In this document: piece by piece, positions 1-64,000 of the stretch
How positions within the stretch are numbered: position 1 is the stretch's first letter
How the letters are laid out: every line of letters begins with the position of its first letter
Program-made: the position numbers and the translations under genes
NCBI RefSeq assembly: GCF_900233005.1
Contig: NZ_LT960612.1
Location: forward strand, 434,001 to 498,000
DNA from: Vibrio tapetis subsp. tapetis
GTDB taxonomy: Bacteria > Pseudomonadota > Gammaproteobacteria > Enterobacterales > Vibrionaceae
Direction of reading: 5' to 3'
Length of the DNA stretch: 64,000 bases
The notes under the pieces: model-generated
What the model was told of the DNA's origin: nothing
The model's input: the letters and a program-made list of their open reading frames with translations, nothing else
The model's database searches: none

Positions 1-4
1 TATT

Positions 5-44
5 GGTTGCTTCATGAGCTAAACATACGACTCATGAAGTAACC
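5..44. repeat. Inverted repeat downstream of secF
   Basis: Two 14-nt arms (5-18 and 31-44) pair with one mismatch around a 12-nt loop. The hairpin lies about 160 nt beyond the secF stop codon and could end the minus-strand sec operon, but no clear T-run is visible before the window edge. The rest of 45-202 is AT-rich and shows no gene. Confidence 0.35.
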
Positions 45-202
45 ACAACCAAGTAAATCACTTAAATTCAGACGCTTAATAAAGTATAAACATTCCAGTT
101 AATTATATCTAACCAGTTATTGTTTATGACGAATTACAGAACTTTAAAATAGAGATTACTGTAAATCATCATAAAAAAAACCTATTAACTATGCCACGTC
201 AA

Positions 203-1144
203 TTAGCTATGAATAGGATTGCCACCTTCATCTAACAAAGGCGCTTTTGGCTTATAATGCTCAGAAGACAAACCGATTCTTTCCGGTATTGCAGTACCAA
301 TCACTAATGAAGACCAAGTGCCTACAATAATCCCAGCAAACAATGCAAACGCAAATCCACTTAATGTTCCGCCTGCGATAAGGCCAATACTGCTTACCGT
401 CAATAACGTCGTTCCAGAGGTCACTAGAGTCCTAAATAATGACGCTCGTATCGCTTGATCCGTAGATTCACTGGTACTCTGATTCGGCCTGCGGGCCAGG
501 TACTCACGAATTCGATCTCCGATCACAATAGAGTCATTAAGCGAGTACCCCACCACTGCAAGTAATGCCGCAAGAGCGGTGAGATTAAATTCAATCGAAA
601 ACACGACAAACAATGCTAAAACCACCAGCACATCATGCAGTAGAGCAACAATCGCCCCCAGGGCTAATCGCCATTCAAAACGCACAGTTAAGTAAAACAT
701 AATGGCGATAGACGCAACAATCAGGGCCAAACCACCTTGCTCAAATAATTGCTCACCCACTTGCGCGCCAACAACCGAACTCGACACGAGATTAAGCGGA
801 TGCCCTAGCTCCAGTTCTACAGCTCTTAACCACTGCAACAACTCCAATTCACCCGCTCCGCCAATAGGAAACTGTAACTGCCAAGTTTGGTAAGTAACAT
901 CAGGCACCAGATTGGGTAATTCATCAAACACCGTCCTCAAGGCTGACTGCATCGCTTCCAAGCTAACAGGGACATCAGCATTGACGACATGAGAAATACC
1001 ACCAGTAAACTCAAGCCCAAGAGTAAAACCTTTGGTTGCTATCAAGACAATTGATGTCAACATCAACCCTAGTGAAACTAATAAACCGTTCCACCTTACT
1101 TTGGACCACTGAATATCCGCGACTCGTTGGTTAAGCTTTGTCAT
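203..1144 (-). CDS. secF: Protein-export membrane protein SecF (second SecDF set)
   Basis: This is the SecF subunit of the SecDF proton- or sodium-driven complex that pulls translocating proteins out of SecYEG on the periplasmic side. The 313-residue product matches the usual SecF length. A first membrane helix lies near residues 20-40, followed by the start of the periplasmic domain with LGLEFTGG, then a C-terminal bundle of five helices containing the conserved VVGYSLNDSIVIGDRIRE region. It overlaps the 3' end of secD by 14 nt, as in a coupled secDF operon. Vibrios commonly carry two SecDF sets; in V. alginolyticus SecDF1 is the sodium-dependent one and SecDF2 is induced in low salt. The VemP-like ORF upstream suggests this is the SecDF2 type. 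The family call is firm, the paralogue assignment is inferred. Confidence 0.93.
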   Translation of the reverse strand: MTKLNQRVADIQWSKVRWNGLLVSLGLMLTSIVLIATKGFTLGLEFTGGISHVVNADVPVSLEAMQSALRTVFDELPNLVPDVTYQTWQLQFPIGGAGELELLQWLRAVELELGHPLNLVSSSVVGAQVGEQLFEQGGLALIVASIAIMFYLTVRFEWRLALGAIVALLHDVLVVLALFVVFSIEFNLTALAALLAVVGYSLNDSIVIGDRIREYLARRPNQSTSESTDQAIRASLFRTLVTSGTTLLTVSSIGLIAGGTLSGFAFALFAGIIVGTWSSLVIGTAIPERIGLSSEHYKPKAPLLDEGGNPIHS

Positions 1145-2892
1145 TGTCGTGCCCCCAAAGTTTTGTCATCCACATTTGGCTAAACAGTAATCCTGTTAAC
1201 ATACTGGTTAACAGTCCAATTCCGAGCGTTATTGCAAAGCCCTTAACCGCACCATAGCCAATCGCAAACAAAATAATTGCTGTGATCAACGACGTCAGGT
1301 TTGCATCAATAATCGTACTTCTTGCCTCTTTGTAGCCTCTTGGTATCGCGCTCGCTAGCGGCCTTCCTGATCGCATTTCTTCTTTGATTCGTTCAAACAC
1401 TAGAACGTTAGTATCAACCGCCATGCCCATTGTGAGTACAAGACCCGCAATACCTGGCAAAGTGAGCGTGGCACCCGGTATCAATGATAGAAAACCTACA
1501 ATCATGACAATATTGGCGATCAACGCGGCACATGCGATAACACCGAACTTTCGGTACAAAACCAGCATCGACACAAATGTCAGAGCTAAACCAACCATCA
1601 CCGCAAGAAAACCCTTTTGGATATTTTCTTCACCTAGGCTTGGACCAATCACTTGCTCATCAATAATGGTCACAGGTACGGTCAATGACCCAGAGCGTAG
1701 AATTAGCGCAAGGTCTTGTGCATCGGAAATTTGCCCGATACCCGTTATTCTAAAACGACTTCCTAATTGGCTTTGGATCGTAGCAATGTTGATCACTTCA
1801 TGGCGTTGAACAAGTTGGTTGTTATGATCTTGATGATATTCGCTGTATAAGGTCGCCATAGGTTTACCTATGTTACTACGAGAGAAGTCAGACATTTTGC
1901 TGCCTCCCGCACTGCTCAACACTAGGTTCACTTCAGGTTGTCCAAACTCGCCAACCGATGCAGATGCACCAATAATGGACTCTCCAGTTAACACCGGTTG
2001 CCTAGACAAGCGTACAGGATTCCCCATCACGTGTAGTATGAACCTGTGCAGCTTGGATTGAATCAACAACCGTATGAAAAGAGATCGTTGCTGTTGCACC
2101 AATAACACGCTTCGCTACCTGAGGATCTTGAACGCCCGGAAGCTCTATCAATATACGATCAGCACCCTGACGTTGGGTGACAGCCTCAGTAATACCTAAA
2201 ATTTCAATACGCTGGCGCATGATATTTAGGGTTTGCTGCATAGCGAGGCTTGCCTGCTCTTCTTTAATGCTTTCATCAAGCGTAAAACGTAATACATTGT
2301 TGTTTACATTGATTTTCCATTCAGAAAACTGTGAACGCATGTAGTCGGTTACGCTTTGAATACTGCTTGAATCATGACTACTTAAATTAGTAATAATGAC
2401 TGAAAATCCATTGTTATCTATGTCAGTAATTCGACTGCGTATTCCTTCCGCACGAGCCACGTGACGAGCATTAACCGATGTCGCTTCTACCAAACTTTTC
2501 ACGCTGTCATCTATTTCAACTTGCAGCATGAACTGCACGCCACCACGAAGATCTAATCCCAGGTTAATTGGTGTTAGCCCTACCTGACTAAATAGCTGAG
2601 GTGCTGCACTGACGAATGAAAAATGAGAATGAGTTAACGGAAACGCCAATGACAGTACCTGTTGCGCTTCTCGCTGTTCCTTTTTACTTTCAAAGATTAA
2701 CGTAGTTTCGTCTTGTTGGTTCTCAACACCTAGCGGAGTTATCTGATTTTTAACTAATGTGCTTAACAAAGACTCAATGGGTAATGAACTATCAGCGTGG
2801 TTAAGAACCAATGCAGGCTTTTCGCCAAAAAAACTCGGTATAGCACTAATCAATAAGAGGATTAGCAGGAAATAGGCAAATATTTTTTTCAT
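1131..2892 (-). pseudogene. secD: Protein-export membrane protein SecD, one-base frameshift
   Basis: SecD is the large partner of SecF. The N-terminal part runs from MKKIFAYFLL at 2892 through the NLGLDLRGGVQFMLQVE motif and the P1 periplasmic domain to DGES. The C-terminal part carries QPVLTGE, the P1-head region and five or six membrane helices with GMAVDTNVLVFERIKEE. The two parts lie in different frames. The plus strand has CCCC at 2022-2025 (GGGG in the gene). Removing one G gives DGNPVRLSRQPVLTG, which joins the halves exactly where SecD homologues are continuous. The combined length of about 586 residues is slightly shorter than E. coli SecD. The start at 2892 was chosen because the upstream frame runs into the preceding gene and ggtagagagc precedes this ATG. 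The cause may be a true frameshift, a slippery site or a sequencing error in the G-run. Confidence 0.85.
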
Positions 2893-2902
2893 GCTCTCTA
2901 CC

Positions 2903-3340
2903 TTATAAGTACACATACTTCACGAGATAAAAACTACCTTCTGGAGCCTGTAACCAGTTAGTCACAATCACATCATCAGGTCGGTACTTCGATATTTTTA
3001 TAAGTAAGCTGCCATCGAGTTCTCGATGAAAGTTCATATTGTCGATATTGGTAATCAATTTCTGACCACCATCTACTATCTCATTATTTTCCCCATCCAC
3101 GATCACAATCGACCATAAATCACTTTCGGCTTCTTCCTTTGTAATTCGATACGTCAGAGATTGATTCTTTCTGATTTGTTTGATGTCACTTGTCGCTTCA
3201 ATTCGAGGTTCACTGTCATAAATAAGTTTGGCTATTGAAGAGACGTCATTCAACATCGAGCTCGAAGACCATGCAATACTTGAAAACAAACCACTTACAA
3301 GAAGGGAGAATAAAAAAAGATATTTATTGATATTTTTCAA
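2903..3340 (-). CDS. Small secreted protein upstream of secDF; VemP-like export monitor candidate
   Basis: This 145-residue protein has a clear Sec signal peptide (MKNINKYLFLFSLLVSGLFS, predicted cleavage near SIAWS). The mature region is polar and has no domain I recognise. It ends in an aromatic, hydrophobic tail (EGSFYLVKYVYL). The stop codon lies 10 nt before the secD start, so it is the first gene of a vemP-secD-secF type operon. In Vibrio alginolyticus a 159-residue secreted protein at this place, VemP, arrests its own translation near its C-terminus and switches on secDF2 when export is slow. Position, length and signal peptide fit that role. I do not see a sequence I can match confidently to the published VemP arrest motif, so this may be a divergent arrest peptide or an unrelated secreted protein. 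Confidence 0.55.
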   Translation of the reverse strand: MKNINKYLFLFSLLVSGLFSSIAWSSSSMLNDVSSIAKLIYDSEPRIEATSDIKQIRKNQSLTYRITKEEAESDLWSIVIVDGENNEIVDGGQKLITNIDNMNFHRELDGSLLIKISKYRPDDVIVTNWLQAPEGSFYLVKYVYL

Positions 3341-3648
3341 TTGATTAACAACTTTTGATTGATGCTGCTTAGATTCTTTTTTGAATCTGTCTCCTTTGCT
3401 TCATTAGGTTTCCTTTCCTAGAAAACCATGAATGCAGTGATCATAAATAACCAACCGTGTTCTGGATATGGTTTACAGAAATTCAAATATGACTTGAGAG
3501 ATTCACATTTGAATTTCTCTAATTCTTTGAATCTTTAAGTGAAGTTAATCAAACTCAATTCAAACAACATTGAGTTAAAAATTAACGTCTAATCCCAACT
3601 CAACATTTTCATTTTGGCTGACTATTTAAATCCCGAGGAATCGATAAC
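3341..3648. other. Divergent intergenic region with two inverted repeats
   Basis: No ORF is supported in these 308 bases between the VemP-like gene (minus) and a plus-strand ORF. Two hairpins stand out: AGATTC/GAATCT at 3371-3388 around a T6 loop, and a perfect 11-bp inverted repeat GAAATTCAAAT at 3478-3488 and 3507-3517. The second has 18 nt between its arms and could be a regulator site for either divergent gene. Confidence 0.4.
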
Positions 3649-4011
3649 ATGAAGTTCAATATTATTTATCTCAATGATCGACGCTATAAGATCTACGATA
3701 TCGGAGAGGGCCAAAGTGTGATGTTTATTTTCCACAGAGAGAAAAGCACATCCGATTTAGAAGATATTGTAAGATTGAAGCTAAAAAATCATCAAAGAGT
3801 GATCATTGTCGATCTCAGTGATGATTTCCCTAGTGATATAGCAAAAGTGACTGAAGAAAATTGCCAAGCATTGATTGAAGATCTTCACCTGCTTGCCGAT
3901 ATCTACTGGCTTGACGACGTAGCAGTAGAAAGCGATTACATTAACAAACCAATGATCGCAACGTTGTCGACTCTGTTAGGTAACAGGTGCGTTGCTTTGA
4001 CTACGTTATAG
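3649..4011 (+). pseudogene. Probable 5' half of an alpha/beta-hydrolase-like gene, cut by an IS remnant
   Basis: The ORF encodes 120 residues. The pattern of GEGQSVMFIFH, then HQRVIIVDLSDDF, then a helix and strand near YWLDDVAVESD, resembles the first half of an alpha/beta-hydrolase fold. The place where a GxSxG nucleophile elbow would sit reads VESDYIN, so the catalytic serine motif is absent. The reading frame ends immediately before an IS3-family remnant, which suggests the 3' half was lost by insertion and deletion. A ribosome-binding site (cgagga) precedes the ATG by 8-12 nt. It could equally be a small intact hypothetical gene; the fold assignment is weak. Confidence 0.3.
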
Positions 4012-4012
4012 T

Positions 4013-4316
4013 TGTGTCGAGGGGGTTTAGATACTCTAGCGCACTGTGCCTTCTACTTTCATTGAGTTGAAGAAGCTTTCAACACAGGCGTTATCCCTGT
4101 AATTTTCCTTCCTACTGACGGCTTTACGCCATCCATGGATTTTAGATTCATACAACGATAGCGGCAACAGCGACACCGACTTTGTCTGCTAACTTAAGCG
4201 CTTCGGCTTTGAATTCAGGAGCATGCTTGATTCGTGTTTTCTTAGTTGTAATTGTTCACCTCGTTAGTGATTGTGCTCACGTAACTCAGTGTCCAAAACT
4301 GCTGGTGCGGATCATT
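4013..4316 (-). mobile_element. Internally deleted IS3-family insertion sequence remnant
   Basis: Reading the minus strand from about 4316, fragments of both transposase ORFs appear in family order. The OrfA start gives KKTRIKHAPEFKAEALKLAD, then YESKIHGWRKAV in another frame. It is followed directly by the OrfB catalytic end SRKENYRDNACVESFFNSMK (the DDE glutamate region), then RHSALEYLNPLD. Residues between these blocks, most of the roughly 300-codon OrfB, are missing. Only about 300 bp of a usual 1.2-1.3 kb element remain. Matching terminal inverted repeats could not be identified. The element is dead and not mobile by itself. Confidence 0.8.
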
Positions 4317-4422
4317 TACTCTGGTCAACTCCAAACGTACATTTCCTTTAGAGAGTTTTCATTGTCATTTAACACATCTTTGTAAAATTATGATTAGCCT
4401 CTGCACTTCTTCCCAAATACAA

Positions 4423-4454
4423 AAAGAGGATGAGTATCTCTACTAATCCTCTTT
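4423..4454 (-). terminator. Intrinsic terminator of the VOC gene
   Basis: AAAGAGGAT (4423-4431) pairs perfectly with ATCCTCTTT (4446-4454). On the minus strand the stem is followed by a T-run. It lies 44 nt beyond the stop codon of the VOC gene. Confidence 0.7.
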
Positions 4455-4497
4455 AGGTCGATTGCCCTTCTACCTTAATGGCGGCAAGGGCTCACCG

Positions 4498-4983
4498 TTA
4501 CTCGTAATCTGACGCGTACGTCTCTTCGTATGTGTGAGAGTAAAGCTCAAACAAGTTACCGAACGGGTCTTCTAGGTAAACCATTTTCGCTGGTTTGTTA
4601 TCATCTTCTGGGTGGTAACGCATGATGTCCATACGCACTTTACCGCCAAATTTTTCAGTACGTTCGATCGCTGATTCGAAATCGTCCGTTTGAAGACAAA
4701 AATGGAAAATACCTAAGCGAGAGAAATCCACTTCGTGACGTTCTTGGCGCTCTTTCATTTCAAACAATTCAACACCGATACCATCAGTCGTTACCAAGTG
4801 AGCAATATTGAAACCTTTAAAGCCTTCACCGAATACCGCAATGCACATACGGCCAATCGCTGATTCGCGTTCTTCGATAACTTTGGTGTTATTCATCACG
4901 ATTTTTAAGCCGAGAGCCTTAGTATAAAACTCGACAGCTTTGTCCATATCGCCAACCATGATGCCTACGTGATTCATTTTCAT
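4498..4983 (-). CDS. VOC (glyoxalase/bleomycin-resistance fold) family protein
   Basis: The protein has two beta-alpha-beta-beta-beta modules typical of the vicinal-oxygen-chelate superfamily. The first starts at MNHVGIMVGDMDKAVEFYTK, the second at the FHFCLQTDDFESAIE segment, and it closes with the usual DPFGNLFELYSH motif that supplies a metal-ligand glutamate. Histidines in NHVG and IFHF and the final Glu are the likely metal ligands. The length, about 161 residues, is that of single-substrate lyases and dioxygenases. The start at 4983 rather than the upstream ATG at 4995 is preferred because ggagag lies about 7 nt before it. The substrate cannot be told from sequence. It is a single-gene unit with its own terminator. 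Confidence 0.85.
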   Translation of the reverse strand: MKMNHVGIMVGDMDKAVEFYTKALGLKIVMNNTKVIEERESAIGRMCIAVFGEGFKGFNIAHLVTTDGIGVELFEMKERQERHEVDFSRLGIFHFCLQTDDFESAIERTEKFGGKVRMDIMRYHPEDDNKPAKMVYLEDPFGNLFELYSHTYEETYASDYE

Positions 4984-5059
4984 TTTGCTCTCCAAACTCG
5001 GTTAATTTGTCGTCTCTTGTTTCGATGAGGAGAGTATATTCAAAATCAATAATTACTAG

Positions 5060-5090
5060 AAATTATCATAATTTATTATTTTGATAATTT
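5060..5090. promoter_or_regulatory. AT-rich 9-bp inverted repeat in the VOC-vxrA intergenic region
   Basis: AAATTATCA (5060-5068) and TGATAATTT (5082-5090) form a perfect inverted repeat with centres 22 bp apart, two helical turns. It lies about 75 bp upstream of the VOC start and 105 bp upstream of vxrA. It could be a regulator site, possibly autoregulatory, or simply AT-rich promoter DNA. Confidence 0.35.
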
Positions 5091-5196
5091 AAATTTATAT
5101 CAAGACAGCCATTGTCCGGCGTCTTTCGTAACTCGCACCAGAATGTTGACATATAGATTACAAATCTCTGGAGAATCGTTCTAAAATTCTCACATC

Positions 5197-6630
5197 ATGA
5201 AAAACAGAGTGTCACCAATGATTGGGCGTCTATACATATTGTGTCTGGCAAGTTTGTTTTCTGGCGTCACATTTGGCCAAAATTTGCAAAGCCAGTGGCA
5301 AGCGCTTTACCAGAATTTATGGCAAAAGACGCCGCTAACACTCTCACAAAATGCGATCAGCGAATATCCCAATGCACTATGGATGGATGCATCGCGTTAC
5401 CCCAATTTCGAGAACATTAACTGGCATGACTTGCGAACTCTCAATAGTGTCGCATCTCAGTGTCGTCCAGTAGAGCAAGCTAACAACGCGCTGCAGCCAG
5501 CGATTGGCTTTGAACTGGCCTTATGTCGAGGAACGCCTTTAAGCGAAGATTGGTTTGCGATCAACGATGTTTTACACCCTGCAGGCGGGAGCTATGCCGA
5601 TCGCTACCTTGCTAACCGTGGCAAGCTTGCGCAAAGTTCCTCAAATAAGATATTAAGATTCACCAGTATCTCTAACCCGCTCAACCCTCTTCATCACAAG
5701 CTTTCCTCCCTTTCTGAATCGGGTAAAGAAGCATTAATTAATGGCTATCGAGCCTGGATGGAAGGTGACACATTGTGGCTATCAGGTGAAAGCGGCTGGA
5801 AGGCGGTCCCCACTAACATTTGGCACCCGCTAGTAACGGAGGCAAACATAACACTCCAAGGTGACAGCTGCACTTTTACCTACAGCAATTTATGTATTAG
5901 CAAGAAACAACCCTTGGGTGTCTCGATACAGGTCTTACTGCTATTTCTCGGTTCAGTGCTGTTGGCTTTTTTATTGCGTCTTAGCTATTTGAAACACAAA
6001 CAACGCAAAGAGAAGCGTTTCATTTTACAGTTGCTGACTCACGAACTGCGAACTCCCATTACCAGCTTGGGGTTAACCATTGATATGTTTCGTCACCACT
6101 TTGATTCGCTCGATGACGACGTACAAGACGTTTTTTGGCGGTTGGTCTCCGATTACCAAAGATTGTCGCAACTCACTCAAAACAGTAAAGCCTATTTAAG
6201 TGCTGAAAAATCTACTACTTTGCTGTATCAAACAGGCCCACTTGGTGATTGGCTGAGTCACCATTGTGATAAACATGAAGTGCAATACAGCCTGAATAAA
6301 GATGACGAGATAAGCCTGCCTTACTATTGGCTAGCGATCTGCTTAGAAAACTTAATCAGAAATGCAAAGCAACATGGTAAAGGCGTGGTCACCGTTACCG
6401 CGCATTTGACCACAACCTTAGTGATTGAAGTGAAAGATGAAGGCGAATTCCCCACCTTATGGCAAAAAATATTTCAACAACGAGAAGCCATTAAAAATAA
6501 CGATAATATGGGCATTGGCTTAGACATTGTCGAACACTTAATACAGATGGTAAATGGCAAAATGACCATCCATCGCAACCCCACACGCTGTATTTTGGAG
6601 CTGCCGTATGAGCACAATTCTACTGATTGA
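5197..6630 (+). CDS. vxrA: Sensor histidine kinase VxrA-like (cell-envelope stress)
   Basis: This 477-residue kinase has an N-terminal signal or membrane helix (residues 9-27), a periplasmic sensor of about 220 residues with paired cysteines, and a second helix near 245-265 (VLLLFLGSVLLAFLLRLSY). It then has a HisKA domain with the phosphoacceptor in LLTHELRTPITSLGL and an ATPase domain with the N-box LIRNAKQHGKG and a G-box MGIGLDIVEHL. The sensor matches the DUF3404 type seen in Vibrio VxrA/WigK, which responds to cell-wall damage and controls wall synthesis, type VI secretion and iron genes. It overlaps vxrB by 23 nt, so the two are translationally coupled. Identification rests on the sensor type and the vxrA-vxrB-DUF2861 gene order. 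Confidence 0.85.
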   Translation: MKNRVSPMIGRLYILCLASLFSGVTFGQNLQSQWQALYQNLWQKTPLTLSQNAISEYPNALWMDASRYPNFENINWHDLRTLNSVASQCRPVEQANNALQPAIGFELALCRGTPLSEDWFAINDVLHPAGGSYADRYLANRGKLAQSSSNKILRFTSISNPLNPLHHKLSSLSESGKEALINGYRAWMEGDTLWLSGESGWKAVPTNIWHPLVTEANITLQGDSCTFTYSNLCISKKQPLGVSIQVLLLFLGSVLLAFLLRLSYLKHKQRKEKRFILQLLTHELRTPITSLGLTIDMFRHHFDSLDDDVQDVFWRLVSDYQRLSQLTQNSKAYLSAEKSTTLLYQTGPLGDWLSHHCDKHEVQYSLNKDDEISLPYYWLAICLENLIRNAKQHGKGVVTVTAHLTTTLVIEVKDEGEFPTLWQKIFQQREAIKNNDNMGIGLDIVEHLIQMVNGKMTIHRNPTRCILELPYEHNSTD

Positions 6631-7255
6631 AGACGATGAACTATTAGGTGAAGGCTTAGTCACTTTTTTCAAGAACAATAAATTTGACTGTGTATGGGCA
6701 ACGAGCGCCAAACAAGCCACTAAGCTCTGGTATAAAGCTGATTTAGTCATTCTCGACCGACAGTTGAGCGATGGGGATAGCCTGCAACATTTAGCTCAGT
6801 GGTTACTACTCAAAGCGGTGCCTGTTATCGTTTTGACGGCCAAAATCGATGTTGAGCAAAGAATTGAAGGGCTAAAGGCCGGGGCCAAAGACTATGTCAC
6901 TAAGCCATTTTCAAGTGACGAACTGCTTGCCAGAGTGAATACCCAATTGCGCCCATTAGGCTCGAGTTTACTAACGTATGCAGATATTGAAGTCGATTTA
7001 GGGCAGAGGATCGCTAAAGTGAACGAAGTAAACGTTGCTCTGAAACCTAAAGAATTTCAGCTTTTGTTGCTGTTTGTACAACACCAAGGTCGTGTGTTTC
7101 ACCGTGATGAATTACTCAATAAAATCTGGGGCTACGAGGTATTCCCGAGCACGCGAACCGTCGATAATCACATTTTACACCTAAGACAAAAGCTACCCAG
7201 TTTGGCCATTAAAACCCACCGAGGTGTTGGTTATCGATTGTTAGAGGCCAAGTAA
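6608..7255 (+). CDS. vxrB: Response regulator VxrB-like, OmpR family
   Basis: The 215-residue regulator has a receiver domain with acidic pocket IEDDE, phosphorylation aspartate in LVILDRQLSDGD, switch threonine in VIVLTAK and lysine in DYVTKPF. A C-terminal winged helix with KPKEFQLLLLFVQHQGRVFH and the recognition region RTVDNHILHLRQKL follows. It would receive phosphate from VxrA and bind DNA as a dimer. In V. cholerae VxrB/WigR activates peptidoglycan synthesis and type VI secretion genes after wall damage. The start overlaps vxrA and the stop overlaps the next ATG by one base (TAATG), so the three genes form one operon. Confidence 0.87.
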   Translation: MSTILLIEDDELLGEGLVTFFKNNKFDCVWATSAKQATKLWYKADLVILDRQLSDGDSLQHLAQWLLLKAVPVIVLTAKIDVEQRIEGLKAGAKDYVTKPFSSDELLARVNTQLRPLGSSLLTYADIEVDLGQRIAKVNEVNVALKPKEFQLLLLFVQHQGRVFHRDELLNKIWGYEVFPSTRTVDNHILHLRQKLPSLAIKTHRGVGYRLLEAK

Positions 7256-8088
7256 TGAAAACCATCAAACAGCAACTAACATTGGCTTTTTTTGCGTGCA
7301 CCCTACCTAACTTCGTGCATGCCAACCTATTTACCGATACGCCTTTGCAACATGCGTATCAGGCGCTGGCGACCAACCAGCCTCGGCTCGCTTGGCAGGA
7401 ACTTAACTTGGCCCTTAATCAGCACACGATAAGCAGCCAACATTGGCAACCCATTAAGCGCGAGATCCTCAGTCAAACGGCATGTGGAACAGCCCTACCG
7501 CTAGAGGTCAAGCTTGATACAAAGCTACGGTTGAGTGTCATAAAACGCTCAGGGCTTACGTCTCAGGGCTACCAAGTTCGGCTTTCAACTGAAGCGAGCC
7601 CAGTTAGAGAAAAGATTTTATTAACCTCACCTAATGGCGTTGTGTTATTGGAAGGAAGTCTTGCAGCAAGCCGCCAATACCAAGAGCTTGAGAGCCCCGA
7701 ACTTTTGCATAAACCAGCATCAGGGTTGTTTACGCTATCAGTAGGAGATAAACAAGTTACCCTGCTACTTTCAATGGACTTACTTTCAATGGACAGGCAC
7801 ACGTCATGGCTAACCCAAAGCCAACAGACCAATCGAGCACAAGTATCACTCGACTTACCAGCACATATCGACGGGTGCCCAGTTGCTGCGGCAAGTTGGC
7901 AATGGTTCGATAAAAACTACAACATGCTGGGTTCCAAAATCCCGTTTCAATACGCTCAAGAGAATCGCCCAACTGCTCTACCTATCGCCTCTAAAGCAAG
8001 TTACCTGAGCGCCAGTGTTGAGCTTGTCGAGTTTCAACAAAGTATTCGCATTGAATACGTTCAACGGCTCGCCATACCTTATCAATAA
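7255..8088 (+). CDS. vxrC: Periplasmic DUF2861-type protein, VxrC-like
   Basis: This 277-residue protein starts with a Sec signal peptide (residues 1-23, ending near FVHA). The mature part begins LFTDTPLQHAYQALATNQPRLAW, resembling the conserved opening of DUF2861 proteins, and is followed by a beta-rich region. There are no membrane helices after the signal, so it should be periplasmic. Its ATG overlaps the vxrB stop codon. In V. cholerae the third gene of the vxr operon is of this type and modulates VxrAB output. No enzymatic motif is visible, and its molecular function is unknown. Confidence 0.75.
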   Translation: MKTIKQQLTLAFFACTLPNFVHANLFTDTPLQHAYQALATNQPRLAWQELNLALNQHTISSQHWQPIKREILSQTACGTALPLEVKLDTKLRLSVIKRSGLTSQGYQVRLSTEASPVREKILLTSPNGVVLLEGSLAASRQYQELESPELLHKPASGLFTLSVGDKQVTLLLSMDLLSMDRHTSWLTQSQQTNRAQVSLDLPAHIDGCPVAAASWQWFDKNYNMLGSKIPFQYAQENRPTALPIASKASYLSASVELVEFQQSIRIEYVQRLAIPYQ

Positions 8089-8163
8089 AATAGAGACATA
8101 TAGGTGACATGACGGCTCCAAAATCCAGCTTAAATACCGCTAAGATTAATTTGGAGTTATCTC

Positions 8164-10446
8164 ATGTTACATAGCAAAACTGAGCGACGAAACACCGCGA
8201 CCCTACGGGTACTGATGATGTGCCCGTTCCTATTCTTTTCCGCAGTCAGCGCGGCAGACACCATTCAATTAAAGAGCGATCAAGACCAAATATCTATCTC
8301 TCCTAGCACTCTGGCTATCCGCTGGAATGGGCTATCTGTGAACGACGCGGCACTGACCATCAACTCACAAGCACAAAAAGACTATCGCATACTTGCGCAA
8401 TCCGAAGATCAGATCAGCTGGGAAGTATTACCTAGTGGTCTACATATCACAGCGTCATTAACTGATAGGAAACTCGCACTGTCTTTAAAACCAAAACATG
8501 AACAGGTCATCTCTCGCCAGCAGCCTGCTACGGTAAATTGGTTCAATCTGAACGAAACCAAGAGCCAAACACTACTACTGCCTTTTAGCGAAGGCATGCG
8601 AGTGCCCGTTGTCCACCCTATTTGGGCCCAATTTCTTGCCAATAACTACTCAGGGTCTAATACGGCTCAAGATCTAAAAATGCCATTTTGGACCGTTGAA
8701 CAAAATGGCACGTTTATCAATTATCAATTACTGGAAGCAACCAACAACCAGTTAACTTTTACCGACCAACAAGGCCGCGTGGATATGGCAGCAACGCATC
8801 AATTTACGCCGCTAAACCGCACCGAACCGTACAAGGTACAGATCGCTTTAGGAGGTAACCTTCTCAGTGGTGCTAAGCAATATCGACAGTGGCGAGAACT
8901 CAACAACCTTGCAGATCCTTTAAGCGCTAAAGCGTCTCGCAACAGTGAGGTTACGAAGCTAATTGGGGCAAGTCATGTGTACTTGTTTGGTAAAGACCCG
9001 CTCAGTCGTAGTGATGTCAAAGATTGGTGGGGACTAAAACACTGGTATCTTGAATTATCCGGCCTAACCATTGCTAAATCTGCAGCAAAGGAGTTGGCTG
9101 GTTTACACAAACAGCAAGGGTGGTTTAGCGCGTATCATAAACAACTGCTGCTAGAGTCGATTAATGCGTCTCTATCTTACCCATTCACAGTAGGTTATCC
9201 GACCTTAAGTGATAATACGATTGCCGCTCAATACCGCGCAGCTCAGTCTAAGGTCTCTTGGTTAGCCAAGCACGCAGGCGATTACTTAATTGAACCTAAT
9301 CGTTGGGGGCAAGCACTTTCAATCGATATGCTCAAAAGCTTTAAACAGGCTGGGCTCAGTCGCCTATGGCTGGGTTTTGATAACTGGATGCCAAGCTTTT
9401 ACAATACGGAAGTAATAGAAAAAGCCAAACAACAAGGCTATTTGGTTGGCGTGTATGATTCCTATAACACCGCAATTTCACCCGGCAGTAACGACAGCTG
9501 GTTAACGGCCAATTTGCCAAAAGAAATGCGCTTTGGCTGCGCTATCGAGATGGCGAGCGGCAAGAAAAAGTCTGGTTTTCGTAATAACGGCTACTACCTA
9601 AACCCTAACTGTCATTTGGATTATGTAAAACAACGAGTACTGGATATCGTCAAGTATGGGCGTTTTAACAGCCTATTTTTAGATGTTGATGCAACCGCTA
9701 TGGCACGTGAAGACTATCGCGATAACAGCAGTGAAAATGACATGCTCCACGCGTTCAATCAACGTTTAGCTTGGCTTGGCGAGCAAACAGGCATTGTTTT
9801 GGGATCTGAAGATGGCAATGCCCTAACAACTAGGGGAATGGCGTTTGCTCATGGACTAGAAACCGTCGGCTTTGGTTGGACAGACGCAGACATGACCAAA
9901 AATAGAAAATCGAAGTATTATTTAGGCCGTTGGTACCCTGATAACAAGCCAGAATATTTCTTTAAATCCGCGCAAGTAAAACAGCCGTACCGTTCTCTGT
10001 TTTTTGCGCCACAATATCGCGTGCCTTTATACCAAGCAGTATTCCATGATGAAGTAATCAACAGCCACCATTGGCATACCGACAGCTTGAAATTTAGCGA
10101 TGTAAAATCCAGCCGAGACCTCACCGCAATGCTGTACAACACGCCTGCGATGGTGCACCTCACCCGCGATGAAGCGCTGTCTTCACAAAGTAAGAGAGTG
10201 CAAGCGCTTAAACATTATCAAACAGGCTTTAAGCCAATCCATGAGCAACTCTGGGACAAAAAGCTAATGAGTTTCACATGGCTTGATTCTAAAGGATTCG
10301 TTCAGCAAACCACATTTGAAGATGGCAGCAAAATTATTGCCAATTTCTTAACTAAACCATACAAGCACAATGGCATCACCATTGATAGGCAATCAATTTA
10401 CGCCAAGCTTGGTAACGGTGACACCATTCAATGGGCAAGCAAATAA
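8164..10446 (+). CDS. Secreted glycoside-hydrolase-like protein, 760 aa
   Basis: A hydrophobic stretch at residues 15-31 (VLMMCPFLFFSAVSA) is a signal peptide. A beta-sandwich-like N-terminal half (to about residue 250) precedes a region with barrel-like strands, including LSRLWLGFDNWMPSF, YLVGVYDSYNTA, RFNSLFLDVDATAMA and GIVLGSEDGNAL. This order of acidic strand ends (DNW, YDSY, DVDA, SEDG) resembles retaining glycosidases of the GH101/GH129/DUF5696-like clan. The Asp in FLDVD and the Glu or Asp in SEDG are candidate catalytic residues. An SD (ggag) lies 9 nt before the ATG, 75 nt after vxrC. It is on the same strand and may be read with the vxr operon, which would fit a role in envelope glycan turnover. 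The exact family and substrate are inferred, not established. Confidence 0.6.
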   Translation: MLHSKTERRNTATLRVLMMCPFLFFSAVSAADTIQLKSDQDQISISPSTLAIRWNGLSVNDAALTINSQAQKDYRILAQSEDQISWEVLPSGLHITASLTDRKLALSLKPKHEQVISRQQPATVNWFNLNETKSQTLLLPFSEGMRVPVVHPIWAQFLANNYSGSNTAQDLKMPFWTVEQNGTFINYQLLEATNNQLTFTDQQGRVDMAATHQFTPLNRTEPYKVQIALGGNLLSGAKQYRQWRELNNLADPLSAKASRNSEVTKLIGASHVYLFGKDPLSRSDVKDWWGLKHWYLELSGLTIAKSAAKELAGLHKQQGWFSAYHKQLLLESINASLSYPFTVGYPTLSDNTIAAQYRAAQSKVSWLAKHAGDYLIEPNRWGQALSIDMLKSFKQAGLSRLWLGFDNWMPSFYNTEVIEKAKQQGYLVGVYDSYNTAISPGSNDSWLTANLPKEMRFGCAIEMASGKKKSGFRNNGYYLNPNCHLDYVKQRVLDIVKYGRFNSLFLDVDATAMAREDYRDNSSENDMLHAFNQRLAWLGEQTGIVLGSEDGNALTTRGMAFAHGLETVGFGWTDADMTKNRKSKYYLGRWYPDNKPEYFFKSAQVKQPYRSLFFAPQYRVPLYQAVFHDEVINSHHWHTDSLKFSDVKSSRDLTAMLYNTPAMVHLTRDEALSSQSKRVQALKHYQTGFKPIHEQLWDKKLMSFTWLDSKGFVQQTTFEDGSKIIANFLTKPYKHNGITIDRQSIYAKLGNGDTIQWASK

Positions 10447-10474
10447 CCCCGCAAAGCAGAACATAATGAAAGGA

Positions 10475-10519
10475 AGAAAAGCCAACTCAGTGAACCGAAC
10501 TCCAATCGTTGGCTTTTCT
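10475..10519 (+). terminator. Terminator after the glycosidase-like gene
   Basis: AGAAAAGCCAAC (10475-10486) pairs perfectly over 12 bp with GTTGGCTTTTCT (10508-10519), followed by a T-rich stretch. It lies 28 nt after the stop codon and separates two convergent units, so it may act in both directions. Confidence 0.6.
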
Positions 10520-10568
10520 ATTTCTCAATTCAAGCATCATATCGAATACGACGGTTCACAGGGTTATG

Positions 10569-11069
10569 TTATAAGCACACTTCACTCGACTTATCGTCTA
10601 ACAACCAAGAGACCCAACGCCTTCTTGAATTAAGCACAAACCCTTCACTCGGCTCTAGCCCACTTAAAACGTAACCATCCGAATTGCTTACACCTTCATT
10701 TTGGCTAAAGACCCAATCGGTGCTATTAATTCGGCCGCCGCTGACCAGCTTTTCGCTTAACTCGGAATTGGTAATCACGATGGCGATTCCATTAGAAGAA
10801 CGCACACTTATTTGAGCCTCTGAAAAGGCACCAATCGCAACAGGCACTTCTAGGGTACAATGTCGACCCTTCTCGTCGATACGGGTATATTTCCCTTCCC
10901 CTACCCGGCCTTTTAGCCACATGAGACGCCCTTCTGTCATGTGTTTTACAACCAAAATGCCGACGATTTTCTGAGATTGAAGATCGGCTTGAATGTTCTG
11001 TGCCAATGACAAGCCGCTCACCATAGCAAGCGCTACAGTTATTGTTTTTAACATAAGCGATTTCAACAT
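10569..11069 (-). CDS. Secreted hypothetical protein, 166 aa
   Basis: I do not recognise this family. The first 23 residues (MLKSLMLKTITVALAMVSGLSLA) form a Sec signal peptide. The mature protein is beta-strand rich, with two cysteines (HCTLEVP and the C-terminal EVCL) that could form a disulfide in the periplasm. It starts inside the last codons of the DUF805 gene (7-nt overlap), with a run of Gs as Shine-Dalgarno sequence just upstream of the ATG at 11069. The pair is therefore one operon. Confidence 0.7.
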   Translation of the reverse strand: MLKSLMLKTITVALAMVSGLSLAQNIQADLQSQKIVGILVVKHMTEGRLMWLKGRVGEGKYTRIDEKGRHCTLEVPVAIGAFSEAQISVRSSNGIAIVITNSELSEKLVSGGRINSTDWVFSQNEGVSNSDGYVLSGLEPSEGFVLNSRRRWVSWLLDDKSSEVCL

Positions 11070-11419
11070 GAGTACCCCCCCTCAACAATGGCATCTTCAC
11101 TATGTTTGCATAACAAATAAATTAACCAGAAAGGCCCGATAATCGGCAGCAAGAATACCCAACCCCACCAGCCTGAATGACCGACATCATGCAAGCGGCG
11201 AACAATAAACGCGAACATGGGAAATAAGCTAATGATGCTATAAAACAGATCAAAAAAACCACCTGACAGCACCACCACATCCAAGATGATGAGCAGTAAG
11301 CTTATGACGAAATGGACGGCCATAAACATCCAGAACTCGTGCCTATAGGCTCGCCCTGAAAAGTCGAAACAGTGTCGCCATCCGCTTAGGTAACCAATCC
11401 AAAAATCATGTATCTTCAT
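11063..11419 (-). CDS. DUF805 family inner-membrane protein
   Basis: The 118-residue protein shows the DUF805 signature: FDFSGRAYRHEFWMF at the first helix, then a helical hairpin, then VRRLHDVGHSGWWGW and a final helix (LLPIIGPFWLIYLLCK). Three to four membrane segments are expected, with the charged RRLHD loop in the cytoplasm. The family is widespread and has no assigned biochemical function. It heads a two-gene minus-strand operon with the secreted protein behind it and is divergent from the membrane AraC-type regulator. Confidence 0.88.
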   Translation of the reverse strand: MKIHDFWIGYLSGWRHCFDFSGRAYRHEFWMFMAVHFVISLLLIILDVVVLSGGFFDLFYSIISLFPMFAFIVRRLHDVGHSGWWGWVFLLPIIGPFWLIYLLCKHSEDAIVEGGYSC

Positions 11420-11474
11420 TAGGAGTCTCCATTTAAGTTGGTGAACCTAATATTGGTGTAAGCCAGAGTCAATA

Positions 11475-11512
11475 ACGTCCTAATACCTGTTTTAGGACGT
11501 CCTGATACCCGT
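11475..11512. promoter_or_regulatory. Tandem 16-bp direct repeats, candidate AraC-type operator
   Basis: ACGTCCTAATACCTGT (11475-11490) and ACGTCCTGATACCCGT (11497-11512) match at 14 of 16 bases and are exactly 22 bp apart, two helical turns. Overlapping them is an inverted pair CGTCCTAA/TTAGGACG. They lie in the divergent region between the DUF805 operon and the AraC-type gene. Direct half-sites on one DNA face are the usual AraC arrangement. Confidence 0.55.
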
Positions 11513-11602
11513 ATTTGTTCGATTGGTGCTTTTTTGTATCGCTGCAAAACGTTAAGCTGATACTTCAATTTCCCCTTGGTTTCACAACAAGCAGATTTCT
11601 CT

Positions 11603-12646
11603 ATGTTGGCTATACTGGTTCCTTTTGTTGTCTCAATGCTGCTGGCTCTGTTAGCCATTACTTTGTATTTTCGTTACGAAGATCGAGCGAAAACGGTCTG
11701 TTTGTTTTTAGGGTTGTGCGCATCAACAACGGCCATGGTCGGCCTAAGATGGACATTAAATATAGACGCCTTCGCAATTGCGCAGCCTATTCTGGCTTCC
11801 ACCATTCCAATTGCTGCTTGGTATACGTTTGCTCATGCAAGTCAGGGGCAAGGCTTCTTACCATTTAAACACTTTATTGCACCTCTATTCGTCGTTATTA
11901 GCGCGACGACTCAACCTTGGTTAACTCTTCCGTTAGATGAAGTATTAACCTTGATTTACGTTGGTTATGGAGTGGCGCTCATTCGTTTTTCATCTAAAGA
12001 AACGCTGTTAATTAACGTCTCGCTTGGGAACTGGGAAGGCGTAAAAAAAGCAGAAAATGTTGCTGGGTGGATGCTGATTTTCTCAGCGTTTGTCGATACG
12101 TTCATGTCGTGGGATTTTACATTCAACCAAGGAGCGTTTTCCCTCTATATTCTCACGACAGCGCACTTAGTTCTTTTGCCGGTTTTATCATTGGCTGTGG
12201 TGGTCGCTGGTATCAATACGCCCGTGGCAGAGGAACCACAATCACACAAAAACGACATCAAAAATGAGGAGCCAGTCCACCCCACCACAATGACCAATGA
12301 ACGAGCTCATGAAATTGCCACCATGCTAGATCAGAGAATTCGCCAAGACTCCCTATATCTTGATCCTGAGCTCACTCTTTCTAAGTTAACGCGTAAATTA
12401 GGCGTCCCTGCCAAGCAAATTTCAATTGCCGTCAATCAAGTCCATGAGCAAAATATTTCCAAGCTCATCAATGAATATCGTATTAATCACGCCAAACATT
12501 CTTTGCTCACCTCTAAAGACACCATTACTCAGATCTTCATGAATTCCGGTTTTCAGACCAAATCTAATTTTAACCGCGAGTTTTTAAGAATGACCAAAAT
12601 GACTCCCAGTGAATTCAGAAAAAATAAAGCGGATCACATGGAGTAA
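11603..12646 (+). CDS. AraC-family regulator with N-terminal membrane domain
   Basis: The N-terminal 210 residues hold about six or seven hydrophobic helices, like the membrane-embedded sensor regions of some AraC-type regulators. A cytoplasmic linker follows, then an AraC DNA-binding domain at the C-terminus (LTLSKLTRKLGVPAKQISIAV and the second HTH through IFMNSGFQTKSNFNREFLRM, ending with the family motif TPSEFRK). Membrane sensing would be coupled directly to DNA binding. An ATG at 11603 is chosen; a TTG at 11576 would add nine residues. No good ribosome-binding site is seen for either. The likely target is the divergent DUF805 operon and its own promoter, through the tandem repeats at 11475-11512. 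Confidence 0.78.
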   Translation: MLAILVPFVVSMLLALLAITLYFRYEDRAKTVCLFLGLCASTTAMVGLRWTLNIDAFAIAQPILASTIPIAAWYTFAHASQGQGFLPFKHFIAPLFVVISATTQPWLTLPLDEVLTLIYVGYGVALIRFSSKETLLINVSLGNWEGVKKAENVAGWMLIFSAFVDTFMSWDFTFNQGAFSLYILTTAHLVLLPVLSLAVVVAGINTPVAEEPQSHKNDIKNEEPVHPTTMTNERAHEIATMLDQRIRQDSLYLDPELTLSKLTRKLGVPAKQISIAVNQVHEQNISKLINEYRINHAKHSLLTSKDTITQIFMNSGFQTKSNFNREFLRMTKMTPSEFRKNKADHME

Positions 12647-12676
12647 TGTTTACGCCTATGGTCAGAAACCTGACCT

Positions 12677-13591
12677 TCACAGCTGTGTTTCAAGCCACTC
12701 TATAAACGCCGCTATTTTGGGCCTGTGCTGCTGATCGTTTAAACAAATCAAATCATAACCTCGGCCAGAATCGACTCGCTCAAATGGGGCGACTAGCTCA
12801 CCGTTAGCGATACTGCTGCGTACTAAAGACTCCCGTGCAATACCGATTCCCATGCCGTTTTTAGCCGCGGTCATCGCCATGTCTGAGTGATTAAATAAAT
12901 AGGTTCTGTCCATCACGTTTAAAGGCTTAAAGGCCTCTTCTGTCTGATTTTCTAACCATATTTTCCATTCAAGATTTGGATCACTTGCTTCTAGGGATTC
13001 AGTACAGTGAATAAACGTTGCAGACGTCAATTGCGCGGCAAAACTTCTGCCACCAGCAAAGTGCGTGTCAAAATACTCGGGGCTACACACGGGCACAAGC
13101 TGCTCATCAAACAATCTTCGGTGATAAAAACCTGGGTGCTCGCTGTCGCTATAATAGATGGCAATGTCGACGGGTTCGTGTTGAAAATCCAAACGGCTGG
13201 CTTTGACTCTCAGCTTAACATTGAGGTGAGGATACAAGCGTTGAAAGTCTGCCAGTTTGGGTAATAACCAGCTTTGAGCAAACGTTGGGGCTGCGCCAAT
13301 ATAAAGCTCTCCACGCAGTTCATTGAATTTTATCTCTTCCAGTTCCGAGAATATAACGTCAAAAGAGTGGTTCAACGCATGTAACAACCGTTCTCCCTCT
13401 TTCGTTAGGTCTAACCGCCGCGTCATACGGACAAATAAGCTAAAACCTAATTGCTCTTCTAATGATTTTATTCGCTGGCTAACCGCCCCCTGAGTAATAA
13501 ACAACTCTTCTGCCGCTTTAGTAAAACTCAGAAACTTACCGGCCATCGCAAAAGTGTACATGTTAGACAACATCTGTTGCTTTCGATCCAT
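12677..13591 (-). CDS. LysR-family regulator, DsdC/GcvA-like
   Basis: The product has an N-terminal winged HTH (MYTFAMAGKFLSFTKAAEEL, then ITQGAVSQRIKSLEEQLGFSLF) and a C-terminal effector domain with GELYIGAAPTFAQSWLLPKL, PVDIAIYYSD and the closing AFIEWLETQL. Overall it resembles the D-serine regulator DsdC more than other LysR groups, but no D-serine deaminase gene is adjacent. The start at 13591 is preferred over 13603 because GGGGTGGG lies just before it. It is divergent from the GH4 glycosidase, so it probably regulates that gene; the inducer is unknown. Confidence 0.85.
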   Translation of the reverse strand: MDRKQQMLSNMYTFAMAGKFLSFTKAAEELFITQGAVSQRIKSLEEQLGFSLFVRMTRRLDLTKEGERLLHALNHSFDVIFSELEEIKFNELRGELYIGAAPTFAQSWLLPKLADFQRLYPHLNVKLRVKASRLDFQHEPVDIAIYYSDSEHPGFYHRRLFDEQLVPVCSPEYFDTHFAGGRSFAAQLTSATFIHCTESLEASDPNLEWKIWLENQTEEAFKPLNVMDRTYLFNHSDMAMTAAKNGMGIGIARESLVRSSIANGELVAPFERVDSGRGYDLICLNDQQHRPKIAAFIEWLETQL

Positions 13592-13605
13592 AACCCACCC
13601 CATAC

Positions 13606-13620
13606 ATTAGCAGTGCTAAT
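13606..13620. promoter_or_regulatory. Palindrome ATTAGCAGTGCTAAT, LysR operator candidate
   Basis: A perfect 15-bp palindrome fitting the LysR T-N11-A box lies in the divergent region between the LysR gene (start 13591) and the GH4 gene (start 13704). This is where a LysR-type regulator usually binds to control both itself and its neighbour. Confidence 0.5.
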
Positions 13621-13703
13621 TCATAGCAAGGTTTAATTGGTTTGTATAGCCAACACCAATCATTTTTAATCAATGTTACTTATCCATAACGAGAAACATC
13701 ACA

Positions 13704-15017
13704 ATGAATAATAATCTCAAAATTACCATTATTGGGGCGGGCTCTAGCTACACGCCAGAACTCATTGAGGGCTTAATCAAACGAGGTCACGAGTTGCCTA
13801 TTGGTGAACTTTGGTTGGTTGATATCCAAGATGGCGCTGAAAAAGTAAACATCATTGCCGACTTAACGCGACGCATGCTGGCTAAAAACAACCTGTCGCA
13901 CATTGACGTACACGTCACTTTAGACCGTGCGCCTGCACTTAAGGGGGCAGACTTTGTTTGTTCTCAATTCCGAGCGGGTTGCTTGGAAGGCCGAATACGC
14001 GATGAGCGCATCTCACTTAAATACGGGATGATAGGCCAAGAAACCAATGGGCTTGGTGGGTTTGCTAACGCTTGCCGCACGATCCCCATCGCGCTAGAGA
14101 TAGCGAAAGAGATGGAAGAGTTGTGCCCAGAGGCATGGCTGTTGAACTTCACCAACCCATCAGGCATGGTGACTGAAGCCATATTGAAGCATAGCAAAGT
14201 GAAAACCGTCGGGTTGTGTAATGTTCCTGTCATCATGCAAAAAGGCATTGCGAAAATGCTGAATACCAACGAACAAGACTTTGTATTACAAGTGGCGGGG
14301 TTAAATCACTTTATTTGGGCTCGCCAGATCTTGCACGACGGCCGAGACAAGCTGCAAGAAGTGATGGAGGAAATCTTATCGGGCAATGACCCATTAGTGC
14401 CACAAAACATCCCACCGTTCGAATGGCCAGCGGAGTTGCTTCGCAACATGGGCATGATCCCGTGCGCTTATCTTCGTTACTACTACAGCGCCGAAGATAT
14501 TCTGGCTCAAGAACAAGAAGAAGCCAGCAGCGAAGGCACTCGCGGTGAAGTCGTTAAAGCGATGGAGAAGCGTCTGTTTGATATCTACAGCAATCCAGAA
14601 TTAAATGAAAAACCAAAAGAGTTAGAAAAGCGTGGTGGCCAATATTACTCAGAAGCCGCCTGCGAATTGATGAGTTCTATATTCAATGACAAACGTACCA
14701 TCATGCACGTAAACACCCATAATAATGGTGCCATTAATGGCTTACCTGACGACTGCGCCGTAGAAGTAAGCTGTATGATCACCAAAGCCGGCCCTGTACC
14801 ATTAAACGTAGCGCCCTTCCCATTCGACACTCTGCGCCTGATTCAACTAATGAAAGAGTTTGAATCACTTACAGTGGAGGCGGCTGTTATGGGCGATCGC
14901 AATGCTGCTCATCGGGCATTGATTTTAAACCCACTGGTTACAACAGGTACCGTTCTAGAGAGAGCACTAGAAGAAACCATTGAAGCAAACCTAGACTACA
15001 TGCCTCAATTTCGTTAA
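13704..15017 (+). CDS. GH4 family 6-phospho-beta-glucosidase
   Basis: GH4 enzymes cleave phosphorylated disaccharides in the cytoplasm by an NAD- and Mn-dependent redox mechanism. The N-terminus has the Rossmann motif KITIIGAGSSYTPELIEG. Further family motifs are GQETNGLGGFA, WLLNFTNPSGMVTEA, VGLCNVP (Cys metal ligand) and GLNHFIWA (His metal ligand), then the HVNTHNNGAINGLPDDCAVEV segment. The length of 437 residues is normal. The SYTPEL signature points to 6-phospho-beta-glucosidases (CelF/LicH/BglT type) rather than alpha-galactosidases. It is divergent from a LysR regulator; no PTS genes are adjacent in this window. Confidence 0.9.
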   Translation: MNNNLKITIIGAGSSYTPELIEGLIKRGHELPIGELWLVDIQDGAEKVNIIADLTRRMLAKNNLSHIDVHVTLDRAPALKGADFVCSQFRAGCLEGRIRDERISLKYGMIGQETNGLGGFANACRTIPIALEIAKEMEELCPEAWLLNFTNPSGMVTEAILKHSKVKTVGLCNVPVIMQKGIAKMLNTNEQDFVLQVAGLNHFIWARQILHDGRDKLQEVMEEILSGNDPLVPQNIPPFEWPAELLRNMGMIPCAYLRYYYSAEDILAQEQEEASSEGTRGEVVKAMEKRLFDIYSNPELNEKPKELEKRGGQYYSEAACELMSSIFNDKRTIMHVNTHNNGAINGLPDDCAVEVSCMITKAGPVPLNVAPFPFDTLRLIQLMKEFESLTVEAAVMGDRNAAHRALILNPLVTTGTVLERALEETIEANLDYMPQFR

Positions 15018-15049
15018 TCGAGATCGCATCATCACGTAGTTGAAGTAGA

Positions 15050-15769
15050 TCATCGTGCAAGGTTGCGCACTGGAGAGACATGATCTTCAAACGGCACATG
15101 GCGACGTAAAAAAGTCGCCCCTTGCACGCATTCCGGGTCACTTATCCGATCCATTCTAAAATGACGAAAGTCGTTACGTTCAGGGTCCCATGCCACTAGA
15201 TACCATAAGGGTGGCAAGATCAGCATCGCTTGAGGTTCGACATATCGTTGAGTTATGGCTCCTTTGGCATCGCAATATTGAAAACGTAGATGTTGGCGTT
15301 GCAAAAACGCGGTTTCGAAAGCTGGCAACAGCGCTTCATCCATTTCTCCCATCCCAGAAGTATCCACCTGTGGAGCCAGTCGACTAACAAACAAGCAACC
15401 CAATAGGCGGCGCAAATCATGCAATTTGTCGGGCGGCAGGGCTTTTTCTATTTTAGCCAGTGCACCATCAGCAAGCCCCGAAAATGGAATACCCCCAATA
15501 GCAGCCATTGATGCAACACTGATCAACAGCGCAAAGACTTCTGCTACCGACAACTTCACTGTCGTTTGAACCGAACGAGGGTCAAGTTGCAGCCCGCCTC
15601 CTCGACCAGGTTCAGAGTGAATAACAAAGCCCTCATCACGCAATGCACTGAGATCGCGTAACACGGTACGTCTGGATGCACCAATCTCCTGAGCTAACTC
15701 GGCAACCGTTGAAGTCCCGCTTCTGCGAAGACTACGTACAATGGCGTCTTGTCGTTGGCGAATATTCAT
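15050..15769 (-). CDS. YafY-type HTH-WYL transcriptional regulator
   Basis: The 239-residue protein begins with a DeoR-like winged HTH (RRSGTSTVAELAQEIGASRR TVLRDLSALRDEGF; the HTH spans residues 10-45) and has a C-terminal WYL domain (YVEPQAMLILPPLWYLVAWD, RHFRMDRISDPE). WYL domains bind ligands or nucleic acids and often repress a divergent operon. Here the divergent neighbour is an epoxide-hydrolase-like alpha/beta hydrolase starting 86 bp away, the likely target. It converges on the GH4 gene with 32 bp between the two stop codons. Confidence 0.85.
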   Translation of the reverse strand: MNIRQRQDAIVRSLRRSGTSTVAELAQEIGASRRTVLRDLSALRDEGFVIHSEPGRGGGLQLDPRSVQTTVKLSVAEVFALLISVASMAAIGGIPFSGLADGALAKIEKALPPDKLHDLRRLLGCLFVSRLAPQVDTSGMGEMDEALLPAFETAFLQRQHLRFQYCDAKGAITQRYVEPQAMLILPPLWYLVAWDPERNDFRHFRMDRISDPECVQGATFLRRHVPFEDHVSPVRNLAR

Positions 15770-15855
15770 TTTTTAAGATTACCTTTTAAAGGTGCCAGTA
15801 TTTGTCACCATTACGATATATAAATTAGTCGTCAACGTCAGTAAGGAGACGCAAA

Positions 15856-16800
15856 ATGTTTGATCCAACCAAATCTCCACAACCCACTCAGATTTCAGTT
15901 AATGGAGTCACACTCGAAGTTTTCGAAGCCGGTCAACACAATGCTGGTCACCCTATCGTGCTCTGCCATGGCTGGCCAGAACACGCCTTTTCATGGCGCT
16001 ATCAAATACCCGCGCTTGTTGAAGCGGGTTATCATGTTATTGTGCCAAACCAACGTGGGTATGGAAATTCCTCACGTCCATCCGATATTACAGATTATGA
16101 TTTAGCCCATTTGACTGGCGATCTCGTCGGCCTACTCGACCATTATGGTTACCAAAATGCCACGTTTATCGGTCACGATTGGGGGGCAATGGTCGTTTGG
16201 GGGTTGGCATTATTGCATCCAAGCCGAGTCAACAAAGTGATCAATCTAAGCTTACCTTACCAAGAAAGGGGGGAAGTGCCTTGGCTCGAATTGATGGAAC
16301 AATTTCTTGGGACCGACAACTATTTTGTCCACTTTAACAGGCAACCCGGTGTCGCAGACGCCGTATTCGAACACAATACGTTTCAATTTCTCCGTAACCT
16401 GTACCGGAAAAACCAAGCCCAGCAAGAACCGGGGCAAGGCATGGCAATGATCAATCTCGCACAGGCAGGAGAACCGACAGGGGAACCTATAATGAGCGAT
16501 GACGAGTTGGCCATTTTCGTTTCTGCATTCGAGCTATCAGGCTTCACTGGCAGCATAAATTGGTATCGAAATCTTGACCGAAACTGGCACTTATTGGCCG
16601 ACACTAATCCAATAATTCAATGCCCTACACTTATGATCTATGGAGAGCGAGATGTGATCCCCCCATCTGAAAGGCTACCGACATTCGTGCCGAATGTGGA
16701 CGTAATTAGCCTAGATTGTGGTCATTGGATCCAGCAAGAAAAGCCAGAAGAAACCAACCAAGCCATTGTGTCATGGCTAACGTCACAAACCCCACTCTAA
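15856..16800 (+). CDS. Alpha/beta hydrolase, epoxide hydrolase/haloalkane dehalogenase-like
   Basis: The 314-residue enzyme has the fold's landmarks: oxyanion motif HGWPEHAFSWRYQ near residue 40, nucleophile elbow IGHDWGAMVVW with aspartate as the nucleophile (about Asp106), an acid residue in YGERDVIPP and catalytic histidine in CGHWIQQEKPEE near the C-terminus. An aspartate nucleophile in HDWG indicates an epoxide hydrolase or haloalkane dehalogenase rather than an esterase. An SD (aaggag) lies 8 nt before the ATG. It is divergent from a WYL regulator. A degraded copy of its 3' part lies at 26542-26780. Confidence 0.88.
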   Translation: MFDPTKSPQPTQISVNGVTLEVFEAGQHNAGHPIVLCHGWPEHAFSWRYQIPALVEAGYHVIVPNQRGYGNSSRPSDITDYDLAHLTGDLVGLLDHYGYQNATFIGHDWGAMVVWGLALLHPSRVNKVINLSLPYQERGEVPWLELMEQFLGTDNYFVHFNRQPGVADAVFEHNTFQFLRNLYRKNQAQQEPGQGMAMINLAQAGEPTGEPIMSDDELAIFVSAFELSGFTGSINWYRNLDRNWHLLADTNPIIQCPTLMIYGERDVIPPSERLPTFVPNVDVISLDCGHWIQQEKPEETNQAIVSWLTSQTPL

Positions 16801-16825
16801 CTGCATAGTAGAGTCAAAACACCCA

Positions 16826-16847
16826 CCCCCTCTCACCAAGTAGGGGG
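16826..16847 (+). terminator. GC-rich hairpin after the hydrolase gene
   Basis: CCCCCT (16826-16831) pairs with AGGGGG (16842-16847). It lies 26 nt past the stop codon. There is no T-run, so it may stabilise RNA or assist Rho-dependent termination. Confidence 0.3.
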
Positions 16848-16906
16848 GCATTGAGTGTCAATATTCGAAGCCTAAATAACAGGCAAGTAGAAAGGAATAC
16901 CCAAAA

Positions 16907-17475
16907 ATGACAGAGCTGATTTTTTTCAGAACCCAAGAAGAATTTAGCCTGTGGCTAAAAAATCATCATAACGTCACCACTGAGTTGTGGGTCGGTTTTT
17001 ACAAAAAAACACTGACCGAACCAGTATTACTTGGTCAGATTCTGTTGACGTCGCGCTGTGTTTGGGTTGGATAGACGGCATCAGGAAAACGATTGATTCT
17101 AAAAGCTATAAGATTCGCTTTACACCACGTAAACCAAACAGCGCGTGGAGTGCAGTGAACGTTAATAAAGCAAAATCACTGATACAACTTGGCACAATGA
17201 GGCCTGAAGGCGCGGTTCTCTTTAACAACAGATCCGATGATCTCGGCTATAGTTCAGAACAACGAAATGTAGAGCTTGCCAAGGAGTATGAAAACCAGAT
17301 CAAAGCAAACCAAACTGCGTGGCAATTCTTTACTCAGTTAGCCCCCTCCTACAAAAGAAACTCGGTCTAGTGGGTTATGAGTGCGAAGAAAAAAGAAACC
17401 CAGCTCAAGAGGCTGGGTATATTGATTGAATCGTCTGAATCGGACTTGAAAAGCCCAATGCTAAGAAAGAAATAG
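16907..17475 (+). pseudogene. YdeI/OmpD-associated family protein, frameshift plus amber codon
   Basis: Three pieces of one protein are readable. The first, from ATG 16907, gives MTELIFFRTQEEFSLWLKNH through LWVGFYKK. The second, in another frame, gives TDRTSITWSDSVDVALCLGW and FTPRKPNSAWSAVNVNKAK. The third continues in the same frame as the second after a TAG at 17368-17370 and reads WVMSAKKKETQLKRLGILIE. The frame changes in the A7 run at 17003-17009. The TAG replaces what is normally a tryptophan (the family reads WWVMSAK). Members are small cytoplasmic proteins linked to cationic-peptide or stress tolerance. With two independent lesions this is probably a real pseudogene. Confidence 0.75.
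17398..17418 (-). terminator. Minus-strand terminator overlapping the YdeI-like 3' end
   Basis: ACCCAGC (17398-17404) and GCTGGGT (17412-17418) form a 7-bp stem. On the minus strand it is followed by a T-rich tract (TTCTTTTTTCTT). It lies 103 nt beyond the BOF gene's stop and inside the old YdeI-like reading frame. Confidence 0.6.
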
Positions 17476-17520
17476 GCCAACAATATTTAATTATTATTTT
17501 CGGTCACCAAGGAACGTTTA

Positions 17521-17922
17521 TTAATTTGCCAATGAAATGCGGTCTACGTCGACTTTTACGGTTGTCCAACCTTGGTCTACTTCACCTTGAACAATAAGTT
17601 TAGTATCTGCTGTCACATTAATACCGTGCCAATCTTCGTGTTCTATTTCCACAACAATTTGACCCGTCTCATCACTAAACGTATATAGCTCATGACCAAT
17701 TTGTTCTGTGATGTTGCCAGTAAGAGTCACATAAGCATCGTCTCTTGCTTCAGAAGCAGCCTTAACCGTATCCGGATTCGCAATATTGCCGTTAAAACCA
17801 ACCGATGATGATTGATTAGACGCATTCGCCTGATCCGAAGAGAACCCACCCTGCGCAAATGAGCCAGCACTGGTTAACGTTACTAGAGTTAACACACTTG
17901 AAAGCAATAATTTATTTTTCAT
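17521..17922 (-). CDS. Periplasmic BOF (bacterial OB-fold) protein, YgiW/YdeI family
   Basis: The 133-residue product has a Sec signal peptide (MKNKLLLSSVLTLVTLTSAGSFAQ) and a C-terminal OB-fold domain of about 80 residues with DDAYVTLTGNITEQIGHELY, TFSDETGQIVVEI and the closing GEVDQGWTTVKVDVDRI. Family members (YgiW/VisP, YdeI) are periplasmic and support tolerance to peroxide, cationic peptides and other envelope stress; they are often controlled by two-component systems. The start is preceded by aaggtttatc. It is followed by an intrinsic terminator at 17398-17418. A remnant of a second copy's C-terminus lies at 26882-26961. Confidence 0.88.
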   Translation of the reverse strand: MKNKLLLSSVLTLVTLTSAGSFAQGGFSSDQANASNQSSSVGFNGNIANPDTVKAASEARDDAYVTLTGNITEQIGHELYTFSDETGQIVVEIEHEDWHGINVTADTKLIVQGEVDQGWTTVKVDVDRISLAN

Positions 17923-17999
17923 GATAAACCTTATTTAATTTAAATAGATACGAAGGAATTCCATATCTAGTACGTCTTGATTTAGGTCTATGCTAATGA

Positions 18000-18245
18000 G
18001 TCTGTAACAAAATGTGTAACCAGTAAGCATTCGAAAAACGAATACACGAGGGTTTTGGCATCACAGCACTCGATCATATGAAGGCTTTTGAATAATACCG
18101 TGACGTATTAGTGAGTCTGCTCATACGGCGCAGACCAAATCGTCGTTTGTGATAACCCTCTATTCGGTGAATACTCACAAGTTTGCTTCTACTAATACTC
18201 CGTTCCTACTATTTATTAGCCTGGCCACTGTGCCAGGCTTTTTTA
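18000..18245 (+). ncRNA. Candidate small RNA ending at an orphan terminator
   Basis: A strong intrinsic terminator, GCCTGGC (18219-18225), a 6-nt loop, GCCAGGC (18232-18238) and T6, points along the plus strand. No plus-strand gene lies upstream of it: the preceding gene is on the minus strand and starts at 17922, and the next plus gene begins at 18386. A transcript of 100-230 nt starting somewhere after 18000 would explain the terminator. A short inverted pair TTCG/CGAA near 18035-18045 is also visible. Exact 5' end, promoter and identity are not determined. Confidence 0.4.
18219..18244 (+). terminator. Strong intrinsic terminator without an upstream gene
   Basis: The stem is 7 bp of GC-rich pairs, extendable by A218-T239, with six Ts after it. 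It precedes the Old-Yellow-Enzyme gene by 140 bp and could also attenuate that gene's leader. Confidence 0.75.
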
Positions 18246-18385
18246 TATTGACCACCTTCAGATAGTTCAAAGTTAGCTAAAAGCCGTTACTTACTGCAGA
18301 GTTTGACGCTAAAAACTCGGAATCGTCGATAAAGTCAGGCATATTGAATCCATCTTACAAAATCATTATAACTGCCAGAGCACAT

Positions 18386-19630
18386 ATGAATTCAATCAAC
18401 CTCAGTGAACCGTTCTCCCTTTCTAATGGCCAAGTGATTAAAAATCGTCTGTTTAAGTCTGCAATGAGCGAGCAACTTGCGGATAAACAACATAATCCAA
18501 CTCCCGGCTTAGCCACCCTATACCAACGCTGGGCCCAAGGAGGCATTGGGCTATCGATTACCGGCAACGTAATGGTGGAAAGAAGTGCTCTTGGAGAACC
18601 AAACAATGTGGTATTGGATGAACAAAGTGACACAGCATTATTTAGCCAGTGGGCTGACGCGGGAAAGCAAAATGGCGCGCAAATATGGATGCAGCTTAAC
18701 CATCCAGGAAAACAAATCCCTAAGTTTTTATGCGATAAACCCGTCGCACCATCCGCCATTTCCTTAGGCCGCGGGCTAGAAAAGGGCTTCAATACCCCAC
18801 GCGCTCTGACTGAGAGCGAGATCCATCAAGTGATTGGTAAGTTTGCCACCAGCGCTAAACTATCGAAACAAGCCGGCTTTACTGGCGTACAAATTCATGG
18901 TGCTCACGGCTATCTTGTCAGCCAGTTTTTATCCGAAAGGCACAATCAACGAGATGATAAATGGGGCGGATCACTAGAAAATAGATTGCGATTTGTACGA
19001 GAAGTGTATCGCGCTATCCGCAATGAAGTAGGTGATGACTTCCCTGTTGGAATAAAGCTCAACAGCGCCGACTTCATGAAAGGAGGCTTTACTGAAGAAG
19101 AATCGATGCAGGTTGTTCAAGCATTGAGTGACGACGGTATCGACTTAATCGAAATATCAGGAGGAACCTACGAAAGCCCGTCGATGATGGGGGCTAAAAA
19201 TAAAAATGAACCCATTAAAGCAAGCACCATAAAACGCGAAGCCTATTTTCTCGATTACATGGTAAAGGTGAGAAAACTGGTGAGCACACCACTGGTCGTG
19301 ACCGGTGGTTTTCGAACGGCTCCGGCAATGAATGAAGCCTTAAACACATCAGCCACTGATTTTGTTGGCATTGCTCGAACCATGGCAGTCGACCCCGACT
19401 TCCCCAATAAATTAATTGAAAACCCAGATTATGGCATGCCACTGAGCGAACCGACCACAGGTAAACCAGCGCTCGATAAAATGGCCATGGTTGGGCTAGT
19501 ATGGTACGAACACCAAATGTGGCGTATTGCCGCAGGTAAAAATGCCAAGCCAAACTTGAGCCCGCTTGGCGTGGTAATAAAAACCATCCTAAGTGCGGGT
19601 TGGCATACGCTTAAACAACGTAGAGCATAA
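18386..19630 (+). CDS. NADH:flavin oxidoreductase, Old Yellow Enzyme family
   Basis: This FMN-dependent TIM-barrel reductase reduces activated C=C bonds or nitro groups. Landmarks are LSNGQVIKNRLFKSAMSE at the start, GLSITGNVMVERSALGEP, WMQLNHPGKQ, the catalytic-site motif GVQIHGAHGYLVSQFLS, and SERHNQRDDKWGGSLENRLR, which is characteristic of the YqjM/2,4-dienoyl-CoA-reductase-like subgroup. FMN-binding VTGGFRT lies near residue 305. The start at 18386 (MNSINLSEPF) aligns with the family; an upstream TTG at 18344 would add 14 residues. It is a single-gene unit ending in a 12-bp hairpin at 19681-19710. Confidence 0.88.
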   Translation: MNSINLSEPFSLSNGQVIKNRLFKSAMSEQLADKQHNPTPGLATLYQRWAQGGIGLSITGNVMVERSALGEPNNVVLDEQSDTALFSQWADAGKQNGAQIWMQLNHPGKQIPKFLCDKPVAPSAISLGRGLEKGFNTPRALTESEIHQVIGKFATSAKLSKQAGFTGVQIHGAHGYLVSQFLSERHNQRDDKWGGSLENRLRFVREVYRAIRNEVGDDFPVGIKLNSADFMKGGFTEEESMQVVQALSDDGIDLIEISGGTYESPSMMGAKNKNEPIKASTIKREAYFLDYMVKVRKLVSTPLVVTGGFRTAPAMNEALNTSATDFVGIARTMAVDPDFPNKLIENPDYGMPLSEPTTGKPALDKMAMVGLVWYEHQMWRIAAGKNAKPNLSPLGVVIKTILSAGWHTLKQRRA

Positions 19631-19680
19631 AGCCATTATTGATTACTAACGAATAGCCCTTCCGGATTGCGTCATTCAAC

Positions 19681-19710
19681 CAGTGACTTCACTTTATTGT
19701 GAAGTCACTG
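19681..19710 (+). terminator. Terminator of the Old-Yellow-Enzyme gene
   Basis: CAGTGACTTCAC (19681-19692) pairs perfectly with GTGAAGTCACTG (19699-19710), followed by a short CTCTTT tail, 50 nt beyond the stop codon. Confidence 0.65.
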
Positions 19711-19875
19711 CTCTTTGAAACATTGTTCTCAGGGATCTCTTAAAGACGAACCAGTGCTTAACATTGCACATAAGAAACACCTTTCGACATAGTTAATACT
19801 AAGAAGCCCGTCGATTAGCTTGGATTGTTATTTATCAACTAGACTTATAAACAGTGTGGTTGTTGAGGTGCAAAT

Positions 19876-21638
19876 ATGGCTCGTCGTCCATTGAATAAAT
19901 TTCAATATATTCCCGTTATTGCTTTGGCACTTTCTTTTGTTTTGGGTGGCTACGTATACAGCAGGACTCTCGACGAATGGCTAACGGACATCGTTAACAG
20001 CTATATGCTTGATTTATTAAAAGATGTTAATCATGAAATAAAGAGAGGCAAACTCCACCTTTATGACTTTACCCCCCACGAAATAGATCAATTTTTAGAT
20101 AACTTATCCCAATCGTCTTCACAACGCCGATTCACTATCATCCATGAAAGTGGGAAAGTACTCGGTGATTCAATACTGACCAAGAAAGAGACTTACCATT
20201 TAGGGAGTTTTAGCCAACGCCCCGAGGTGGTGTCTGCCTTAGCCACTGGGCATGGGATTGCAAAGCGACATAGTGAAACCAACCATCAAGAAGTTCTTTA
20301 TGTCGCTGCTCGGCTAGAAATTGACGAACACGATCACTTGATGGCCAATAAATCGGTAATAGAGCCAAAAGAACACGAACACGACGACCACGAAAAGCCA
20401 AATGTTGCAGAGCAGAATGAGCCTGATATGCACAGCTCTGTTTACATTCTTAGGCTAGCCATGCCGATGACTTCGCTTCGCAGCATGTCCGAGACCTCAG
20501 GTTTATTCTCTTCTTACTCATGGGCTGTTCTATGGGAGTGCTTATTGCTTCTTCATGGTTCAGTCAGCGAAAGATAACACAGGTGATTAATGAAGAAAGG
20601 CAGCAACAGCAAACGAGAATAGACAAAAGCACCCGGGGAAATTGAATTACTGCGTCAACTAGCCAATATGCTTGCAGCCTGTAAAGACATACACGAAGCA
20701 CAACTTGTTGTGAAAGACATTGTTCCGAGATTACTTGGTAACGTCAATGGTTGCATTTCCATCATGCGCGAATCTCGAAACTTACTGGAAGTAGAAATTG
20801 ACTGGGGAGAAAAGTGGCCAGCCGCCACCGCATTTTCTCCACAAGATTGCTGGGCCATGAGAAAAGGCAAAGCTCACTTGTCGCATGATAAACATCAGAG
20901 TTTAAATTGTAACCATATGAGCAGGAAAAACACGAAGGACACCACACTGTGTATTCCCCTTACCGCTCACGGAAACACCGTCGGGATCATCCATCTTAAT
21001 TTCCTCAACTCCGGCTCTTTAGTGCCCGATGATATCCAACAGTTAGCCTTTACCCTAGCGGAACACCTTGGTCTTGCACTGGCTAATCTTCGTCTTCAGG
21101 ATAAGCTTCGCTCTCAGGCATTGCGCGACTCGCTAACAGGGCTATACAACAGACGATATTTTGAAGATAAACTCGAAAAAGAATGGTCACTTGTTTACCA
21201 AAGTGACGCCCCGCAGCCCTTATCCATCATCATGTTAGATCTTGACCATTTCAAACGATTCAACGACAACTTTAGCCACGACGCAGGCGACTATGTACTC
21301 AAAGAGCTAGCAAGCTTACTGATGCATTCGATAGATGATCGAAGTGTGCTATGTCGGCTTGGCGGCGAAGAATTTTCTGTTATTTTACCCAATACTTCAA
21401 AACCGGAAGCCATTGCCGTAGCCGAGACCATTATCCAGAAAGTCAGAGAGCTGCATCTTAATATCAAAGGACTTTCACTTGGCCAGTTAGGGATCTCTGC
21501 AGGGATCTCTACTTAGACATTTGCGTGCCTGAAGAAGAGTTGGTAAAGCTCTCTGATACTGCGCTCTACAAAGCAAAAGAAAGAGGACGCGCTCAGGCTG
21601 TACATGCCAACCACCTACAAGACTATGAGGACGATTAA
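19876..21638 (+). pseudogene. Membrane diguanylate cyclase (GAF-GGDEF) with three frameshifts
   Basis: The parts in order are: membrane helix (residues 12-30), a periplasmic sensor domain, a second helix (LRFILFLLMGCSMGVLIASS) in a shifted frame, a coiled linker, a GAF-like domain (LANMLAACKDIHEAQLVV onward) and a GGDEF domain (RDSLTGLYNRRYFEDKL, active site RLGGEEFSVILP). The C-terminal end (DTALYKAKERGRAQAV) is again in a shifted frame. Frame changes fall near 20494 (one base missing), at the A4 run 20625-20628 (one extra A) and near 21512-21514 (a T missing, expected STLDICVPEE). The GGEEF site itself is intact, so a corrected gene would encode an active c-di-GMP synthase. Confidence 0.8.
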
Positions 21639-21639
21639 A

Positions 21640-21685
21640 AAAACCATAAGCAGCAGAGTTAGAAGGCTCGCTGTCTATGGTTTGA
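21640..21685 (-). terminator. Possible minus-strand terminator
   Basis: AAACCATA and TATGGTTT form an 8-bp stem around a long loop; on the minus strand it is followed by a T7 run. It lies about 200 nt beyond the C45-hydrolase stop. The intervening 21686-21882 shows no gene. Confidence 0.35.
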
Positions 21686-21882
21686 GGCTGTAACAGATTC
21701 TGTGTAACTGCCATTTAGTTAACGTGTTTATCGAGACGTTCCTCGAACTCGATAATAAAGTGGATCACTGAGCTGTAGGTCAAAATACCCAATCTAAACT
21801 AAGCCCACTTGGTGTGCCGTAAGTTTATGTGCTAGCAAAAAAACCACACTTACTAGCACTTATTAGGGCTTACATTTACACG

Positions 21883-23130
21883 TTATTTGTCAAAACAGAC
21901 TTTTGTGTATTCTTGCATTGTTGGTAGCCAGGTCGTGCCATAGCTACAACCTTCATTAAGATCATGGATGACCGAATTGGTTGTAACGAAACCATTTCCC
22001 TCATACGGAGCCTTAACCAATGGTTTTTGACTGAACACTTCCTTAAGAGCCATAACATCGCGAGTTGGGCTATATTTCGCATGAGTCTCAGCCACTTCAT
22101 TGCGCCATAAAGTCGTTTTAATTGCGTAATCAAACAGTTGAGTCTCACCGTTAGCATAATAATCCACTAGAGCTTGCTCTTGACCTAGGGGATGATTTGA
22201 GTGAGTCACATATCCTTTTCGGCTACCGTCGATCGTCACGTTTGTGCCAAGTTGGTTTTCAACCGTGACAATATTACCTTTAAGATCAGAGTAGTGAGTC
22301 GAATATGCGGCGTTCACTTCAATGCTATCTAGCGTTTCTTTCGCTTGCATAGCATTATCAAATTTAGCGACCATCGCCATTGAGAGCCCGCTAACAGGAA
22401 CACCTTGTTCCAGAGCACCTTTTGTGAATAAATCTACTGTATTCAAAACGGTTGAAACTTTACGTCCCATTGCCATCGAATTAAAGAAAGGTTCAGCAGC
22501 GTGGACAATTAGCGTATCACTTTTCCAAATCACACCTTTGCCAGCCAGTGAAATAGGCATATCCTGATTTTGGCCAAGTACCCCATTGTTCCACCCAATT
22601 GCTGTACATCCTTTCATTTCATCTGTTGCGCTTTTTAAGGCATCTAGACCGTCTTGTGCTACTGCATTAGCCCACTTAGCGAATAAACCATCAGAGGCCC
22701 AGGCTGCCATGTAGACTTGTTCAAGTGAATGTCCTGTAGCGTGACCAATACCGGCATAGAACTCTAAGAGCTCAGGGAATTCCGATTTAAGAGTACCCAT
22801 CGTTGATATTATTTGAGCTTTACCTACATCATCATATTCAGCTTCAATGCTTGCTAGCTTTTCAGTAATCGTAATTAACATCACATCTTCGTTAAAAGCC
22901 TTTTTGTAACCAGCAACAATCTGTTCACCACCACGTTGACTTAATCCGTCAAACTCCAAAATAGGGGTTGTTTCCTGCAGCATTTGAGATTCATTCGGTT
23001 CATAGAAACTGCCTTTTAAATCAATAGTGACGCCATTTAAACCTGTTTGAGTGGTTTCGTCAGCTGCATGTATTGCTGAGGAAGCCAAAAGAGCTGCTGC
23101 AACGGATAGTACGAGAATAGATTTGTTCAT
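21883..23130 (-). CDS. Secreted C45/AAT-like N-terminal-nucleophile hydrolase
   Basis: The protein has a Sec signal peptide (MNKSILVLSVAAALLASSAIHA). The central motif GCTAIGWNNGVLGQNQDMP marks the peptidase C45 / acyl-CoA:6-aminopenicillanate acyltransferase-like family, in which the precursor cleaves itself before cysteine (here about Cys175) to free the catalytic nucleophile. Such enzymes hydrolyse linear amides, including acyl-amino acids and related acyl amides. The C-terminal part has GYVTHSNHPLG, with the Asn expected for this fold. The start at 23130 gives the signal peptide; the longer frame to 23211 adds an implausible leader. It is divergent from a LysR gene, with a 28-bp palindrome between them. 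The substrate is unknown. Confidence 0.75.
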   Translation of the reverse strand: MNKSILVLSVAAALLASSAIHAADETTQTGLNGVTIDLKGSFYEPNESQMLQETTPILEFDGLSQRGGEQIVAGYKKAFNEDVMLITITEKLASIEAEYDDVGKAQIISTMGTLKSEFPELLEFYAGIGHATGHSLEQVYMAAWASDGLFAKWANAVAQDGLDALKSATDEMKGCTAIGWNNGVLGQNQDMPISLAGKGVIWKSDTLIVHAAEPFFNSMAMGRKVSTVLNTVDLFTKGALEQGVPVSGLSMAMVAKFDNAMQAKETLDSIEVNAAYSTHYSDLKGNIVTVENQLGTNVTIDGSRKGYVTHSNHPLGQEQALVDYYANGETQLFDYAIKTTLWRNEVAETHAKYSPTRDVMALKEVFSQKPLVKAPYEGNGFVTTNSVIHDLNEGCSYGTTWLPTMQEYTKVCFDK

Positions 23131-23208
23131 ATTGTGCCTACTAAATTTTAAACGATGTATTTGTTGGTGTAGGGCCAATATGAACTCAAGTATGGTAAAG
23201 TCATAACA

Positions 23209-23236
23209 CAAATCGTTCCACTATTGGAACGATTTG
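23209..23236. promoter_or_regulatory. Perfect 12-bp inverted repeat, LysR operator candidate
   Basis: CAAATCGTTCCA (23209-23220) and TGGAACGATTTG (23225-23236) pair perfectly around a 4-bp spacer. The site lies between the divergent C45-hydrolase (start 23130) and LysR gene (start 23260), so it overlaps the leader of the regulator and sits about 80 bp upstream of the hydrolase. Confidence 0.65.
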
Positions 23237-23259
23237 ATGCGATAGGAGATCGACTGCTT

Positions 23260-24171
23260 ATGCGTTATCAATTACCTCTTCTCAATATTCATTCATTGGT
23301 TTGTTTTTCGACGATCGCAGAATTAGGAAGCTTACAAAAAGCAGCCACCCGTTTAGGAAAATCCAAATCAACAATGAGCCGCTGGCTTTCCGAGCTAGAA
23401 GATACTCTTGGGTACCCTGTCTTTGAACGAAAATCCAATAATTTGGTGCTGGAAATCAATCAACAAGGCATGGCTTTACTACCAAAAATACACTCCGTAC
23501 TGGCGTCGTACCATCGTATGGAAGGGTTCGCTCTTGGACAAGATGCCAATGTGTCACCTTCAAATTTGGTATTAAGTTTTAACCAGTTAATATCGAACCA
23601 GGGAATAGCAGAACAAGTCGCTCACCTAAACACTCTTTATCCAAACATGGACCTCACTATCCTGCCGAGCAATGAGACTATTGAATCTACAACCTTTAAA
23701 GATACAGGAGTGGACATGGTGCTAGGTCTAGAACCCTCTTATGCCGTACCTGAAGTGGGAGGGTTAGTTGTCGGGGAAGAGCAAATGATGTTCACCACTC
23801 ATCCTTTACACCCCTTAGTCGGAAAGTCATCTGTTGATATAAATCAATTAGTTGCGCACACATTAATTGCCCCTCATTTTTTACAACAATTGGGTTACAG
23901 CGAATCGATCAAACCTGTCAGTGTAACTGAAACACCAGACTTTCAACTTTCAATAGAGCTGGCTAAGCAAAACTTAGGTATTGCTTATACACCAGAATAT
24001 GTTGCACGAACGGCCCTAAAGAAACGAGAAGTGGTTGAACTTTCAATAAATTGGGAGGAATTTAGCCAGTTCATGCCATTAATGCTTTTCTTCCCTCTAG
24101 ACTTCGCTTACCCCGAGTTAAAAGATAACTTAGTATTAAGCCTAAGAGATTGGTTTGGTTATAATAACTAA
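23260..24171 (+). CDS. LysR-family transcriptional regulator
   Basis: The N-terminal HTH reads VCFSTIAELGSLQKAATRLG then KSKSTMSRWLSELEDTLG, and an effector-binding domain follows (LVLSFNQLISNQGIAEQVA, MVLGLEPSY, ELAKQNLGIAYTPEY). The length, about 303 residues, is normal. The start at 23260 has aggag 10-14 nt upstream. It faces the secreted C45 hydrolase and presumably controls it through the palindrome at 23209-23236. The inducer may be a breakdown product of the enzyme's substrate, which is inference only. Confidence 0.85.
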   Translation: MRYQLPLLNIHSLVCFSTIAELGSLQKAATRLGKSKSTMSRWLSELEDTLGYPVFERKSNNLVLEINQQGMALLPKIHSVLASYHRMEGFALGQDANVSPSNLVLSFNQLISNQGIAEQVAHLNTLYPNMDLTILPSNETIESTTFKDTGVDMVLGLEPSYAVPEVGGLVVGEEQMMFTTHPLHPLVGKSSVDINQLVAHTLIAPHFLQQLGYSESIKPVSVTETPDFQLSIELAKQNLGIAYTPEYVARTALKKREVVELSINWEEFSQFMPLMLFFPLDFAYPELKDNLVLSLRDWFGYNN

Positions 24172-24246
24172 CTGATAATAATCGCTAAATGTGAACTTGA
24201 AAGATCGAGCCGTCTCAGTTCTAAGCTCATTCTCAAACCAGTCAAT

Positions 24247-24268
24247 GGCGCTTGTCGATTCAAGCGCC
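24247..24268 (+). terminator. Hairpin after the LysR gene
   Basis: GGCGCTTG (24247-24254) pairs with CAAGCGCC (24261-24268). It is GC-rich and 75 nt past the stop codon, without a T-run. The remaining sequence to 24500 is AT-rich promoter-like DNA with no gene. Confidence 0.4.
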
Positions 24269-24500
24269 CTGCTACTAGCATGCCTTACACCAACCATCCT
24301 AGATATGACGTCATTGTCGCAACCTATTCGATTTTCGATTAGATTTTATTTTGTATTAACCAAATAATAAATACATCATAGCCACACAGCAAACGGAACA
24401 GCATGGCTTAACAGAGTGTAACGTTGCACATAAGTCTGCTTTGATTACGACTAACTGAATATCGACCGCATCGGTGGATCACGATACTAAAGGCAAAAAC

Positions 24501-25721
24501 ATGAAGATGAAAAATACAGTCCTAGCAACAATTCTGGCAGCAACGACTTTTGGTGCTACCACTACCGCCTCGGCCGCAGACGCAGTCCCTTTGTCTAAGT
24601 TTTACGAAGGTTATGCCGTTGAAGAGATCCCAGCGGATGCATTCCAACAATGGCCTTACTACACTTATGCTTCGGCGCATATTGAAGACTTCTTACGCTA
24701 TGGCGTTCACAAACTACCTGCATCTGCTAACCCAGTACAAGTAGAGCGCGTTGGTGGCTTTGATATCTCCCCTGAACTACGTAAAGACCTGATCGATACA
24801 CAAGTGAAAGCTTTCGTAGTAATGAAAGACGGTAAAGTTCTAGCGGAGCATTTCGATAATGGCTTTAAAGTTGGAATGCTAAATAACTTACAGTCAGCAG
24901 CTAAGACTTACGTGGGTGTACTGTTAAGCCATGCCGTCGACTCTGGAAAAATTGCACTTGATGAGAAAGCCAAAACTTATTTACCTGAATTGGAAGGTTC
25001 TATAATCGGAGAAGCGACCATCAGCGAAATAGCGACAATGAACTCCGGTATTGAACCACTTAGCGACTACCACACCCCTGGCTCTAATGGCTACGAGTGG
25101 GAGAAAGAAATCGGACTGCAAAATGCGGGTGAACCGATCGGTCACTTGAATGCAATTAAGGCTGCTAAAGCGACACCAAACAAGCGTGGCACTAACTGGG
25201 ATTACACCGACCAAAACTCTGACACCCTAGCGCTTATTGTAGCAAAAGTGGAAGGTAAACCATTTGAGCAACTGCTTGCTGACCTGCACAACAGTTACGG
25301 TGGCAACAACGAAATTCAAATTGCTAAAACGTCCGATGGCACAACGTCTCCTGCGTATGGCATCAACATAAGCGCATACGATTACGCACTATTCACAGGG
25401 TATATTGCGCAAGGAAAAGCAGGGAGTTCTTTCTATAAAGAGTTGAAAGACCCTTCTAACGACGTATTAAATGTAACCCCTGTAGTTAAAGATATCTTTG
25501 CCGCAGCTAGCCCTACGACGTATGACATGCAGTCTTACACAATGCTCGATGAGGAGATCATCTACTCGCATGGCTCATTCGGTCAAACTGGCTTTTCTGA
25601 CACGAAGTCCGGCTATTCTGTAATCTACCTATCCGATTGGTACACAAATACAGACGCCCCGAGCCTACAGAAACAGTTAATCAATGCCGTTGATGTCATT
25701 AATGAGCTACGCGCTAAGTAA
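24501..25721 (+). CDS. Secreted serine hydrolase, beta-lactamase-fold (NylB/class C-like)
   Basis: A signal peptide (residues 1-25, ending TTASAA) is followed by a penicillin-binding/beta-lactamase-fold domain. The catalytic S-x-x-K is SAAK (about Ser132-Lys135) and a tyrosine motif appears as DYTDQN (about Tyr235). The third motif is probably HGSFGQTGF near residue 363. The order resembles 6-aminohexanoate-dimer hydrolase (NylB) and class C esterases, which hydrolyse linear amides and esters rather than acting as true beta-lactamases. The ATG at 24501 is chosen because it starts a proper signal peptide; the frame extends to 24474. It ends in a perfect terminator. Confidence 0.8.
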   Translation: MKMKNTVLATILAATTFGATTTASAADAVPLSKFYEGYAVEEIPADAFQQWPYYTYASAHIEDFLRYGVHKLPASANPVQVERVGGFDISPELRKDLIDTQVKAFVVMKDGKVLAEHFDNGFKVGMLNNLQSAAKTYVGVLLSHAVDSGKIALDEKAKTYLPELEGSIIGEATISEIATMNSGIEPLSDYHTPGSNGYEWEKEIGLQNAGEPIGHLNAIKAAKATPNKRGTNWDYTDQNSDTLALIVAKVEGKPFEQLLADLHNSYGGNNEIQIAKTSDGTTSPAYGINISAYDYALFTGYIAQGKAGSSFYKELKDPSNDVLNVTPVVKDIFAAASPTTYDMQSYTMLDEEIIYSHGSFGQTGFSDTKSGYSVIYLSDWYTNTDAPSLQKQLINAVDVINELRAK

Positions 25722-25758
25722 TCAATTTCGTTGACTAACAAATCGAACTGACCAACCT

Positions 25759-25786
25759 AAAAGCAGAGTGATATCACTCTGCTTTT
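25759..25786 (+). terminator. Terminator of the serine hydrolase gene
   Basis: A perfect 28-bp palindrome (AAAAGCAGAGTGAT and its complement) is followed by CTTTTATT. It lies 38 nt after the stop codon and may act in both directions. Confidence 0.75.
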
Positions 25787-25840
25787 CTTTTATTCACTTT
25801 AAGTTAATACGTTACCGTCCCACCTAAAGCGACCCTACTC

Positions 25841-26235
25841 TTACTTTGGTGATAACACACTCAGTATTAATAGCCCTTCCGAAACACAAAAAAAGCCGAA
25901 GGAAACAAACCAATCCATACTCGATTGGCTAAGCAACAAAGTAAAATCAACGCCACCAGCGCTTAAAACAAAGTTACCCTTCGAGCCGTCGGAAGGTAAG
26001 GTAATGACATGAATCAGGTAACCCTCAGCATTTCCCCTACGCATTAGCCTTGCAATGAATGCATACCCCTTTCTAATAACGGTGAGAGAAGCAAAAGAGA
26101 CAACAAAAGTGTCACACCCGAAGGTATGGCTTCTTTCCATGTATCAAATCGAAAATGAAAAAACATCGCGCCGATTGAAGTTAACGCAATAAAACACGCT
26201 TGTGTATCCGGGGTTCTGACTCTCTCTGTACCCAA
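25841..26235 (-). pseudogene. Possible frameshifted small membrane protein
   Basis: The minus strand reads QACFIALTSIGAMFFHFRFD and PSGVTLLLSLLLLSPLLERG in one frame, then NAEGYLIHVITLPSDGSKGN and FVSFGFFCVSEGLLILSVLS in another, with the change near 26050. Together they look like a helical membrane protein. I do not recognise the family. The 5' end runs into the LysR remnant, so it is probably broken. Confidence 0.25.
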
Positions 26236-26498
26236 CGCATTTAGCGTTCAACAACTGGCTACACCACTCAGTCGTTTTCTAGATCTGCACCCTGACCTTT
26301 CAGTTAACGTCTCAGTGTCAGATAGGTTTGTTGATTTCGTCAAAGGGAATGAGGGTGTGGCGATTTAATGATGGAAAGGAAATCATGAAAATTAAAGTAA
26401 ACGAGCACATTCGCAGTGATAGCCCAGAGACGTTAGTGAAAATGGCAAAGATGGGTCAAGGTATCGCAGCCATGCCGATTAAACACGATGACGATTAG
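26213..26498 (+). pseudogene. LysR regulator remnant (effector domain pieces)
   Basis: The first piece, 26213-26368, reads VLTLSVPNAFSVQQLATPLS, RFLDLHPDLSVNVSVSDRFV and DFVKGNEGVAI, the start of a LysR effector domain up to the usual DVAIR position. The second, 26385-26498, reads HIRSDSPETLVKMAKMGQGI and AAMPI, the end of the same domain. The HTH and roughly 70 central residues are missing. No intact relative with the same sequence is in this window. Confidence 0.65.
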
Positions 26499-26541
26499 AA
26501 AGCAGGATTAGAAAGGACAAACTAAAAAGAAAAAAACGTCT

Positions 26542-26780
26542 GGGGAACCATTAATGAGCAATCAAGAGTTGGAGGTTTTCGTGTCTTCGTTCGAATCATC
26601 CACCCTAGTCTGATGATCTATGGAGAGCGGGATGTGATCCCACCGTCGGAAAGGTTACCGATGTTCGTGCCAAATGTAGACGTCGTTAACCTAGATAGTG
26701 GTCATTGGATTCAGCAAGAAAAACCAGAAGAAACTAGCCAAGCTATTTTCACTTAGCTGAAACAACAAAACGAAACCTAG
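26542..26780 (+). pseudogene. Remnant of a second epoxide-hydrolase-like gene
   Basis: GEPLMSNQELEVFVSSFESS (from 26542) and MIYGERDVIPPSERLPMFVP followed by GHWIQQEKPEETSQAIF match the 3' third of the intact hydrolase at 15856-16800, at clearly high identity in both DNA and protein. About 85 bp between them is deleted, the 5' two-thirds are absent, and a TAG at 26754-26756 replaces the tryptophan found in the intact copy. The fragment keeps the GER acid motif and the GHW histidine but cannot be functional. Confidence 0.85.
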
Positions 26781-26792
26781 CAGCAATAAATC

Positions 26793-26826
26793 AAACCTAC
26801 CTTCCGACAAAACGGACGGTAGGTTT
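26793..26826 (+). terminator. Hairpin after the hydrolase remnant
   Basis: AAACCTACCTTCCG (26793-26806) pairs, with one mismatch, with CGGACGGTAGGTTT (26813-26826). It probably was the terminator of the decayed hydrolase gene. Confidence 0.5.
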
Positions 26827-26881
26827 ACCCACCTATTCCTCAACAGAAACAACGAACATTAGCCTCGGCCTATTCGATGAA

Positions 26882-26961
26882 TTATTGATTGAGCAATCTC
26901 ATTCGTTCCACATCTACTTTTACGGTTTTCCAGCCTTGATCAACCTCTCCCTGAAGAAGCC
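26882..26961 (-). pseudogene. C-terminal remnant of a second BOF-domain gene
   Basis: The minus strand reads LLQGEVDQGWKTVKVDVERM then RLLNQ and a stop, corresponding to the last strands of the BOF protein at 17521-17922 (GEVDQGWTTVKVDVDRI). The rest of the gene is gone. Its position behind the hydrolase remnant repeats the gene order at 15.8-17.9 kb. Confidence 0.75.
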
Positions 26962-27088
26962 GTTCAAGCGGATACGAGATTTGTTTTATGAAATAGAGTG
27001 AGTCTTAACCTATGTTAATGAATAAACAATTAAAGCCTTGTTAGTATCTAATCAAATGACAACAATGCCATTAATTTGGAGAAATACC

Positions 27089-27538
27089 ATGCCATCTCAT
27101 ATCAGTTTTAAGGCTTTTACACCAAGTAATAAAAATGCGTGTCTTCGTATTTTTGATGCCAACTGCCCTACCTATTTTGCCGAAAATGAAAGAGCAGATT
27201 ACGCTGCTTTTTTGGAGAATAACCCAGAAGGGTATGACGTCTGCGTTTACAACAATGATATCGTGGGTGCTTATGGCTTATGTGGAAGTGATCAGGAGTT
27301 TCGTGAGCTAAATTGGATTTTGATTTCTCCTAGCGCTCAAGGCATAGGAATTGGCCATGAGTTTTTAAGCAGGGCGATAGAATCAGCTCGAAGCTTAAAT
27401 TTAACGCAAATAAAAATTGCGGCTAGCCACTTATCCGCGCCATTCTTTGCTAAGTACGGCGCACTAGAAATTTGTGAAATACCGGATGGGTGGGGTCTCG
27501 GCATGCATCGCATCGATATGGAACTGAACCTGTCCTAA
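27089..27538 (+). CDS. GNAT family N-acetyltransferase
   Basis: The single GNAT domain shows the acetyl-CoA loop ISPSAQGIGIGHEFLSRAIE (Q/R-x-x-G-x-G/A motif as QGIGIG) and C-terminal FFAKYGALEI. It acetylates an amine on an unknown substrate, likely a small metabolite or peptide. The ATG at 27089 is chosen because tttggag lies 8 nt before it; the frame extends upstream to 27038 without an RBS. It is monocistronic, with a terminator shared with the convergent TerC gene. Confidence 0.8.
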   Translation: MPSHISFKAFTPSNKNACLRIFDANCPTYFAENERADYAAFLENNPEGYDVCVYNNDIVGAYGLCGSDQEFRELNWILISPSAQGIGIGHEFLSRAIESARSLNLTQIKIAASHLSAPFFAKYGALEICEIPDGWGLGMHRIDMELNLS

Positions 27539-27578
27539 ATAACTAGACCAACATTCTGATAGTTACTCACTGCCTAAT

Positions 27579-27609
27579 GAGAAAGAGGAGGATTAACCTC
27601 CCCTTTCTC
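27579..27609. terminator. Bidirectional terminator between GNAT and TerC genes
   Basis: GAGAAAG (27579-27585) and GGAGG pair with CCTCC and CTTTCTC (to 27609) in one interrupted stem. It lies between two convergent stop codons. Confidence 0.55.
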
Positions 27610-27624
27610 TACGTTTAACGTGAA

Positions 27625-28374
27625 CTAAGACACGTCGACTAATGGACGAATTTTAACGATGTTTATGCGCTGTTTTTTCTTCAATTGAATATGGCAAAGC
27701 TCTAGAGCCAAACCAAATGCCATCGCAAAATAGATATAGCCTTTATTCACATGAATCGCGAAGCCTTCTGCCATTAACAAGCCGCCGAGTAGAATTAAGA
27801 ACAATAGCGCCAAGGTTTTAAAACCTGGATATTTTGTTACTACGTTATTAATCTTCTCTGCTGTTAACACCATAACGAAGGCCGATGAAATAATCGCGGC
27901 TATCATAATAGGAATATCATTAGTTAAGCCTACCGCCGTGATCACCGAGTCCATCGAAAATACGGCATCGACAGCGACGATTTGAAGTAATACCACAGCA
28001 AGCCCAGTCCTTACACAGGTTGAATGCCCCATTTCTGTATGCATTAACCAACCCCACAGCTCTTTCAAACTTTTACCGAGCAAGAACGCACCACCAAAGA
28101 TCATGATGAGATCTCGGCCTGTGAACGCGTGATTTGCAATACTCATTAGTGGCTGGGTAAGAGACATTAACCAAGAAATAGAAAAGACCAAGACAATTCG
28201 AGCCATTACCGCTAAGGCAATGCCTAAGTTTCGGGCTAATTTACGTTGCTGTTGTGGCAATCGTTCGCAAAGTATCGAAATAAAAATAACATTATCGACC
28301 CCAAGTATGACTTCGAGTGCGAATAACGTTACGAATATTGCCCAGGTTTCTGGTTGTAGAAATAGTTCTATCAT
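27625..28374 (-). CDS. TerC family integral membrane protein
   Basis: The 249-residue protein has about seven membrane helices. The family motifs are LFALEVILGVDNVIFISIL near the N-terminus and IVAVDAVFSMDSVITAVGL in the middle, both with conserved membrane acidic residues (Asp in GVDN and SMDS) that are thought to bind metal. TerC/Alx/YgdQ-type proteins take part in manganese export or metal loading of exported proteins, and in tellurite tolerance when next to ter genes. No ter genes or yybP-type riboswitch are seen here. An SD-like ggaggc lies upstream of the ATG. Confidence 0.88.
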   Translation of the reverse strand: MIELFLQPETWAIFVTLFALEVILGVDNVIFISILCERLPQQQRKLARNLGIALAVMARIVLVFSISWLMSLTQPLMSIANHAFTGRDLIMIFGGAFLLGKSLKELWGWLMHTEMGHSTCVRTGLAVVLLQIVAVDAVFSMDSVITAVGLTNDIPIMIAAIISSAFVMVLTAEKINNVVTKYPGFKTLALLFLILLGGLLMAEGFAIHVNKGYIYFAMAFGLALELCHIQLKKKQRINIVKIRPLVDVS

Positions 28375-28729
28375 AGTGATGCCTCCGAGGAGTGGAAGCG
28401 TGGTGAAGTGTTCAGTCGACTAAAGGGGTCGTCCATTAATTTTTGTACCTCTGTTACTTAAGAAAGCCAAGTAAATCACTAAACTTCACCTTCAGCAATA
28501 GTCAATTTTAACCGCCAATGCTCTGTAACATTAGAGGTCAAAATAGTTTATAGACTCCCTGGTTCTTAACGCTATATAACAGAATCACTGCCAGATAATT
28601 TCAACAACATTATTTATATCGTGTACTAAGGGTTCGCTTAGAAAATAAACGCAAATGTAACTGACTCCAAAGCTACATAGAGCAGCATAATCCATCGAAT
28701 CGCCTGAAGATTTTCATCTCTACACATGT
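28375..28729. other. Intergenic region upstream of terC
   Basis: About 355 bases between the terC start and the chemoreceptor terminator. I see no ORF, RNA or clear operator. Only AT-rich promoter-like sequence is present. Confidence 0.4.
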
Positions 28730-28762
28730 AAAAAAGCGGCTTAACCAGAAGGTAAGCCGCCT
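28730..28762 (-). terminator. Terminator of the chemoreceptor gene
   Basis: GCGGCTTAACC and GGTAAGCCGC form an 10-bp imperfect stem (28736-28760), followed on the minus strand by a T6 run. It lies 33 nt beyond the stop codon. Confidence 0.75.
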
Positions 28763-28794
28763 TTACTATCGCTCATAAAGACCAATACTCAGCA

Positions 28795-30687
28795 CTAACT
28801 CAATTTGAAATTCGCCACTTGGCGCTTAAGATCGTCATTCGTATCATTAAGTAGCTGGGTCGCTTGCACGGTATGCTGACCACTGCTTACTAATGATTCA
28901 ACAATATCTCGAATCGACAGCATATTACGACTTAGCTCTTCAGCAACCGTACTCTGTTCTTCTGTCGCTGCAGCAATCTGAGTACTCACATCGTCGATTT
29001 CATTTACCGATGCACTCATGACCGTCAAGCTCTCAGACACTTCCGCCGTTTTGTCGGCTGTCTCTTGGCACTGCATTTTGGTTGAATCCATTGCTTTAAC
29101 AACCGTCTCAGTTCCACCCAGCAATTGATTAAGCATGTCTGAAATTTCCATTGTGCTGTTTTGCGTTCGGCCTGCAAGCGCACGAACTTCATCAGCCACA
29201 ACCGCAAAACCGCGACCCTGCTCCCCCGCACGAGCTGCTTCGATGGCGGCATTGAGCGCCAGCAAGTTCGTTTGTTCAGAGATATCGCCGATCACATTGA
29301 GTACACTGCTGATTTTATTCGCGTCTTGATTCATCCGAAGAATGCTATTAGACATACCCTCAACTTCACTGACCAATGCAGTGACGGTGCTGACCGCATT
29401 ATTGACAATAGACAAGGATGATTCCGCTTCTTTACTTGCCTCATCCGTAATGCGATTCGATTGATTCACATTTTCAGCAACCGTCCGTGCGCTTTCACTC
29501 ATCTGCGTAATGGCGGTAACCACTTGTTCCGTTTCACTTGAGTGAGTCACGAGCCTTGCTTCGTTCTCACGCGCCGTCGTGCCCAACTGGTTGGCACTGA
29601 CCGAGATATTTTGACTTGCTTGAGAGATATGCAGCATCATCTCTTGAAGGTTTTCTACAAATCGATTAAAGCCCTGGCTGATTTGAGCTAAGTCGTCATT
29701 GCCTTCTATTTTTAGTCGTTGAGTGAGATCGCCCGTACCATGAGAAAGATCAAGCACCGCACTTTTCAATTTCAGTAGTGGTCGATAAGCCTATTGTAAA
29801 ATAACAAAAATCGCACCGAAACTGACAAGCAGAAGCAAACCACCTGTCACCAGTGAGTCGTACATTGCGGCGTAGACCACGGTGAGTGCGCTCTCTTGAT
29901 CAACAAATACCATCAACGTCCAATACATATCGGGGCTCAGATTTACACGCTCAAAATAGCCGTCAAACTGAATTCCAAGGTAAGGAAAACTCAAATTACC
30001 GGATTGCTGAGAAAAAAACTGACGCTCCATCTCCGCGAAGTTTGCACTAATTTGAGAGGGGGTTTTTCCGATATCATTGGGATCATCACTGGCAAAAAAT
30101 ACCGCCTTGTTATCCGTCAATGTCGCCGCGCCACCCGCAAAGCGCATATTACTGACCGCGCTTATCACCTCACCCAGCGGTATATCACCAAGCAGAACAC
30201 CGATAGCCTGCCCCTCTTGAGTTACGGGCATCGTGACGCTAACGACTTTCTCTTGAGTCACTTGGTCTTGATACACGCCAGTAATCATAACGTCACGGGC
30301 ACTTTTCGCATTTTTATACCAATCACGCTGACGAAAATCCGGTTTATCTCCGGCTAACGACATGAACGCACGACCATCTTGATACGTCATGATGACATTA
30401 GAGAACGACGAGCTTTGCGCCAATAGTTCGACTAAACGTTGGTTGTCCTCACCCGTCAGTTGGCGATTAAAACTTTTCGCTCCATTCTTAATAGCCAGAC
30501 TCTTAAACGCCATCATCTGTTCCAGCTCCGTAACATGGAAGCTGAGCTTGTCTGACGTTTTCTCCACCAGAGAGCCAACCATGTTGTCTTTCATCGCTAG
30601 TATATTAAGCGTCCCTAGCACGATGAGTGAAGCGGCAACGAGTACCCCGACACCAAAGTAAATCCTCGATTTAAAACCTAAATTCAT
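28795..30687 (-). pseudogene. Methyl-accepting chemotaxis protein interrupted by an amber codon
   Basis: The N-terminal half (from 30687) has a membrane helix at residues 8-28 and a dCache-type periplasmic sensor with DWYKNAK and SVTMPVTQEGQAIGVLLGD. A second helix (VTGGLLLLVSFGAIFVIL) is followed by Q and then a TAG at 29791-29793. The reading continues in the same frame with [20 protein letters not shown], a HAMP region, and the signalling hairpin with [20 protein letters not shown] and [23 protein letters not shown] or TGG changed to TAG by one transition would explain the break exactly at the end of the second helix. The start at 30687 has gagg 8 nt upstream. Without suppression, neither half could signal. 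Confidence 0.85.
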
Positions 30688-31058
30688 CCTATACCTCACT
30701 GTTTACGTAAGTGTTAGAGCGATATTTTGATGATGCTGGTCATTTATTTTTATTTCACGTAACTGAGCAATCAGCACATGAGGACTGAAACCAATCTATC
30801 ACCTAGCCATGACAACCCGTTTGCTTATATGCAACTAAGCCGTCAATAGACTCTAGTTGCTGGCAAGTAAACGATCAACGTTTATGCGATTAATTTTATA
30901 AAAATATGCACTTTGATTGGTATTTTGATATTCATTAGGCCTCATAATAAATAAAGTGCCTATAGTTAGCGGTACACGAATATTTCGTGGTTGGCTAAGT
31001 AGCAAAAAACTCTCGCTACGGTTCCTAATAAACAATCTTAAAAACATGGAGCGACACT
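30688..31058. other. Intergenic region between chemoreceptor and decarboxylase genes
   Basis: About 370 bases between divergent genes. No gene or clear operator was recognised. An SD (atggagc) precedes the decarboxylase ATG. Confidence 0.35.
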
Positions 31059-32942
31059 ATGAGTGACAAGGCAAAAATCAAATACGGCCCAAGGCGAAAG
31101 CCATGGATAGAGCAAGTACCAGAATTCGCGTTAGGAAAAATATCCCCACCAACAGCAGACCCTACAAAGGTTTATGCAGAACGAAACTATGACTTTCACT
31201 ACACCGAGCAGGCCGTTGACAACTTTGATGTCGAGCTGCCTCCGATAGGACAAACCACCGGAGAGCAAGATCAGGTTTATCAACAGTTACTTTCGTATGT
31301 GGATGTTCAAAAACAGCATTTTCTTGGCTACCAAACAGAAGAAAGCATCTGTTATGAAAAACGGCTCGCTCCGTTTCTTGACGTTAGCCTAAACAACGTC
31401 GGCGACCCGTTTGTTAACGGAAACTACACCATTAACTCAAAATGTGTTGAACGCTCCGTTCTCGATTACTTTGCGTGTTTATGGAATGCCAGATGGCCCT
31501 CACAAGGTCCGTACATTGATAAGAACGACCAATTTCAACCCGGAGATCCGGAAAGCTATTGGGGCTATGTTCTCACGATGGGCAGTACGGAAGGAAACTT
31601 GTATGCCATGCTCAATGCGCGGGATTATTTAAGCGGTGTGATGTTGTTAGAAGAAGAAATAAGGTCGGAAACGGTCACCGGTGCAACCTTGGTTAACAAT
31701 GAGGTATACGCACATTACCCTTGCCCACCGCCGAAACACACCAATGCCTACACTCCGGTGGCGTTTTTTTCCGAAGATACCCATTACTCGATAGTAAAGG
31801 CCATGGCGGTTGAGAAAATCGACACCTTCGGCGATCTTGGTAACCGACTTTACCCTAATCAAAACCCCGTCGAACCAGGTAAACCTTGGCCAAGAGAAGT
31901 TGAATCAGAAATGCCAACGCCTGAGCTTCCCGCAGGTTCTGGCGCAATTGACGTTGAAAAACTCGTCAAATACGTCACGTTTTTTGCTCAAAAAGGCTAT
32001 CCCATTTTATTGGTGTTAAATTGTGGGACAACCTTCAAAGGTGCTTATGATGATGTAGACCAAATAACGTCTCTGTTAGAGCCCATTTTAAAAGAAAATG
32101 GCTTATGGCAACGAGAAGTGCCTATCGACCCACAAGATCCCAATAGTGACTTTGAAGTCCGGACTGGCTACTGGGTGCATGTTGATGGCGCTCTTGGTGC
32201 CAGTTATCTACCCTTCATAAAAATGGCAAAAGAGTGCCCTGAATACCAAAGCGATTTTGCCCATCACGGTGATAACACAGGGCCAAATTTTGACTTCAAA
32301 AATGCGATGATTCACTCCATTGTCACCAGTGGACATAAGTGGCCAGGAGCACCATGGCCGACGGGTGTTTACATGACCAAGCAAAAATTCATGGTTTCTC
32401 CTCCCGATAACCCGGAATACATTGGCTCACCCGACACCACTTTTGCAGGTTCGCGCAACGGCCTTTCTCCAATCGTACTTTGGGAATATTTTGCCCGGAA
32501 CAGTTATCAGAAACAGATAGAACTTGCCATGCAAGGGCAAAGGATGGCGCAGTATGCTTACGAGCAATTATTATTAGTCGCTGAGCATTGGCGCGATAAA
32601 GGCACTGGCTTACCGGACGGGTTGTGGCTGCAAAGGACTCCGTTGTCACTCTCGTTGATATTCTGCCAACCAAACGAGGAGATTATTTTCCGTTATTCGC
32701 TTGCCAAAGAGAGCACCAGTATTGGTGAGCAAGATACCGAGCAGCGGCATTATGTTCATCTTTTTACTATGTGGGATGTAGACAAATCCCTAATCGACAG
32801 TTTATGCCACGACCTTACACAGCCGGGCGCATTCAACGGCCAGTTATTTGAATCCATCAAACATAGTAAGGTAAGTAAACCCAGAGTCACAAACACACTC
32901 AAACAAATCCGATTACCCCTTAGGGGCCGTTCATTTCGTTGA
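31059..32942 (+). CDS. Group II PLP-dependent decarboxylase
   Basis: The 627-residue cytoplasmic enzyme belongs to fold-type I pyridoxal-phosphate decarboxylases. The PLP lysine is in TSGHKWPGAPWPTG (about Lys427), the pyridine-binding aspartate in YWVHVDGALGAS (about Asp376), and the stacking histidine in SEDTHYSIVK (about His242). LTMGSTEGNLYAMLNAR matches the phosphate-binding region. It is about 100-150 residues longer than typical histidine, glutamate or DABA decarboxylases, with an extended N-terminus and a proline-rich insertion near 215-290. The substrate (His, Asp, an aromatic amino acid or DABA) cannot be told from this sequence. No amino acid antiporter is adjacent. Confidence 0.82.
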   Translation: MSDKAKIKYGPRRKPWIEQVPEFALGKISPPTADPTKVYAERNYDFHYTEQAVDNFDVELPPIGQTTGEQDQVYQQLLSYVDVQKQHFLGYQTEESICYEKRLAPFLDVSLNNVGDPFVNGNYTINSKCVERSVLDYFACLWNARWPSQGPYIDKNDQFQPGDPESYWGYVLTMGSTEGNLYAMLNARDYLSGVMLLEEEIRSETVTGATLVNNEVYAHYPCPPPKHTNAYTPVAFFSEDTHYSIVKAMAVEKIDTFGDLGNRLYPNQNPVEPGKPWPREVESEMPTPELPAGSGAIDVEKLVKYVTFFAQKGYPILLVLNCGTTFKGAYDDVDQITSLLEPILKENGLWQREVPIDPQDPNSDFEVRTGYWVHVDGALGASYLPFIKMAKECPEYQSDFAHHGDNTGPNFDFKNAMIHSIVTSGHKWPGAPWPTGVYMTKQKFMVSPPDNPEYIGSPDTTFAGSRNGLSPIVLWEYFARNSYQKQIELAMQGQRMAQYAYEQLLLVAEHWRDKGTGLPDGLWLQRTPLSLSLIFCQPNEEIIFRYSLAKESTSIGEQDTEQRHYVHLFTMWDVDKSLIDSLCHDLTQPGAFNGQLFESIKHSKVSKPRVTNTLKQIRLPLRGRSFR

Positions 32943-32965
32943 GGAAATGCAGCTTTATTAGACAT

Positions 32966-32995
32966 CAATATCGCCTCGAATTAGAGGCGATATTG
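32966..32995. terminator. Hairpin between convergent genes
   Basis: CAATATCGCCTC (32966-32977) pairs perfectly with GAGGCGATATTG (32984-32995). It lies between the decarboxylase and lipoprotein stop codons. T-runs are weak on both sides. Confidence 0.6.
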
Positions 32996-33006
32996 TCTCG
33001 GTAAGG

Positions 33007-34335
33007 TTAATTAAAGTCTTGAGTCCAGTAAGACATCTTTGCTAAATCGCTTTTACTGCTCTTATACCCAATCCCCATTTTCGTATGCTTACTATTCATA
33101 ACATTTTGACAGTGCCCTGCATGGCCTGCCCAGCTATTGAGACCCGCATCGTTAACCTTGCCATCGCTTCTTGGGCTTGTGTAACCAAAGATAGGGCTTA
33201 TGGCGGTATTAGAAGATAAAACAAACGCATTTTGGCCGGCACTATTGACGACGAAATGACCTTGTGCATTTCTTCGGTACTGCTCGTCTGAATTCAATTG
33301 AGCATTGCTGGCCGTGCCGTTATCCCATGCGATCGGTGGAACTGATGGGTAGTTTCCACTTGAAAATGACGAGCCAAACAAATCACAGTAGCGCAATGTC
33401 GACCTTGCGCAATTAGTCGAAATGATTGATTGATACTTGATACTCTCCTGACTTAAATCATCGGGAATATTCACAATTTTGCACCATTTTTCGTCTGCGA
33501 CACCTTGCCCTGCCATGCCCCAAATCGAGCCATTCAGTATTTGGTGTTTATCCAGAGAGGCAAAGTCGATAAGCGCATCATTATTGAGCGAACCTAGATT
33601 CAAATGGATATTCCCAGAGGACGCATCTAATGCAAACATCCGAGCGCCTACGTCTTTTGCGGCTGCATCAATTTTGTTTCGCTGCATCAGCTCCCATGCA
33701 TCGCCAAATCGCTGTTTTGACTGGTGACCATAAGCCAATGCTATAAATTGGTAAGTGGGTAAATTCACCTCAATACCGCTCTTGTTTTTTGTTACCACAC
33801 TTCCAACCGTTGCAAACGTTAAGGCGTTATCAAAGACAGCATTGTTGAATACATACGTTCCTAAACTCTCGCTCGAGCAGGCGTTGGTTTTCATGTCGTA
33901 TCGATATTCTGAAATGACACCATCAACAAATAACTGATGGTTTTTTCTTTGTGCGGTTAATCCAACGGCTTCGTAACAGTGCCAATCGTTAACTAGATTA
34001 CTCCCGTTATCGATGATGATCGTCGGTACAGGAATGGTTATATCAACCTTTGGGGTATCTCCCCCCTTAAATGCCGGAAGATTGGCGTTAACAGGAATCG
34101 ATGAATATGGATTTATCGCCCCTCCCTTTTCAACAAGACCTTCAATAGCAAAGATCATATTGCTCTTGAGTATCTTAATATCTGGCTGCTGAACAGTGAC
34201 TGTTGATGATCCTCCAGGGTTACTCGAATGACTCGGTTTCGCATTCTTACTGCCCTCCCCTGATGAACTTTCGCCACCACATCCTGAAATGGTAAGTGCA
34301 ATTAGCCCTACGGCTAATAAATTTTGGTGATCCAT
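33007..34335 (-). CDS. Lipoprotein with C-terminal CAP/SCP-like domain
   Basis: The N-terminus has a type II signal with lipobox TISGC (Cys about residue 19), followed by a Ser/Gly/Lys-rich linker to about residue 50. A central region of about 250 residues has no recognised domain and contains four or more cysteines. The C-terminus reads LNSWAGHAGHCQNVMNSKHT and KMGIGYK, the conserved GHCxNxM...MGxG segment of CAP (SCP/PR-1-like) domains. Bacterial CAP proteins are exported and mostly of unknown activity. It would be anchored to an envelope membrane. It lies alone on the minus strand. Confidence 0.7.
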   Translation of the reverse strand: MDHQNLLAVGLIALTISGCGGESSSGEGSKNAKPSHSSNPGGSSTVTVQQPDIKILKSNMIFAIEGLVEKGGAINPYSSIPVNANLPAFKGGDTPKVDITIPVPTIIIDNGSNLVNDWHCYEAVGLTAQRKNHQLFVDGVISEYRYDMKTNACSSESLGTYVFNNAVFDNALTFATVGSVVTKNKSGIEVNLPTYQFIALAYGHQSKQRFGDAWELMQRNKIDAAAKDVGARMFALDASSGNIHLNLGSLNNDALIDFASLDKHQILNGSIWGMAGQGVADEKWCKIVNIPDDLSQESIKYQSIISTNCARSTLRYCDLFGSSFSSGNYPSVPPIAWDNGTASNAQLNSDEQYRRNAQGHFVVNSAGQNAFVLSSNTAISPIFGYTSPRSDGKVNDAGLNSWAGHAGHCQNVMNSKHTKMGIGYKSSKSDLAKMSYWTQDFN

Positions 34336-34852
34336 TAGTTAATCCCTAACCATACATTATTCTTTAGGGTTGGGATGTTGCCTCATAGCCTTAGTTTGAA
34401 TTTCAGGTGAATGTCAGAGAACCCAAAAACTGACATTCAATTAACAATGAGAGGGGGATAAAGCAGGGAGAGAATCGTAGGCGTCACATGTAGTTAGGTT
34501 AGTGTCGGTTGTAGTGACACTGAATCGAACAACCGCCTTGCTTGCTTGTTCCCTGAGCAAAGCACGTTTCTAGCTCACTTTTACCCCATTATGAGGTGGC
34601 GAGATTACTATCCGATAAATCTCGGCAAAGCTTTCCCTACATTTTCTAATGTCTTACACCCATCGGGACGTGTACGTTTTGGGATTAAAGGTGAGTGGCG
34701 TATATGAGATGTTAGCTTACTAATGAAATGTCATTGATAGCATACGTGTAAAAATGTTTGTTCTTTTTAGTGAGAGCCCCCGTTAACCTTTTAAGAACTA
34801 TTTGCGTGATATAATGGAAAGATCAATATAAGAATGATTAGGAAGTTCCACC
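34336..34852. promoter_or_regulatory. Divergent promoter region with inverted repeat and extended -10
   Basis: In this 517-bp gap a perfect 10-bp inverted repeat (TGAATGTCAG at 34408-34417 and CTGACATTCA at 34430-34439) lies 75 bp upstream of the lipoprotein start. An extended -10 box, TGATATAAT (34807-34815), lies about 38 bp before the response-regulator ATG, whose RBS is aggaag. No additional gene was seen. Confidence 0.45.
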
Positions 34853-35515
34853 ATGCTTGTTTTATTGGTTGAAGACGACAAAGTTCTAGCGTCTGCGTTA
34901 AGCGATTACCTAGAGCTTGATAACATTGAATGTGATTTTGCATACAATGGTATTACTGGCCTTAGTTTGGCGATGGAGAACCAATACGACATCATCATTC
35001 TAGATGTCATGCTTCCCAAGTTGAGTGGATTCTCAATCTGCCAATCATTGAGAGACAAAGGCGTTGAGACTCCTATATTAATGATGACCGCCAAAGACTC
35101 ATTAGATGACAAGCTTGAAGGTTTTCAGGTGGGTACCGATGATTATGTGACGAAGCCTTTTGCTATGGCTGAACTAAGTGCAAGGCTAAAAGCCCTTGCG
35201 AATCGAAGTACAGGAAGAGTATCGAAAGTCATCCATATTGGTGATCTTAGCGTGGATATGGCTTCACATACGGCACACCGTGGTTCTATAAAATTAAGTT
35301 TGTCACCACTTAGTTGGAAGTTGCTTAAGTCTCTTGTAAAACACAGCCCAAATGTGGTGGCTAAGGAAACGTTAGAGCATGAGGTTTGGGGCGAGGAAAC
35401 CAGCGACAATAATCTGAAAGTTCAGATTCACAAGCTACGGCAGGCTATCGATAAGCCTTTTTCTTCGTCGCTTGTCCACAGTGTTCCTAAAGTCGGTTTC
35501 GCCCTGAGAGAATAA
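34853..35515 (+). CDS. OmpR-family response regulator
   Basis: The 220-residue regulator has a receiver with VEDDK, phosphorylation Asp in IIILDVMLPKLSG, Thr in MMTAKDS and Lys in DYVTKPF. The C-terminal winged helix has LSPLSWKLLKSLVKHSPNVV and the recognition helix DNNLKVQIHKLRQAID. It is followed after 4 nt by its cognate kinase. The targets are unknown; the downstream FAD oxidase is the obvious candidate. Confidence 0.88.
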   Translation: MLVLLVEDDKVLASALSDYLELDNIECDFAYNGITGLSLAMENQYDIIILDVMLPKLSGFSICQSLRDKGVETPILMMTAKDSLDDKLEGFQVGTDDYVTKPFAMAELSARLKALANRSTGRVSKVIHIGDLSVDMASHTAHRGSIKLSLSPLSWKLLKSLVKHSPNVVAKETLEHEVWGEETSDNNLKVQIHKLRQAIDKPFSSSLVHSVPKVGFALRE

Positions 35516-35519
35516 TAAT

Positions 35520-36782
35520 ATGCCGAGCCTTCGTAAAAGAATTTATACCTTTTTAGCACTATCTCTTGTGACCATTTTAATCTTTCTCTGTGTATTAGGG
35601 TACGTGATTCAAAAGGCCAGTATTCATACCGATACCAAAAATATGATGGTCTATTATGGATTATTCATTGAAGAAAACGCCCTAGAACAAGATTTAGCTA
35701 GCCTTCAACGAGGAGGGTTAATAGCGGCTTACCACGATGTTAATCAGCTTCCATCTTATATCCGAGAAGCCTTCCCATGGCAAAGCATGAGCTCTGAGTC
35801 TTTATACGAAAAAGAGTTAACGAATTTAGATAATGAAAATGTGTATGCCTACGCCCTAAAGTATCGCCTAAAAGATCAACGAGGCGATGTATTCATTACC
35901 TCCGAGTATCTTGAAACGTTAGAAAACCAGATGCAATATGAGCAATCGATTTGGTATGAGAATACACTCAAATTACTCGTGGCAGGTTCACTGCTGATCA
36001 CCAGTATTATTCTGATTTTCCTATTGTTTTATTACATCCTAATAAAACCTATACGTTCACTATCTTTATGGCTCTCAGATCCGACGCAACCAATCCCCCA
36101 TAACAGAATCAAATATCAAGAGCTGCTTGCTATCGTTCAAAGCTACGAAAATAATTTAGAAAAGCAGAAAGAAATAATAGAGAAAGAGGAGCTATTTCTT
36201 AGCACGATGAGCCATGAGTTGAGAACACCAATTGCCATAATTTCTTCAAGTGTCGAGCTATTAGATAGATTAGGTGTTGAAGAAAAAGTGTCTAGAATTA
36301 ACAACCGAATATCCTACGCCATTTCCAATATGAATTATCTAGCAAAAACGTTGTTGTGGCTTTCCCGAAAAAACAATCAGCCACTCAGTACCGAGAGAGT
36401 GGATTTGTCCGAGCTTATTTATCAAGTAATTAAGGATAATGAGTATCTGCTTGAGGGAAGAAACACTGAGCTCTCAATCGCATGTAGCATTGAGCCAGAA
36501 TACGAAATACAGGACAACTATGGTGCTGTGCACCTAGCTATCGTCAACCTCATCCGGAATGCGCTTCAGTACAGTGCTGACGGGCAAATTTTGGTTGTTC
36601 TTGACGGTGGTGTTATGACTGTCGAAAACCCGTATGAAAAGGATTTTGAGCAAGCTAACGATATAGAGTCATATGGCTATGGCTTGTATCTGGTCGAAAA
36701 AATATGCGTTGCTCGAGGGTATCGTTTTTCCATTGACTATCAACCTGAAAGTGTCGTCGCTACCTTACGCTTAAAATGCTGA
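35520..36782 (+). CDS. Sensor histidine kinase
   Basis: The 420-residue kinase has a first helix at residues 10-30, a periplasmic sensor of about 120 residues, and a second helix near 155-180 (LLVAGSLLITSIILIFLLFY). Its HisKA box is FLSTMSHELRTPIAIISSSV, and an HATPase domain with NLIRNALQYSADG and GYGLYLVEKIC follows. It starts 4 nt after the regulator stop, so the two are one operon. The periplasmic domain is of no recognised type. Confidence 0.88.
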   Translation: MPSLRKRIYTFLALSLVTILIFLCVLGYVIQKASIHTDTKNMMVYYGLFIEENALEQDLASLQRGGLIAAYHDVNQLPSYIREAFPWQSMSSESLYEKELTNLDNENVYAYALKYRLKDQRGDVFITSEYLETLENQMQYEQSIWYENTLKLLVAGSLLITSIILIFLLFYYILIKPIRSLSLWLSDPTQPIPHNRIKYQELLAIVQSYENNLEKQKEIIEKEELFLSTMSHELRTPIAIISSSVELLDRLGVEEKVSRINNRISYAISNMNYLAKTLLWLSRKNNQPLSTERVDLSELIYQVIKDNEYLLEGRNTELSIACSIEPEYEIQDNYGAVHLAIVNLIRNALQYSADGQILVVLDGGVMTVENPYEKDFEQANDIESYGYGLYLVEKICVARGYRFSIDYQPESVVATLRLKC

Positions 36783-36868
36783 TAACCGATTGGTAACCGC
36801 TCCTCGTTTATACTTATTTGTGTCGAAAATCTAAGTTCACATTTAAGTGATTCAAGCAGCAGGCATCT

Positions 36869-38284
36869 ATGAAGATTATCCAACTATCAACAATGATTGC
36901 ATTAACCACGACGCTATTCACAAGTAACGTATTTGCAGACGAACCCCAATATGAGTACGTCGTTATTGGCGCTGGCTCTGCTGGTCTATCAGCCGCTTAC
37001 AAATTACATAGTTTGGATAAAGAGTTTATTGTTCTAGAGAGAAACACACGCCCTGGGGGCATTGCAGAGAATGGAGTCCGAGGAAGTTTTCATTACGCCA
37101 AAAGAACAGAGTACCTTGGAAAGCCTGAAGGCTATTTAGCAGACGTTATTCACGAGCTAAAGATCCCGATGGTTGAGATACCCACACCTATGGATGCCAG
37201 TTTATTTCAAGGAGAGATGTATATCGGTGGCCAAGAGTTGGCCCGCTTAACCATTGAACAAGCCGGAGAGCAAGAATTTCAGAAGTTTATCGAACTGTTG
37301 AATACTGCTAAAGATCTGAAATTTAGGGAGTTACGTAAACTCGACAATATTACGGCTAAACAATGGCTTGATGACAATCAAATCCCTCTCTTTATACAGC
37401 AACGATACAACGTTATGTCTCGAGGATTGTTTGGTGCCAATTTAACGGATATATCCGCTTTAAGCTTCATTCCCGAAGCAATCTTTGATTATGTCGACGT
37501 CGAAGAGGTGTCAGATTTAATGGAGCCAGACACAAACGGCCACTCAGAATCTTGGACAACGCAAACTGGCATCGCCACCATCGCAACAAGCATTGCTAAA
37601 AACCTTGATGAACATATTCGTTACCAGTCTAGTGTTAAGCACATAACCAAGATAAAGGCCGGTTATCAGATAGAATTTAATGTCGACGGTAAAGTACATA
37701 CGCTAACTACTGAGAAAGTCATTGTCGCAACACCCGCTCCGGTTGCTACTTATATTGCGAGTGATGTTCTGACGGCCGAGCAGATTCGCATACTGGAGCA
37801 AGTTAACTATGCACAGTATGCCACTGTAGCTCTTTTTTCTGAGACTCCCATATTCAACAAAGCCTTTGACCTCGCCATTTTAGATGGGAAAGTGATCACC
37901 GACCTTTATGATGCCACATGGGTAGAAAGACATCACAACCCCGCGCTTAGCGATGTCAAAGAATATATCGCCAGTGTGTATTTAGCGCCTCAAGGTGTCG
38001 CTGATAAATCACTTTTGAAAAACAGTGACGCCGAGATAATGGACATTATCTTCACAGAGCTAAACGCCGCAGTTCCGGATATCAAAGACAAGGTCAGCGG
38101 GTATGATATTAAACGATTTTACCACGCATACCCAGTTTTCAACAAAGGCTACTTCACCCGTTTACATCAATTAAAATCAAGTTTCTCTGGTGTTTATTTA
38201 GCGGGAGATTACATGTCTTACCCAACATTTGATGCCGCATTTGAATCTGGTTTTGAAGCTGTAATACAAGCTGAAGGCGAGTAA
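36869..38284 (+). CDS. Exported FAD-dependent amine oxidase-like flavoprotein
   Basis: A signal peptide (MKIIQLSTMIALTTTLFTSN, cleaved near VFA-DE) is followed by an FAD-binding Rossmann motif (YVVIGAGSAGLSAAYKL), the ERNTRPGG second strand and a C-terminal FAD motif (GVYLAGDYMSYPTFDAAFES). The arrangement is that of flavin amine oxidases and phytoene/protoporphyrinogen-oxidase relatives. The signal is Sec-like with no twin arginine, which is unusual because flavoproteins that fold in the cytoplasm normally use Tat; flavin would have to be loaded in the periplasm. It begins 86 bp after the two-component pair on the same strand and is a plausible target of it. Confidence 0.8.
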   Translation: MKIIQLSTMIALTTTLFTSNVFADEPQYEYVVIGAGSAGLSAAYKLHSLDKEFIVLERNTRPGGIAENGVRGSFHYAKRTEYLGKPEGYLADVIHELKIPMVEIPTPMDASLFQGEMYIGGQELARLTIEQAGEQEFQKFIELLNTAKDLKFRELRKLDNITAKQWLDDNQIPLFIQQRYNVMSRGLFGANLTDISALSFIPEAIFDYVDVEEVSDLMEPDTNGHSESWTTQTGIATIATSIAKNLDEHIRYQSSVKHITKIKAGYQIEFNVDGKVHTLTTEKVIVATPAPVATYIASDVLTAEQIRILEQVNYAQYATVALFSETPIFNKAFDLAILDGKVITDLYDATWVERHHNPALSDVKEYIASVYLAPQGVADKSLLKNSDAEIMDIIFTELNAAVPDIKDKVSGYDIKRFYHAYPVFNKGYFTRLHQLKSSFSGVYLAGDYMSYPTFDAAFESGFEAVIQAEGE

Positions 38285-38353
38285 TCACTCTTCATACTAT
38301 CTATGTAGTGTGCTGTACTAGCGCACTATAAAATAAGACGCACGGGAGAGTGT

Positions 38354-39016
38354 ATGTCTGCGAAAACAAATCGATTTGTACCTTATGAAGAAAAACACTT
38401 CTTTGGCTGTGTAGACCTTGTCATGTCAACTTGGAACTTCCACTCAAGCTTTATGGACGTTCCTTGCAACAGAATTATCTACGAGTATTACTTAAAAACC
38501 TGCCTCAACTGGAATCATCATTTGGACGTCATTGTTGATGAACACGAACAAGTGATCGGTATTCTATTTGGGAGCAAAGAAGATACTTCGTTTATCGAAG
38601 AGCTCAAATTTTCCAGAAAAGACAGGCTCAATAACAAATGGAAAAATAAGAAGATTCAGAGTGGACACTTCGGTAATAAAGAAGTGGCGAACAGAGAGCT
38701 AGCACGATTCGCGATGAACGATGTTCTAGGGGAAAAAGATGCAAGCCTCTTTGATGGTGAGGTTAACCTGTTTATTGTGAGCCAAGCTTATCAGGGGCAA
38801 GGGTTAGGTAAACAGTTAATGGATCGCTACCTAAATTTTTGTCGAAGCAACAAGTTAAAAATCGTGTTCCTATGGACTGATGAAGATTGTAATCATGCTT
38901 TTTATTCTCGTTATGGGTTCTCGCTGCACAAGCGTTTTAATACCTTTACTAGCTATAGAGTAAAAAGCCTGACTGAAAACGGGATGGTTCTTTCCCTCCC
39001 AGTCCGTGGATTGTAA
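38354..39016 (+). CDS. GNAT family N-acetyltransferase
   Basis: The 220-residue protein has a GNAT core with the acetyl-CoA loop SQAYQGQGLGKQLMDRYLNF and a C-terminal FYSRYGFSLHKRFNTF strand. A charged insertion at residues 75-125 separates the first strands. The ATG is preceded by gggagag. It follows the FAD oxidase by 69 bp; an imperfect hairpin lies in that gap (38307-38329), so it may be a separate unit. Substrate unknown. Confidence 0.8.
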   Translation: MSAKTNRFVPYEEKHFFGCVDLVMSTWNFHSSFMDVPCNRIIYEYYLKTCLNWNHHLDVIVDEHEQVIGILFGSKEDTSFIEELKFSRKDRLNNKWKNKKIQSGHFGNKEVANRELARFAMNDVLGEKDASLFDGEVNLFIVSQAYQGQGLGKQLMDRYLNFCRSNKLKIVFLWTDEDCNHAFYSRYGFSLHKRFNTFTSYRVKSLTENGMVLSLPVRGL

Positions 39017-39323
39017 CTTCTTCTGAAATAAGTGCTCTGAAATAGAAATACTGGGCAGTTAATTAAGTGATTTTCCATACTTGTAATTATTCATATATTG
39101 CTAATTTAGAAAAATCACAGGCAAACTTTTGTCCACCTCCGAGTCAGCGCAAGCACACCGACTCATCTTTCCCACCTTCCAAACCCTTGATTGAGCTTTC
39201 ACAGAAACCGATTAAGTTCGAGTTTTTATAATGTCCGATATCGAGAACCAAACGCTCAAGGCCACCGAGCTGCTTATCAATCCCACTTCTTGAATCGAAG
39301 GCTTTGAATACAACGCCTTCGAT
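39017..39323. other. Gene-poor stretch with a truncated ORF start and a 13-bp hairpin
   Basis: An ATG at 39231 opens MSDIENQTLKATELLINPTS and stops at 39293, which looks like the 5' end of a lost gene. Its stop codon lies inside a perfect 13-bp inverted repeat, TTGAATCGAAGGC (39290-39302) and GCCTTCGATTCAA (39315-39327). Neither strand has a T-run. The hairpin sits at the join with a broken transporter gene and may be a recombination scar. Confidence 0.4.
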
Positions 39324-39698
39324 TCAAACAAGTAAGAAATAGCGGGGATGACTGACAGTCATACAGACCGTCAGCACAGGCTTAGTAACCTCCATACCCT
39401 TCTGAAGTAAAAAGAATGGAAGTACGAAACCAAACACAGAAAGCACGAACACCTCTATTACCCCTACTTCCCCACCAATACTCGCACCCGTAGAAAAGGC
39501 CACCTCAGTCGCGACAACACCTGATAATAGAAAACGAAACGCCAAGATCTCATCAATAGATAAATCACCCATAAACTTAGCATTCGACTTAAGAGAAATC
39601 AGTGCTGATCCAATTCCGGCTAACGCCGCGAGAACTAAGCCCAGCAACAATGTGGCATCCATAGCGTTCGCCTTTACTGCAAACAAAAGAGTTAGCAA
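39324..39698 (-). pseudogene. EamA/DMT-family transporter fragment
   Basis: The fragment reads LLGLVLAALAGIGSALISLK, DEILAFRFLLSGVV and GFVLPFFLLQKGMEV with a final TVSHPRYFLLV, the layout of the second EamA half of a drug/metabolite transporter. Whole proteins have ten helices and about 300 residues; here only four helices in 124 residues remain. Both ends are cut. Confidence 0.6.
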
Positions 39699-39709
39699 AG
39701 CAATGGTGA

Positions 39710-40051
39710 AAGCCTGCGCCTAATAGAAACTTACCCGACAAAGTAACGGGCTTAGTTGCCTTTCTTGAGGAATTTGTCGAGGAGTACTCCGGCTACACTT
39801 ACGACGTAAAGCATATATACGTCGATTGCGATTACGTGATCTTCCATTCTCATGCCACGTTAGATAAAGAAGGCAGAGGAAACGATCAAAAAGGGATGAA
39901 TTTTATCGACACCTGCCGAATCGAAGAAGGTAGGATTATTGAGCATTGGGACTCAATCCAAGCTCTTGATCTCTCCATGAGGCTTTATTCTCTTTTTCAG
40001 CGGCGGCGATATCGAAAATTCAAATTAACCCTTTACCTAAGGTTAACTTGA
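39710..40051 (+). pseudogene. SnoaL/NTF2-like fragment lacking its start
   Basis: The frame is open from 39710 and reads DKVTGLVAFLEEFVEEYSGY, YVDCDYVIFHSHATLDKEGR and CRIEEGRIIEHWDSIQA, typical of the last three-quarters of a SnoaL-like polyketide-cyclase or ester-cyclase-type protein. There is no start codon or first helix. Its 5' end abuts the transporter fragment on the other strand. The C-terminus is extended by a basic tail (RRRYRKFKL), so the 3' end may be altered too. Confidence 0.6.
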
Positions 40052-40100
40052 GGTTTTATCATGTCCATGTTGATTAAAAATACACGTAAGGGAGAAACGT

Positions 40101-40520
40101 ATGATCAAACTTGAACATGTAAATCTAGTCGTGAAAGACATTCCTGAGATGCTGAAATTCTATCAAGCGGCCTTTCCACATTGGTACGTCCGTGATGAGG
40201 GCAAGGGAGAATGGGCTGGTAAACCTCGTAACTGGCTGCATTTTGGTGATGAATATCAGTATCTTGCTTTGAGTGATCATGGCGAAGGTGAAAACAGGGA
40301 GTTAGCCGGGCATCAAGTGGGGCTTGCTCACTTTGCGTACGTAACCCATGACATTCAAGGCGTAACCGAGAGGCTAACCCAAGCCGGTTTTTCTATTGTG
40401 AACCCGGGAGCAACAGAGCCTTATCGCAAAAACGTCTACTTCGTTGACCCTTCAGGCTTTGAAGTAGAGTTTGTTGAATACCTCAGCGACGATCCTAAGC
40501 TGCGCAATAGCACAAACTAA
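40101..40520 (+). CDS. VOC family protein (glyoxalase-like)
   Basis: The 139-residue protein has two half-modules of the VOC fold: LEHVNLVVKDIPEMLKFYQA at the start and LAHFAYVTHDIQGVTERLTQ in the second half, closing with YFVDPSGFEVEFVEYL. His in EHVN and AHFA and the final Glu fit a metal site. An SD (aaggga) precedes the ATG by 7 nt. It converges on a DUF2860 gene fragment with a shared hairpin terminator. Its last 67 codons are duplicated at 52500-52699. The reaction is unknown. Confidence 0.85.
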   Translation: MIKLEHVNLVVKDIPEMLKFYQAAFPHWYVRDEGKGEWAGKPRNWLHFGDEYQYLALSDHGEGENRELAGHQVGLAHFAYVTHDIQGVTERLTQAGFSIVNPGATEPYRKNVYFVDPSGFEVEFVEYLSDDPKLRNSTN

Positions 40521-40572
40521 TTTGAACACAAGAATATGGCATAAACCTAAAGACAGCATGAATAAAAGAAGG

Positions 40573-40602
40573 ATACCCAAGAGACTTACGTCACTTGGGT
40601 AT
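40573..40602. terminator. Bidirectional terminator in repeat copy 1
   Basis: ATACCCAAG (40573-40581) pairs perfectly with CTTGGGTAT (40594-40602), between the convergent VOC and DUF2860 stop codons. The same hairpin is at 52752-52781 in copy 2. Confidence 0.6.
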
Positions 40603-40607
40603 TGGAT

Positions 40608-40777
40608 TTAAAAGTAGTAATTCACACCGGTTGAAATGTAGGTCGATTTCACATCATGGAAGTTGATGTCTGAATCTTCATTGCTGACACCACCAATAAC
40701 GCTCGCACTGACGTCTTCCCAGCCAAAGGGTTGTTCGTAAGTATACACACCAAATAAATTGGTAATAGTCGTATCTG
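40608..40777 (-). pseudogene. C-terminal fragment of a DUF2860 outer-membrane protein
   Basis: It reads DTTITNLFGVYTYEQPFGWE, DVSASVIGGVSNEDSDINFH and KSTYISTGVNYYF, equal to the last 55 residues of the intact protein at 52787-53815 apart from a few substitutions. Everything upstream is missing and the flanking sequence to 40929 is unrelated. The C-terminal Phe typical of outer-membrane barrels is kept. Confidence 0.85.
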
Positions 40778-40929
40778 GAAATGGCGGGACAGACACCTTA
40801 GGAATCTTACAAGTTGAAAAATCCCCCCAAACAGTCCATTTATGGCTTTTTTGGTGTTCATAGGATCCTTGCCTACGCAGCCTTTTGCCTCGAAAAATGT
40901 AATGCCACCATTTAAGTCTTAGATTGCAT

Positions 40930-42456
40930 TCAAAGATGCTTCAAATAACCTTTATTTTTTGAAAATTCCTTATCGTATAAGCGGTGTAAAGCCGTTTCTC
41001 GTTTATCAACTTTGGCTTCGGTTTTACTGTCAAAAACCATGATGACGTCATCTTTATTCGAGTATGTAGGCCATAGAGGTAAGCTACCACCATTCGGATT
41101 GCCTGTTTTAGCAAAATTAAACCAAGCGCTCGACATCAACTCAGCCAGCTCCCTATCCTCTTGGGTCCAAGGTCTATCGACGGCATCAAGATTGTTAAAA
41201 GCATAAACTAAATCTCCCATATGATAGGCGCCATGCAGTGCGCTAAACTCACCTGGAGGGGCTTTGCTAAATGAATAAAGATAGATAGGCTCGCTACCCG
41301 AATTTTTTTGCTGTTTTGCCCACTTTCGCGTCGCCCAGTGGATTGACTCGGTTTTTGCTGAAACAAAGTTGTCTCTAGCTTGTTCATCTGTCTTGGCTGG
41401 ATTGAGTTTCAGATATTCTTCTGCGTAATCACCAAATAAGCTTTTCGCCCAGAATTCAAGTGTGTCTAGTGTGATTACATCATGCGGTATGGTCGCCGCC
41501 TCCTCTGATGTGCCACCAATGAGCATAGGTACATCCATTTGCTGACCTTTTTCATACGCCTTAGATACGCTCTCCGGTAGTAGCCAACCATCTACAACGG
41601 GCCATGCTTTATAGGGTTTCGCCATCAATTCTTCAGGTGAGAACTTTCTAAGTTGATTAATTGAGCTCACACCTAAACTGTTAGCGTATCGAATACCGGC
41701 TGCTTCGTTGTTTTCAAGCGTTGCATGCCCTTTCATCGCAAAGACTGAGCCACTTTGTGCAATAATTTTGTGAAATAACCCCTTTGCCCTCGGTGATGCA
41801 GACAAAAGGTGCGCGCTAATGGCACCCGCTGACAGCCCAGAAATCGTGACGTTAGTTTTGTCACCACCAAACTGAGTGATATTACGCTGCACCCATTTTA
41901 ACGCTGAAATTTGATCAAGTAGGCCATAATTTCCGGATGTGTTATTAGGCGATTCCTTTGTTAATTCTGGGTGTGCCATAAATCCCAAGACACCAACACG
42001 GTAGTTTATGGTAACCACAACTGCACCTTTTCTTGCAAGTGCTGTCCCATCAATTGAGTCATCGCTGCCCGACCCCCAAACAAAGCCGCCGGGGTAAAAC
42101 CACACCAATACGGGTACTCGTTCATTAGTTCTGACTTCGGGCGCCCATACGTTGAGATATAAACAATCCTCATCATAAGCATGAGGTTTAGGCAAAAATT
42201 CTTTTTGATAGAAAGACCCTTTTTCAGGCAACGTTTGGATACTTGATGCGCCATATTCTTTGGCTCTGCGTACCCCTTGCCACTTTTCAATAGGTTCAGG
42301 TGCAGCCCAACGTAAATTACCGACAGGCGGTGCAGCAAAAGGAATGCCCTTAAAAACGGAGATCTTGGTATTGCGGTTAACGCTTCCCAATAACAGGCCA
42401 CTATCAATTTCAATTTTTTTGTCGTGTACGTCAGAAAAAGCTAAATTTTGATACAT
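40930..42456 (-). CDS. Type-B carboxylesterase, probable cytoplasmic siderophore esterase
   Basis: This 508-residue alpha/beta hydrolase has the type-B signature: KGIPFAAPPVGNLRW near the start, EDCLYLNVW, an oxyanion loop YPGGFVWG, the nucleophile elbow TISGLSAGAIS (Ser209) and the histidine in LHGAYHMGDLVY. There is no signal peptide or lipobox, so it should act in the cytoplasm. It begins 153 bp after the TonB-dependent receptor on the same strand and probably shares its iron-regulated promoter. In this context it could cleave ester bonds of an imported siderophore, a job done by Fes in E. coli through an unrelated family sequence. The role is inferred from position only; detoxification or nutrient hydrolysis is possible. 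Confidence 0.83.
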   Translation of the reverse strand: MYQNLAFSDVHDKKIEIDSGLLLGSVNRNTKISVFKGIPFAAPPVGNLRWAAPEPIEKWQGVRRAKEYGASSIQTLPEKGSFYQKEFLPKPHAYDEDCLYLNVWAPEVRTNERVPVLVWFYPGGFVWGSGSDDSIDGTALARKGAVVVTINYRVGVLGFMAHPELTKESPNNTSGNYGLLDQISALKWVQRNITQFGGDKTNVTISGLSAGAISAHLLSASPRAKGLFHKIIAQSGSVFAMKGHATLENNEAAGIRYANSLGVSSINQLRKFSPEELMAKPYKAWPVVDGWLLPESVSKAYEKGQQMDVPMLIGGTSEEAATIPHDVITLDTLEFWAKSLFGDYAEEYLKLNPAKTDEQARDNFVSAKTESIHWATRKWAKQQKNSGSEPIYLYSFSKAPPGEFSALHGAYHMGDLVYAFNNLDAVDRPWTQEDRELAELMSSAWFNFAKTGNPNGGSLPLWPTYSNKDDVIMVFDSKTEAKVDKRETALHRLYDKEFSKNKGYLKHL

Positions 42457-42609
42457 AAAAGAGCACTCTAAAGTAGCGTAAGAATTGATTTATTTTTAAC
42501 ACCAGAGGTGCGTGGGTTAGGAAGCGACTCAACTCATAAATTGAAAGTACACTAGGGGATCTGAATTCAAAAAGAGGCCAGCATCATCAATGCTGGTCTG
42601 CGTTTAGGT

Positions 42610-44658
42610 TTAGAAGTCAAGCTGTACCAATAAACCCACTGTACGCGACTTTTGTAGAAGCGGAGAGTCTGTATATACCTGTCCTCGGGCTTCGTAGAGG
42701 ATGACGTCGTTCGAATCGAACAGGTTGTTCGCAAATAGCTTGGCATGACCATAGTCGAACACATAGGCAATCGAAGCATTGACCGTTGTATAGCCAGAGA
42801 TCTTTCCAACTTCGTCATTGTCTGTCGTTGAGTAGTAATCACCAACGTACTGAACATTACCATTAAGCTCAAAATCACCTAGCCAGTAGTTCAATCCAGC
42901 GGCTCCTGTCACCCCTGGCGCACGTGCAAATTCTTTGCCCTCATAGACGCTCTTGGCTCTATCACTAATTTTAGTTTTCAATAGGCCCATGTTTGCAAAG
43001 ACACTCAAGTCTTGTGTTGCATACCAATCCATTGTGGCTTCGGCACCATAAGACTTTGCCTCATCCAAGTTCGAGATCTCTGCGCCGGTTAATTGTTGTA
43101 AATTGTCGTAATCGTTATAGAACACATTGGTTGTCAATTGAAGGCTTTGATCCATTAAGCGGTGACGCGTAAAGAATTCATAGTTCCAAACAGATTCCTC
43201 ATCAAACGTGTACGTTTTTCGTGCAATGAAATCAACCCCGGCGCCACCGGACCCAAACCCTTTTGAGGCACTCACACCAAAGGTGTTATTTTCATCTGAG
43301 TTCCACGCTAAGGCGAGCTTAGGTAAGAAGTCGTTATAGGTCTTATCAAGCTTCAGAGCAAACGGACCATCCCCCCCTTGCCTAAAACGTTTCTCACTTT
43401 CATAACGGCCGACTGCCGTGAGTACCAGGCTTGGGGTTAGGTTATAAATGGCTTGTAAGTAAGCCGATTGGGTCTTGGTTTGATCCTCGTATGAACCCAT
43501 GCCATCAATAAAGTCATCTTGGTTGTTACTGAAGTATCTTGCCCCAACTAAAAGATCCAGTTGCTCAGAATCAGAAACATATCTAAGCGTTGGCTCAATA
43601 TGGTATTCCTTACCTTTAATTTCTGCAGTGAATCTATCACCAGTTGGAACAATACGTTTAATTTCAAAGTCGGTATAATTGGTGTTAAATGCTAGCTCAA
43701 CGTTAGATGTGAGACCATAAGTTACGTCCCAAACGTAGCTATTCGAATTGCCTTCAGACACCGGACGCTTCGAAGGGAATGGGGCAAACGGCGAGTCATC
43801 AGGCTCATACTCTCCCTGCGGAGCACGATGGTCATTACGAGAAATGCTCAGTGTTGAAGACAGTTCTGGGATTTTACTTGGCTCGACCAGTAACTTAGCT
43901 CGAATGATATTTGACTCAATTTCTTTGGAATTTCCTGCAGGTGCATAGCTAACCAGTGCTACGGCACTTTCTTGATACTGCCTATCAGCACTGATACGAA
44001 AGGCGACCTGATCATCCACAAGAACATCGTTATATACGATGGCGGTCTGCTGGAAACTATTATTTCCCAAACCGCCTTTAACTGAAAATTGACGCTCAAA
44101 AACGGGCGCGTTAGATTTCAATACGACCGTTCCGGCAATGGAGTTTCGACCTTGGATATAGCTTTGCGGGCCAAGATAAACCTCTGCCTGCTGTACATCC
44201 CACATTGAGTTTTGCCCATAGGCGAGTTCATTGTAGGTCAGTGCTCGTCCATCTAAAGAGACATTTAGCCTAGGCTTTGAACCGGAAATGAAAGCAGCGG
44301 CACCCACGCCAGGGCCAGAACCATCAACCCCTCGTACTGTCGCAATCTGGTTGCCATAGCCAGTATCAACAATGTTTGGGCTCATTCTCAGTAAGTCCTG
44401 AGTCGTATTAATGCCCTTCTCCTGCATTGAGTCTTGGTCATAAACGACAACACTTGCGCTGGTTTCTTGGAGTGAACGTTCAGATTTGTCACCGTATACC
44501 ACCATAGAAGGAACGACACCTTCTTTGGTCTCTTCAGCGGCAACGGCAAGCCCCGCCTGCATACCAAAACATGCAACGGCAATTGATGCTGCGAGGGTAC
44601 TGATAGGGTGTCTGTTCGGTTGGCTGTTTGCTAAGCGCCCCATGCGCAATAATTCCAT
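42610..44658 (-). CDS. TonB-dependent siderophore receptor
   Basis: The 682-residue protein has an extended signal peptide (ending near GLAVAAEE), a TonB-box-like segment (VPSMVVYGD), a plug domain (TSASVVVYDQDSMQEKGINT, LLRMSPNI, ATVRGVDGSG, VEVYLGPQSYIQGRNSIAGT) and a 22-strand-type barrel ending with a terminal Phe. It would bind a ferric siderophore at the cell surface and import it with TonB energy. Its own promoter region (44659-45050) carries a Fur-box-like sequence and the island's 21-bp element. The adjoining FepBDGC-like importer suggests a catechol siderophore. Confidence 0.88.
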   Translation of the reverse strand: MELLRMGRLANSQPNRHPISTLAASIAVACFGMQAGLAVAAEETKEGVVPSMVVYGDKSERSLQETSASVVVYDQDSMQEKGINTTQDLLRMSPNIVDTGYGNQIATVRGVDGSGPGVGAAAFISGSKPRLNVSLDGRALTYNELAYGQNSMWDVQQAEVYLGPQSYIQGRNSIAGTVVLKSNAPVFERQFSVKGGLGNNSFQQTAIVYNDVLVDDQVAFRISADRQYQESAVALVSYAPAGNSKEIESNIIRAKLLVEPSKIPELSSTLSISRNDHRAPQGEYEPDDSPFAPFPSKRPVSEGNSNSYVWDVTYGLTSNVELAFNTNYTDFEIKRIVPTGDRFTAEIKGKEYHIEPTLRYVSDSEQLDLLVGARYFSNNQDDFIDGMGSYEDQTKTQSAYLQAIYNLTPSLVLTAVGRYESEKRFRQGGDGPFALKLDKTYNDFLPKLALAWNSDENNTFGVSASKGFGSGGAGVDFIARKTYTFDEESVWNYEFFTRHRLMDQSLQLTTNVFYNDYDNLQQLTGAEISNLDEAKSYGAEATMDWYATQDLSVFANMGLLKTKISDRAKSVYEGKEFARAPGVTGAAGLNYWLGDFELNGNVQYVGDYYSTTDNDEVGKISGYTTVNASIAYVFDYGHAKLFANNLFDSNDVILYEARGQVYTDSPLLQKSRTVGLLVQLDF

Positions 44659-44905
44659 TTGGTCATTCTCCTAGAGTTTGCCGATCGCCGTATTGCAAGC
44701 CCTTGTCGCTTGCATTACCTCGATTGTCAGTTCGTGGTGGATACGGCTTCGCACTGCTTTGTTAAGTTTCGACACGTATGCCACGTGGCAATAGTAATAA
44801 GGTCATGCTCTATATAAGTACATTTAGCCCAGATATTGGCTTACTTTTAGTAGCGCATGTCCTTGACTCGTATGGCCTAGTTATCGCGTCATATGCATTA
44901 TGCCT

Positions 44906-44922
44906 TTGATAACCATTCTCAT
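44906..44922. promoter_or_regulatory. Fur-box-like palindrome upstream of the receptor gene
   Basis: TTGATAACCATTCTCAT matches the perfect 17-bp palindrome at 51409-51425 at 14 of 17 positions and resembles the Fur consensus. It lies about 250 bp before the receptor ATG, so the transcript would have a long leader or a nearer promoter may exist. Confidence 0.6.
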
Positions 44923-44957
44923 TTACTGCACGTATATTACTAAGGGTTATCAGTACA

Positions 44958-44978
44958 TACTTCTGAATTTGTGCTTTT
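44958..44978. promoter_or_regulatory. Shared 21-bp element, copy 1 (AraC activator site candidate)
   Basis: TACTTCTGAATTTGTGCTTT plus one more T is identical to 51462-51482. It begins 52 bp from the Fur-like site, on the side away from the receptor gene. In both copies the order from the minus-strand gene is gene, Fur box, element, as expected for an activator binding upstream of a promoter. Confidence 0.65.
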
Positions 44979-45050
44979 CGATCGGGCTAGTTATTCGGGT
45001 GTCGGAGATTGCAGCAATCGCGAGATAAGCGAAACCTGTTATCGAGTCAA

Positions 45051-45884
45051 CTACTGCTCACACACATCAGGTATCAAAGGTGCTTTGGGCACAACCATCG
45101 GGGAACCAGTCACTGGGTCTGGCATTATTAGGCTATCTAAACCGAACACTTGCTTAACCAAGGACTCGGTCATCAGTTCGTTTGGGGGGCCTTGAGCAAC
45201 AATTTTCCCACCACTTAATACAATCAGGTTGTCGGCGTAACGGCAGGCTTGATTAAGATCATGCAGTACTGCAACAACGGTATTGCCCAGTTTTTGCTTG
45301 AGCTTTTTAAAGAGTTCAAGCAATTCAAGTTGGTGGGAAATATCTAAATAGGTCGTTGGCTCATCTAACATTAGAATTGGCGTTTGCTGTGCCAGTAGCA
45401 TCGCAATCCAGACCCGCTGCAATTGCCCACCAGACAGGGCGTCAACTGTATGATCGGCAAACGCTTCGATACGTGTAACATGCATCGCTTGCTTTACTGC
45501 GTGTTCGTCTTCTATGCTCCATTGGCTAAATAACCCTTGATGAGCATGGCGACCACGTGCAACTAACTCTGCTACCGTAACCCGTTCTGGCGTAGAAGAA
45601 CTTTGGGGCAGAAAGCCTAACAATTTCGCGATCTCTTTGCTTGGTATGCGCTGGATCTGTTCACCATTTAGGATTACATGCCCCTGCTTTGGCTTTAGCA
45701 ATCGGCATAGGCATTTTAGAAGCGTCGATTTTCCGCAGCCATTTGGCCCAACGATGACCGTTAATTTCCCACTCGGTATCGTGACATCGAGCGCCTCACA
45801 TATGATTTTTGAGCCATATCCAAGCGTTAGATTTTCAGCGCTGAGTGTTGGATGTCCATCCATTTCGGAATCAAAATTAGTCAT
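45051..45884 (-). CDS. fepC: Ferric-siderophore ABC transporter ATPase, FepC-like
   Basis: The ATPase has Walker A VGPNGCGKSTLLKCL, Q-loop LGFLPQSS, signature LSGGQLQRVWIAMLLAQ, Walker B ILMLDEPTTYLD and H-loop VLHDLNQ. These belong to the FecE/FepC group that powers iron-siderophore and B12 import. The ATG at 45884 lies 14 nt past the preceding permease stop and gives a normal length; the frame extends upstream inside the permease gene. It is the last gene of the acylase-fepB-fepD-fepG-fepC operon. Confidence 0.85.
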   Translation of the reverse strand: MTNFDSEMDGHPTLSAENLTLGYGSKIICEALDVTIPSGKLTVIVGPNGCGKSTLLKCLCRLLKPKQGHVILNGEQIQRIPSKEIAKLLGFLPQSSSTPERVTVAELVARGRHAHQGLFSQWSIEDEHAVKQAMHVTRIEAFADHTVDALSGGQLQRVWIAMLLAQQTPILMLDEPTTYLDISHQLELLELFKKLKQKLGNTVVAVLHDLNQACRYADNLIVLSGGKIVAQGPPNELMTESLVKQVFGLDSLIMPDPVTGSPMVVPKAPLIPDVCEQ

Positions 45885-45897
45885 AATAAGTACTGAG

Positions 45898-46956
45898 TTA
45901 TCGGCTTCTAGTAATAAGCCAAAGTAAATAAAACCCACCAATAATTCCGCACACTCTCCCTATAGGTAAGTTCACATCAATGGGCATTAGTTGCGTAATA
46001 AGGTCGGCGATAAGCAGTATCAGCGCACCCATCACTGCAGATGAAATAATGGGTAAGTTTGCCGTGTTTCTTAACCGAATCACCAGTTGCGGGGCCGCCA
46101 AGGCGATAAAAGCAATAGGCCCAGTAGATGCAGTTACCAACGCTGCGAGTGCGACACCTATTAGCGTCATAATCAAGCGCAGTTTTAACACCCGAATCCC
46201 TATCGACTGGGCTCGTAATTCCCCAAGCTCTAGCCCAGATATTGCCGCGGAAAATAGCTTGACTAACGGCAGAAGCAAAACGCACCCTATTAAAACGGGA
46301 AGGGCGTGATCCCATGTTCGGGCATGCAGCGACCCAGCCAGCCATAGATTGCCTGTAATAGCGCTATCTATATCTCCCTTTACCAGTAACAGGCCGTTAA
46401 ATGCGCTGAGTATTGCACCAACACCAATACCGGTTAATACCAGATTTTGACGCTTGATGGTGCCGCGTTGATAAGATAGAGCCAGTACTACCGCAGCGGT
46501 GGCAAGCCCGCCGACAATCGCGCCAATAGCGACTTCAATAGAACCACCAGAAAAATATATGATCTGAATTAGCGCCCCAGCAGCAGCTCCTGAAGTAAAC
46601 CCTATAATATCGGGAGAGCCTAATGGATTGCGGGAGATAGACTGGAAGACCGCACCAGAAACTCCTAGCGCTGCACCAGCTGACACAGCAGTAATGACCC
46701 TAGGCAGACGGATATCCCATAATATTTTGGCTTGAAATCCCGCTTCAGCGCGCTCTGAAGACAGCAGCATCTCCAAAACTTGATGAATAGTGATGGGTAA
46801 TTTACCCACACTCAGGGCGAACAGAGTAAGAACGCATAAACTCAAAACCATGATTGCTGCGATCGATACATTCTTTATATTCACCACGACGGACACTGAC
46901 TTGCATCGCAAGGCATACAAATGTCGAGAAGAAAGCACTTTAGTAACGGTCAACAC
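45898..46956 (-). CDS. fepG: Ferric-siderophore permease, FepG-like
   Basis: This inner-membrane permease of the FecCD family has about nine or ten helices. The conserved segment LGVSGAVFQSISRNPLGSPD (with IIGFTSGA after it) is close to the FepG form of the motif, and TGPIAFIALAAPQLV and an end LPIGRVCGIIGGFYLL also fit. It starts at a GTG directly after the fepD-like stop codon. An internal start near MVLSLCVLTL would remove an odd basic leader. It pairs with the FepD-like permease to form the catechol-siderophore channel. Confidence 0.83.
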   Translation of the reverse strand: MLTVTKVLSSRHLYALRCKSVSVVVNIKNVSIAAIMVLSLCVLTLFALSVGKLPITIHQVLEMLLSSERAEAGFQAKILWDIRLPRVITAVSAGAALGVSGAVFQSISRNPLGSPDIIGFTSGAAAGALIQIIYFSGGSIEVAIGAIVGGLATAAVVLALSYQRGTIKRQNLVLTGIGVGAILSAFNGLLLVKGDIDSAITGNLWLAGSLHARTWDHALPVLIGCVLLLPLVKLFSAAISGLELGELRAQSIGIRVLKLRLIMTLIGVALAALVTASTGPIAFIALAAPQLVIRLRNTANLPIISSAVMGALILLIADLITQLMPIDVNLPIGRVCGIIGGFYLLWLITRSR

Positions 46957-46957
46957 A

Positions 46958-47971
46958 CTAACGCCTAATCAAGTACAAGAAAAATGGCCCACCAATTAAT
47001 GCCACCATGATCCCGGCACTTATTTCATTTGGGTAACCGACGATACGCCCCAATATATCGGCAATGAGGAGCAATAACGCTGAAATCGACATAGAGGCAG
47101 GGAGGAGCTTTTTATGATCGGTGCCAACGATTAACTTGGTGATATGGGGGGCGGTCAAACCAAGAAAGCTAATTGGACCCGCAGCTGCCGTCGCGCTACC
47201 CGCCAATATTGTCACAACAATAAATGAACCACCCCAGATCAATGCCGGATTGACTCCAAGTGTCAGACCTTTTTCAAAACCCAGAACAATTGAATCTAGC
47301 GGCTTAGCTAATGCCAACGATAACAACAGCCCAACAGCAATAAATAGTGAAACAGGATACAACACATCATAGCCACGCCCTTGTAACGACCCGACCGACC
47401 AATGGCGATACTGGTGAAATACGTCTTGATGGCTATTAATGGTGATTAGGCTGGTAATAGCCAAGAGCATAATCGTCAACGCCGTACCTGATAAGACGAC
47501 TCTCACTGCATCGACCTTTCGCCCTTTTCCAGCAATAAGGTAAACCATAAACCCTGTCATCGCCGCGCCTAACAATCCTAACCACACATAACTTGATAGG
47601 CTCGTCATTCCAAATATGGAAATACCCAGCACGATCATAGTCATCGCTCCTGCATTCACACCAAGGATCCCAGGCTCAGCGAGTGGGTTGCGAGTGAGCG
47701 CTTGCATTATGATACCCGATACACCGAGCGCCGCGCCCACTATCACAGCCAGCAAGGTCCTTGGAATTCGCAAATGGTGAACGATGAGATGCTGAGAGTT
47801 GTTGGCATCAAAATGAAACAGAGCTTCAAGGGTTGTTGCCACGGCAATATCTCGGGAGCCAATGAATATGCTGATTAGCATTAAAGTTGGCAAACTGATA
47901 AGGGTAGCAATCAACACAATGTTGACTTGTCGCTTATTTCTTCGAGCAATAGGATGAGCTAATTGAGTCAT
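46958..47971 (-). CDS. fepD: Ferric-siderophore permease, FepD-like
   Basis: The 337-residue FecCD-family permease has the FepD-style motif LGVSGIIMQALTRNPLAEPG followed by ILGVNAGA, then SATAAAGPISFLGLTAPHIT and a C-terminal LIADILGRIVGYPNEISAGI. Nine or ten helices are expected. It follows the binding-protein gene by 27 bp and abuts the FepG-like gene. Together they import a ferric catechol complex across the inner membrane. Confidence 0.85.
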   Translation of the reverse strand: MTQLAHPIARRNKRQVNIVLIATLISLPTLMLISIFIGSRDIAVATTLEALFHFDANNSQHLIVHHLRIPRTLLAVIVGAALGVSGIIMQALTRNPLAEPGILGVNAGAMTMIVLGISIFGMTSLSSYVWLGLLGAAMTGFMVYLIAGKGRKVDAVRVVLSGTALTIMLLAITSLITINSHQDVFHQYRHWSVGSLQGRGYDVLYPVSLFIAVGLLLSLALAKPLDSIVLGFEKGLTLGVNPALIWGGSFIVVTILAGSATAAAGPISFLGLTAPHITKLIVGTDHKKLLPASMSISALLLLIADILGRIVGYPNEISAGIMVALIGGPFFLYLIRR

Positions 47972-47998
47972 TTCAATTGGAATGCCGCTTCTGACACT

Positions 47999-48922
47999 TT
48001 AGCGACCAAATCGCGCAAGCATATTTTTGATGATCTCTCTCGAGCTATAGAGATCCACTCGAAAGGTGTTCTCCCCTAGCCCATACACTTGATGGTTTTC
48101 TACCGATGGTAAGTTTTTTAGTACCACGTCGGACATCAAACCCTGAGCGCGCTCATCAGAAGCCTCAAGCAAAAAGCTCATTTCGGCCCTAAGCTCGGTC
48201 AATTTCTCATAGTTCACTAACACAAAATCGTTGTGAAAAGTTGGGCCCGAATGCCAATTACGATCCGGTGGTTCGAGTTCAAATCCCAACGCCGACAATA
48301 ATAACGCATGCGCCCCTTCTGATGTTGCCACAGCACTGGTCACTCCCGGCCCATGGTAGCTAATAACGTTGGCTCTGCCCTCTGGCAAGTTTAATTGAAC
48401 CTTTGCATCCTTAACCAACTGTTCAAAATCGGCGACCGTTTTTTCAACATGCTTTTCATTGCCCAATGCTTCACCCAGTTGCTTGGCCAGTTCCTGCCAC
48501 GATTGAATGCTGTAATCGACCACAATGGTTGGGGCAATAGAACGAAGCTCTTTAACCTGATTAAGCGCAGAGTCTGCACCAGATTTAGATACCACAATTA
48601 AATCTGGTTGCTCAAGGTAGGCAGATTCCAGATCCACACTACCAGCAGGCCACAATTTCTTCACCGAACGTTGATTGGCAACCGACTGCCATTGTCCAAA
48701 AAATCCCCCAGTCGTATCTGTCGCTGTTGCGACTAATGGTGCATCAATAGCAAGTAAAGTGCCTGTAACAGTCACTGAGGTCGATAGCACCCTAACGGGT
48801 TTAGCTGGAATAATTGTCGTGCTTCCATCGGCATTAACAAAGTTCTTGGGCCATGCTGACGCAGTTGCTGAAGCGGTTACTGTGAGTACAGCGACCAAAG
48901 TTAAGATTATCTTTTTCATCAA
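47999..48922 (-). CDS. fepB: Periplasmic ferric-siderophore binding protein, FepB-like
   Basis: A signal peptide (residues 2-23) precedes a class III solute-binding fold. The text STSVTVTGTLLAIDAPLVAT closely resembles E. coli FepB (enterobactin binding), as do DSALNQVKELRSIAPTIVVD, SWQELAKQLGEALG and the C-terminal VYGLGENTFRVDLYSSREII. These support a tricatecholate ligand more than a hydroxamate or B12. It would pass the siderophore to the FepD/G permease. It lies 86 bp after the acylase gene in the same operon. Confidence 0.85.
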   Translation of the reverse strand: MMKKIILTLVAVLTVTASATASAWPKNFVNADGSTTIIPAKPVRVLSTSVTVTGTLLAIDAPLVATATDTTGGFFGQWQSVANQRSVKKLWPAGSVDLESAYLEQPDLIVVSKSGADSALNQVKELRSIAPTIVVDYSIQSWQELAKQLGEALGNEKHVEKTVADFEQLVKDAKVQLNLPEGRANVISYHGPGVTSAVATSEGAHALLLSALGFELEPPDRNWHSGPTFHNDFVLVNYEKLTELRAEMSFLLEASDERAQGLMSDVVLKNLPSVENHQVYGLGENTFRVDLYSSREIIKNMLARFGR

Positions 48923-49008
48923 TAATTAAGACTCATAAATATGTGTTTAATAACAAAGATTTAAGTTCAATAGATTACAAAACTAAATCAGCACGGGTAA
49001 TCGTAATT

Positions 49009-51288
49009 TTATCGGTAATCTTGGTGCTCTCCCAATGCGGGGGGGCTAAAAGGCATTGAGTACAGTTTTTTATCAAGGAACATCTGCAACTGACATGTGC
49101 GTGCTTTTGAATCAACCCCATCGCGCTGACCGTCTGCCAATAACACCTGCGGGCAAATCATGCCATGTTGCCATTGAGTTAACTGAAGATAAGCAGTGCC
49201 AAACAAGATGTAGTCAAAACCATCATGGGTTAACTCGGCGGGCATTTCTCCATTGAGAATACCTTGCTCATAAGATCCGCCATGCATTGCGACGTGTTGG
49301 TTTTCCGCCGCCTGATAGAGAACACTCCCCCACGCAGTATCCAAGGCAAAGTTAAGTTGCTTTAACTCTGCAATGGATTGCTCCAGTGCAGCCAATATCA
49401 CTTTCTGACTTTGCGGAGTGGTTGAGATCTCTGAATCCACTTCTGGGTCACCAAAGCCTGTCACCTTAACCAGCTTGGCCTGAACAAGCTTGCTCCACAG
49501 CTGATGAAACAATAGCGCCCCACGACTGTCTGCGTTGTTCCTTCTATCCCAGTTTGCTAATACCTGAAATGCTTGCTTGGCTGTCGTTGAGCAATCATGT
49601 GACTCTAGAGTCAGGATCCAATCAAGAAACGTCTCAGCAGCATAGTTTCGGTTATCAAACACGACCTCTAGCGCCTGCAGAGCATTTATCTTGCCGTTCA
49701 AGCTGATCTCCTGCATTCGCTTATACGACATTATCAGGCGAGGATCATAGTCGAGCCTAGCCGCTGCCAATGTACGCTGCTGTTTGTGTTGACCAAATAC
49801 CGATGGATAATCAGGCTGCTGCTGACCAAATTCGCTGTACTTATAGCTATTGTTGGTATTATGAATGATGCCACGAGAGATGATGTTGGGATAAAATGAT
49901 GTAGCGGCTTGCAGTGGTCTCTGGTTTTGATCACGGAACGAATTTTTTGTTTGGCTACCATCCAAGACGTTAAACGCAACGCCTTCAACCCCTAAATGAG
50001 CGCTTGCCATCGCTTCGTCAGTGATCGGTGGAACGTTACCCGCTACCACATACCCCACATCACCATGCTTGTCTGCGATAACAAGCTGACACAGCACTCC
50101 GCGGTACTGCTCTATCTGCTCGATAAACTCTCTGGTTGAACGTGCCTTCGCCGCCGATAAAAACTGATCCAAGCCCTTAGCATTTCTCTCACCGGGATTA
50201 GTAATTGCATACCAACCCGGTGGCTTATTTGGCGTTCGAGGAAGCTGGAAAAGGGTCCCTAAATGTGACTGTGCAAACTGATAGGATTGAATGGTAATAT
50301 CACCTGATTCTTGCAAGGTTTCAATCTCGATGCTGCGTATAGTCGCAGATTGGTAGTCACCATCCACCAAATACTTAATCGAGTCTTGTTCCAGCTTAAC
50401 GTCCATAAGCTGCATAACGTATGGCGTTACGGTTGCTGCATCCAAGATGCTCCAAGAGACATCGGCATTGTACCCCGTCAGAGGTAACGGAAAGCCTAAG
50501 AAAGTGGTGCCGGCTACATCAAGTACTCCCGGAATCGTGAGGTGGCACTGGTGCATGTAAATACGTAATTGATGCGAGTTTCTTTGCCAAGCTGAATGAG
50601 GATTACCAAGCAAAATGGCACTCCCACCTTCAACTACATCGCCCCCGTAGGCCCACGCATTGCTACCAAAGCCCCCTTCGACTTCAACTGGCGTGCGATG
50701 GAACGAAACCCTATCGGTCGGAGTGCTTGTGTTAATGCAATTGGCTGTTGCAACTAGATGTGGGCCAATTTCAATCAACTCCTTCATTACCCCAAAGCGC
50801 ATGGTAAAGCGTACAACGTCGTCGACTTCAAATCGAACCATAGGTTCTTGGCCAACGATCTGCTGATATTGTGTCTCTGATAGATGATCAACAAAGTAAT
50901 TTAGGCCATTTACATAACCAAAGATATAATCTTGAGTCTCTCTATTTAGCCGTTCAAACTCTTCTTTTACCCATTCGTTAGGAACCCTGAGCTTGAACAT
51001 TAAATCAGAATTGAGGTTGGTCGTTTTGAGGAATCCTAAGGTCGAGAAGGCTTCTGGCCCATAATATCTAGAGCGCTGACCACGCATTGCAATCGCCTGC
51101 CCTACGAGTTCAATCAGCCTATCTCGGGCATGTGCATAACCATAACCAAACCCTAAACTTTCATAGTTATCTGCTCGAATACGAGGGACATCTTTGTCGT
51201 TCCAAACTATCTCTACTTGGTCAAATTTTCCTTTTTTTTCATAGGTTAGTGTTTTGCACTCAGGAACAGATTGAGAAAACTGGGTCAT
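49009..51288 (-). CDS. Penicillin-acylase-family N-terminal-nucleophile amidase, no visible signal peptide
   Basis: The 759-residue precursor has the family layout: an alpha chain with ARDRLIELVGQAIAMRGQRS, a spacer, then the self-cleavage site GGFGSNAWAYGG, where Ser209 becomes the N-terminal nucleophile of the beta chain. The beta chain contains GNPHSAWQRNSHQL and TTFLGFPLPLTGYNADVSWS. Family members hydrolyse amide-linked acyl groups (penicillins, N-acyl homoserine lactones, acylated siderophore precursors by PvdQ). Most are periplasmic with signal peptides; this one begins MTQFSQSVPECKTLTYEKKG with no hydrophobic stretch, so it should be cytoplasmic. It is the first gene of the fep-like operon, behind a Fur box. 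I infer that it cuts an amide bond of the imported siderophore. Confidence 0.82.
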   Translation of the reverse strand: MTQFSQSVPECKTLTYEKKGKFDQVEIVWNDKDVPRIRADNYESLGFGYGYAHARDRLIELVGQAIAMRGQRSRYYGPEAFSTLGFLKTTNLNSDLMFKLRVPNEWVKEEFERLNRETQDYIFGYVNGLNYFVDHLSETQYQQIVGQEPMVRFEVDDVVRFTMRFGVMKELIEIGPHLVATANCINTSTPTDRVSFHRTPVEVEGGFGSNAWAYGGDVVEGGSAILLGNPHSAWQRNSHQLRIYMHQCHLTIPGVLDVAGTTFLGFPLPLTGYNADVSWSILDAATVTPYVMQLMDVKLEQDSIKYLVDGDYQSATIRSIEIETLQESGDITIQSYQFAQSHLGTLFQLPRTPNKPPGWYAITNPGERNAKGLDQFLSAAKARSTREFIEQIEQYRGVLCQLVIADKHGDVGYVVAGNVPPITDEAMASAHLGVEGVAFNVLDGSQTKNSFRDQNQRPLQAATSFYPNIISRGIIHNTNNSYKYSEFGQQQPDYPSVFGQHKQQRTLAAARLDYDPRLIMSYKRMQEISLNGKINALQALEVVFDNRNYAAETFLDWILTLESHDCSTTAKQAFQVLANWDRRNNADSRGALLFHQLWSKLVQAKLVKVTGFGDPEVDSEISTTPQSQKVILAALEQSIAELKQLNFALDTAWGSVLYQAAENQHVAMHGGSYEQGILNGEMPAELTHDGFDYILFGTAYLQLTQWQHGMICPQVLLADGQRDGVDSKARTCQLQMFLDKKLYSMPFSPPALGEHQDYR

Positions 51289-51408
51289 GCTGTTTTTTTA
51301 TTCCTAATACTTACGGTTACCTGACACTCGCCCAGCAACTGGTTTAAACAACAAGCACATCCATTTATTAATTTCAAAGCGGCTTCCCCAACGTCCTTCC
51401 TTTTTGAT

Positions 51409-51425
51409 ATGATAATCATTATCAT
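51409..51425. promoter_or_regulatory. Fur box between acylase operon and AraC gene
   Basis: ATGATAATCATTATCAT is a perfect 17-bp palindrome and matches the core of the Fur consensus. It lies 121 bp upstream of the acylase ATG and 73 bp upstream of the AraC ATG, so ferric Fur could silence both divergent units. Confidence 0.85.
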
Positions 51426-51461
51426 TACCAAGCTGTGATAGTACGATATTTGATATCTCTT

Positions 51462-51482
51462 TACTTCTGAATTTGTGCTTTT
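51462..51482. promoter_or_regulatory. Shared 21-bp element, copy 2 (AraC activator site candidate)
   Basis: This copy is identical to 44958-44978 over 21 bp. It starts 53 bp from the Fur palindrome and 36 bp before the AraC-type ATG. It could mediate both activation of the acylase-fep operon and autoregulation of the regulator gene. Confidence 0.65.
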
Positions 51483-51497
51483 TCTTTCCAAAATTAA

Positions 51498-52424
51498 ATG
51501 GCAGAGAATACTAGGAGGAAGTATCTAGTCGCACAGAAACAAATTACTGATATACGAAACGACCTTTATATGGAAATTGCAAATAAAACCATTAACAATG
51601 CCATTGAGTACATTTTCAACAATCTAACCTGTGACCTAGGTGTAGAAGAAGTTGCAAGTCATTGCAATTTGTCAAAATTTCACTTTAGTCGGTTATTTAA
51701 GAAATCTACTGGCGAGAGTATTTACTCGTTAATCAAACGCCTGAAGATGGAAGACAGTGCTATCGTGCTAGGTACTAATACAAGCAATAGTATTACTAAT
51801 ATCGGCTTAGGCTACGGATACAGCTCATCCAACTACAGCTCAGCATTTACTAAGCACCACGGGATCTCTCCAGCAAAATTTAGAAAACTCAAGAAAGAAA
51901 AGAAATTTGACTTGGTAAGCCATGTCGACGGGAAAGAAATTCTATACCAAAATTTTGAATACTATAATAAAAGTGTGGTAATTAGAGACCTTGAGGATAT
52001 ACGAGTACTTTACCGACGCTACATTGGAGACTACGACGATCTTATCCATCATTGGCCAAAGTTCATTGATGAACATAGTAACCTAGTCCATGACCATTCA
52101 CAGTTAATTGATGTATGTTATAGCGACCCAAACATCACAGATAGACATCGTTGTATCTATGATATTTGTATAAAAATAGATTCAGATATTCTCTTACCGC
52201 CACATATCACTACCGATACCCGTATTATTAAAGGTGGGAAGTTTGCATCTTATTCAGCTAAAGGCAGCCCAAGTGTCATTTCCCATGATTATAAAGGTGT
52301 ATTTAATGTCTGGTTGCCTAACAGCGGTTATAGCTTGGACAATAGAATTCGGTTTGATTCATATAAATTGCTTAAACCAGACGATCAATATTTCGAAGTT
52401 GATATTAATCTCCCAATTCAGTAG
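51498..52424 (+). CDS. AraC-family regulator with GyrI-like ligand domain
   Basis: The HTH domain lies near the N-terminus (residues 35-135: LGVEEVASHCNLSKFHFSRL with FKKSTGES, then NIGLGYGYSSSNYSSAFTKH with HGISPAKFRKL). The C-terminal half (from about residue 150: KSVVIRDLEDIRVLYRRYIG and following) resembles GyrI-like small-molecule-binding domains, as in Rob-type proteins. It is divergent from the acylase-fep operon and shares its Fur box. AraC regulators in siderophore loci usually sense the ferric siderophore and activate receptor and transport genes. It lies inside the island, near the right repeat. Confidence 0.83.
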   Translation: MAENTRRKYLVAQKQITDIRNDLYMEIANKTINNAIEYIFNNLTCDLGVEEVASHCNLSKFHFSRLFKKSTGESIYSLIKRLKMEDSAIVLGTNTSNSITNIGLGYGYSSSNYSSAFTKHHGISPAKFRKLKKEKKFDLVSHVDGKEILYQNFEYYNKSVVIRDLEDIRVLYRRYIGDYDDLIHHWPKFIDEHSNLVHDHSQLIDVCYSDPNITDRHRCIYDICIKIDSDILLPPHITTDTRIIKGGKFASYSAKGSPSVISHDYKGVFNVWLPNSGYSLDNRIRFDSYKLLKPDDQYFEVDINLPIQ

Positions 52425-52499
52425 AAAAAACGATCTTTGTTATTCTTAATAGACCGACTCATAGCCTGACGCTTACCCGGCTCAAGACGGTTAGCGATA

Positions 52500-52699
52500 G
52501 GCTTGCTCATTTTGCGTACGTAACTCATGACATTCAAGGCGTAACCGAGAGACTAACCCAAGCCGGTTTTTCTATTGTGAACCCGGGAGCAACAGAGCCT
52601 TATCGCAAAAACGTCTACTTCGTTGACCCTTCAGGCTTTGAAGTAGAGTTTGTTGAATACCTCAGCGACGATCCTAAGCTGCGCAATAGCACAAGCTAA
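52500..52699 (+). pseudogene. 3' fragment of the VOC gene in repeat copy 2
   Basis: The fragment reads LAHFAYVTHDIQGVTERLTQ through YFVDPSGFEVEFVEYL to the stop codon, nearly identical to the last 67 codons of the intact VOC gene at 40101-40520, with Ser for Asn as the final residue. The first half of the gene is absent; 52425-52499 is unrelated sequence. Confidence 0.88.
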
Positions 52700-52956
52700 T
52701 TTGAACACAAGAATATGGAATAAACCTAAAGACAGCATGAATAAAAGAAGGATACCCAAGAGACTTACGTCACTTGGGTATTGGATTTAAAAGTAGTAAT
52801 TCACACCGGTTGAAATGTAGGTCGATTTCACATCATGGAAGTTGATGTCTGAATCTTCATTGCTGATCCCACCGATCACACTCACACTGACATCTTCCCA
52901 GCCAAAAGGTTGTTCGTAGGCATACAGCCCGAATAAATTAGTAATCGTGGTATCTT
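52500..52956. repeat. Long direct repeat, copy 2 (right border of siderophore island)
   Basis: Partner of 40321-40777, same orientation. At this end the DUF2860 gene is whole and the VOC gene is a fragment; at the left end it is the reverse. That is the outcome expected if a segment was inserted between the two genes by recombination within their 3' ends. Confidence 0.9.
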
Positions 52957-53815
52957 GTTTCTTATCAAATACTGGGTTGTTGGCGTCAAAACCGCGTTTG
53001 GCAAAGCCTGCATGAGTAACAAAATTGTGCTTTCCAAAGGACATATGCAGCCCAAGCTCTCCACCAAGCTCTTTAAAGCTATGGGCTTTACCATCTGCGT
53101 CTCGAATGGTGTATCTCACTGCAGGTAACAGGGCGATGTTGTCGCTAATCGGCACGACGGTTTCAACCCCCACCCTTTGATATAGGCTGTTTCTTTCTAG
53201 CATTTTCATGTTCTCAGCCGACAGGTTCTGCCCTTTACCTAGCTTGTCGTTTTCCACTTCATATTGTACGAATGCGTATCGAATGGTTAGCGGCAAAATC
53301 AATTCAGGCGAATAAGCAATCCGGCCACCATGTGCATTTGACCCGGTTTTTTTACGAGCAGAGCCGACCAAATAAGCATCTTCCCACACTTCACTGACCC
53401 CAGGAACTTTTGGGAAATACGCGGCGTTCAATAAACCTACGCCTTCCATATAGTGATTCACCCCAATTTCGGCTTGGAACTGTTCACTGGCGACCTGATC
53501 TTCACTTTGTCCTAAGTAAAACTGGGTGTTTCCGCTATCTAAGGTGTACTCAACTCGGACAAAAGGGAACAGGCCAAAACCAGAGGTTGATTTACCACTG
53601 CTCTGCAATGAATCGGTGGTTTTATTATCATCATCAGTATTGAGCTGAGATTGTTCACTACCCACGCCAACGTTGGCCGATAACACAAATTGCCAGCCAG
53701 GTTCAAAAGTGGATTCTTGCTCTGTGGATTCTTGCTCTGCGGTTTCTTCGTTTGCTGCCAGTGGAGCACTCAGTATTAAGCAGGTTAATCCAACGGTTCT
53801 GTTCAGATATTTCAT
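52787..53815 (-). CDS. DUF2860 family outer-membrane protein
   Basis: The 342-residue protein has a Sec signal peptide (ending APLAANEE), an acidic spacer with a repeated EQEST unit, and a beta-barrel-like body ending in YISTGVNYYF with the C-terminal aromatic residue needed for barrel assembly. Conserved segments include EPGWQFVLSANVGVGSEQSQ, GLFPFVRVEYTLDSGNTQFY and QAEIGVNHYMEG. DUF2860 proteins are mostly known from vibrios and have no assigned function. It follows a RstAB-like two-component pair by 111 bp on the same strand, which may control it. A C-terminal fragment of a diverged copy is at 40608-40777. Confidence 0.85.
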   Translation of the reverse strand: MKYLNRTVGLTCLILSAPLAANEETAEQESTEQESTFEPGWQFVLSANVGVGSEQSQLNTDDDNKTTDSLQSSGKSTSGFGLFPFVRVEYTLDSGNTQFYLGQSEDQVASEQFQAEIGVNHYMEGVGLLNAAYFPKVPGVSEVWEDAYLVGSARKKTGSNAHGGRIAYSPELILPLTIRYAFVQYEVENDKLGKGQNLSAENMKMLERNSLYQRVGVETVVPISDNIALLPAVRYTIRDADGKAHSFKELGGELGLHMSFGKHNFVTHAGFAKRGFDANNPVFDKKQDTTITNLFGLYAYEQPFGWEDVSVSVIGGISNEDSDINFHDVKSTYISTGVNYYF

Positions 53816-53926
53816 CCCTGTACCTTTTGTTCATTGAGAGAGTCGGCTTAATATGTTTGATTTCAAGCGACAGTTCCATGCCAGAATAAAGACTAACTGT
53901 GACGGTTTGTGACGGCAGGCATACGG

Positions 53927-55522
53927 TTAACTGCCTGTGCGCATCACATCCCAACATAAGGTGAACTTAGCGCCCCCCAGCGCAGATTGCGAAACGAATG
54001 CATCCCCTTCATGCCAAATGGCAATCTGCTTCACTATCGCTAAACCTAATCCGTACCCTGTTGTGGTATTTCTTTCTTCATTATCGACCTGAGTAAAGGG
54101 ATCAAAAATCGATTCCCATAAGTCTTGTGGAATGCCGATACCATCATCTTCTATGATTAGAACCCACCCTTTAGTATGGCGCTCAAAAGTAACGTCGACC
54201 CTGCTTTTAGCGTATCTGGCAGCGTTTGAAAGTAAGTTATTCATCGCTCGGATCATGGCTCTTTGGTCGACCATCACTTCTTCTGATTCAATTAATGTGG
54301 CGCAATTAAACTCCACAGACAACGATGGGTGCTCTAAATGAAAATGGTTTATTTCAGAGCGTAATATGGGCTGTAATACACATGGCACGATTTGGTTAGC
54401 ATTAGGCGCACTGCGAGAATAGCGAGAAAGGATCAAGGTTTGATTGATGAGATGGTCGAGGTCATCCATGCTTTTATCTACCGATCTGTTGTATTTTTCT
54501 TTGTTCTCTTTGGATATTTCATTGTCCTTCAGCATCTCTAAAGCAAATCGCAGCCTATAGAGTGGCGTTCTTAAGTCATGTGCAATTGCATTGGTTAGGT
54601 CACGATGCCCAAGTACCAGCTTTTCGACGTTATTGGCCATTTGGTTAAATGATGTGCCCAGTTGAGCAACGACGGACCATTTAGACGTTTTTGCACGAGC
54701 TTGCAGATCACCGTTACCATATTGGTTTGTTGTCGAGACGAGGCGTTTTAAATCGCGCCATAAAGGAATGGCCCATAACATCATGACTGCCGCAATGCAC
54801 AGCATGATCCCCATAACAATCGCCCCCATGAACAGTATTTGGACAGACGTCGATTGATCATCGATTACCCGTAAAATATCCTTATCTTCAATGAGAGCAA
54901 AGAGGATCTGATCTTCGTTTTCGTTAATTACAGACGCAATTTCTCCGGCCAGAAGCAGAGATTTCTGATCTTCGGGCAGTTCTATCGAATCAAAGTGTTC
55001 AATGGTGGCGGCGACTGGCATTGATAAGGTGATTTTATTCAATTGAACACTGCGCTGATCTCGGGGTAATTTTTTCATTTCACGCACGAGTAAGAATATC
55101 GGCCCGCTGGCCTGCAATTTTCCATAGTCATCACTCGCTAGATCCATCGCGAGATATATCGCTTGTTCACTTTGCTTTATGCCCATAACCAAAGCTGAAG
55201 GATCGGCAATATGGTAGGCCATTTCTCCTTCTTTGATGCTTGTTAAGTTCGCAGGACTTAACGGGAGTTCTGCTATATCGACAAGTTTGAGTTGCATACC
55301 AAAATGAGGCTGTAGGTTTTGTATGGTTTGTTGCCAATCTTGTGGAGGCTGGGAAGTTAAGTCTTCATGGATTGTTCGTAACGTCGGCCCGTAAAGCTCT
55401 TGATAGATATCTTTGGAAATTATCTCGCTGATTTTGGTGATAGGGTTAGCCGTAATGGGGTTAAAGAAAAACGCGATGAGTATCAGTATCACCAACCAAA
55501 GAAGAGAAAATGCCTTAATCAT
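53927..55522 (-). CDS. Sensor histidine kinase, RstB-like
   Basis: This kinase has a first helix (AFSLLWLVILILIAFFF), a long periplasmic domain of about 220 residues, and a second helix near residue 260 (FMGAIVMGIMLCIAAVMMLW). A HAMP domain, the HisKA box AIAHDLRTPLYRLRFALEML and an HATPase domain with NNLLSNAARYAKSR and GYGLGLAIVKQIA follow. The linker after the second helix and the H-box resemble RstB. It is about 100 residues longer than E. coli RstB because of the periplasmic domain. The ATG at 55522 is preferred, 10 nt after the regulator stop; the frame upstream lies within the regulator gene. Confidence 0.83.
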   Translation of the reverse strand: MIKAFSLLWLVILILIAFFFNPITANPITKISEIISKDIYQELYGPTLRTIHEDLTSQPPQDWQQTIQNLQPHFGMQLKLVDIAELPLSPANLTSIKEGEMAYHIADPSALVMGIKQSEQAIYLAMDLASDDYGKLQASGPIFLLVREMKKLPRDQRSVQLNKITLSMPVAATIEHFDSIELPEDQKSLLLAGEIASVINENEDQILFALIEDKDILRVIDDQSTSVQILFMGAIVMGIMLCIAAVMMLWAIPLWRDLKRLVSTTNQYGNGDLQARAKTSKWSVVAQLGTSFNQMANNVEKLVLGHRDLTNAIAHDLRTPLYRLRFALEMLKDNEISKENKEKYNRSVDKSMDDLDHLINQTLILSRYSRSAPNANQIVPCVLQPILRSEINHFHLEHPSLSVEFNCATLIESEEVMVDQRAMIRAMNNLLSNAARYAKSRVDVTFERHTKGWVLIIEDDGIGIPQDLWESIFDPFTQVDNEERNTTTGYGLGLAIVKQIAIWHEGDAFVSQSALGGAKFTLCWDVMRTGS

Positions 55523-55532
55523 GAGTGCCCCA

Positions 55533-56252
55533 TTAGCGCTTGTTTGGACAAAGTTGATAGCCTTTACCACGAATCGTTTTGATGATTTGTGGTTTGTTAG
55601 GATCATCTTGAAGGGTTCTTCTTAAACGAGATATCCGTCGGTCTATTGATCGATCCAACCCATCGTACTCATACCCTCTGATCTGCTGAACAATATCGTC
55701 TCTCGATACGACTTGTCCTGAGTTCTTGGCAAGCAAATGCAACAGCTCAAACTCGGCGGTAGTTAACCGTATTTCATTGTTATTTAGCGAAACCCGTCGT
55801 TTCTGCAAGTCTACTTTCAATGCACCGAATTCGAATATTGATGAGGGATCTGAAGATGTGCTGATGCGTTGATTTCTTCTTAGGAGCGCGCGTATTCTAG
55901 ATAAAAGCAGCCTTGGTTGTACTTGCTTTACGATGTAATCGTCGGCACCTAACTCCAACCCCATCATTTGGTCAATGTCGTCATCTAGGGCGGTTTGCAT
56001 CAGGATCATACCGAGATAATCGGCTCTCACTGCGCGACAAACATCCATACCTGACTGGCCAGGAAGCATGACATCTAATATCACTAAGTCCGGTTGTTCC
56101 TCGACAATTCTGTTCGCAGCCTCTAAGCCGTTACTAACGTGCGTGACGTTAAATTCATAATTTCTCAGGTAATCGCAAATGAGCTCAGCCAGTTCCATGT
56201 CATCTTCTACGAGCATTAATCTGTAATGGCTAGCAGGGTTCATTAGGTACAT
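55533..56252 (-). CDS. Response regulator, RstA-like (OmpR family)
   Basis: The 239-residue protein has a receiver with VEDDMELAELICDYL, phosphorylation Asp in LVILDVMLPGQSG and Lys in DDYIVKQVQPRLLLSRIRAL, and a winged helix with LTTAEFELLHLLAKNSGQVV and GYEYDGLDRSIDRRISRLRR. The last motif and the length match RstA. An ideal Shine-Dalgarno (aaggagagg) precedes the ATG. It is followed by its kinase and then the DUF2860 gene. Confidence 0.87.
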   Translation of the reverse strand: MYLMNPASHYRLMLVEDDMELAELICDYLRNYEFNVTHVSNGLEAANRIVEEQPDLVILDVMLPGQSGMDVCRAVRADYLGMILMQTALDDDIDQMMGLELGADDYIVKQVQPRLLLSRIRALLRRNQRISTSSDPSSIFEFGALKVDLQKRRVSLNNNEIRLTTAEFELLHLLAKNSGQVVSRDDIVQQIRGYEYDGLDRSIDRRISRLRRTLQDDPNKPQIIKTIRGKGYQLCPNKR

Positions 56253-56595
56253 TTCCTCTCCTTAGATATTGGTGGGGATTTTATTTCAATCTTACCGAGC
56301 GGACTGTGACGATTTGTGACGTACCTAACCGACTTTCCCGAGCTAAATACGATGAATTCGCCTTCGAAAAGTGCTTATGGCGATAGCTATGGTGAATCTA
56401 AGTAAAGGTTATCATTGTTTTATAAAATAGATAGTCGGTATTTTGAGACAAGAAGAGTCGACAAAAGAAATAACAAGGGGATTCGAGGCGGTGGTGCAGA
56501 AGAGACCATGGAACGTTAGCAACATCAGAGCCAGAACGAAAGCTGTGGTATCGCTCGTGAACTCTGATGTGTATTCGAGGTTACAAATTGATAGC

Positions 56596-57165
56596 TCAAC
56601 CCACCAGTGGCATACCAATCAAAATCTTGTGCAGATACATCACAAATACGCCGGTTAAGGCCACACCAATGATAATCGCAAAAATGTCGTTTACGCCATT
56701 TGCTTTCAGCCCTGGGACGGGGCGCGATTCTCTCTTTTTCATCGAGATTCTATCAACAACAGCCCAGGCCAAAAATGCGCCAAAAAGTATCACGTCGGCT
56801 AGCATGCCGTTGACCAGTAAGTGGCTGAACGCCCATAGTTTTACCGCGACTAGCTGTGGATGTTTAGTGACTTGTTTTATCTTTCCCGGGAAGTAAGGAG
56901 CAACAAACAGCACCATCGCTGGCAACATCAATAGGTAGGTTAAGTGCCTCGTCCAAGACGGTGGGACATACAAGACAATAGGCTCAAGGCGAAGTGCAGC
57001 ATAACCCTGTGCGATGAGCACAATGCCAACAACGGAGATGAGTGAATAGAGGATTTTCCACCCGCCTTCACTTTTCGCAACCATCCTGTTTCTCGCATCT
57101 TCTGCAAAGATTGAGATTGAATGAATTCCGAGAAACAAAAACAAACCAGCGATTAAACTCAACAT
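56596..57165 (-). CDS. NnrU family membrane protein
   Basis: The 189-residue protein has about five or six helices. The family features are FLFLGIHSISIFAEDAR at the N-terminus, PPSWTRHLTYLLMLPAMVL and the conserved HPQLVAVKLWAFSHLLVNG motif. NnrU-type proteins are associated with nitric-oxide reduction or with heme/isoprenoid-type methyltransfer chemistry in relatives; no nitrite or nitric-oxide reductase gene is adjacent here. Nothing was recognised in 56253-56595 apart from AT-rich sequence. Confidence 0.82.
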   Translation of the reverse strand: MLSLIAGLFLFLGIHSISIFAEDARNRMVAKSEGGWKILYSLISVVGIVLIAQGYAALRLEPIVLYVPPSWTRHLTYLLMLPAMVLFVAPYFPGKIKQVTKHPQLVAVKLWAFSHLLVNGMLADVILFGAFLAWAVVDRISMKKRESRPVPGLKANGVNDIFAIIIGVALTGVFVMYLHKILIGMPLVG

Positions 57166-57304
57166 AACCTATTTTCCTTAAAGCCGACAAATTAACACTC
57201 ACTATAGTTTGTTGTTTAATAACATTAATATCGCGCAAAATCAAATTGCACACAATCAAACTTATGGCAAGGTCACAGTTGTCAAATATCCTCATCTCCC
57301 ACCG

Positions 57305-57760
57305 CTAAATATCGCGATTATCGTCTAGCCACTGCTGCAATCGCTGTGAATGAGCAAGCATTTCGCTTACGTGTTTGTCATCCCACTCTTCAAAACAGCG
57401 ATCGACCATTGGCAAAAAACTCATAAAGGCGTTTTGCGTTTTATCTAAGCCGCTTTGATTAATGCTAATCCATTTTTTTCTTCCATCGTGGCTGTCTTTT
57501 CGAATATCGACCAGCCCCATTTCTACTAGCTTGTTCACGACCTTGGTGATGCCCGGTTGGTTCATCTGCATCACTTCTGCAAGTTGACTGATCGTTTGCT
57601 CTCGCTCTGGGTGATGAGAAAAGTGAGTCAGTAGATTGAACTGCGATTGATTGATGCCAAGCGGTATCAAGGCTTTACTCAACCATGCATCGGTCAGCTG
57701 ATTTATTATTCCTAATGATGTCATTAGCTTAAGTGATATCTGTTGTTTTTCTTCCAACAT
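57305..57760 (-). CDS. MarR-family transcriptional regulator
   Basis: The 151-residue winged-helix protein shows SQFNLLTHFSHHPEREQTIS, QLAEVMQMNQPGITKVVNKL and the wing DIRKDSHDGRKKWISINQSG. MarR proteins act as dimers that release DNA on binding a phenolic compound or on oxidation. It is divergent from the nitroreductase gene, and two tandem palindromes between them (57782-57818) are its likely operators. Confidence 0.88.
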   Translation of the reverse strand: MLEEKQQISLKLMTSLGIINQLTDAWLSKALIPLGINQSQFNLLTHFSHHPEREQTISQLAEVMQMNQPGITKVVNKLVEMGLVDIRKDSHDGRKKWISINQSGLDKTQNAFMSFLPMVDRCFEEWDDKHVSEMLAHSQRLQQWLDDNRDI

Positions 57761-57781
57761 TTTTTAAAAACCTCTTGAATT

Positions 57782-57818
57782 GCATTCCTAGGAATGTAAT
57801 ATTTATTCCATGGAATAA
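57782..57818. promoter_or_regulatory. Two tandem palindromes, MarR operator candidates
   Basis: GCATTCCTAGGAATGT (57782-57797) and TTATTCCATGGAATAA (57803-57818) share the core ATTCC-NN-GGAAT and have centres 21 bp apart, two helical turns. They lie between the divergent MarR and nitroreductase starts. Confidence 0.7.
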
Positions 57819-57840
57819 TTCTAGCAGGTAAGGGCATATT

Positions 57841-58992
57841 ATGAACAGAAGAAACTTTATTAAAATTTTAGGCGCGAGTGGCGTCGTACTCGCGGCAACC
57901 CCAATCATCACTCACCAATTATCAAGTAACGAGACCCTAAACATAAGGCCAACCCACACGTATGATGACATAAGAAAAACACTATTAAGCTATGCCATGC
58001 TGAGTGCGACCCCCCATAATACTCAAGCTTGGAAAGTCGCTCTGCCAAGTAACGACACGATCTTGCTGTATGTTGATCCTGAACGTCTATTACCGCAAAC
58101 CGACCCTATTTATCGTCAAATTCATATCGGGCAAGGTGCCTTTATTGAAAGCTTGGTCATCGCCGCCAGTCATTTTGGTGTTCGAGCACACGTCGATTAC
58201 TTCCCACAAGGGGAATACGACAACCAAAGTTTGGAAGCAAAGCCAGTGGCTTCAATTACACTCATTTCTGACCCCACTGTTGTCGCCGACCCACTCTTTC
58301 ATTATTTGGTTACTCGCCAATCAACCAAGACCCCTTACGCCGCCGAAGTCATCCCTAAAGAACAGTTAAGCCGCCTGACTCAAGCAACCAATAACCCGAC
58401 CTTTCCAGTCAGGTTCGTTGATGCCGCTAGTGATGATGGACAAATGAGCCACTTCTTGACAGATTCGATGCGCATTGAAGAACACAATGCTTCGCGGAGT
58501 TTAGAAACCATTGGTATGTTCCGCTTTAATGATGAAGAATTTGTTACTCACAGAGACGGATTCGGACTAGAACAAAATGGGGTGAGCGGCGCTAAACGCT
58601 GGTTTGCAGAGCGGTTTTTTATCAGCCGAGAGCAGGCAGAAGCCGATCCTCAAAGTTTTGGTAAGGAAGGAATAAAGCTGACCAAGAAAGTGGCCGACAA
58701 CGCACCACATTTCGGTTTACTTATCAGTAATAACAACCGCCGATTGGATCAAGTTGAGTCTGGCCGCATCTACCAAAGAATGAACCTAGTCACCGCTTCA
58801 ATGGGGTTAGTACAGCACCCAATGAGCCAGATATTACAAGAATATACTGACATGTTGCCACTGCAAGCTGAGTTTAAGCAGCACTACGGAATTAAACCAG
58901 AGCAAACCGTGCAGATGCTATTTCGTTTAGGAAAGGCACCATTGACTCCTTCATCTCCACGCCGAGAAGTCAGTGACATTGTATTGGGTTAA
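57841..58992 (+). CDS. Tat-exported nitroreductase-family (Acg-like) protein
   Basis: The N-terminus MNRRNFIKILGASGVVLAAT has a twin-arginine motif and hydrophobic core, so a folded cofactor-bearing protein would be exported. The body matches nitroreductase-fold proteins of the Acg type: LLSYAMLSATPHNTQAWKVA (the family's S-x-x-N-x-Q-P/A-W motif), the DPERLLPQTDP strand, HIGQGAFIESLVIAA and a C-terminal QMLFRLGKAP. The 383 residues fit the double-domain Acg arrangement rather than a 220-residue canonical nitroreductase. FMN binding is likely. It is divergent from the MarR regulator. Confidence 0.8.
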   Translation: MNRRNFIKILGASGVVLAATPIITHQLSSNETLNIRPTHTYDDIRKTLLSYAMLSATPHNTQAWKVALPSNDTILLYVDPERLLPQTDPIYRQIHIGQGAFIESLVIAASHFGVRAHVDYFPQGEYDNQSLEAKPVASITLISDPTVVADPLFHYLVTRQSTKTPYAAEVIPKEQLSRLTQATNNPTFPVRFVDAASDDGQMSHFLTDSMRIEEHNASRSLETIGMFRFNDEEFVTHRDGFGLEQNGVSGAKRWFAERFFISREQAEADPQSFGKEGIKLTKKVADNAPHFGLLISNNNRRLDQVESGRIYQRMNLVTASMGLVQHPMSQILQEYTDMLPLQAEFKQHYGIKPEQTVQMLFRLGKAPLTPSSPRREVSDIVLG

Positions 58993-59030
58993 ATCGCAGG
59001 CATGTGAACAGTTCATGAGAGTGATGCGAG

Positions 59031-59615
59031 TTAGAATGGGTAGTGGCTAAATACCTCTTCCACCATTTGTTCTAATGGGGCATCACCATCATTGGCTTTT
59101 GCGTAAATACGCAGACCTGAAATTTGCACCTGAACATGGCGCGCTAACTGCTCGGCACTTTTCTCTTTACTTACTTCGCCCATTTCTTGCGCTTCCACAA
59201 TCAATTTGGCGAATTCAGCTTCCATTGTTTTCAGAGAACGCTTTGCTTCCGCCAATAAATCAGCGTGATCGTCGGTAAGCTCCGCAACGGTTTTTGCCAA
59301 CATACACATGCCATTAGGCGCATCACGTTGTGTTTTCAAAACCAGATGCTTTACAAACACAGTTAACGCTTCAATCGGCGTTGCACTTTCTGCTCGGCAT
59401 TGTGCCAATTGAGCAATACCCAGTTCGGTATAACGGGCTAGTGCTTCTTTAAAAAGCCCTTCTTTACTGCCAAATGTCGCGTAGATGCTACCCGGGCGCA
59501 TATCAATCACATCTTGCAAGTTACGCATAGATGTCGCATGAAAGCCTTTTTCCCAGTACAGATCTTTCGCTTTATCAACGACTTGCTCGCGATCGAATTT
59601 AGTGTTTTTTCTCAT
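59031..59615 (-). CDS. TetR-family transcriptional repressor
   Basis: The HTH region is KFDREQVVDKAKDLYWEKGF, HATSMRNLQDVIDM, then RPGSIYATFGSKEGLFKEAL. The C-terminal ligand domain (to residue 194) resembles the NemR/AcrR-like group, with a cysteine in GMCMLAKTVAEL. It is divergent from the AhpD-like gene, and two perfect or near-perfect palindromes between them mark its operators. Confidence 0.88.
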   Translation of the reverse strand: MRKNTKFDREQVVDKAKDLYWEKGFHATSMRNLQDVIDMRPGSIYATFGSKEGLFKEALARYTELGIAQLAQCRAESATPIEALTVFVKHLVLKTQRDAPNGMCMLAKTVAELTDDHADLLAEAKRSLKTMEAEFAKLIVEAQEMGEVSKEKSAEQLARHVQVQISGLRIYAKANDGDAPLEQMVEEVFSHYPF

Positions 59616-59640
59616 TATACTTTCTCACTAAAAATTAACT

Positions 59641-59679
59641 TTGAACGACTGTTCAATTTTATCTTGAACGATCGTTCAA
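59641..59679. promoter_or_regulatory. Tandem TetR operators
   Basis: TTGAACGACTGTTCAA (59641-59656, two central mismatches) and TTGAACGATCGTTCAA (59664-59679, perfect 16-bp palindrome) are spaced 23 bp apart between the TetR gene and the AhpD-like gene. The 59641 copy lies just 26 bp upstream of the TetR ATG, fitting autorepression. Confidence 0.8.
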
Positions 59680-59767
59680 ATCTAGTTATATTCTCAATCA
59701 CACCAACGGATGACTTCACTAAGGTATTCAGTTGATGCTCTTATTAATGATGAAAAATAGGATATAA

Positions 59768-60319
59768 ATGATGAGTAAGTTTGAAATTCACACATTAGAA
59801 TCAGCACCGGAAGCAAGTAAATCAGCGGTACAAGCCTCAATTAATGCGAATGGTCGTCTGCCGGGTTTACACGCGATAATGTCAGAAGCGCCGGGGCTGT
59901 TAGAGGGCTATCAAGTTCTGCATAAACTCTTTACTGAGTCTTCATTTGATGCAGAAGAACTCACCGTCGTTTGGCAAACGATTAATGTCGAGCACGAGTG
60001 TGGTTATTGTGTACCAGCCCACACTGGCATCGCACATATGATGAAAGTTAATCCAGCATTGACTGAAGCGCTACGCAACCGTGAAGCCATGCCAACGGCT
60101 AAGCTTCAAGCACTGCACGACACAACCCTTGCGATGGTTCGCAACCGCGGTAACCTGACAGAAGTGGAACTAGACAAGTTTTATTCCGTCGGTTACGGCC
60201 AACGTCAGGTGTTAGAAATTGTCTTGGGCTTGGCACAAAAAGTGATGAGTAACTACACCAACCATCTTGCAGAAACGCCGGTAGACAAAGTATTTGAAAA
60301 GTTTGCTTGGGAAAAATAA
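59768..60319 (+). CDS. AhpD/carboxymuconolactone-decarboxylase-like protein
   Basis: The all-helical 183-residue protein has the redox centre EHECGYCVPAHTGIAHMM, the C-x-x-C-x-x-x-H motif of AhpD-type alkylhydroperoxidases (the second Cys is CV and His is in AHTG). It may reduce peroxides or act on an unknown substrate. It is controlled by the divergent TetR gene through the operators at 59641-59679. A terminator lies at 60366-60388. Confidence 0.85.
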   Translation: MMSKFEIHTLESAPEASKSAVQASINANGRLPGLHAIMSEAPGLLEGYQVLHKLFTESSFDAEELTVVWQTINVEHECGYCVPAHTGIAHMMKVNPALTEALRNREAMPTAKLQALHDTTLAMVRNRGNLTEVELDKFYSVGYGQRQVLEIVLGLAQKVMSNYTNHLAETPVDKVFEKFAWEK

Positions 60320-60365
60320 CGGCAGGCAATCGCCAAGGATTTAACAGTATACGCACGATCTTCAT

Positions 60366-60388
60366 GCCCACTTTAGCGTGGGCTTTTT
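60366..60388 (+). terminator. Terminator of the AhpD-like gene
   Basis: GCCCAC (60366-60371), a 6-nt loop, GTGGGC (60378-60383) and T5. It lies 46 nt after the stop codon. Confidence 0.8.
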
Positions 60389-60525
60389 GATCCTCTTACA
60401 CGTATTTTATTAATAACAGGCAAGGCACGCTTTCGTAAACGAGCAGTACAAGCCAACAAGCGTAGAAAATGAGATCCCCCAAAACCATGCTATAGTCAGT
60501 TCAAGTCTGAAACTCATTAAAGATT

Positions 60526-61480
60526 ATGTTATTAGAAGATCTACAAGTCATTTTTAAAAGTGGCCGAATTTCGTAGTATTACCCAAGCCGCCGCCAACTT
60601 AGACATGAGAACCGCAACTGCCAGTGCTGCGGTGAAACGTGTAGAGGCCGCGCTTGGCGTCGAGCTTTTTATTCGCACCACTCGCAGTTTACGCTTATCG
60701 AGCGCAGGTGAACGCTACCTACCTCAGTGTGAAGAAGCACTGCAAATGTTAGACAAAGCCAAACTCAATATGAAAGGTGGTCTCGACATTATTGATGGTG
60801 AATTGCGAATTGCCGTATCCAGCGACTTGGGCCGAAACCTGGCCATGGGCTGGTTAGATGAATTCATGGATCAATACCCTAAAGTTAGCTTGCGAGCCAA
60901 CTTAAGCGATAGCAACGTGGATTTCTACCGCGACTCCATTGATATGGCTCTGCGCTATGGTTCACCGTCTGATTCGAGCCTATACGGTTTTAAAATCAGT
61001 ACCATCCCCAAGATACTCTGTGCAACACCTGAGTATTTAGCTAAGTACGGCACGCCGACTCACCCCAATGATCTTCATGAGCACAATGGCTTGCTATACC
61101 AAGTGCGCGACGTCATTCACGATGTGTGGGATTTCCAACACGTCGATAGCCAATCGGAATCAAGCGAAAACTACAAAATAAAAATGACGGCCAATCGCGC
61201 TTCAAATGATGCCGATCTCGTTCGCCGATGGTGTGTTGCTAGTAAAGGCCTTGCGATTAAATCAGCACTGGATATGGCTAACGATTTACTGGCCGGAAAT
61301 TTAGTCCATGTCATGCCAGATTATCAAGCTAAACCTACCGAGTTGTGGCTTGTTTGCCCAAGCAGGCAGTCGATTACTCCTGCCGTACGTATTTTGCGTG
61401 ATAGTTTTCGAGACAAATCGAAAGCAATTTTGCAACAATTGGTCGACCGTAAAATTCTGCATTGCAATCACCTTCTGTAG
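60526..61480 (+). pseudogene. LysR-family regulator with a 5' frameshift
   Basis: From ATG 60526 the frame reads MLLEDLQVIFKSGRIS and stops. In the next frame a normal LysR continues: VAEFRSITQAAANLDMRTAT, ASAAVKRVEAALGVELFIRT and an effector domain through DMALRYGSPSD and LAIKSALDMANDLLAGNLVH. One T too many in the T5 run at 60551-60555 explains it; with one removed the start reads MLLEDLQVILKVAEFRSIT, a standard LysR N-terminus. A GTG at 60560 could start a shortened protein lacking the first HTH helix. The HTH loss would probably abolish DNA binding, so either this is broken or the T-run is miscalled. Confidence 0.75.
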
Positions 61481-61484
61481 CCTT

Positions 61485-61501
61485 GCCCCTGCATCAGGGG
61501 C
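61485..61501 (+). terminator. Short GC hairpin after the LysR gene
   Basis: GCCCCTG (61485-61491) and CAGGGGC (61495-61501) with a 3-nt loop, immediately after the stop codon; only a weak T-rich tail follows. Confidence 0.5.
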
Positions 61502-61519
61502 TGTTGCCTTCTCACCACA

Positions 61520-61652
61520 ATACGCTTCCAACCTATTGCTAAACTCCCCCCCTCAGATACTTGCTGCTGAACAATACTTAGTTGGCGATCCTATAGCTTT
61601 AAAGGACATTATTTTAAATGGATTCAAAGGACAGGCATCGAAATTATCCTGA
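61520..61652 (+). pseudogene. Possible cytochrome c domain remnant
   Basis: The frame reads NSPPQILAAEQYLVGDPIAL and KDIILNGFKGQ, resembling the PPLAGSEYLxGDPxxLxxIVLxGLxG stretch of class I c-type cytochrome domains. The heme CxxCH and the rest are absent. A chance resemblance is possible. Nothing else was seen between 61653 and 61797. Confidence 0.3.
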
Positions 61653-61797
61653 ATCCCGCAGCCTGAGATCGCTAAAGAGATTTGCCACACAGCTCACAAA
61701 TAATACGTCATTGTTAATCCCTACTTATATACCACTTTACGCATATTACGCATCTGATGTACATTGGTTTGATATAATACAATTGAGGATTTAACCG

Positions 61798-62808
61798 ATG
61801 AAAAGAACACTTTTAGTGGTAGGTATAATGAGTTCATTTAGTGCATTTGCAGCTGACTTTTATGTTCCTGAAACGATATCAAATGAAGGTCAGACATTTC
61901 TAAAAGAGAATTTCACCCAAGCTGCGAAAGATGCTTCCATCATTCCTTCCGGATTAGATGACGATGGTTGGAAAGCCCTACAGAAATCGAGCGATGAACA
62001 AGTTCAGCCACTTAATGATGCCGCTGTTGCTATGTATCAGCCGAACATAGAGAAAGCGGTAATGGCGGGCATTCCAGTATTGGATATTCGCCCAAAGGAT
62101 TGGAAAGACAACGGTAAAGTACTGGTTTACATCCACGGCGGGGCTTATGTCGCCTATCACCCAGAATCTACGTTGGCCAGTAGCGTACCTGTCGCGGCCG
62201 ATACCGGACTACGAGTCATTTCTGTCGACTATACTCTGGCACCTTTTGCTCAGTACCAAACCATTACGGATCAAGTGATTGCCGTAATGGAGGCACTGGT
62301 TGCTCAAGGTTACAGCATGTCAGACATCGCAATGTATGGAGATTCGGCTGGTGGTGGTTTGGTTGCAGGCTCTGTTCTGAAAATGCGAGATTTGAAGCTA
62401 GATTTACCTGCCGCCATCGTTCTATGGTCGCCTTGGGCTGATATCACCGAAACAGGAGACAGTTACCAAACACTTAAGGAAGCTGAACCACTTTATCGCT
62501 ACGAATTGCTGCTCAAGCCATCTGCCGATGCTTATGCACCCATCGCTGATCAGAAACATCCCTATGTTTCTCCGGTTTACGGCGATTACAGCAAACCCTT
62601 TCCTCCAGTACTCATTCAGGGGGGCACAAAAGAGCTATTGCTAAGCGGAATGGTGCGACTTTACCAAGCAATTGATACTCAAGGAGGAGAAGCCAAACTG
62701 GACCTTTATGAAGGGATGTGGCACGTATTTCAGGCCTACTCATTTCACATTCCTGAAGCGGTAGCTGCGCGCAAGAAAATGGGACACTTCCTGACTGCCC
62801 ATTTATGA
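61798..62808 (+). CDS. Secreted alpha/beta hydrolase, hormone-sensitive-lipase family
   Basis: A signal peptide (MKRTLLVVGIMSSFSAFAA) precedes an esterase with oxyanion motif VYIHGGAYVAYHPES (His113-Gly-Gly) and nucleophile elbow MYGDSAGGGLVAG (Ser183). The acid and histidine are in the ELLLSGMVRLYQ and GMWHVFQAYSF region. These define the HSL (family IV) esterases, acting on short acyl esters in the periplasm or outside. It is a single-gene unit downstream of a LysR gene. Confidence 0.85.
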   Translation: MKRTLLVVGIMSSFSAFAADFYVPETISNEGQTFLKENFTQAAKDASIIPSGLDDDGWKALQKSSDEQVQPLNDAAVAMYQPNIEKAVMAGIPVLDIRPKDWKDNGKVLVYIHGGAYVAYHPESTLASSVPVAADTGLRVISVDYTLAPFAQYQTITDQVIAVMEALVAQGYSMSDIAMYGDSAGGGLVAGSVLKMRDLKLDLPAAIVLWSPWADITETGDSYQTLKEAEPLYRYELLLKPSADAYAPIADQKHPYVSPVYGDYSKPFPPVLIQGGTKELLLSGMVRLYQAIDTQGGEAKLDLYEGMWHVFQAYSFHIPEAVAARKKMGHFLTAHL

Positions 62809-62943
62809 TCGTTTAAAAGATCATTGAACGGACACACGCTTTAAAATAGAGCTCCTCTACTTTGAAGCATGCGTTCTTTATTCTTCGATAACAAGGAGCA
62901 AGATGGGGCAAGTCACCTTTCGGGAAATTATAAATAACGCACT

Positions 62944-63315
62944 TTAAGTTAGTATCACTTCAGTAATGAATACCGACAACCCCATCAGAAAGCAGCTAAA
63001 CATACATAAAGAAAAGGACAAAATAAACTTCCTCTGAACACTTAAAGGAATGGTTTTTATTTTTTCATCCATACCGTACCTTTTTGCTTGATATTTAACT
63101 AGAAAAACAGTGCTGTAATGTAGAACACCTTGCATGGCAAATAATAAAGTTAACGAATAAAATCGAACACCATTATCAAGATTATCTTCCAATAACAACA
63201 TCCACTTATTCTTAAGGTATAATACTGTAGCAACCCAAATAAATACACCAATGCACCCTATAAAAAAAACGAATGCTGAAATTTCTAAAAATAAATCATA
63301 ATTATCACTTTGCAT
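62944..63315 (-). CDS. Small multi-helix membrane protein, immunity candidate
   Basis: The 123-residue protein has three helices (residues about 9-30, 47-68 and 95-118) and no recognised domain. Its ATG overlaps the stop codon of the upstream toxin-like gene (TAATG), so it is translationally coupled. Small multi-pass proteins directly behind membrane-active toxins are typical immunity proteins. Base composition is markedly AT-rich compared with neighbours, suggesting transfer. The role is inferred from context only. Confidence 0.5.
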   Translation of the reverse strand: MQSDNYDLFLEISAFVFFIGCIGVFIWVATVLYLKNKWMLLLEDNLDNGVRFYSLTLLFAMQGVLHYSTVFLVKYQAKRYGMDEKIKTIPLSVQRKFILSFSLCMFSCFLMGLSVFITEVILT

Positions 63316-64000
63316 TATTTTATACCGTAAGATTTATATAGTAATTCACCTGTAGATTCACCATATTTCCCAGCCATGTTGCCACCTACATACCCGCCAG
63401 CTCCTCCTGCAACAACTGCACACCAAAAAGCGCTTGTACCTCCCGTTGGTAATCCAAACATCAAAGTACAAACTCCCCATGTAGCAACACCGCCACCGAC
63501 CAAGCCGCCAGAAATACTGCCGGTCGCCTTGCCAATTTGAGTATATTTAACTTTACTACATTGTGCTTTACTCTTCGTTAAACAAGCTTTTTTAATATTG
63601 GCTGTTGCATCAACGCCAGTCAAAGCAATACCAATATACCCAACACGTTTCAAATTGCGTGACATACTTGCAACAGTTGCATAATTTTTAGAGAAGTTAG
63701 GGATACTTGTAACACCTCCCTTTTGTTGTCCCCAATGATAGATTATGCTTCTACTACTAAGTCCTAGATTTTTTCTTATATCACCAGCAATTATTCTACC
63801 GCCCATCTTAGGTTGACCAAACCGACTTAGTGCCGAATCTAATCTCTGAAAGTGCATATTACGCTTTGTGAAAAAAGCACTATTGCTCAAATTACCATTG
63901 TTTTTGTAGCTTGATACATAGCTCTTCTCTAAGTCCTTTAGAATAGACTTAACTTGGCTAACTTGAGCATTCCAAGCGTTATGACTCAAACCGAGTAAAA
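63315..64000 (-). CDS. C-terminal part of a glycine-rich, toxin-like protein (5' end outside window)
   Basis: At least 228 residues are visible; the reading frame stays open to the window edge, so the TTG at 63989 is probably not the start. The segment ends with a glycine-rich hydrophobic region (GSISGGLVGGGVATWGVCTL, then AFWCAVVAGGAGGYVGGNMA) preceded by a basic stretch. This glycine-zipper helical hairpin resembles pore-forming or membrane-depolarising effectors of type VI secretion and polymorphic toxins. Paired cysteines (KKACLTKSKAQC) could form a disulfide. It is coupled to a small membrane protein behind it. I could not assign a named family. Confidence 0.5.
   Translation of the reverse strand, partial: LLGLSHNAWNAQVSQVKSILKDLEKSYVSSYKNNGNLSNSAFFTKRNMHFQRLDSALSRFGQPKMGGRIIAGDIRKNLGLSSRSIIYHWGQQKGGVTSIPNFSKNYATVASMSRNLKRVGYIGIALTGVDATANIKKACLTKSKAQCSKVKYTQIGKATGSISGGLVGGGVATWGVCTLMFGLPTGGTSAFWCAVVAGGAGGYVGGNMAGKYGESTGELLYKSYGIK

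Follow-up and report, generated by a model that had tools for sequence, protein, structure and literature searches.

How is iron recovered from an imported catechol siderophore whose ligand offers no ester bond to cut? Enzymatic iron release by siderophore cutting is known for ester-bonded catecholates, in the esterase route by which Fes, IroD and BesA serve enterobactin, salmochelin and bacillibactin. The reductases ViuB and VuuB instead release the iron of vibriobactin and vulnibactin by reduction and leave the ligand uncut, and they serve polyamine catecholates imported by VvuA-type receptors and ViuPDGC, an importer of the FepBDGC type. Vibriobactin, fluvibactin and other polyamine catecholates are not known to contain an ester and are believed to need reduction. 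The question is raised by a 64,000-nucleotide stretch of Vibrio tapetis subsp. tapetis DNA, hereafter the window, in which genes for catechol uptake lie beside those of an amidase and a carboxylesterase.

Composition of the gene set

The open reading frame list and profile searches placed all eight genes of the catechol-uptake set where an initial annotation of the locus had put them (Table 1). FepB scores above its model cut-off and is accompanied by FecCD permeases and a FepC-like ATPase, which together define a FepBDGC-type ferric-catecholate importer; the best NCBIfam models for FepC, FepD and FepG are enterobactin or ferric-siderophore models, each matched below the E. coli equivalog cut-off. 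Comparison with relatives of 275 residues suggests that FepC probably starts near 45878, the mechanically called start overlapping fepG. By sequence, the receptor belongs to the vibriobactin/vulnibactin (VvuA) family, its closest functionally named relatives being the vulnibactin receptors VvuA (43%), and we take the polyamine siderophores of this family to be ester-free.

Table 1. Features of the catechol-uptake gene set, with positions in the window
Feature	Position	Strand	Evidence and remarks
Carboxylesterase, type-B	40930-42456	-	PF00135, 362.6 bits; leaderless, nucleophile Ser209, facultative member
Terminator-like hairpin and T run	42578-42596	-	Between receptor and esterase; consensus match
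TonB-dependent receptor, vibriobactin/vulnibactin family by sequence	42610-44658	-	TIGR01783, 224.4 bits (cut-off 223.5)
Weaker Fur-like site, 14/19	44908-44926		Upstream of TonB receptor
FepC-type ABC ATPase	45051-45941	-	Pfam and NCBIfam
FepG-type FecCD permease	45898-46956	-	Pfam and NCBIfam
FepD-type FecCD permease	46958-47971	-	Pfam and NCBIfam
FepB/ViuP-type ferric-catecholate binding protein	47999-48922	-	PRK10957, 341.7 bits (cut-off 205); leader peptide by eye
Amidase, S45 Ntn-hydrolase, PvdQ fold, leaderless	49009-51288	-	PF01804, 281.6 bits; Ser209 codon 50662-50664
Fur-box-like site, 17/19	51411-51429		Between araC and amidase; best of the window
AraC regulator with C-terminal GyrI-like small-molecule-binding domain	51498-52424	+	PF06445, PF00165, PF12833; divergent from amidase

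The genome of V. tapetis also holds an enterobactin-type siderophore gene cluster and has no match to PF11806, the domain by which we defined the absence of a Fes-type esterase. The window importer is not the only one of its type in the organism: FecCD matches number 18 in the genome, and among the eight loci compared, one of which is the window's own, no further permease exceeds 35% identity to FepD or FepG of the set. The locus had been called an island, and base composition does not bear out foreign DNA, the GC content being 0.43-0.48 at the gene set and 0.38-0.48 across the window, where ARAGORN found no tRNA. The flanks of the set vary between relatives.

The amidase and its relation to PvdQ

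A PF01804 domain and an alpha-beta-beta-alpha fold place the amidase in the penicillin amidase family (S45) of Ntn hydrolases. The proposed nucleophile Ser209 aligns with Ser-beta1 of PvdQ, and in the subfamily alignment Ser209, His231 and Asn479, the counterparts of PvdQ Ser-beta1, His-beta23 and Asn-beta269, are kept in 30 of 30 rows. PvdQ is an acylase that is exported to the periplasm, has a fatty-acyl pocket and deacylates a pyoverdine precursor. That the window amidase is PvdQ itself is ruled out by its score against the NCBIfam PvdQ equivalog model (255.9 bits against a cut-off of 950), by its pocket and by its missing leader. The two proteins are 23% identical and a long branch divides the subfamily from PvdQ in the tree. 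The hydrophobic pocket of PvdQ is presumably lined by Phe-beta24, Leu-alpha146 and others, and these positions are replaced in 29-30 of the 30 subfamily rows: by alignment, beta24 is Ser and beta162 is Phe in all 30 and alpha146 is Phe in 29, with alpha146 and beta162 varying outside the subfamily as well.

We found no leader peptide in the window amidase, and its open frame cannot be extended to one, as judged by hydrophobicity count and by eye. Leader labels for 73 proteins were likewise assigned from hydrophobicity and by eye, without a signal-peptide program. In a sampled tree of 59 rows, which drew on 57 of the labelled proteins plus PvdQ, a Variovorax relative and the window protein, the leaderless amidases form a 22-row clade (100/100) that lies within leader-bearing relatives, the starts of P0030 and P0032 being uncertain. 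In Parahaliea, the amidase carries a lipoprotein leader and the adjoining Fes seems to be exported as well. The amidase evolves under purifying selection, with dN of 0.06 and 0.10 against dS of 0.62 and 1.15 in two comparisons, and its C-terminal residues are unlike those of the near-identical protein P0001 owing to a frameshift.

Genomic distribution and Fur-like sites

The amidase subfamily occurs in 13 of 148 Vibrio genomes, a patchy distribution counted over species representatives, some of them incomplete, and uncorrected for kinship. In a wider census at E 1e-100 it was found in none of 368 other gammaproteobacterial genomes. Genes for AraC, amidase, FepBDGC and receptor lie together at all seven of the nearest loci, window included, and FepBDGC and a receptor adjoin the amidase at 12 of 15 Vibrio loci (at least 58% identity; a 38% fragment, L101, left out). 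A tblastn screen detected siderophore genes at 9 of the 12 genome-contig loci of amidases at least 53% identical, rising to 10 if a binding protein at L030, detected by Pfam only, is counted. Three Vibrio amidases (L026, L029 and L107) have no recognised siderophore gene nearby. Among 65 loci of more distant amidases, which include short contigs and the L101 fragment match, there were weak receptor matches at six, carboxylesterase-like matches at three (L042, L054 and L092) and FepB/D/G, Fes or SIP matches at none.

Some members of the subfamily are found with siderophore synthesis genes. In V. cincinnatiensis, the amidase sits between PPTase and VibB-like genes of a polyamine-catechol-type synthesis cluster that includes EntE/C/A, VibF-like, VibH-like, FepBDGC and receptor genes, the VibH-like and VibF-like labels resting on size and on similarity to V. 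tapetis EntF. The receptor of this cluster shares 43% with that of the window, and the amidase neighbourhood of V. fujianensis resembles that of V. cincinnatiensis.

Fur-like sites were scored as a plain match count against a 19-base consensus. The site between araC and the amidase, 17/19 in the window, scores 18/19 and 19/19 in two relatives, and a site of at least 14/19 precedes the amidase at 14 of 19 subfamily loci, including the lone amidases L107, L026 and L029, and at none of the four distant loci scanned out of 65. Subfamily amidases scoring below 14 in the scanned stretch are L103, L027, L032, L033 and L038; L103 has a 17/19 site further upstream, on the araC side. As a control, 346 other ORF fronts from the same loci gave 32 scores of at least 14 and 14 of at least 15, and all of the latter lay ahead of araC, amidase fragments, a receptor, Fes or a gene divergent from the amidase.

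These data bear on whether the enzyme could be an AHL acylase engaged in quorum quenching, or scavenge amides in general, its place next to siderophore genes being incidental. MacQ and PvdQ, both AHL acylases, are among its nearest solved structures, and the best match in a plasmid collection, a Variovorax protein (33.4%), lies in 26 kb where no annotated name denotes a siderophore gene. However, the separate subfamily, its long branch from PvdQ and its remodelled pocket, together with the Fur-like sites and the repeated linkage to catechol uptake, make this explanation extremely improbable.

The carboxylesterase is an optional member

The second hydrolase is a type-B carboxylesterase, as had been proposed, with a PF00135 domain, a predicted GxSxG nucleophile (Ser209 within GLSAG), acid candidates Glu318/319 and His candidates 408/412, of which His412 is invariant in a 17-row alignment. 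It resembles solved esterases in sequence and, having no match to PF11806 or PF00756 at E 0.001, is not of the Fes type. Like the amidase, and again as annotated, it has no leader peptide and no frame that could reach one by eye and hydrophobicity count. A longer frame in L102 was considered as a sign of export and rejected, since its leader-like stretch comes from in-frame reading through the terminator hairpin of the receptor; in the window, the frame has stops at that point. Among distant esterases, P0128-P0130 (46-54%) carry leaders and P0132 (45-47%) does not.

The initial annotation had paired the two enzymes in Fes's stead, the amidase stripping an acyl tail or dihydroxybenzoate and the esterase opening lactone bonds. 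Consistent with such a pair, both proteins are leaderless, selection on the esterase is purifying (dN 0.06 and 0.11, dS 0.75 and 0.79), V. tapetis makes an enterobactin-type siderophore without a PF11806 esterase, and L105, L106, L028 and Parahaliea have Fes, which belongs to a different esterase family, close to the amidase. However, the carboxylesterase gene is missing beside the receptor at two of the seven nearest loci (L104 and L025, at the locus only) and broken at two more (L034 and L035); at other loci the amidase has a gene for a ViuB-like reductase or for a Fes-type esterase in its vicinity, and genomes G080 and G118 have Fes elsewhere in addition to the carboxylesterase. No Fur-like site of at least 14/19 lies ahead of the esterase gene, and a terminator-like hairpin precedes it, the 13-kb region having 14 such sites and shuffled sequences 12.3. 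In addition, the receptor family points to polyamine siderophores that are not known to contain esters, and the acyl-pocket residues of PvdQ are changed in the amidase. We therefore consider the joint mechanism decidedly unlikely; the carboxylesterase is an optional add-on and not a fixed partner of the amidase.

The suggested amidase substrates fared differently. Dihydroxybenzoyl polyamine amides agree with the VvuA-family receptor and with the VibH/VibF-type cluster, whereas an amphi-enterobactin acyl tail is a poorer match: pocket residues are replaced, and neither V. harveyi nor V. campbellii is named among 120 listed of 2282 homologues, whose rows are partly named.

The amidase and routes of iron release

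We compared nine Vibrio genomes that have a stand-alone VibH-like gene. In six, a ViuB-like reductase adjoins EntE and the amidase is missing; the other three carry the amidase and no linked reductase. Two of these three are close relatives, and among the nine the VibH-like match of G075 contains an internal stop. Three of the six (G009, G135 and G144) also have Fes matches. The amidase is not a general replacement for Fes: PF11806 has matches in 5 of the 13 genomes with the amidase and in 25 of the 135 without it (p 0.14).

SIP-family reductases were found in all 13 amidase genomes, which indicates that another iron-release route exists there, and a reductase is linked to the amidase in L104, L105 and L106; in L028/G095 the two genes are, from their genome positions, roughly 11 kb apart. 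The amidase might thus serve clean-up or salvage, with iron leaving by ViuB-like reduction and the amidase then cutting the iron-free siderophore, stopping cytoplasmic re-chelation and recovering dihydroxybenzoate and polyamine. V. tapetis makes a dihydroxybenzoate siderophore and could reuse this product. However, in the VibH-like genomes the amidase and the EntE-linked reductase are mutually exclusive (amidase in 0/6 and 3/3), and seven of the 13 genomes with the amidase lack an EntE match above the cut-off (723.55) and could not reuse dihydroxybenzoate in this way. We regard salvage as unlikely.

In five of these seven genomes, the best listed EntE scores are 184-226 bits or have an E no better than 1e-50, and two of the seven are drafts of 150-210 contigs. 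The lack of EntE indicates that the amidase functions in siderophore use rather than synthesis and is not simply a maturase. Its association with EntE is weak (6/13 against 23/135, Fisher p 0.022, uncorrected for kinship). Maturation or precursor editing in the manner of PvdQ or DesG, with which it shares a protein family, would suit the V. cincinnatiensis cluster and has a precedent in DesG. DesG, from desJGH of Streptomyces, is reported to be a member of the penicillin amidase family that is under iron control and linked to a siderophore, acting in desferrioxamine B synthesis with a proposed hydroxamate-precursor substrate (PMC12161575). It differs from the window amidase in serving synthesis and involving no catechol. 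Since, besides the missing EntE, the window set comprises uptake genes only and the amidase and EntE of V. furnissii (G046 and G056) lie far apart on one contig, a maturation role is very unlikely.

Proposed function

We favour, with a probability of roughly 0.55, the reading that the gene set is a Fur-controlled system for uptake of a polyamine-type catechol siderophore and that the amidase serves it as a dedicated enzyme for breakdown in the cytoplasm. The siderophore is probably made by other bacteria. Judged from sequence, the most likely reaction of the amidase is the hydrolysis, within the cytoplasm, of dihydroxybenzoyl-amide bonds in polyamine catecholates that have been imported. That the complex enters whole and its amides are then cut in the cytoplasm, the core of the original proposal, remains the best reading of the Fur-like sites, the catechol-importer linkage and the leaderless clade.

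By homology, the ferric complex would enter through the VvuA-family receptor, and FepB-D-G-C would move it intact into the cytoplasm. The fold and catalytic residues suggest that the amidase precursor self-cleaves between Gly208 and Ser209. Hydrolysis of the 2,3-dihydroxybenzoyl amides would then destroy the hexadentate ligand, making the iron reducible and usable, and the freed dihydroxybenzoate might conceivably feed the enterobactin-type pathway encoded in V. tapetis. The probable signal for the AraC-GyrI protein is the siderophore after import or one of its breakdown products, and the carboxylesterase would be a dispensable addition.

Cytoplasmic hydrolases beside Fep-type importers that dismantle imported catechol siderophores have been described (PMC11800396). 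The same source cites Marinobacter amphiphilic-siderophore amide hydrolases, which take off the acyl tail and spare the chelating groups. The window amidase would be another putative cytoplasmic hydrolase beside such an importer, like Fes, IroD and BesA; unlike Fes, an alpha/beta hydrolase (PF11806 and PF00756) acting on ester bonds, the constant enzyme of the window set is an Ntn amidase. It shares siderophore amide cleavage, its proposed role, with the Marinobacter enzymes, whose removal of the acyl tail sets them apart. Unlike PvdQ and MacQ, it combines the lack of a leader with an altered acyl pocket.

In the literature searched, we found no description of a cytoplasmic catechol-siderophore amidase of this type. 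As a tentative and slightly doubtful extension, we propose a third catechol iron-release route, in which a cytoplasmic Ntn-hydrolase derived from exported acylases by leader loss cuts ferric polyamine catecholates and replaces EntE-linked ViuB in Vibrio. If true, the amidase would do for amide bonds what Fes does for esters, give dihydroxybenzoate back to the cell and provide an enzyme for cutting catechol amides. The presence of either the amidase or a linked ViuB offers a clear and directly testable contrast within the genus, and a dedicated amidase would account for the use of polyamine catecholates, including those of neighbours, by some Vibrio.

An iron-uptake gene set with a leaderless amidase

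Using ORF calls and profile searches, we recovered in the window all eight genes of the initial annotation, each at its proposed place and in its proposed family. On the minus strand the order runs amidase, fepB, fepD, fepG, fepC, TonB receptor and type-B carboxylesterase, with araC transcribed divergently from the amidase gene. araC and the amidase gene stand 209 bases apart, and this intergenic stretch contains the window's best Fur-like site, a putative one matching 17 of 19 bases, and equivalent sites precede the set in the related loci L102, L104 and L025 (scores 17, 18 and 19). By consensus match, a terminator-like hairpin bearing a T run separates receptor from esterase. The amidase has a predicted PvdQ fold and the catalytic residues of its family, and both enzymes evolve under purifying selection (dN 0.06-0.11, dS 0.6-1.1, window compared with L102 and L103). 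The last residues of the amidase are altered by a frameshift relative to the otherwise 98-99% identical protein P0001, at the Pfam domain boundary; relatives with an intact end exist, and the shift may be real variation or a sequencing slip. No counterpart of the genes adjoining the set was matched beside it in the nearest relatives.

Features located in this analysis (C2, contig of the host genome, which comprises 5.7 Mb in 3 contigs)
Feature	Coordinates	Content
Window	C2:434001-498000	
Adjoining set	window 52787-56252	DUF2860 protein gene, histidine-kinase/response-regulator-like gene pair
Amidase gene end	window 49009-49050	frameshift
Host enterobactin-type cluster	C2:1415301-1428446	synthesis genes, receptor
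First cluster protein	C2:1416180-1417277 (L111:8181-9278)	among synthesis genes
Second cluster protein	C2:1425292-1426311 (L111:17293-18312)	among synthesis genes
Second large NRPS cluster	C2:229047-263109 (L108-L110)	six condensation-domain matches
SIP reductase locus	C2:723674-729090	SIP reductase gene adjoining separate FecCD permease pair
Variovorax plasmid amidase	L001 11857-14193	33% identical, near amino-acid racemase gene

The claim that neither enzyme carries a signal peptide was upheld. The window amidase has no leader peptide and falls within a leaderless clade of 22 sequences (tree support 100/100), the sister sequences of which have leaders or lipoprotein boxes. A second leaderless amidase, P0036, lies outside this clade, and the start positions of P0030 and P0032 are uncertain. 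The Parahaliea amidase bears a lipoprotein leader, and a leader of some kind also seems, by eye, to be present on the adjoining Fes-type esterase. The type-B esterase follows a similar pattern, being leaderless in its nearest Vibrio relatives and leader-bearing in P0128-P0130 (46-54% identity), unlike P0132, which has no leader.

The amidase is recurrently linked to catechol uptake

The seven nearest loci (window, L102, L103, L104, L025, V. aestivus L034 and V. mexicanus L035) have araC, amidase, fepBDGC and receptor genes in common. Five of the seven also contain the esterase, which is broken in two of these (L034 and L035) and absent from L104 and L025; in L104 a ViuB-like reductase gene adjoins araC. 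At 58-60% amidase identity, fepBDGC and the receptor are linked in five of eight loci, accompanied by a Fes-type esterase in L105, L106 and L028, the first two with a linked reductase, and by catechol synthesis genes in L027 (V. cincinnatiensis) and L032 (V. fujianensis). The other three (L026, L029, L107) have no recognised siderophore genes nearby, yet carry Fur-like sites scoring 14-15/19. In V. cincinnatiensis the amidase is flanked by the PPTase and VibB-like genes of a synthesis cluster that also encodes EntE, EntC, EntA, a 1487-residue NRPS, a 449-residue VibH-like protein, FepB, FepD, FepG, a receptor (43% identical to that of the window), a 974-residue carrier-condensation protein and FepC. 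The four non-Vibrio loci at 53-54% have a periplasmic binding protein (L030), Fes (L031), a receptor (L033), and AraC with a receptor (L038).

In a tblastn screen, siderophore genes accompanied the amidase in 9 of 12 loci from genome contigs at ≥53% identity, or 10 counting L030, the binding protein of which was visible only to a Pfam scan of the nearer loci; among the 65 loci with more distant amidases, the same screen gave weak receptor matches in 6. The amidase on the Variovorax plasmid lies away from annotated siderophore genes, indicating that the wider family has other jobs. Several set genes are broken in the draft genomes of V. aestivus and V. mexicanus, with the amidase break falling at nearly the same position in the two, and in V. 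fujianensis the amidase and an NRPS-like gene are each split over two frames; decay or sequencing error may account for these.

Distribution among Vibrio genomes

The amidase occurs in 13 of 148 Vibrio genomes and in none of the 368 genomes drawn from other Gammaproteobacteria. With kinship ignored, EntE above the cut-off was found in 6/13 amidase genomes versus 23/135 others (p 0.022), Fes in 5/13 versus 25/135 (p 0.14), and either in 9/13 versus 34/135 (p 0.002); amidase genomes without EntE above the cut-off thus also occur. A SIP-family reductase is present in all 13, and in 123/148 overall. Nine genomes have stand-alone VibH-like genes, with open frames of 442-486 residues and one internal stop, in G075. 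Six of them (G009, G037, G050, G075, G135, G144) lack the amidase and carry a SIP gene no more than 0.5 kb from EntE, whereas the remaining three (G046, G056, G130) have the amidase, and their sole SIP gene lies on a different contig. Of all the results we regard this exchange as the most telling, albeit from nine genomes with kinship ignored; G046 and G056 are close relatives, judging by a 77% match and like neighbourhoods.

Host siderophores and the likely ligand

Within the host's enterobactin-type cluster, EntA and EntE exceed NCBIfam cut-offs, the isochorismate synthase exceeds its subfamily cut-off, and EntB is present. Its EntF-like C-A-T-TE synthetase (1323 residues) scores 860 bits, below the EntF cut-off of 2400, and its specificity residues, read by eye, agree with DVWHFSLID, which we take to be the EntF serine code. 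A CirA-like receptor was seen in the part sequence scanned, and no PF11806 Fes was matched in the host genome. The two further cluster proteins look, by eye, related to each other; one of them, which has a lipoprotein-like leader, matches ChaN/Tiki weakly (27.1 bits against a cut-off of 27.7). The SIP reductase locus is probably another siderophore-use locus.

Our literature searches, which covered open-access papers and few subscription ones, turned up no account of an amidase of this kind. In the main text of the fluvibactin cluster paper (PMC13180887), 'acylase' does not appear and 'amidase' appears once, in a reference title about another V. cholerae gene. Passages of PMC11800396 state that iron release by siderophore modification is seen only in catecholates, and that the amphibactin amide backbone is cut by an as-yet unidentified enzyme.

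The nearest functionally named relatives of the window receptor are the vulnibactin receptors VvuA of V. vulnificus (43%); Serratia and Photorhabdus receptors reach 42-44%, and a 687-residue V. cholerae receptor, presumably ViuA, 41%. Vibriobactin, vulnibactin and fluvibactin are ester-free dihydroxybenzoate polyamine amides. We infer the substrate of the amidase, the bond cut, its self-processing and its action on ferric or free ligand, as well as the role of the esterase. Although the set may also serve the host's own siderophore product, the VvuA-like receptor, these ester-free ligands and a host with its own enterobactin-type cluster and no PF11806 Fes make it look like an uptake path for a foreign polyamine catecholate.
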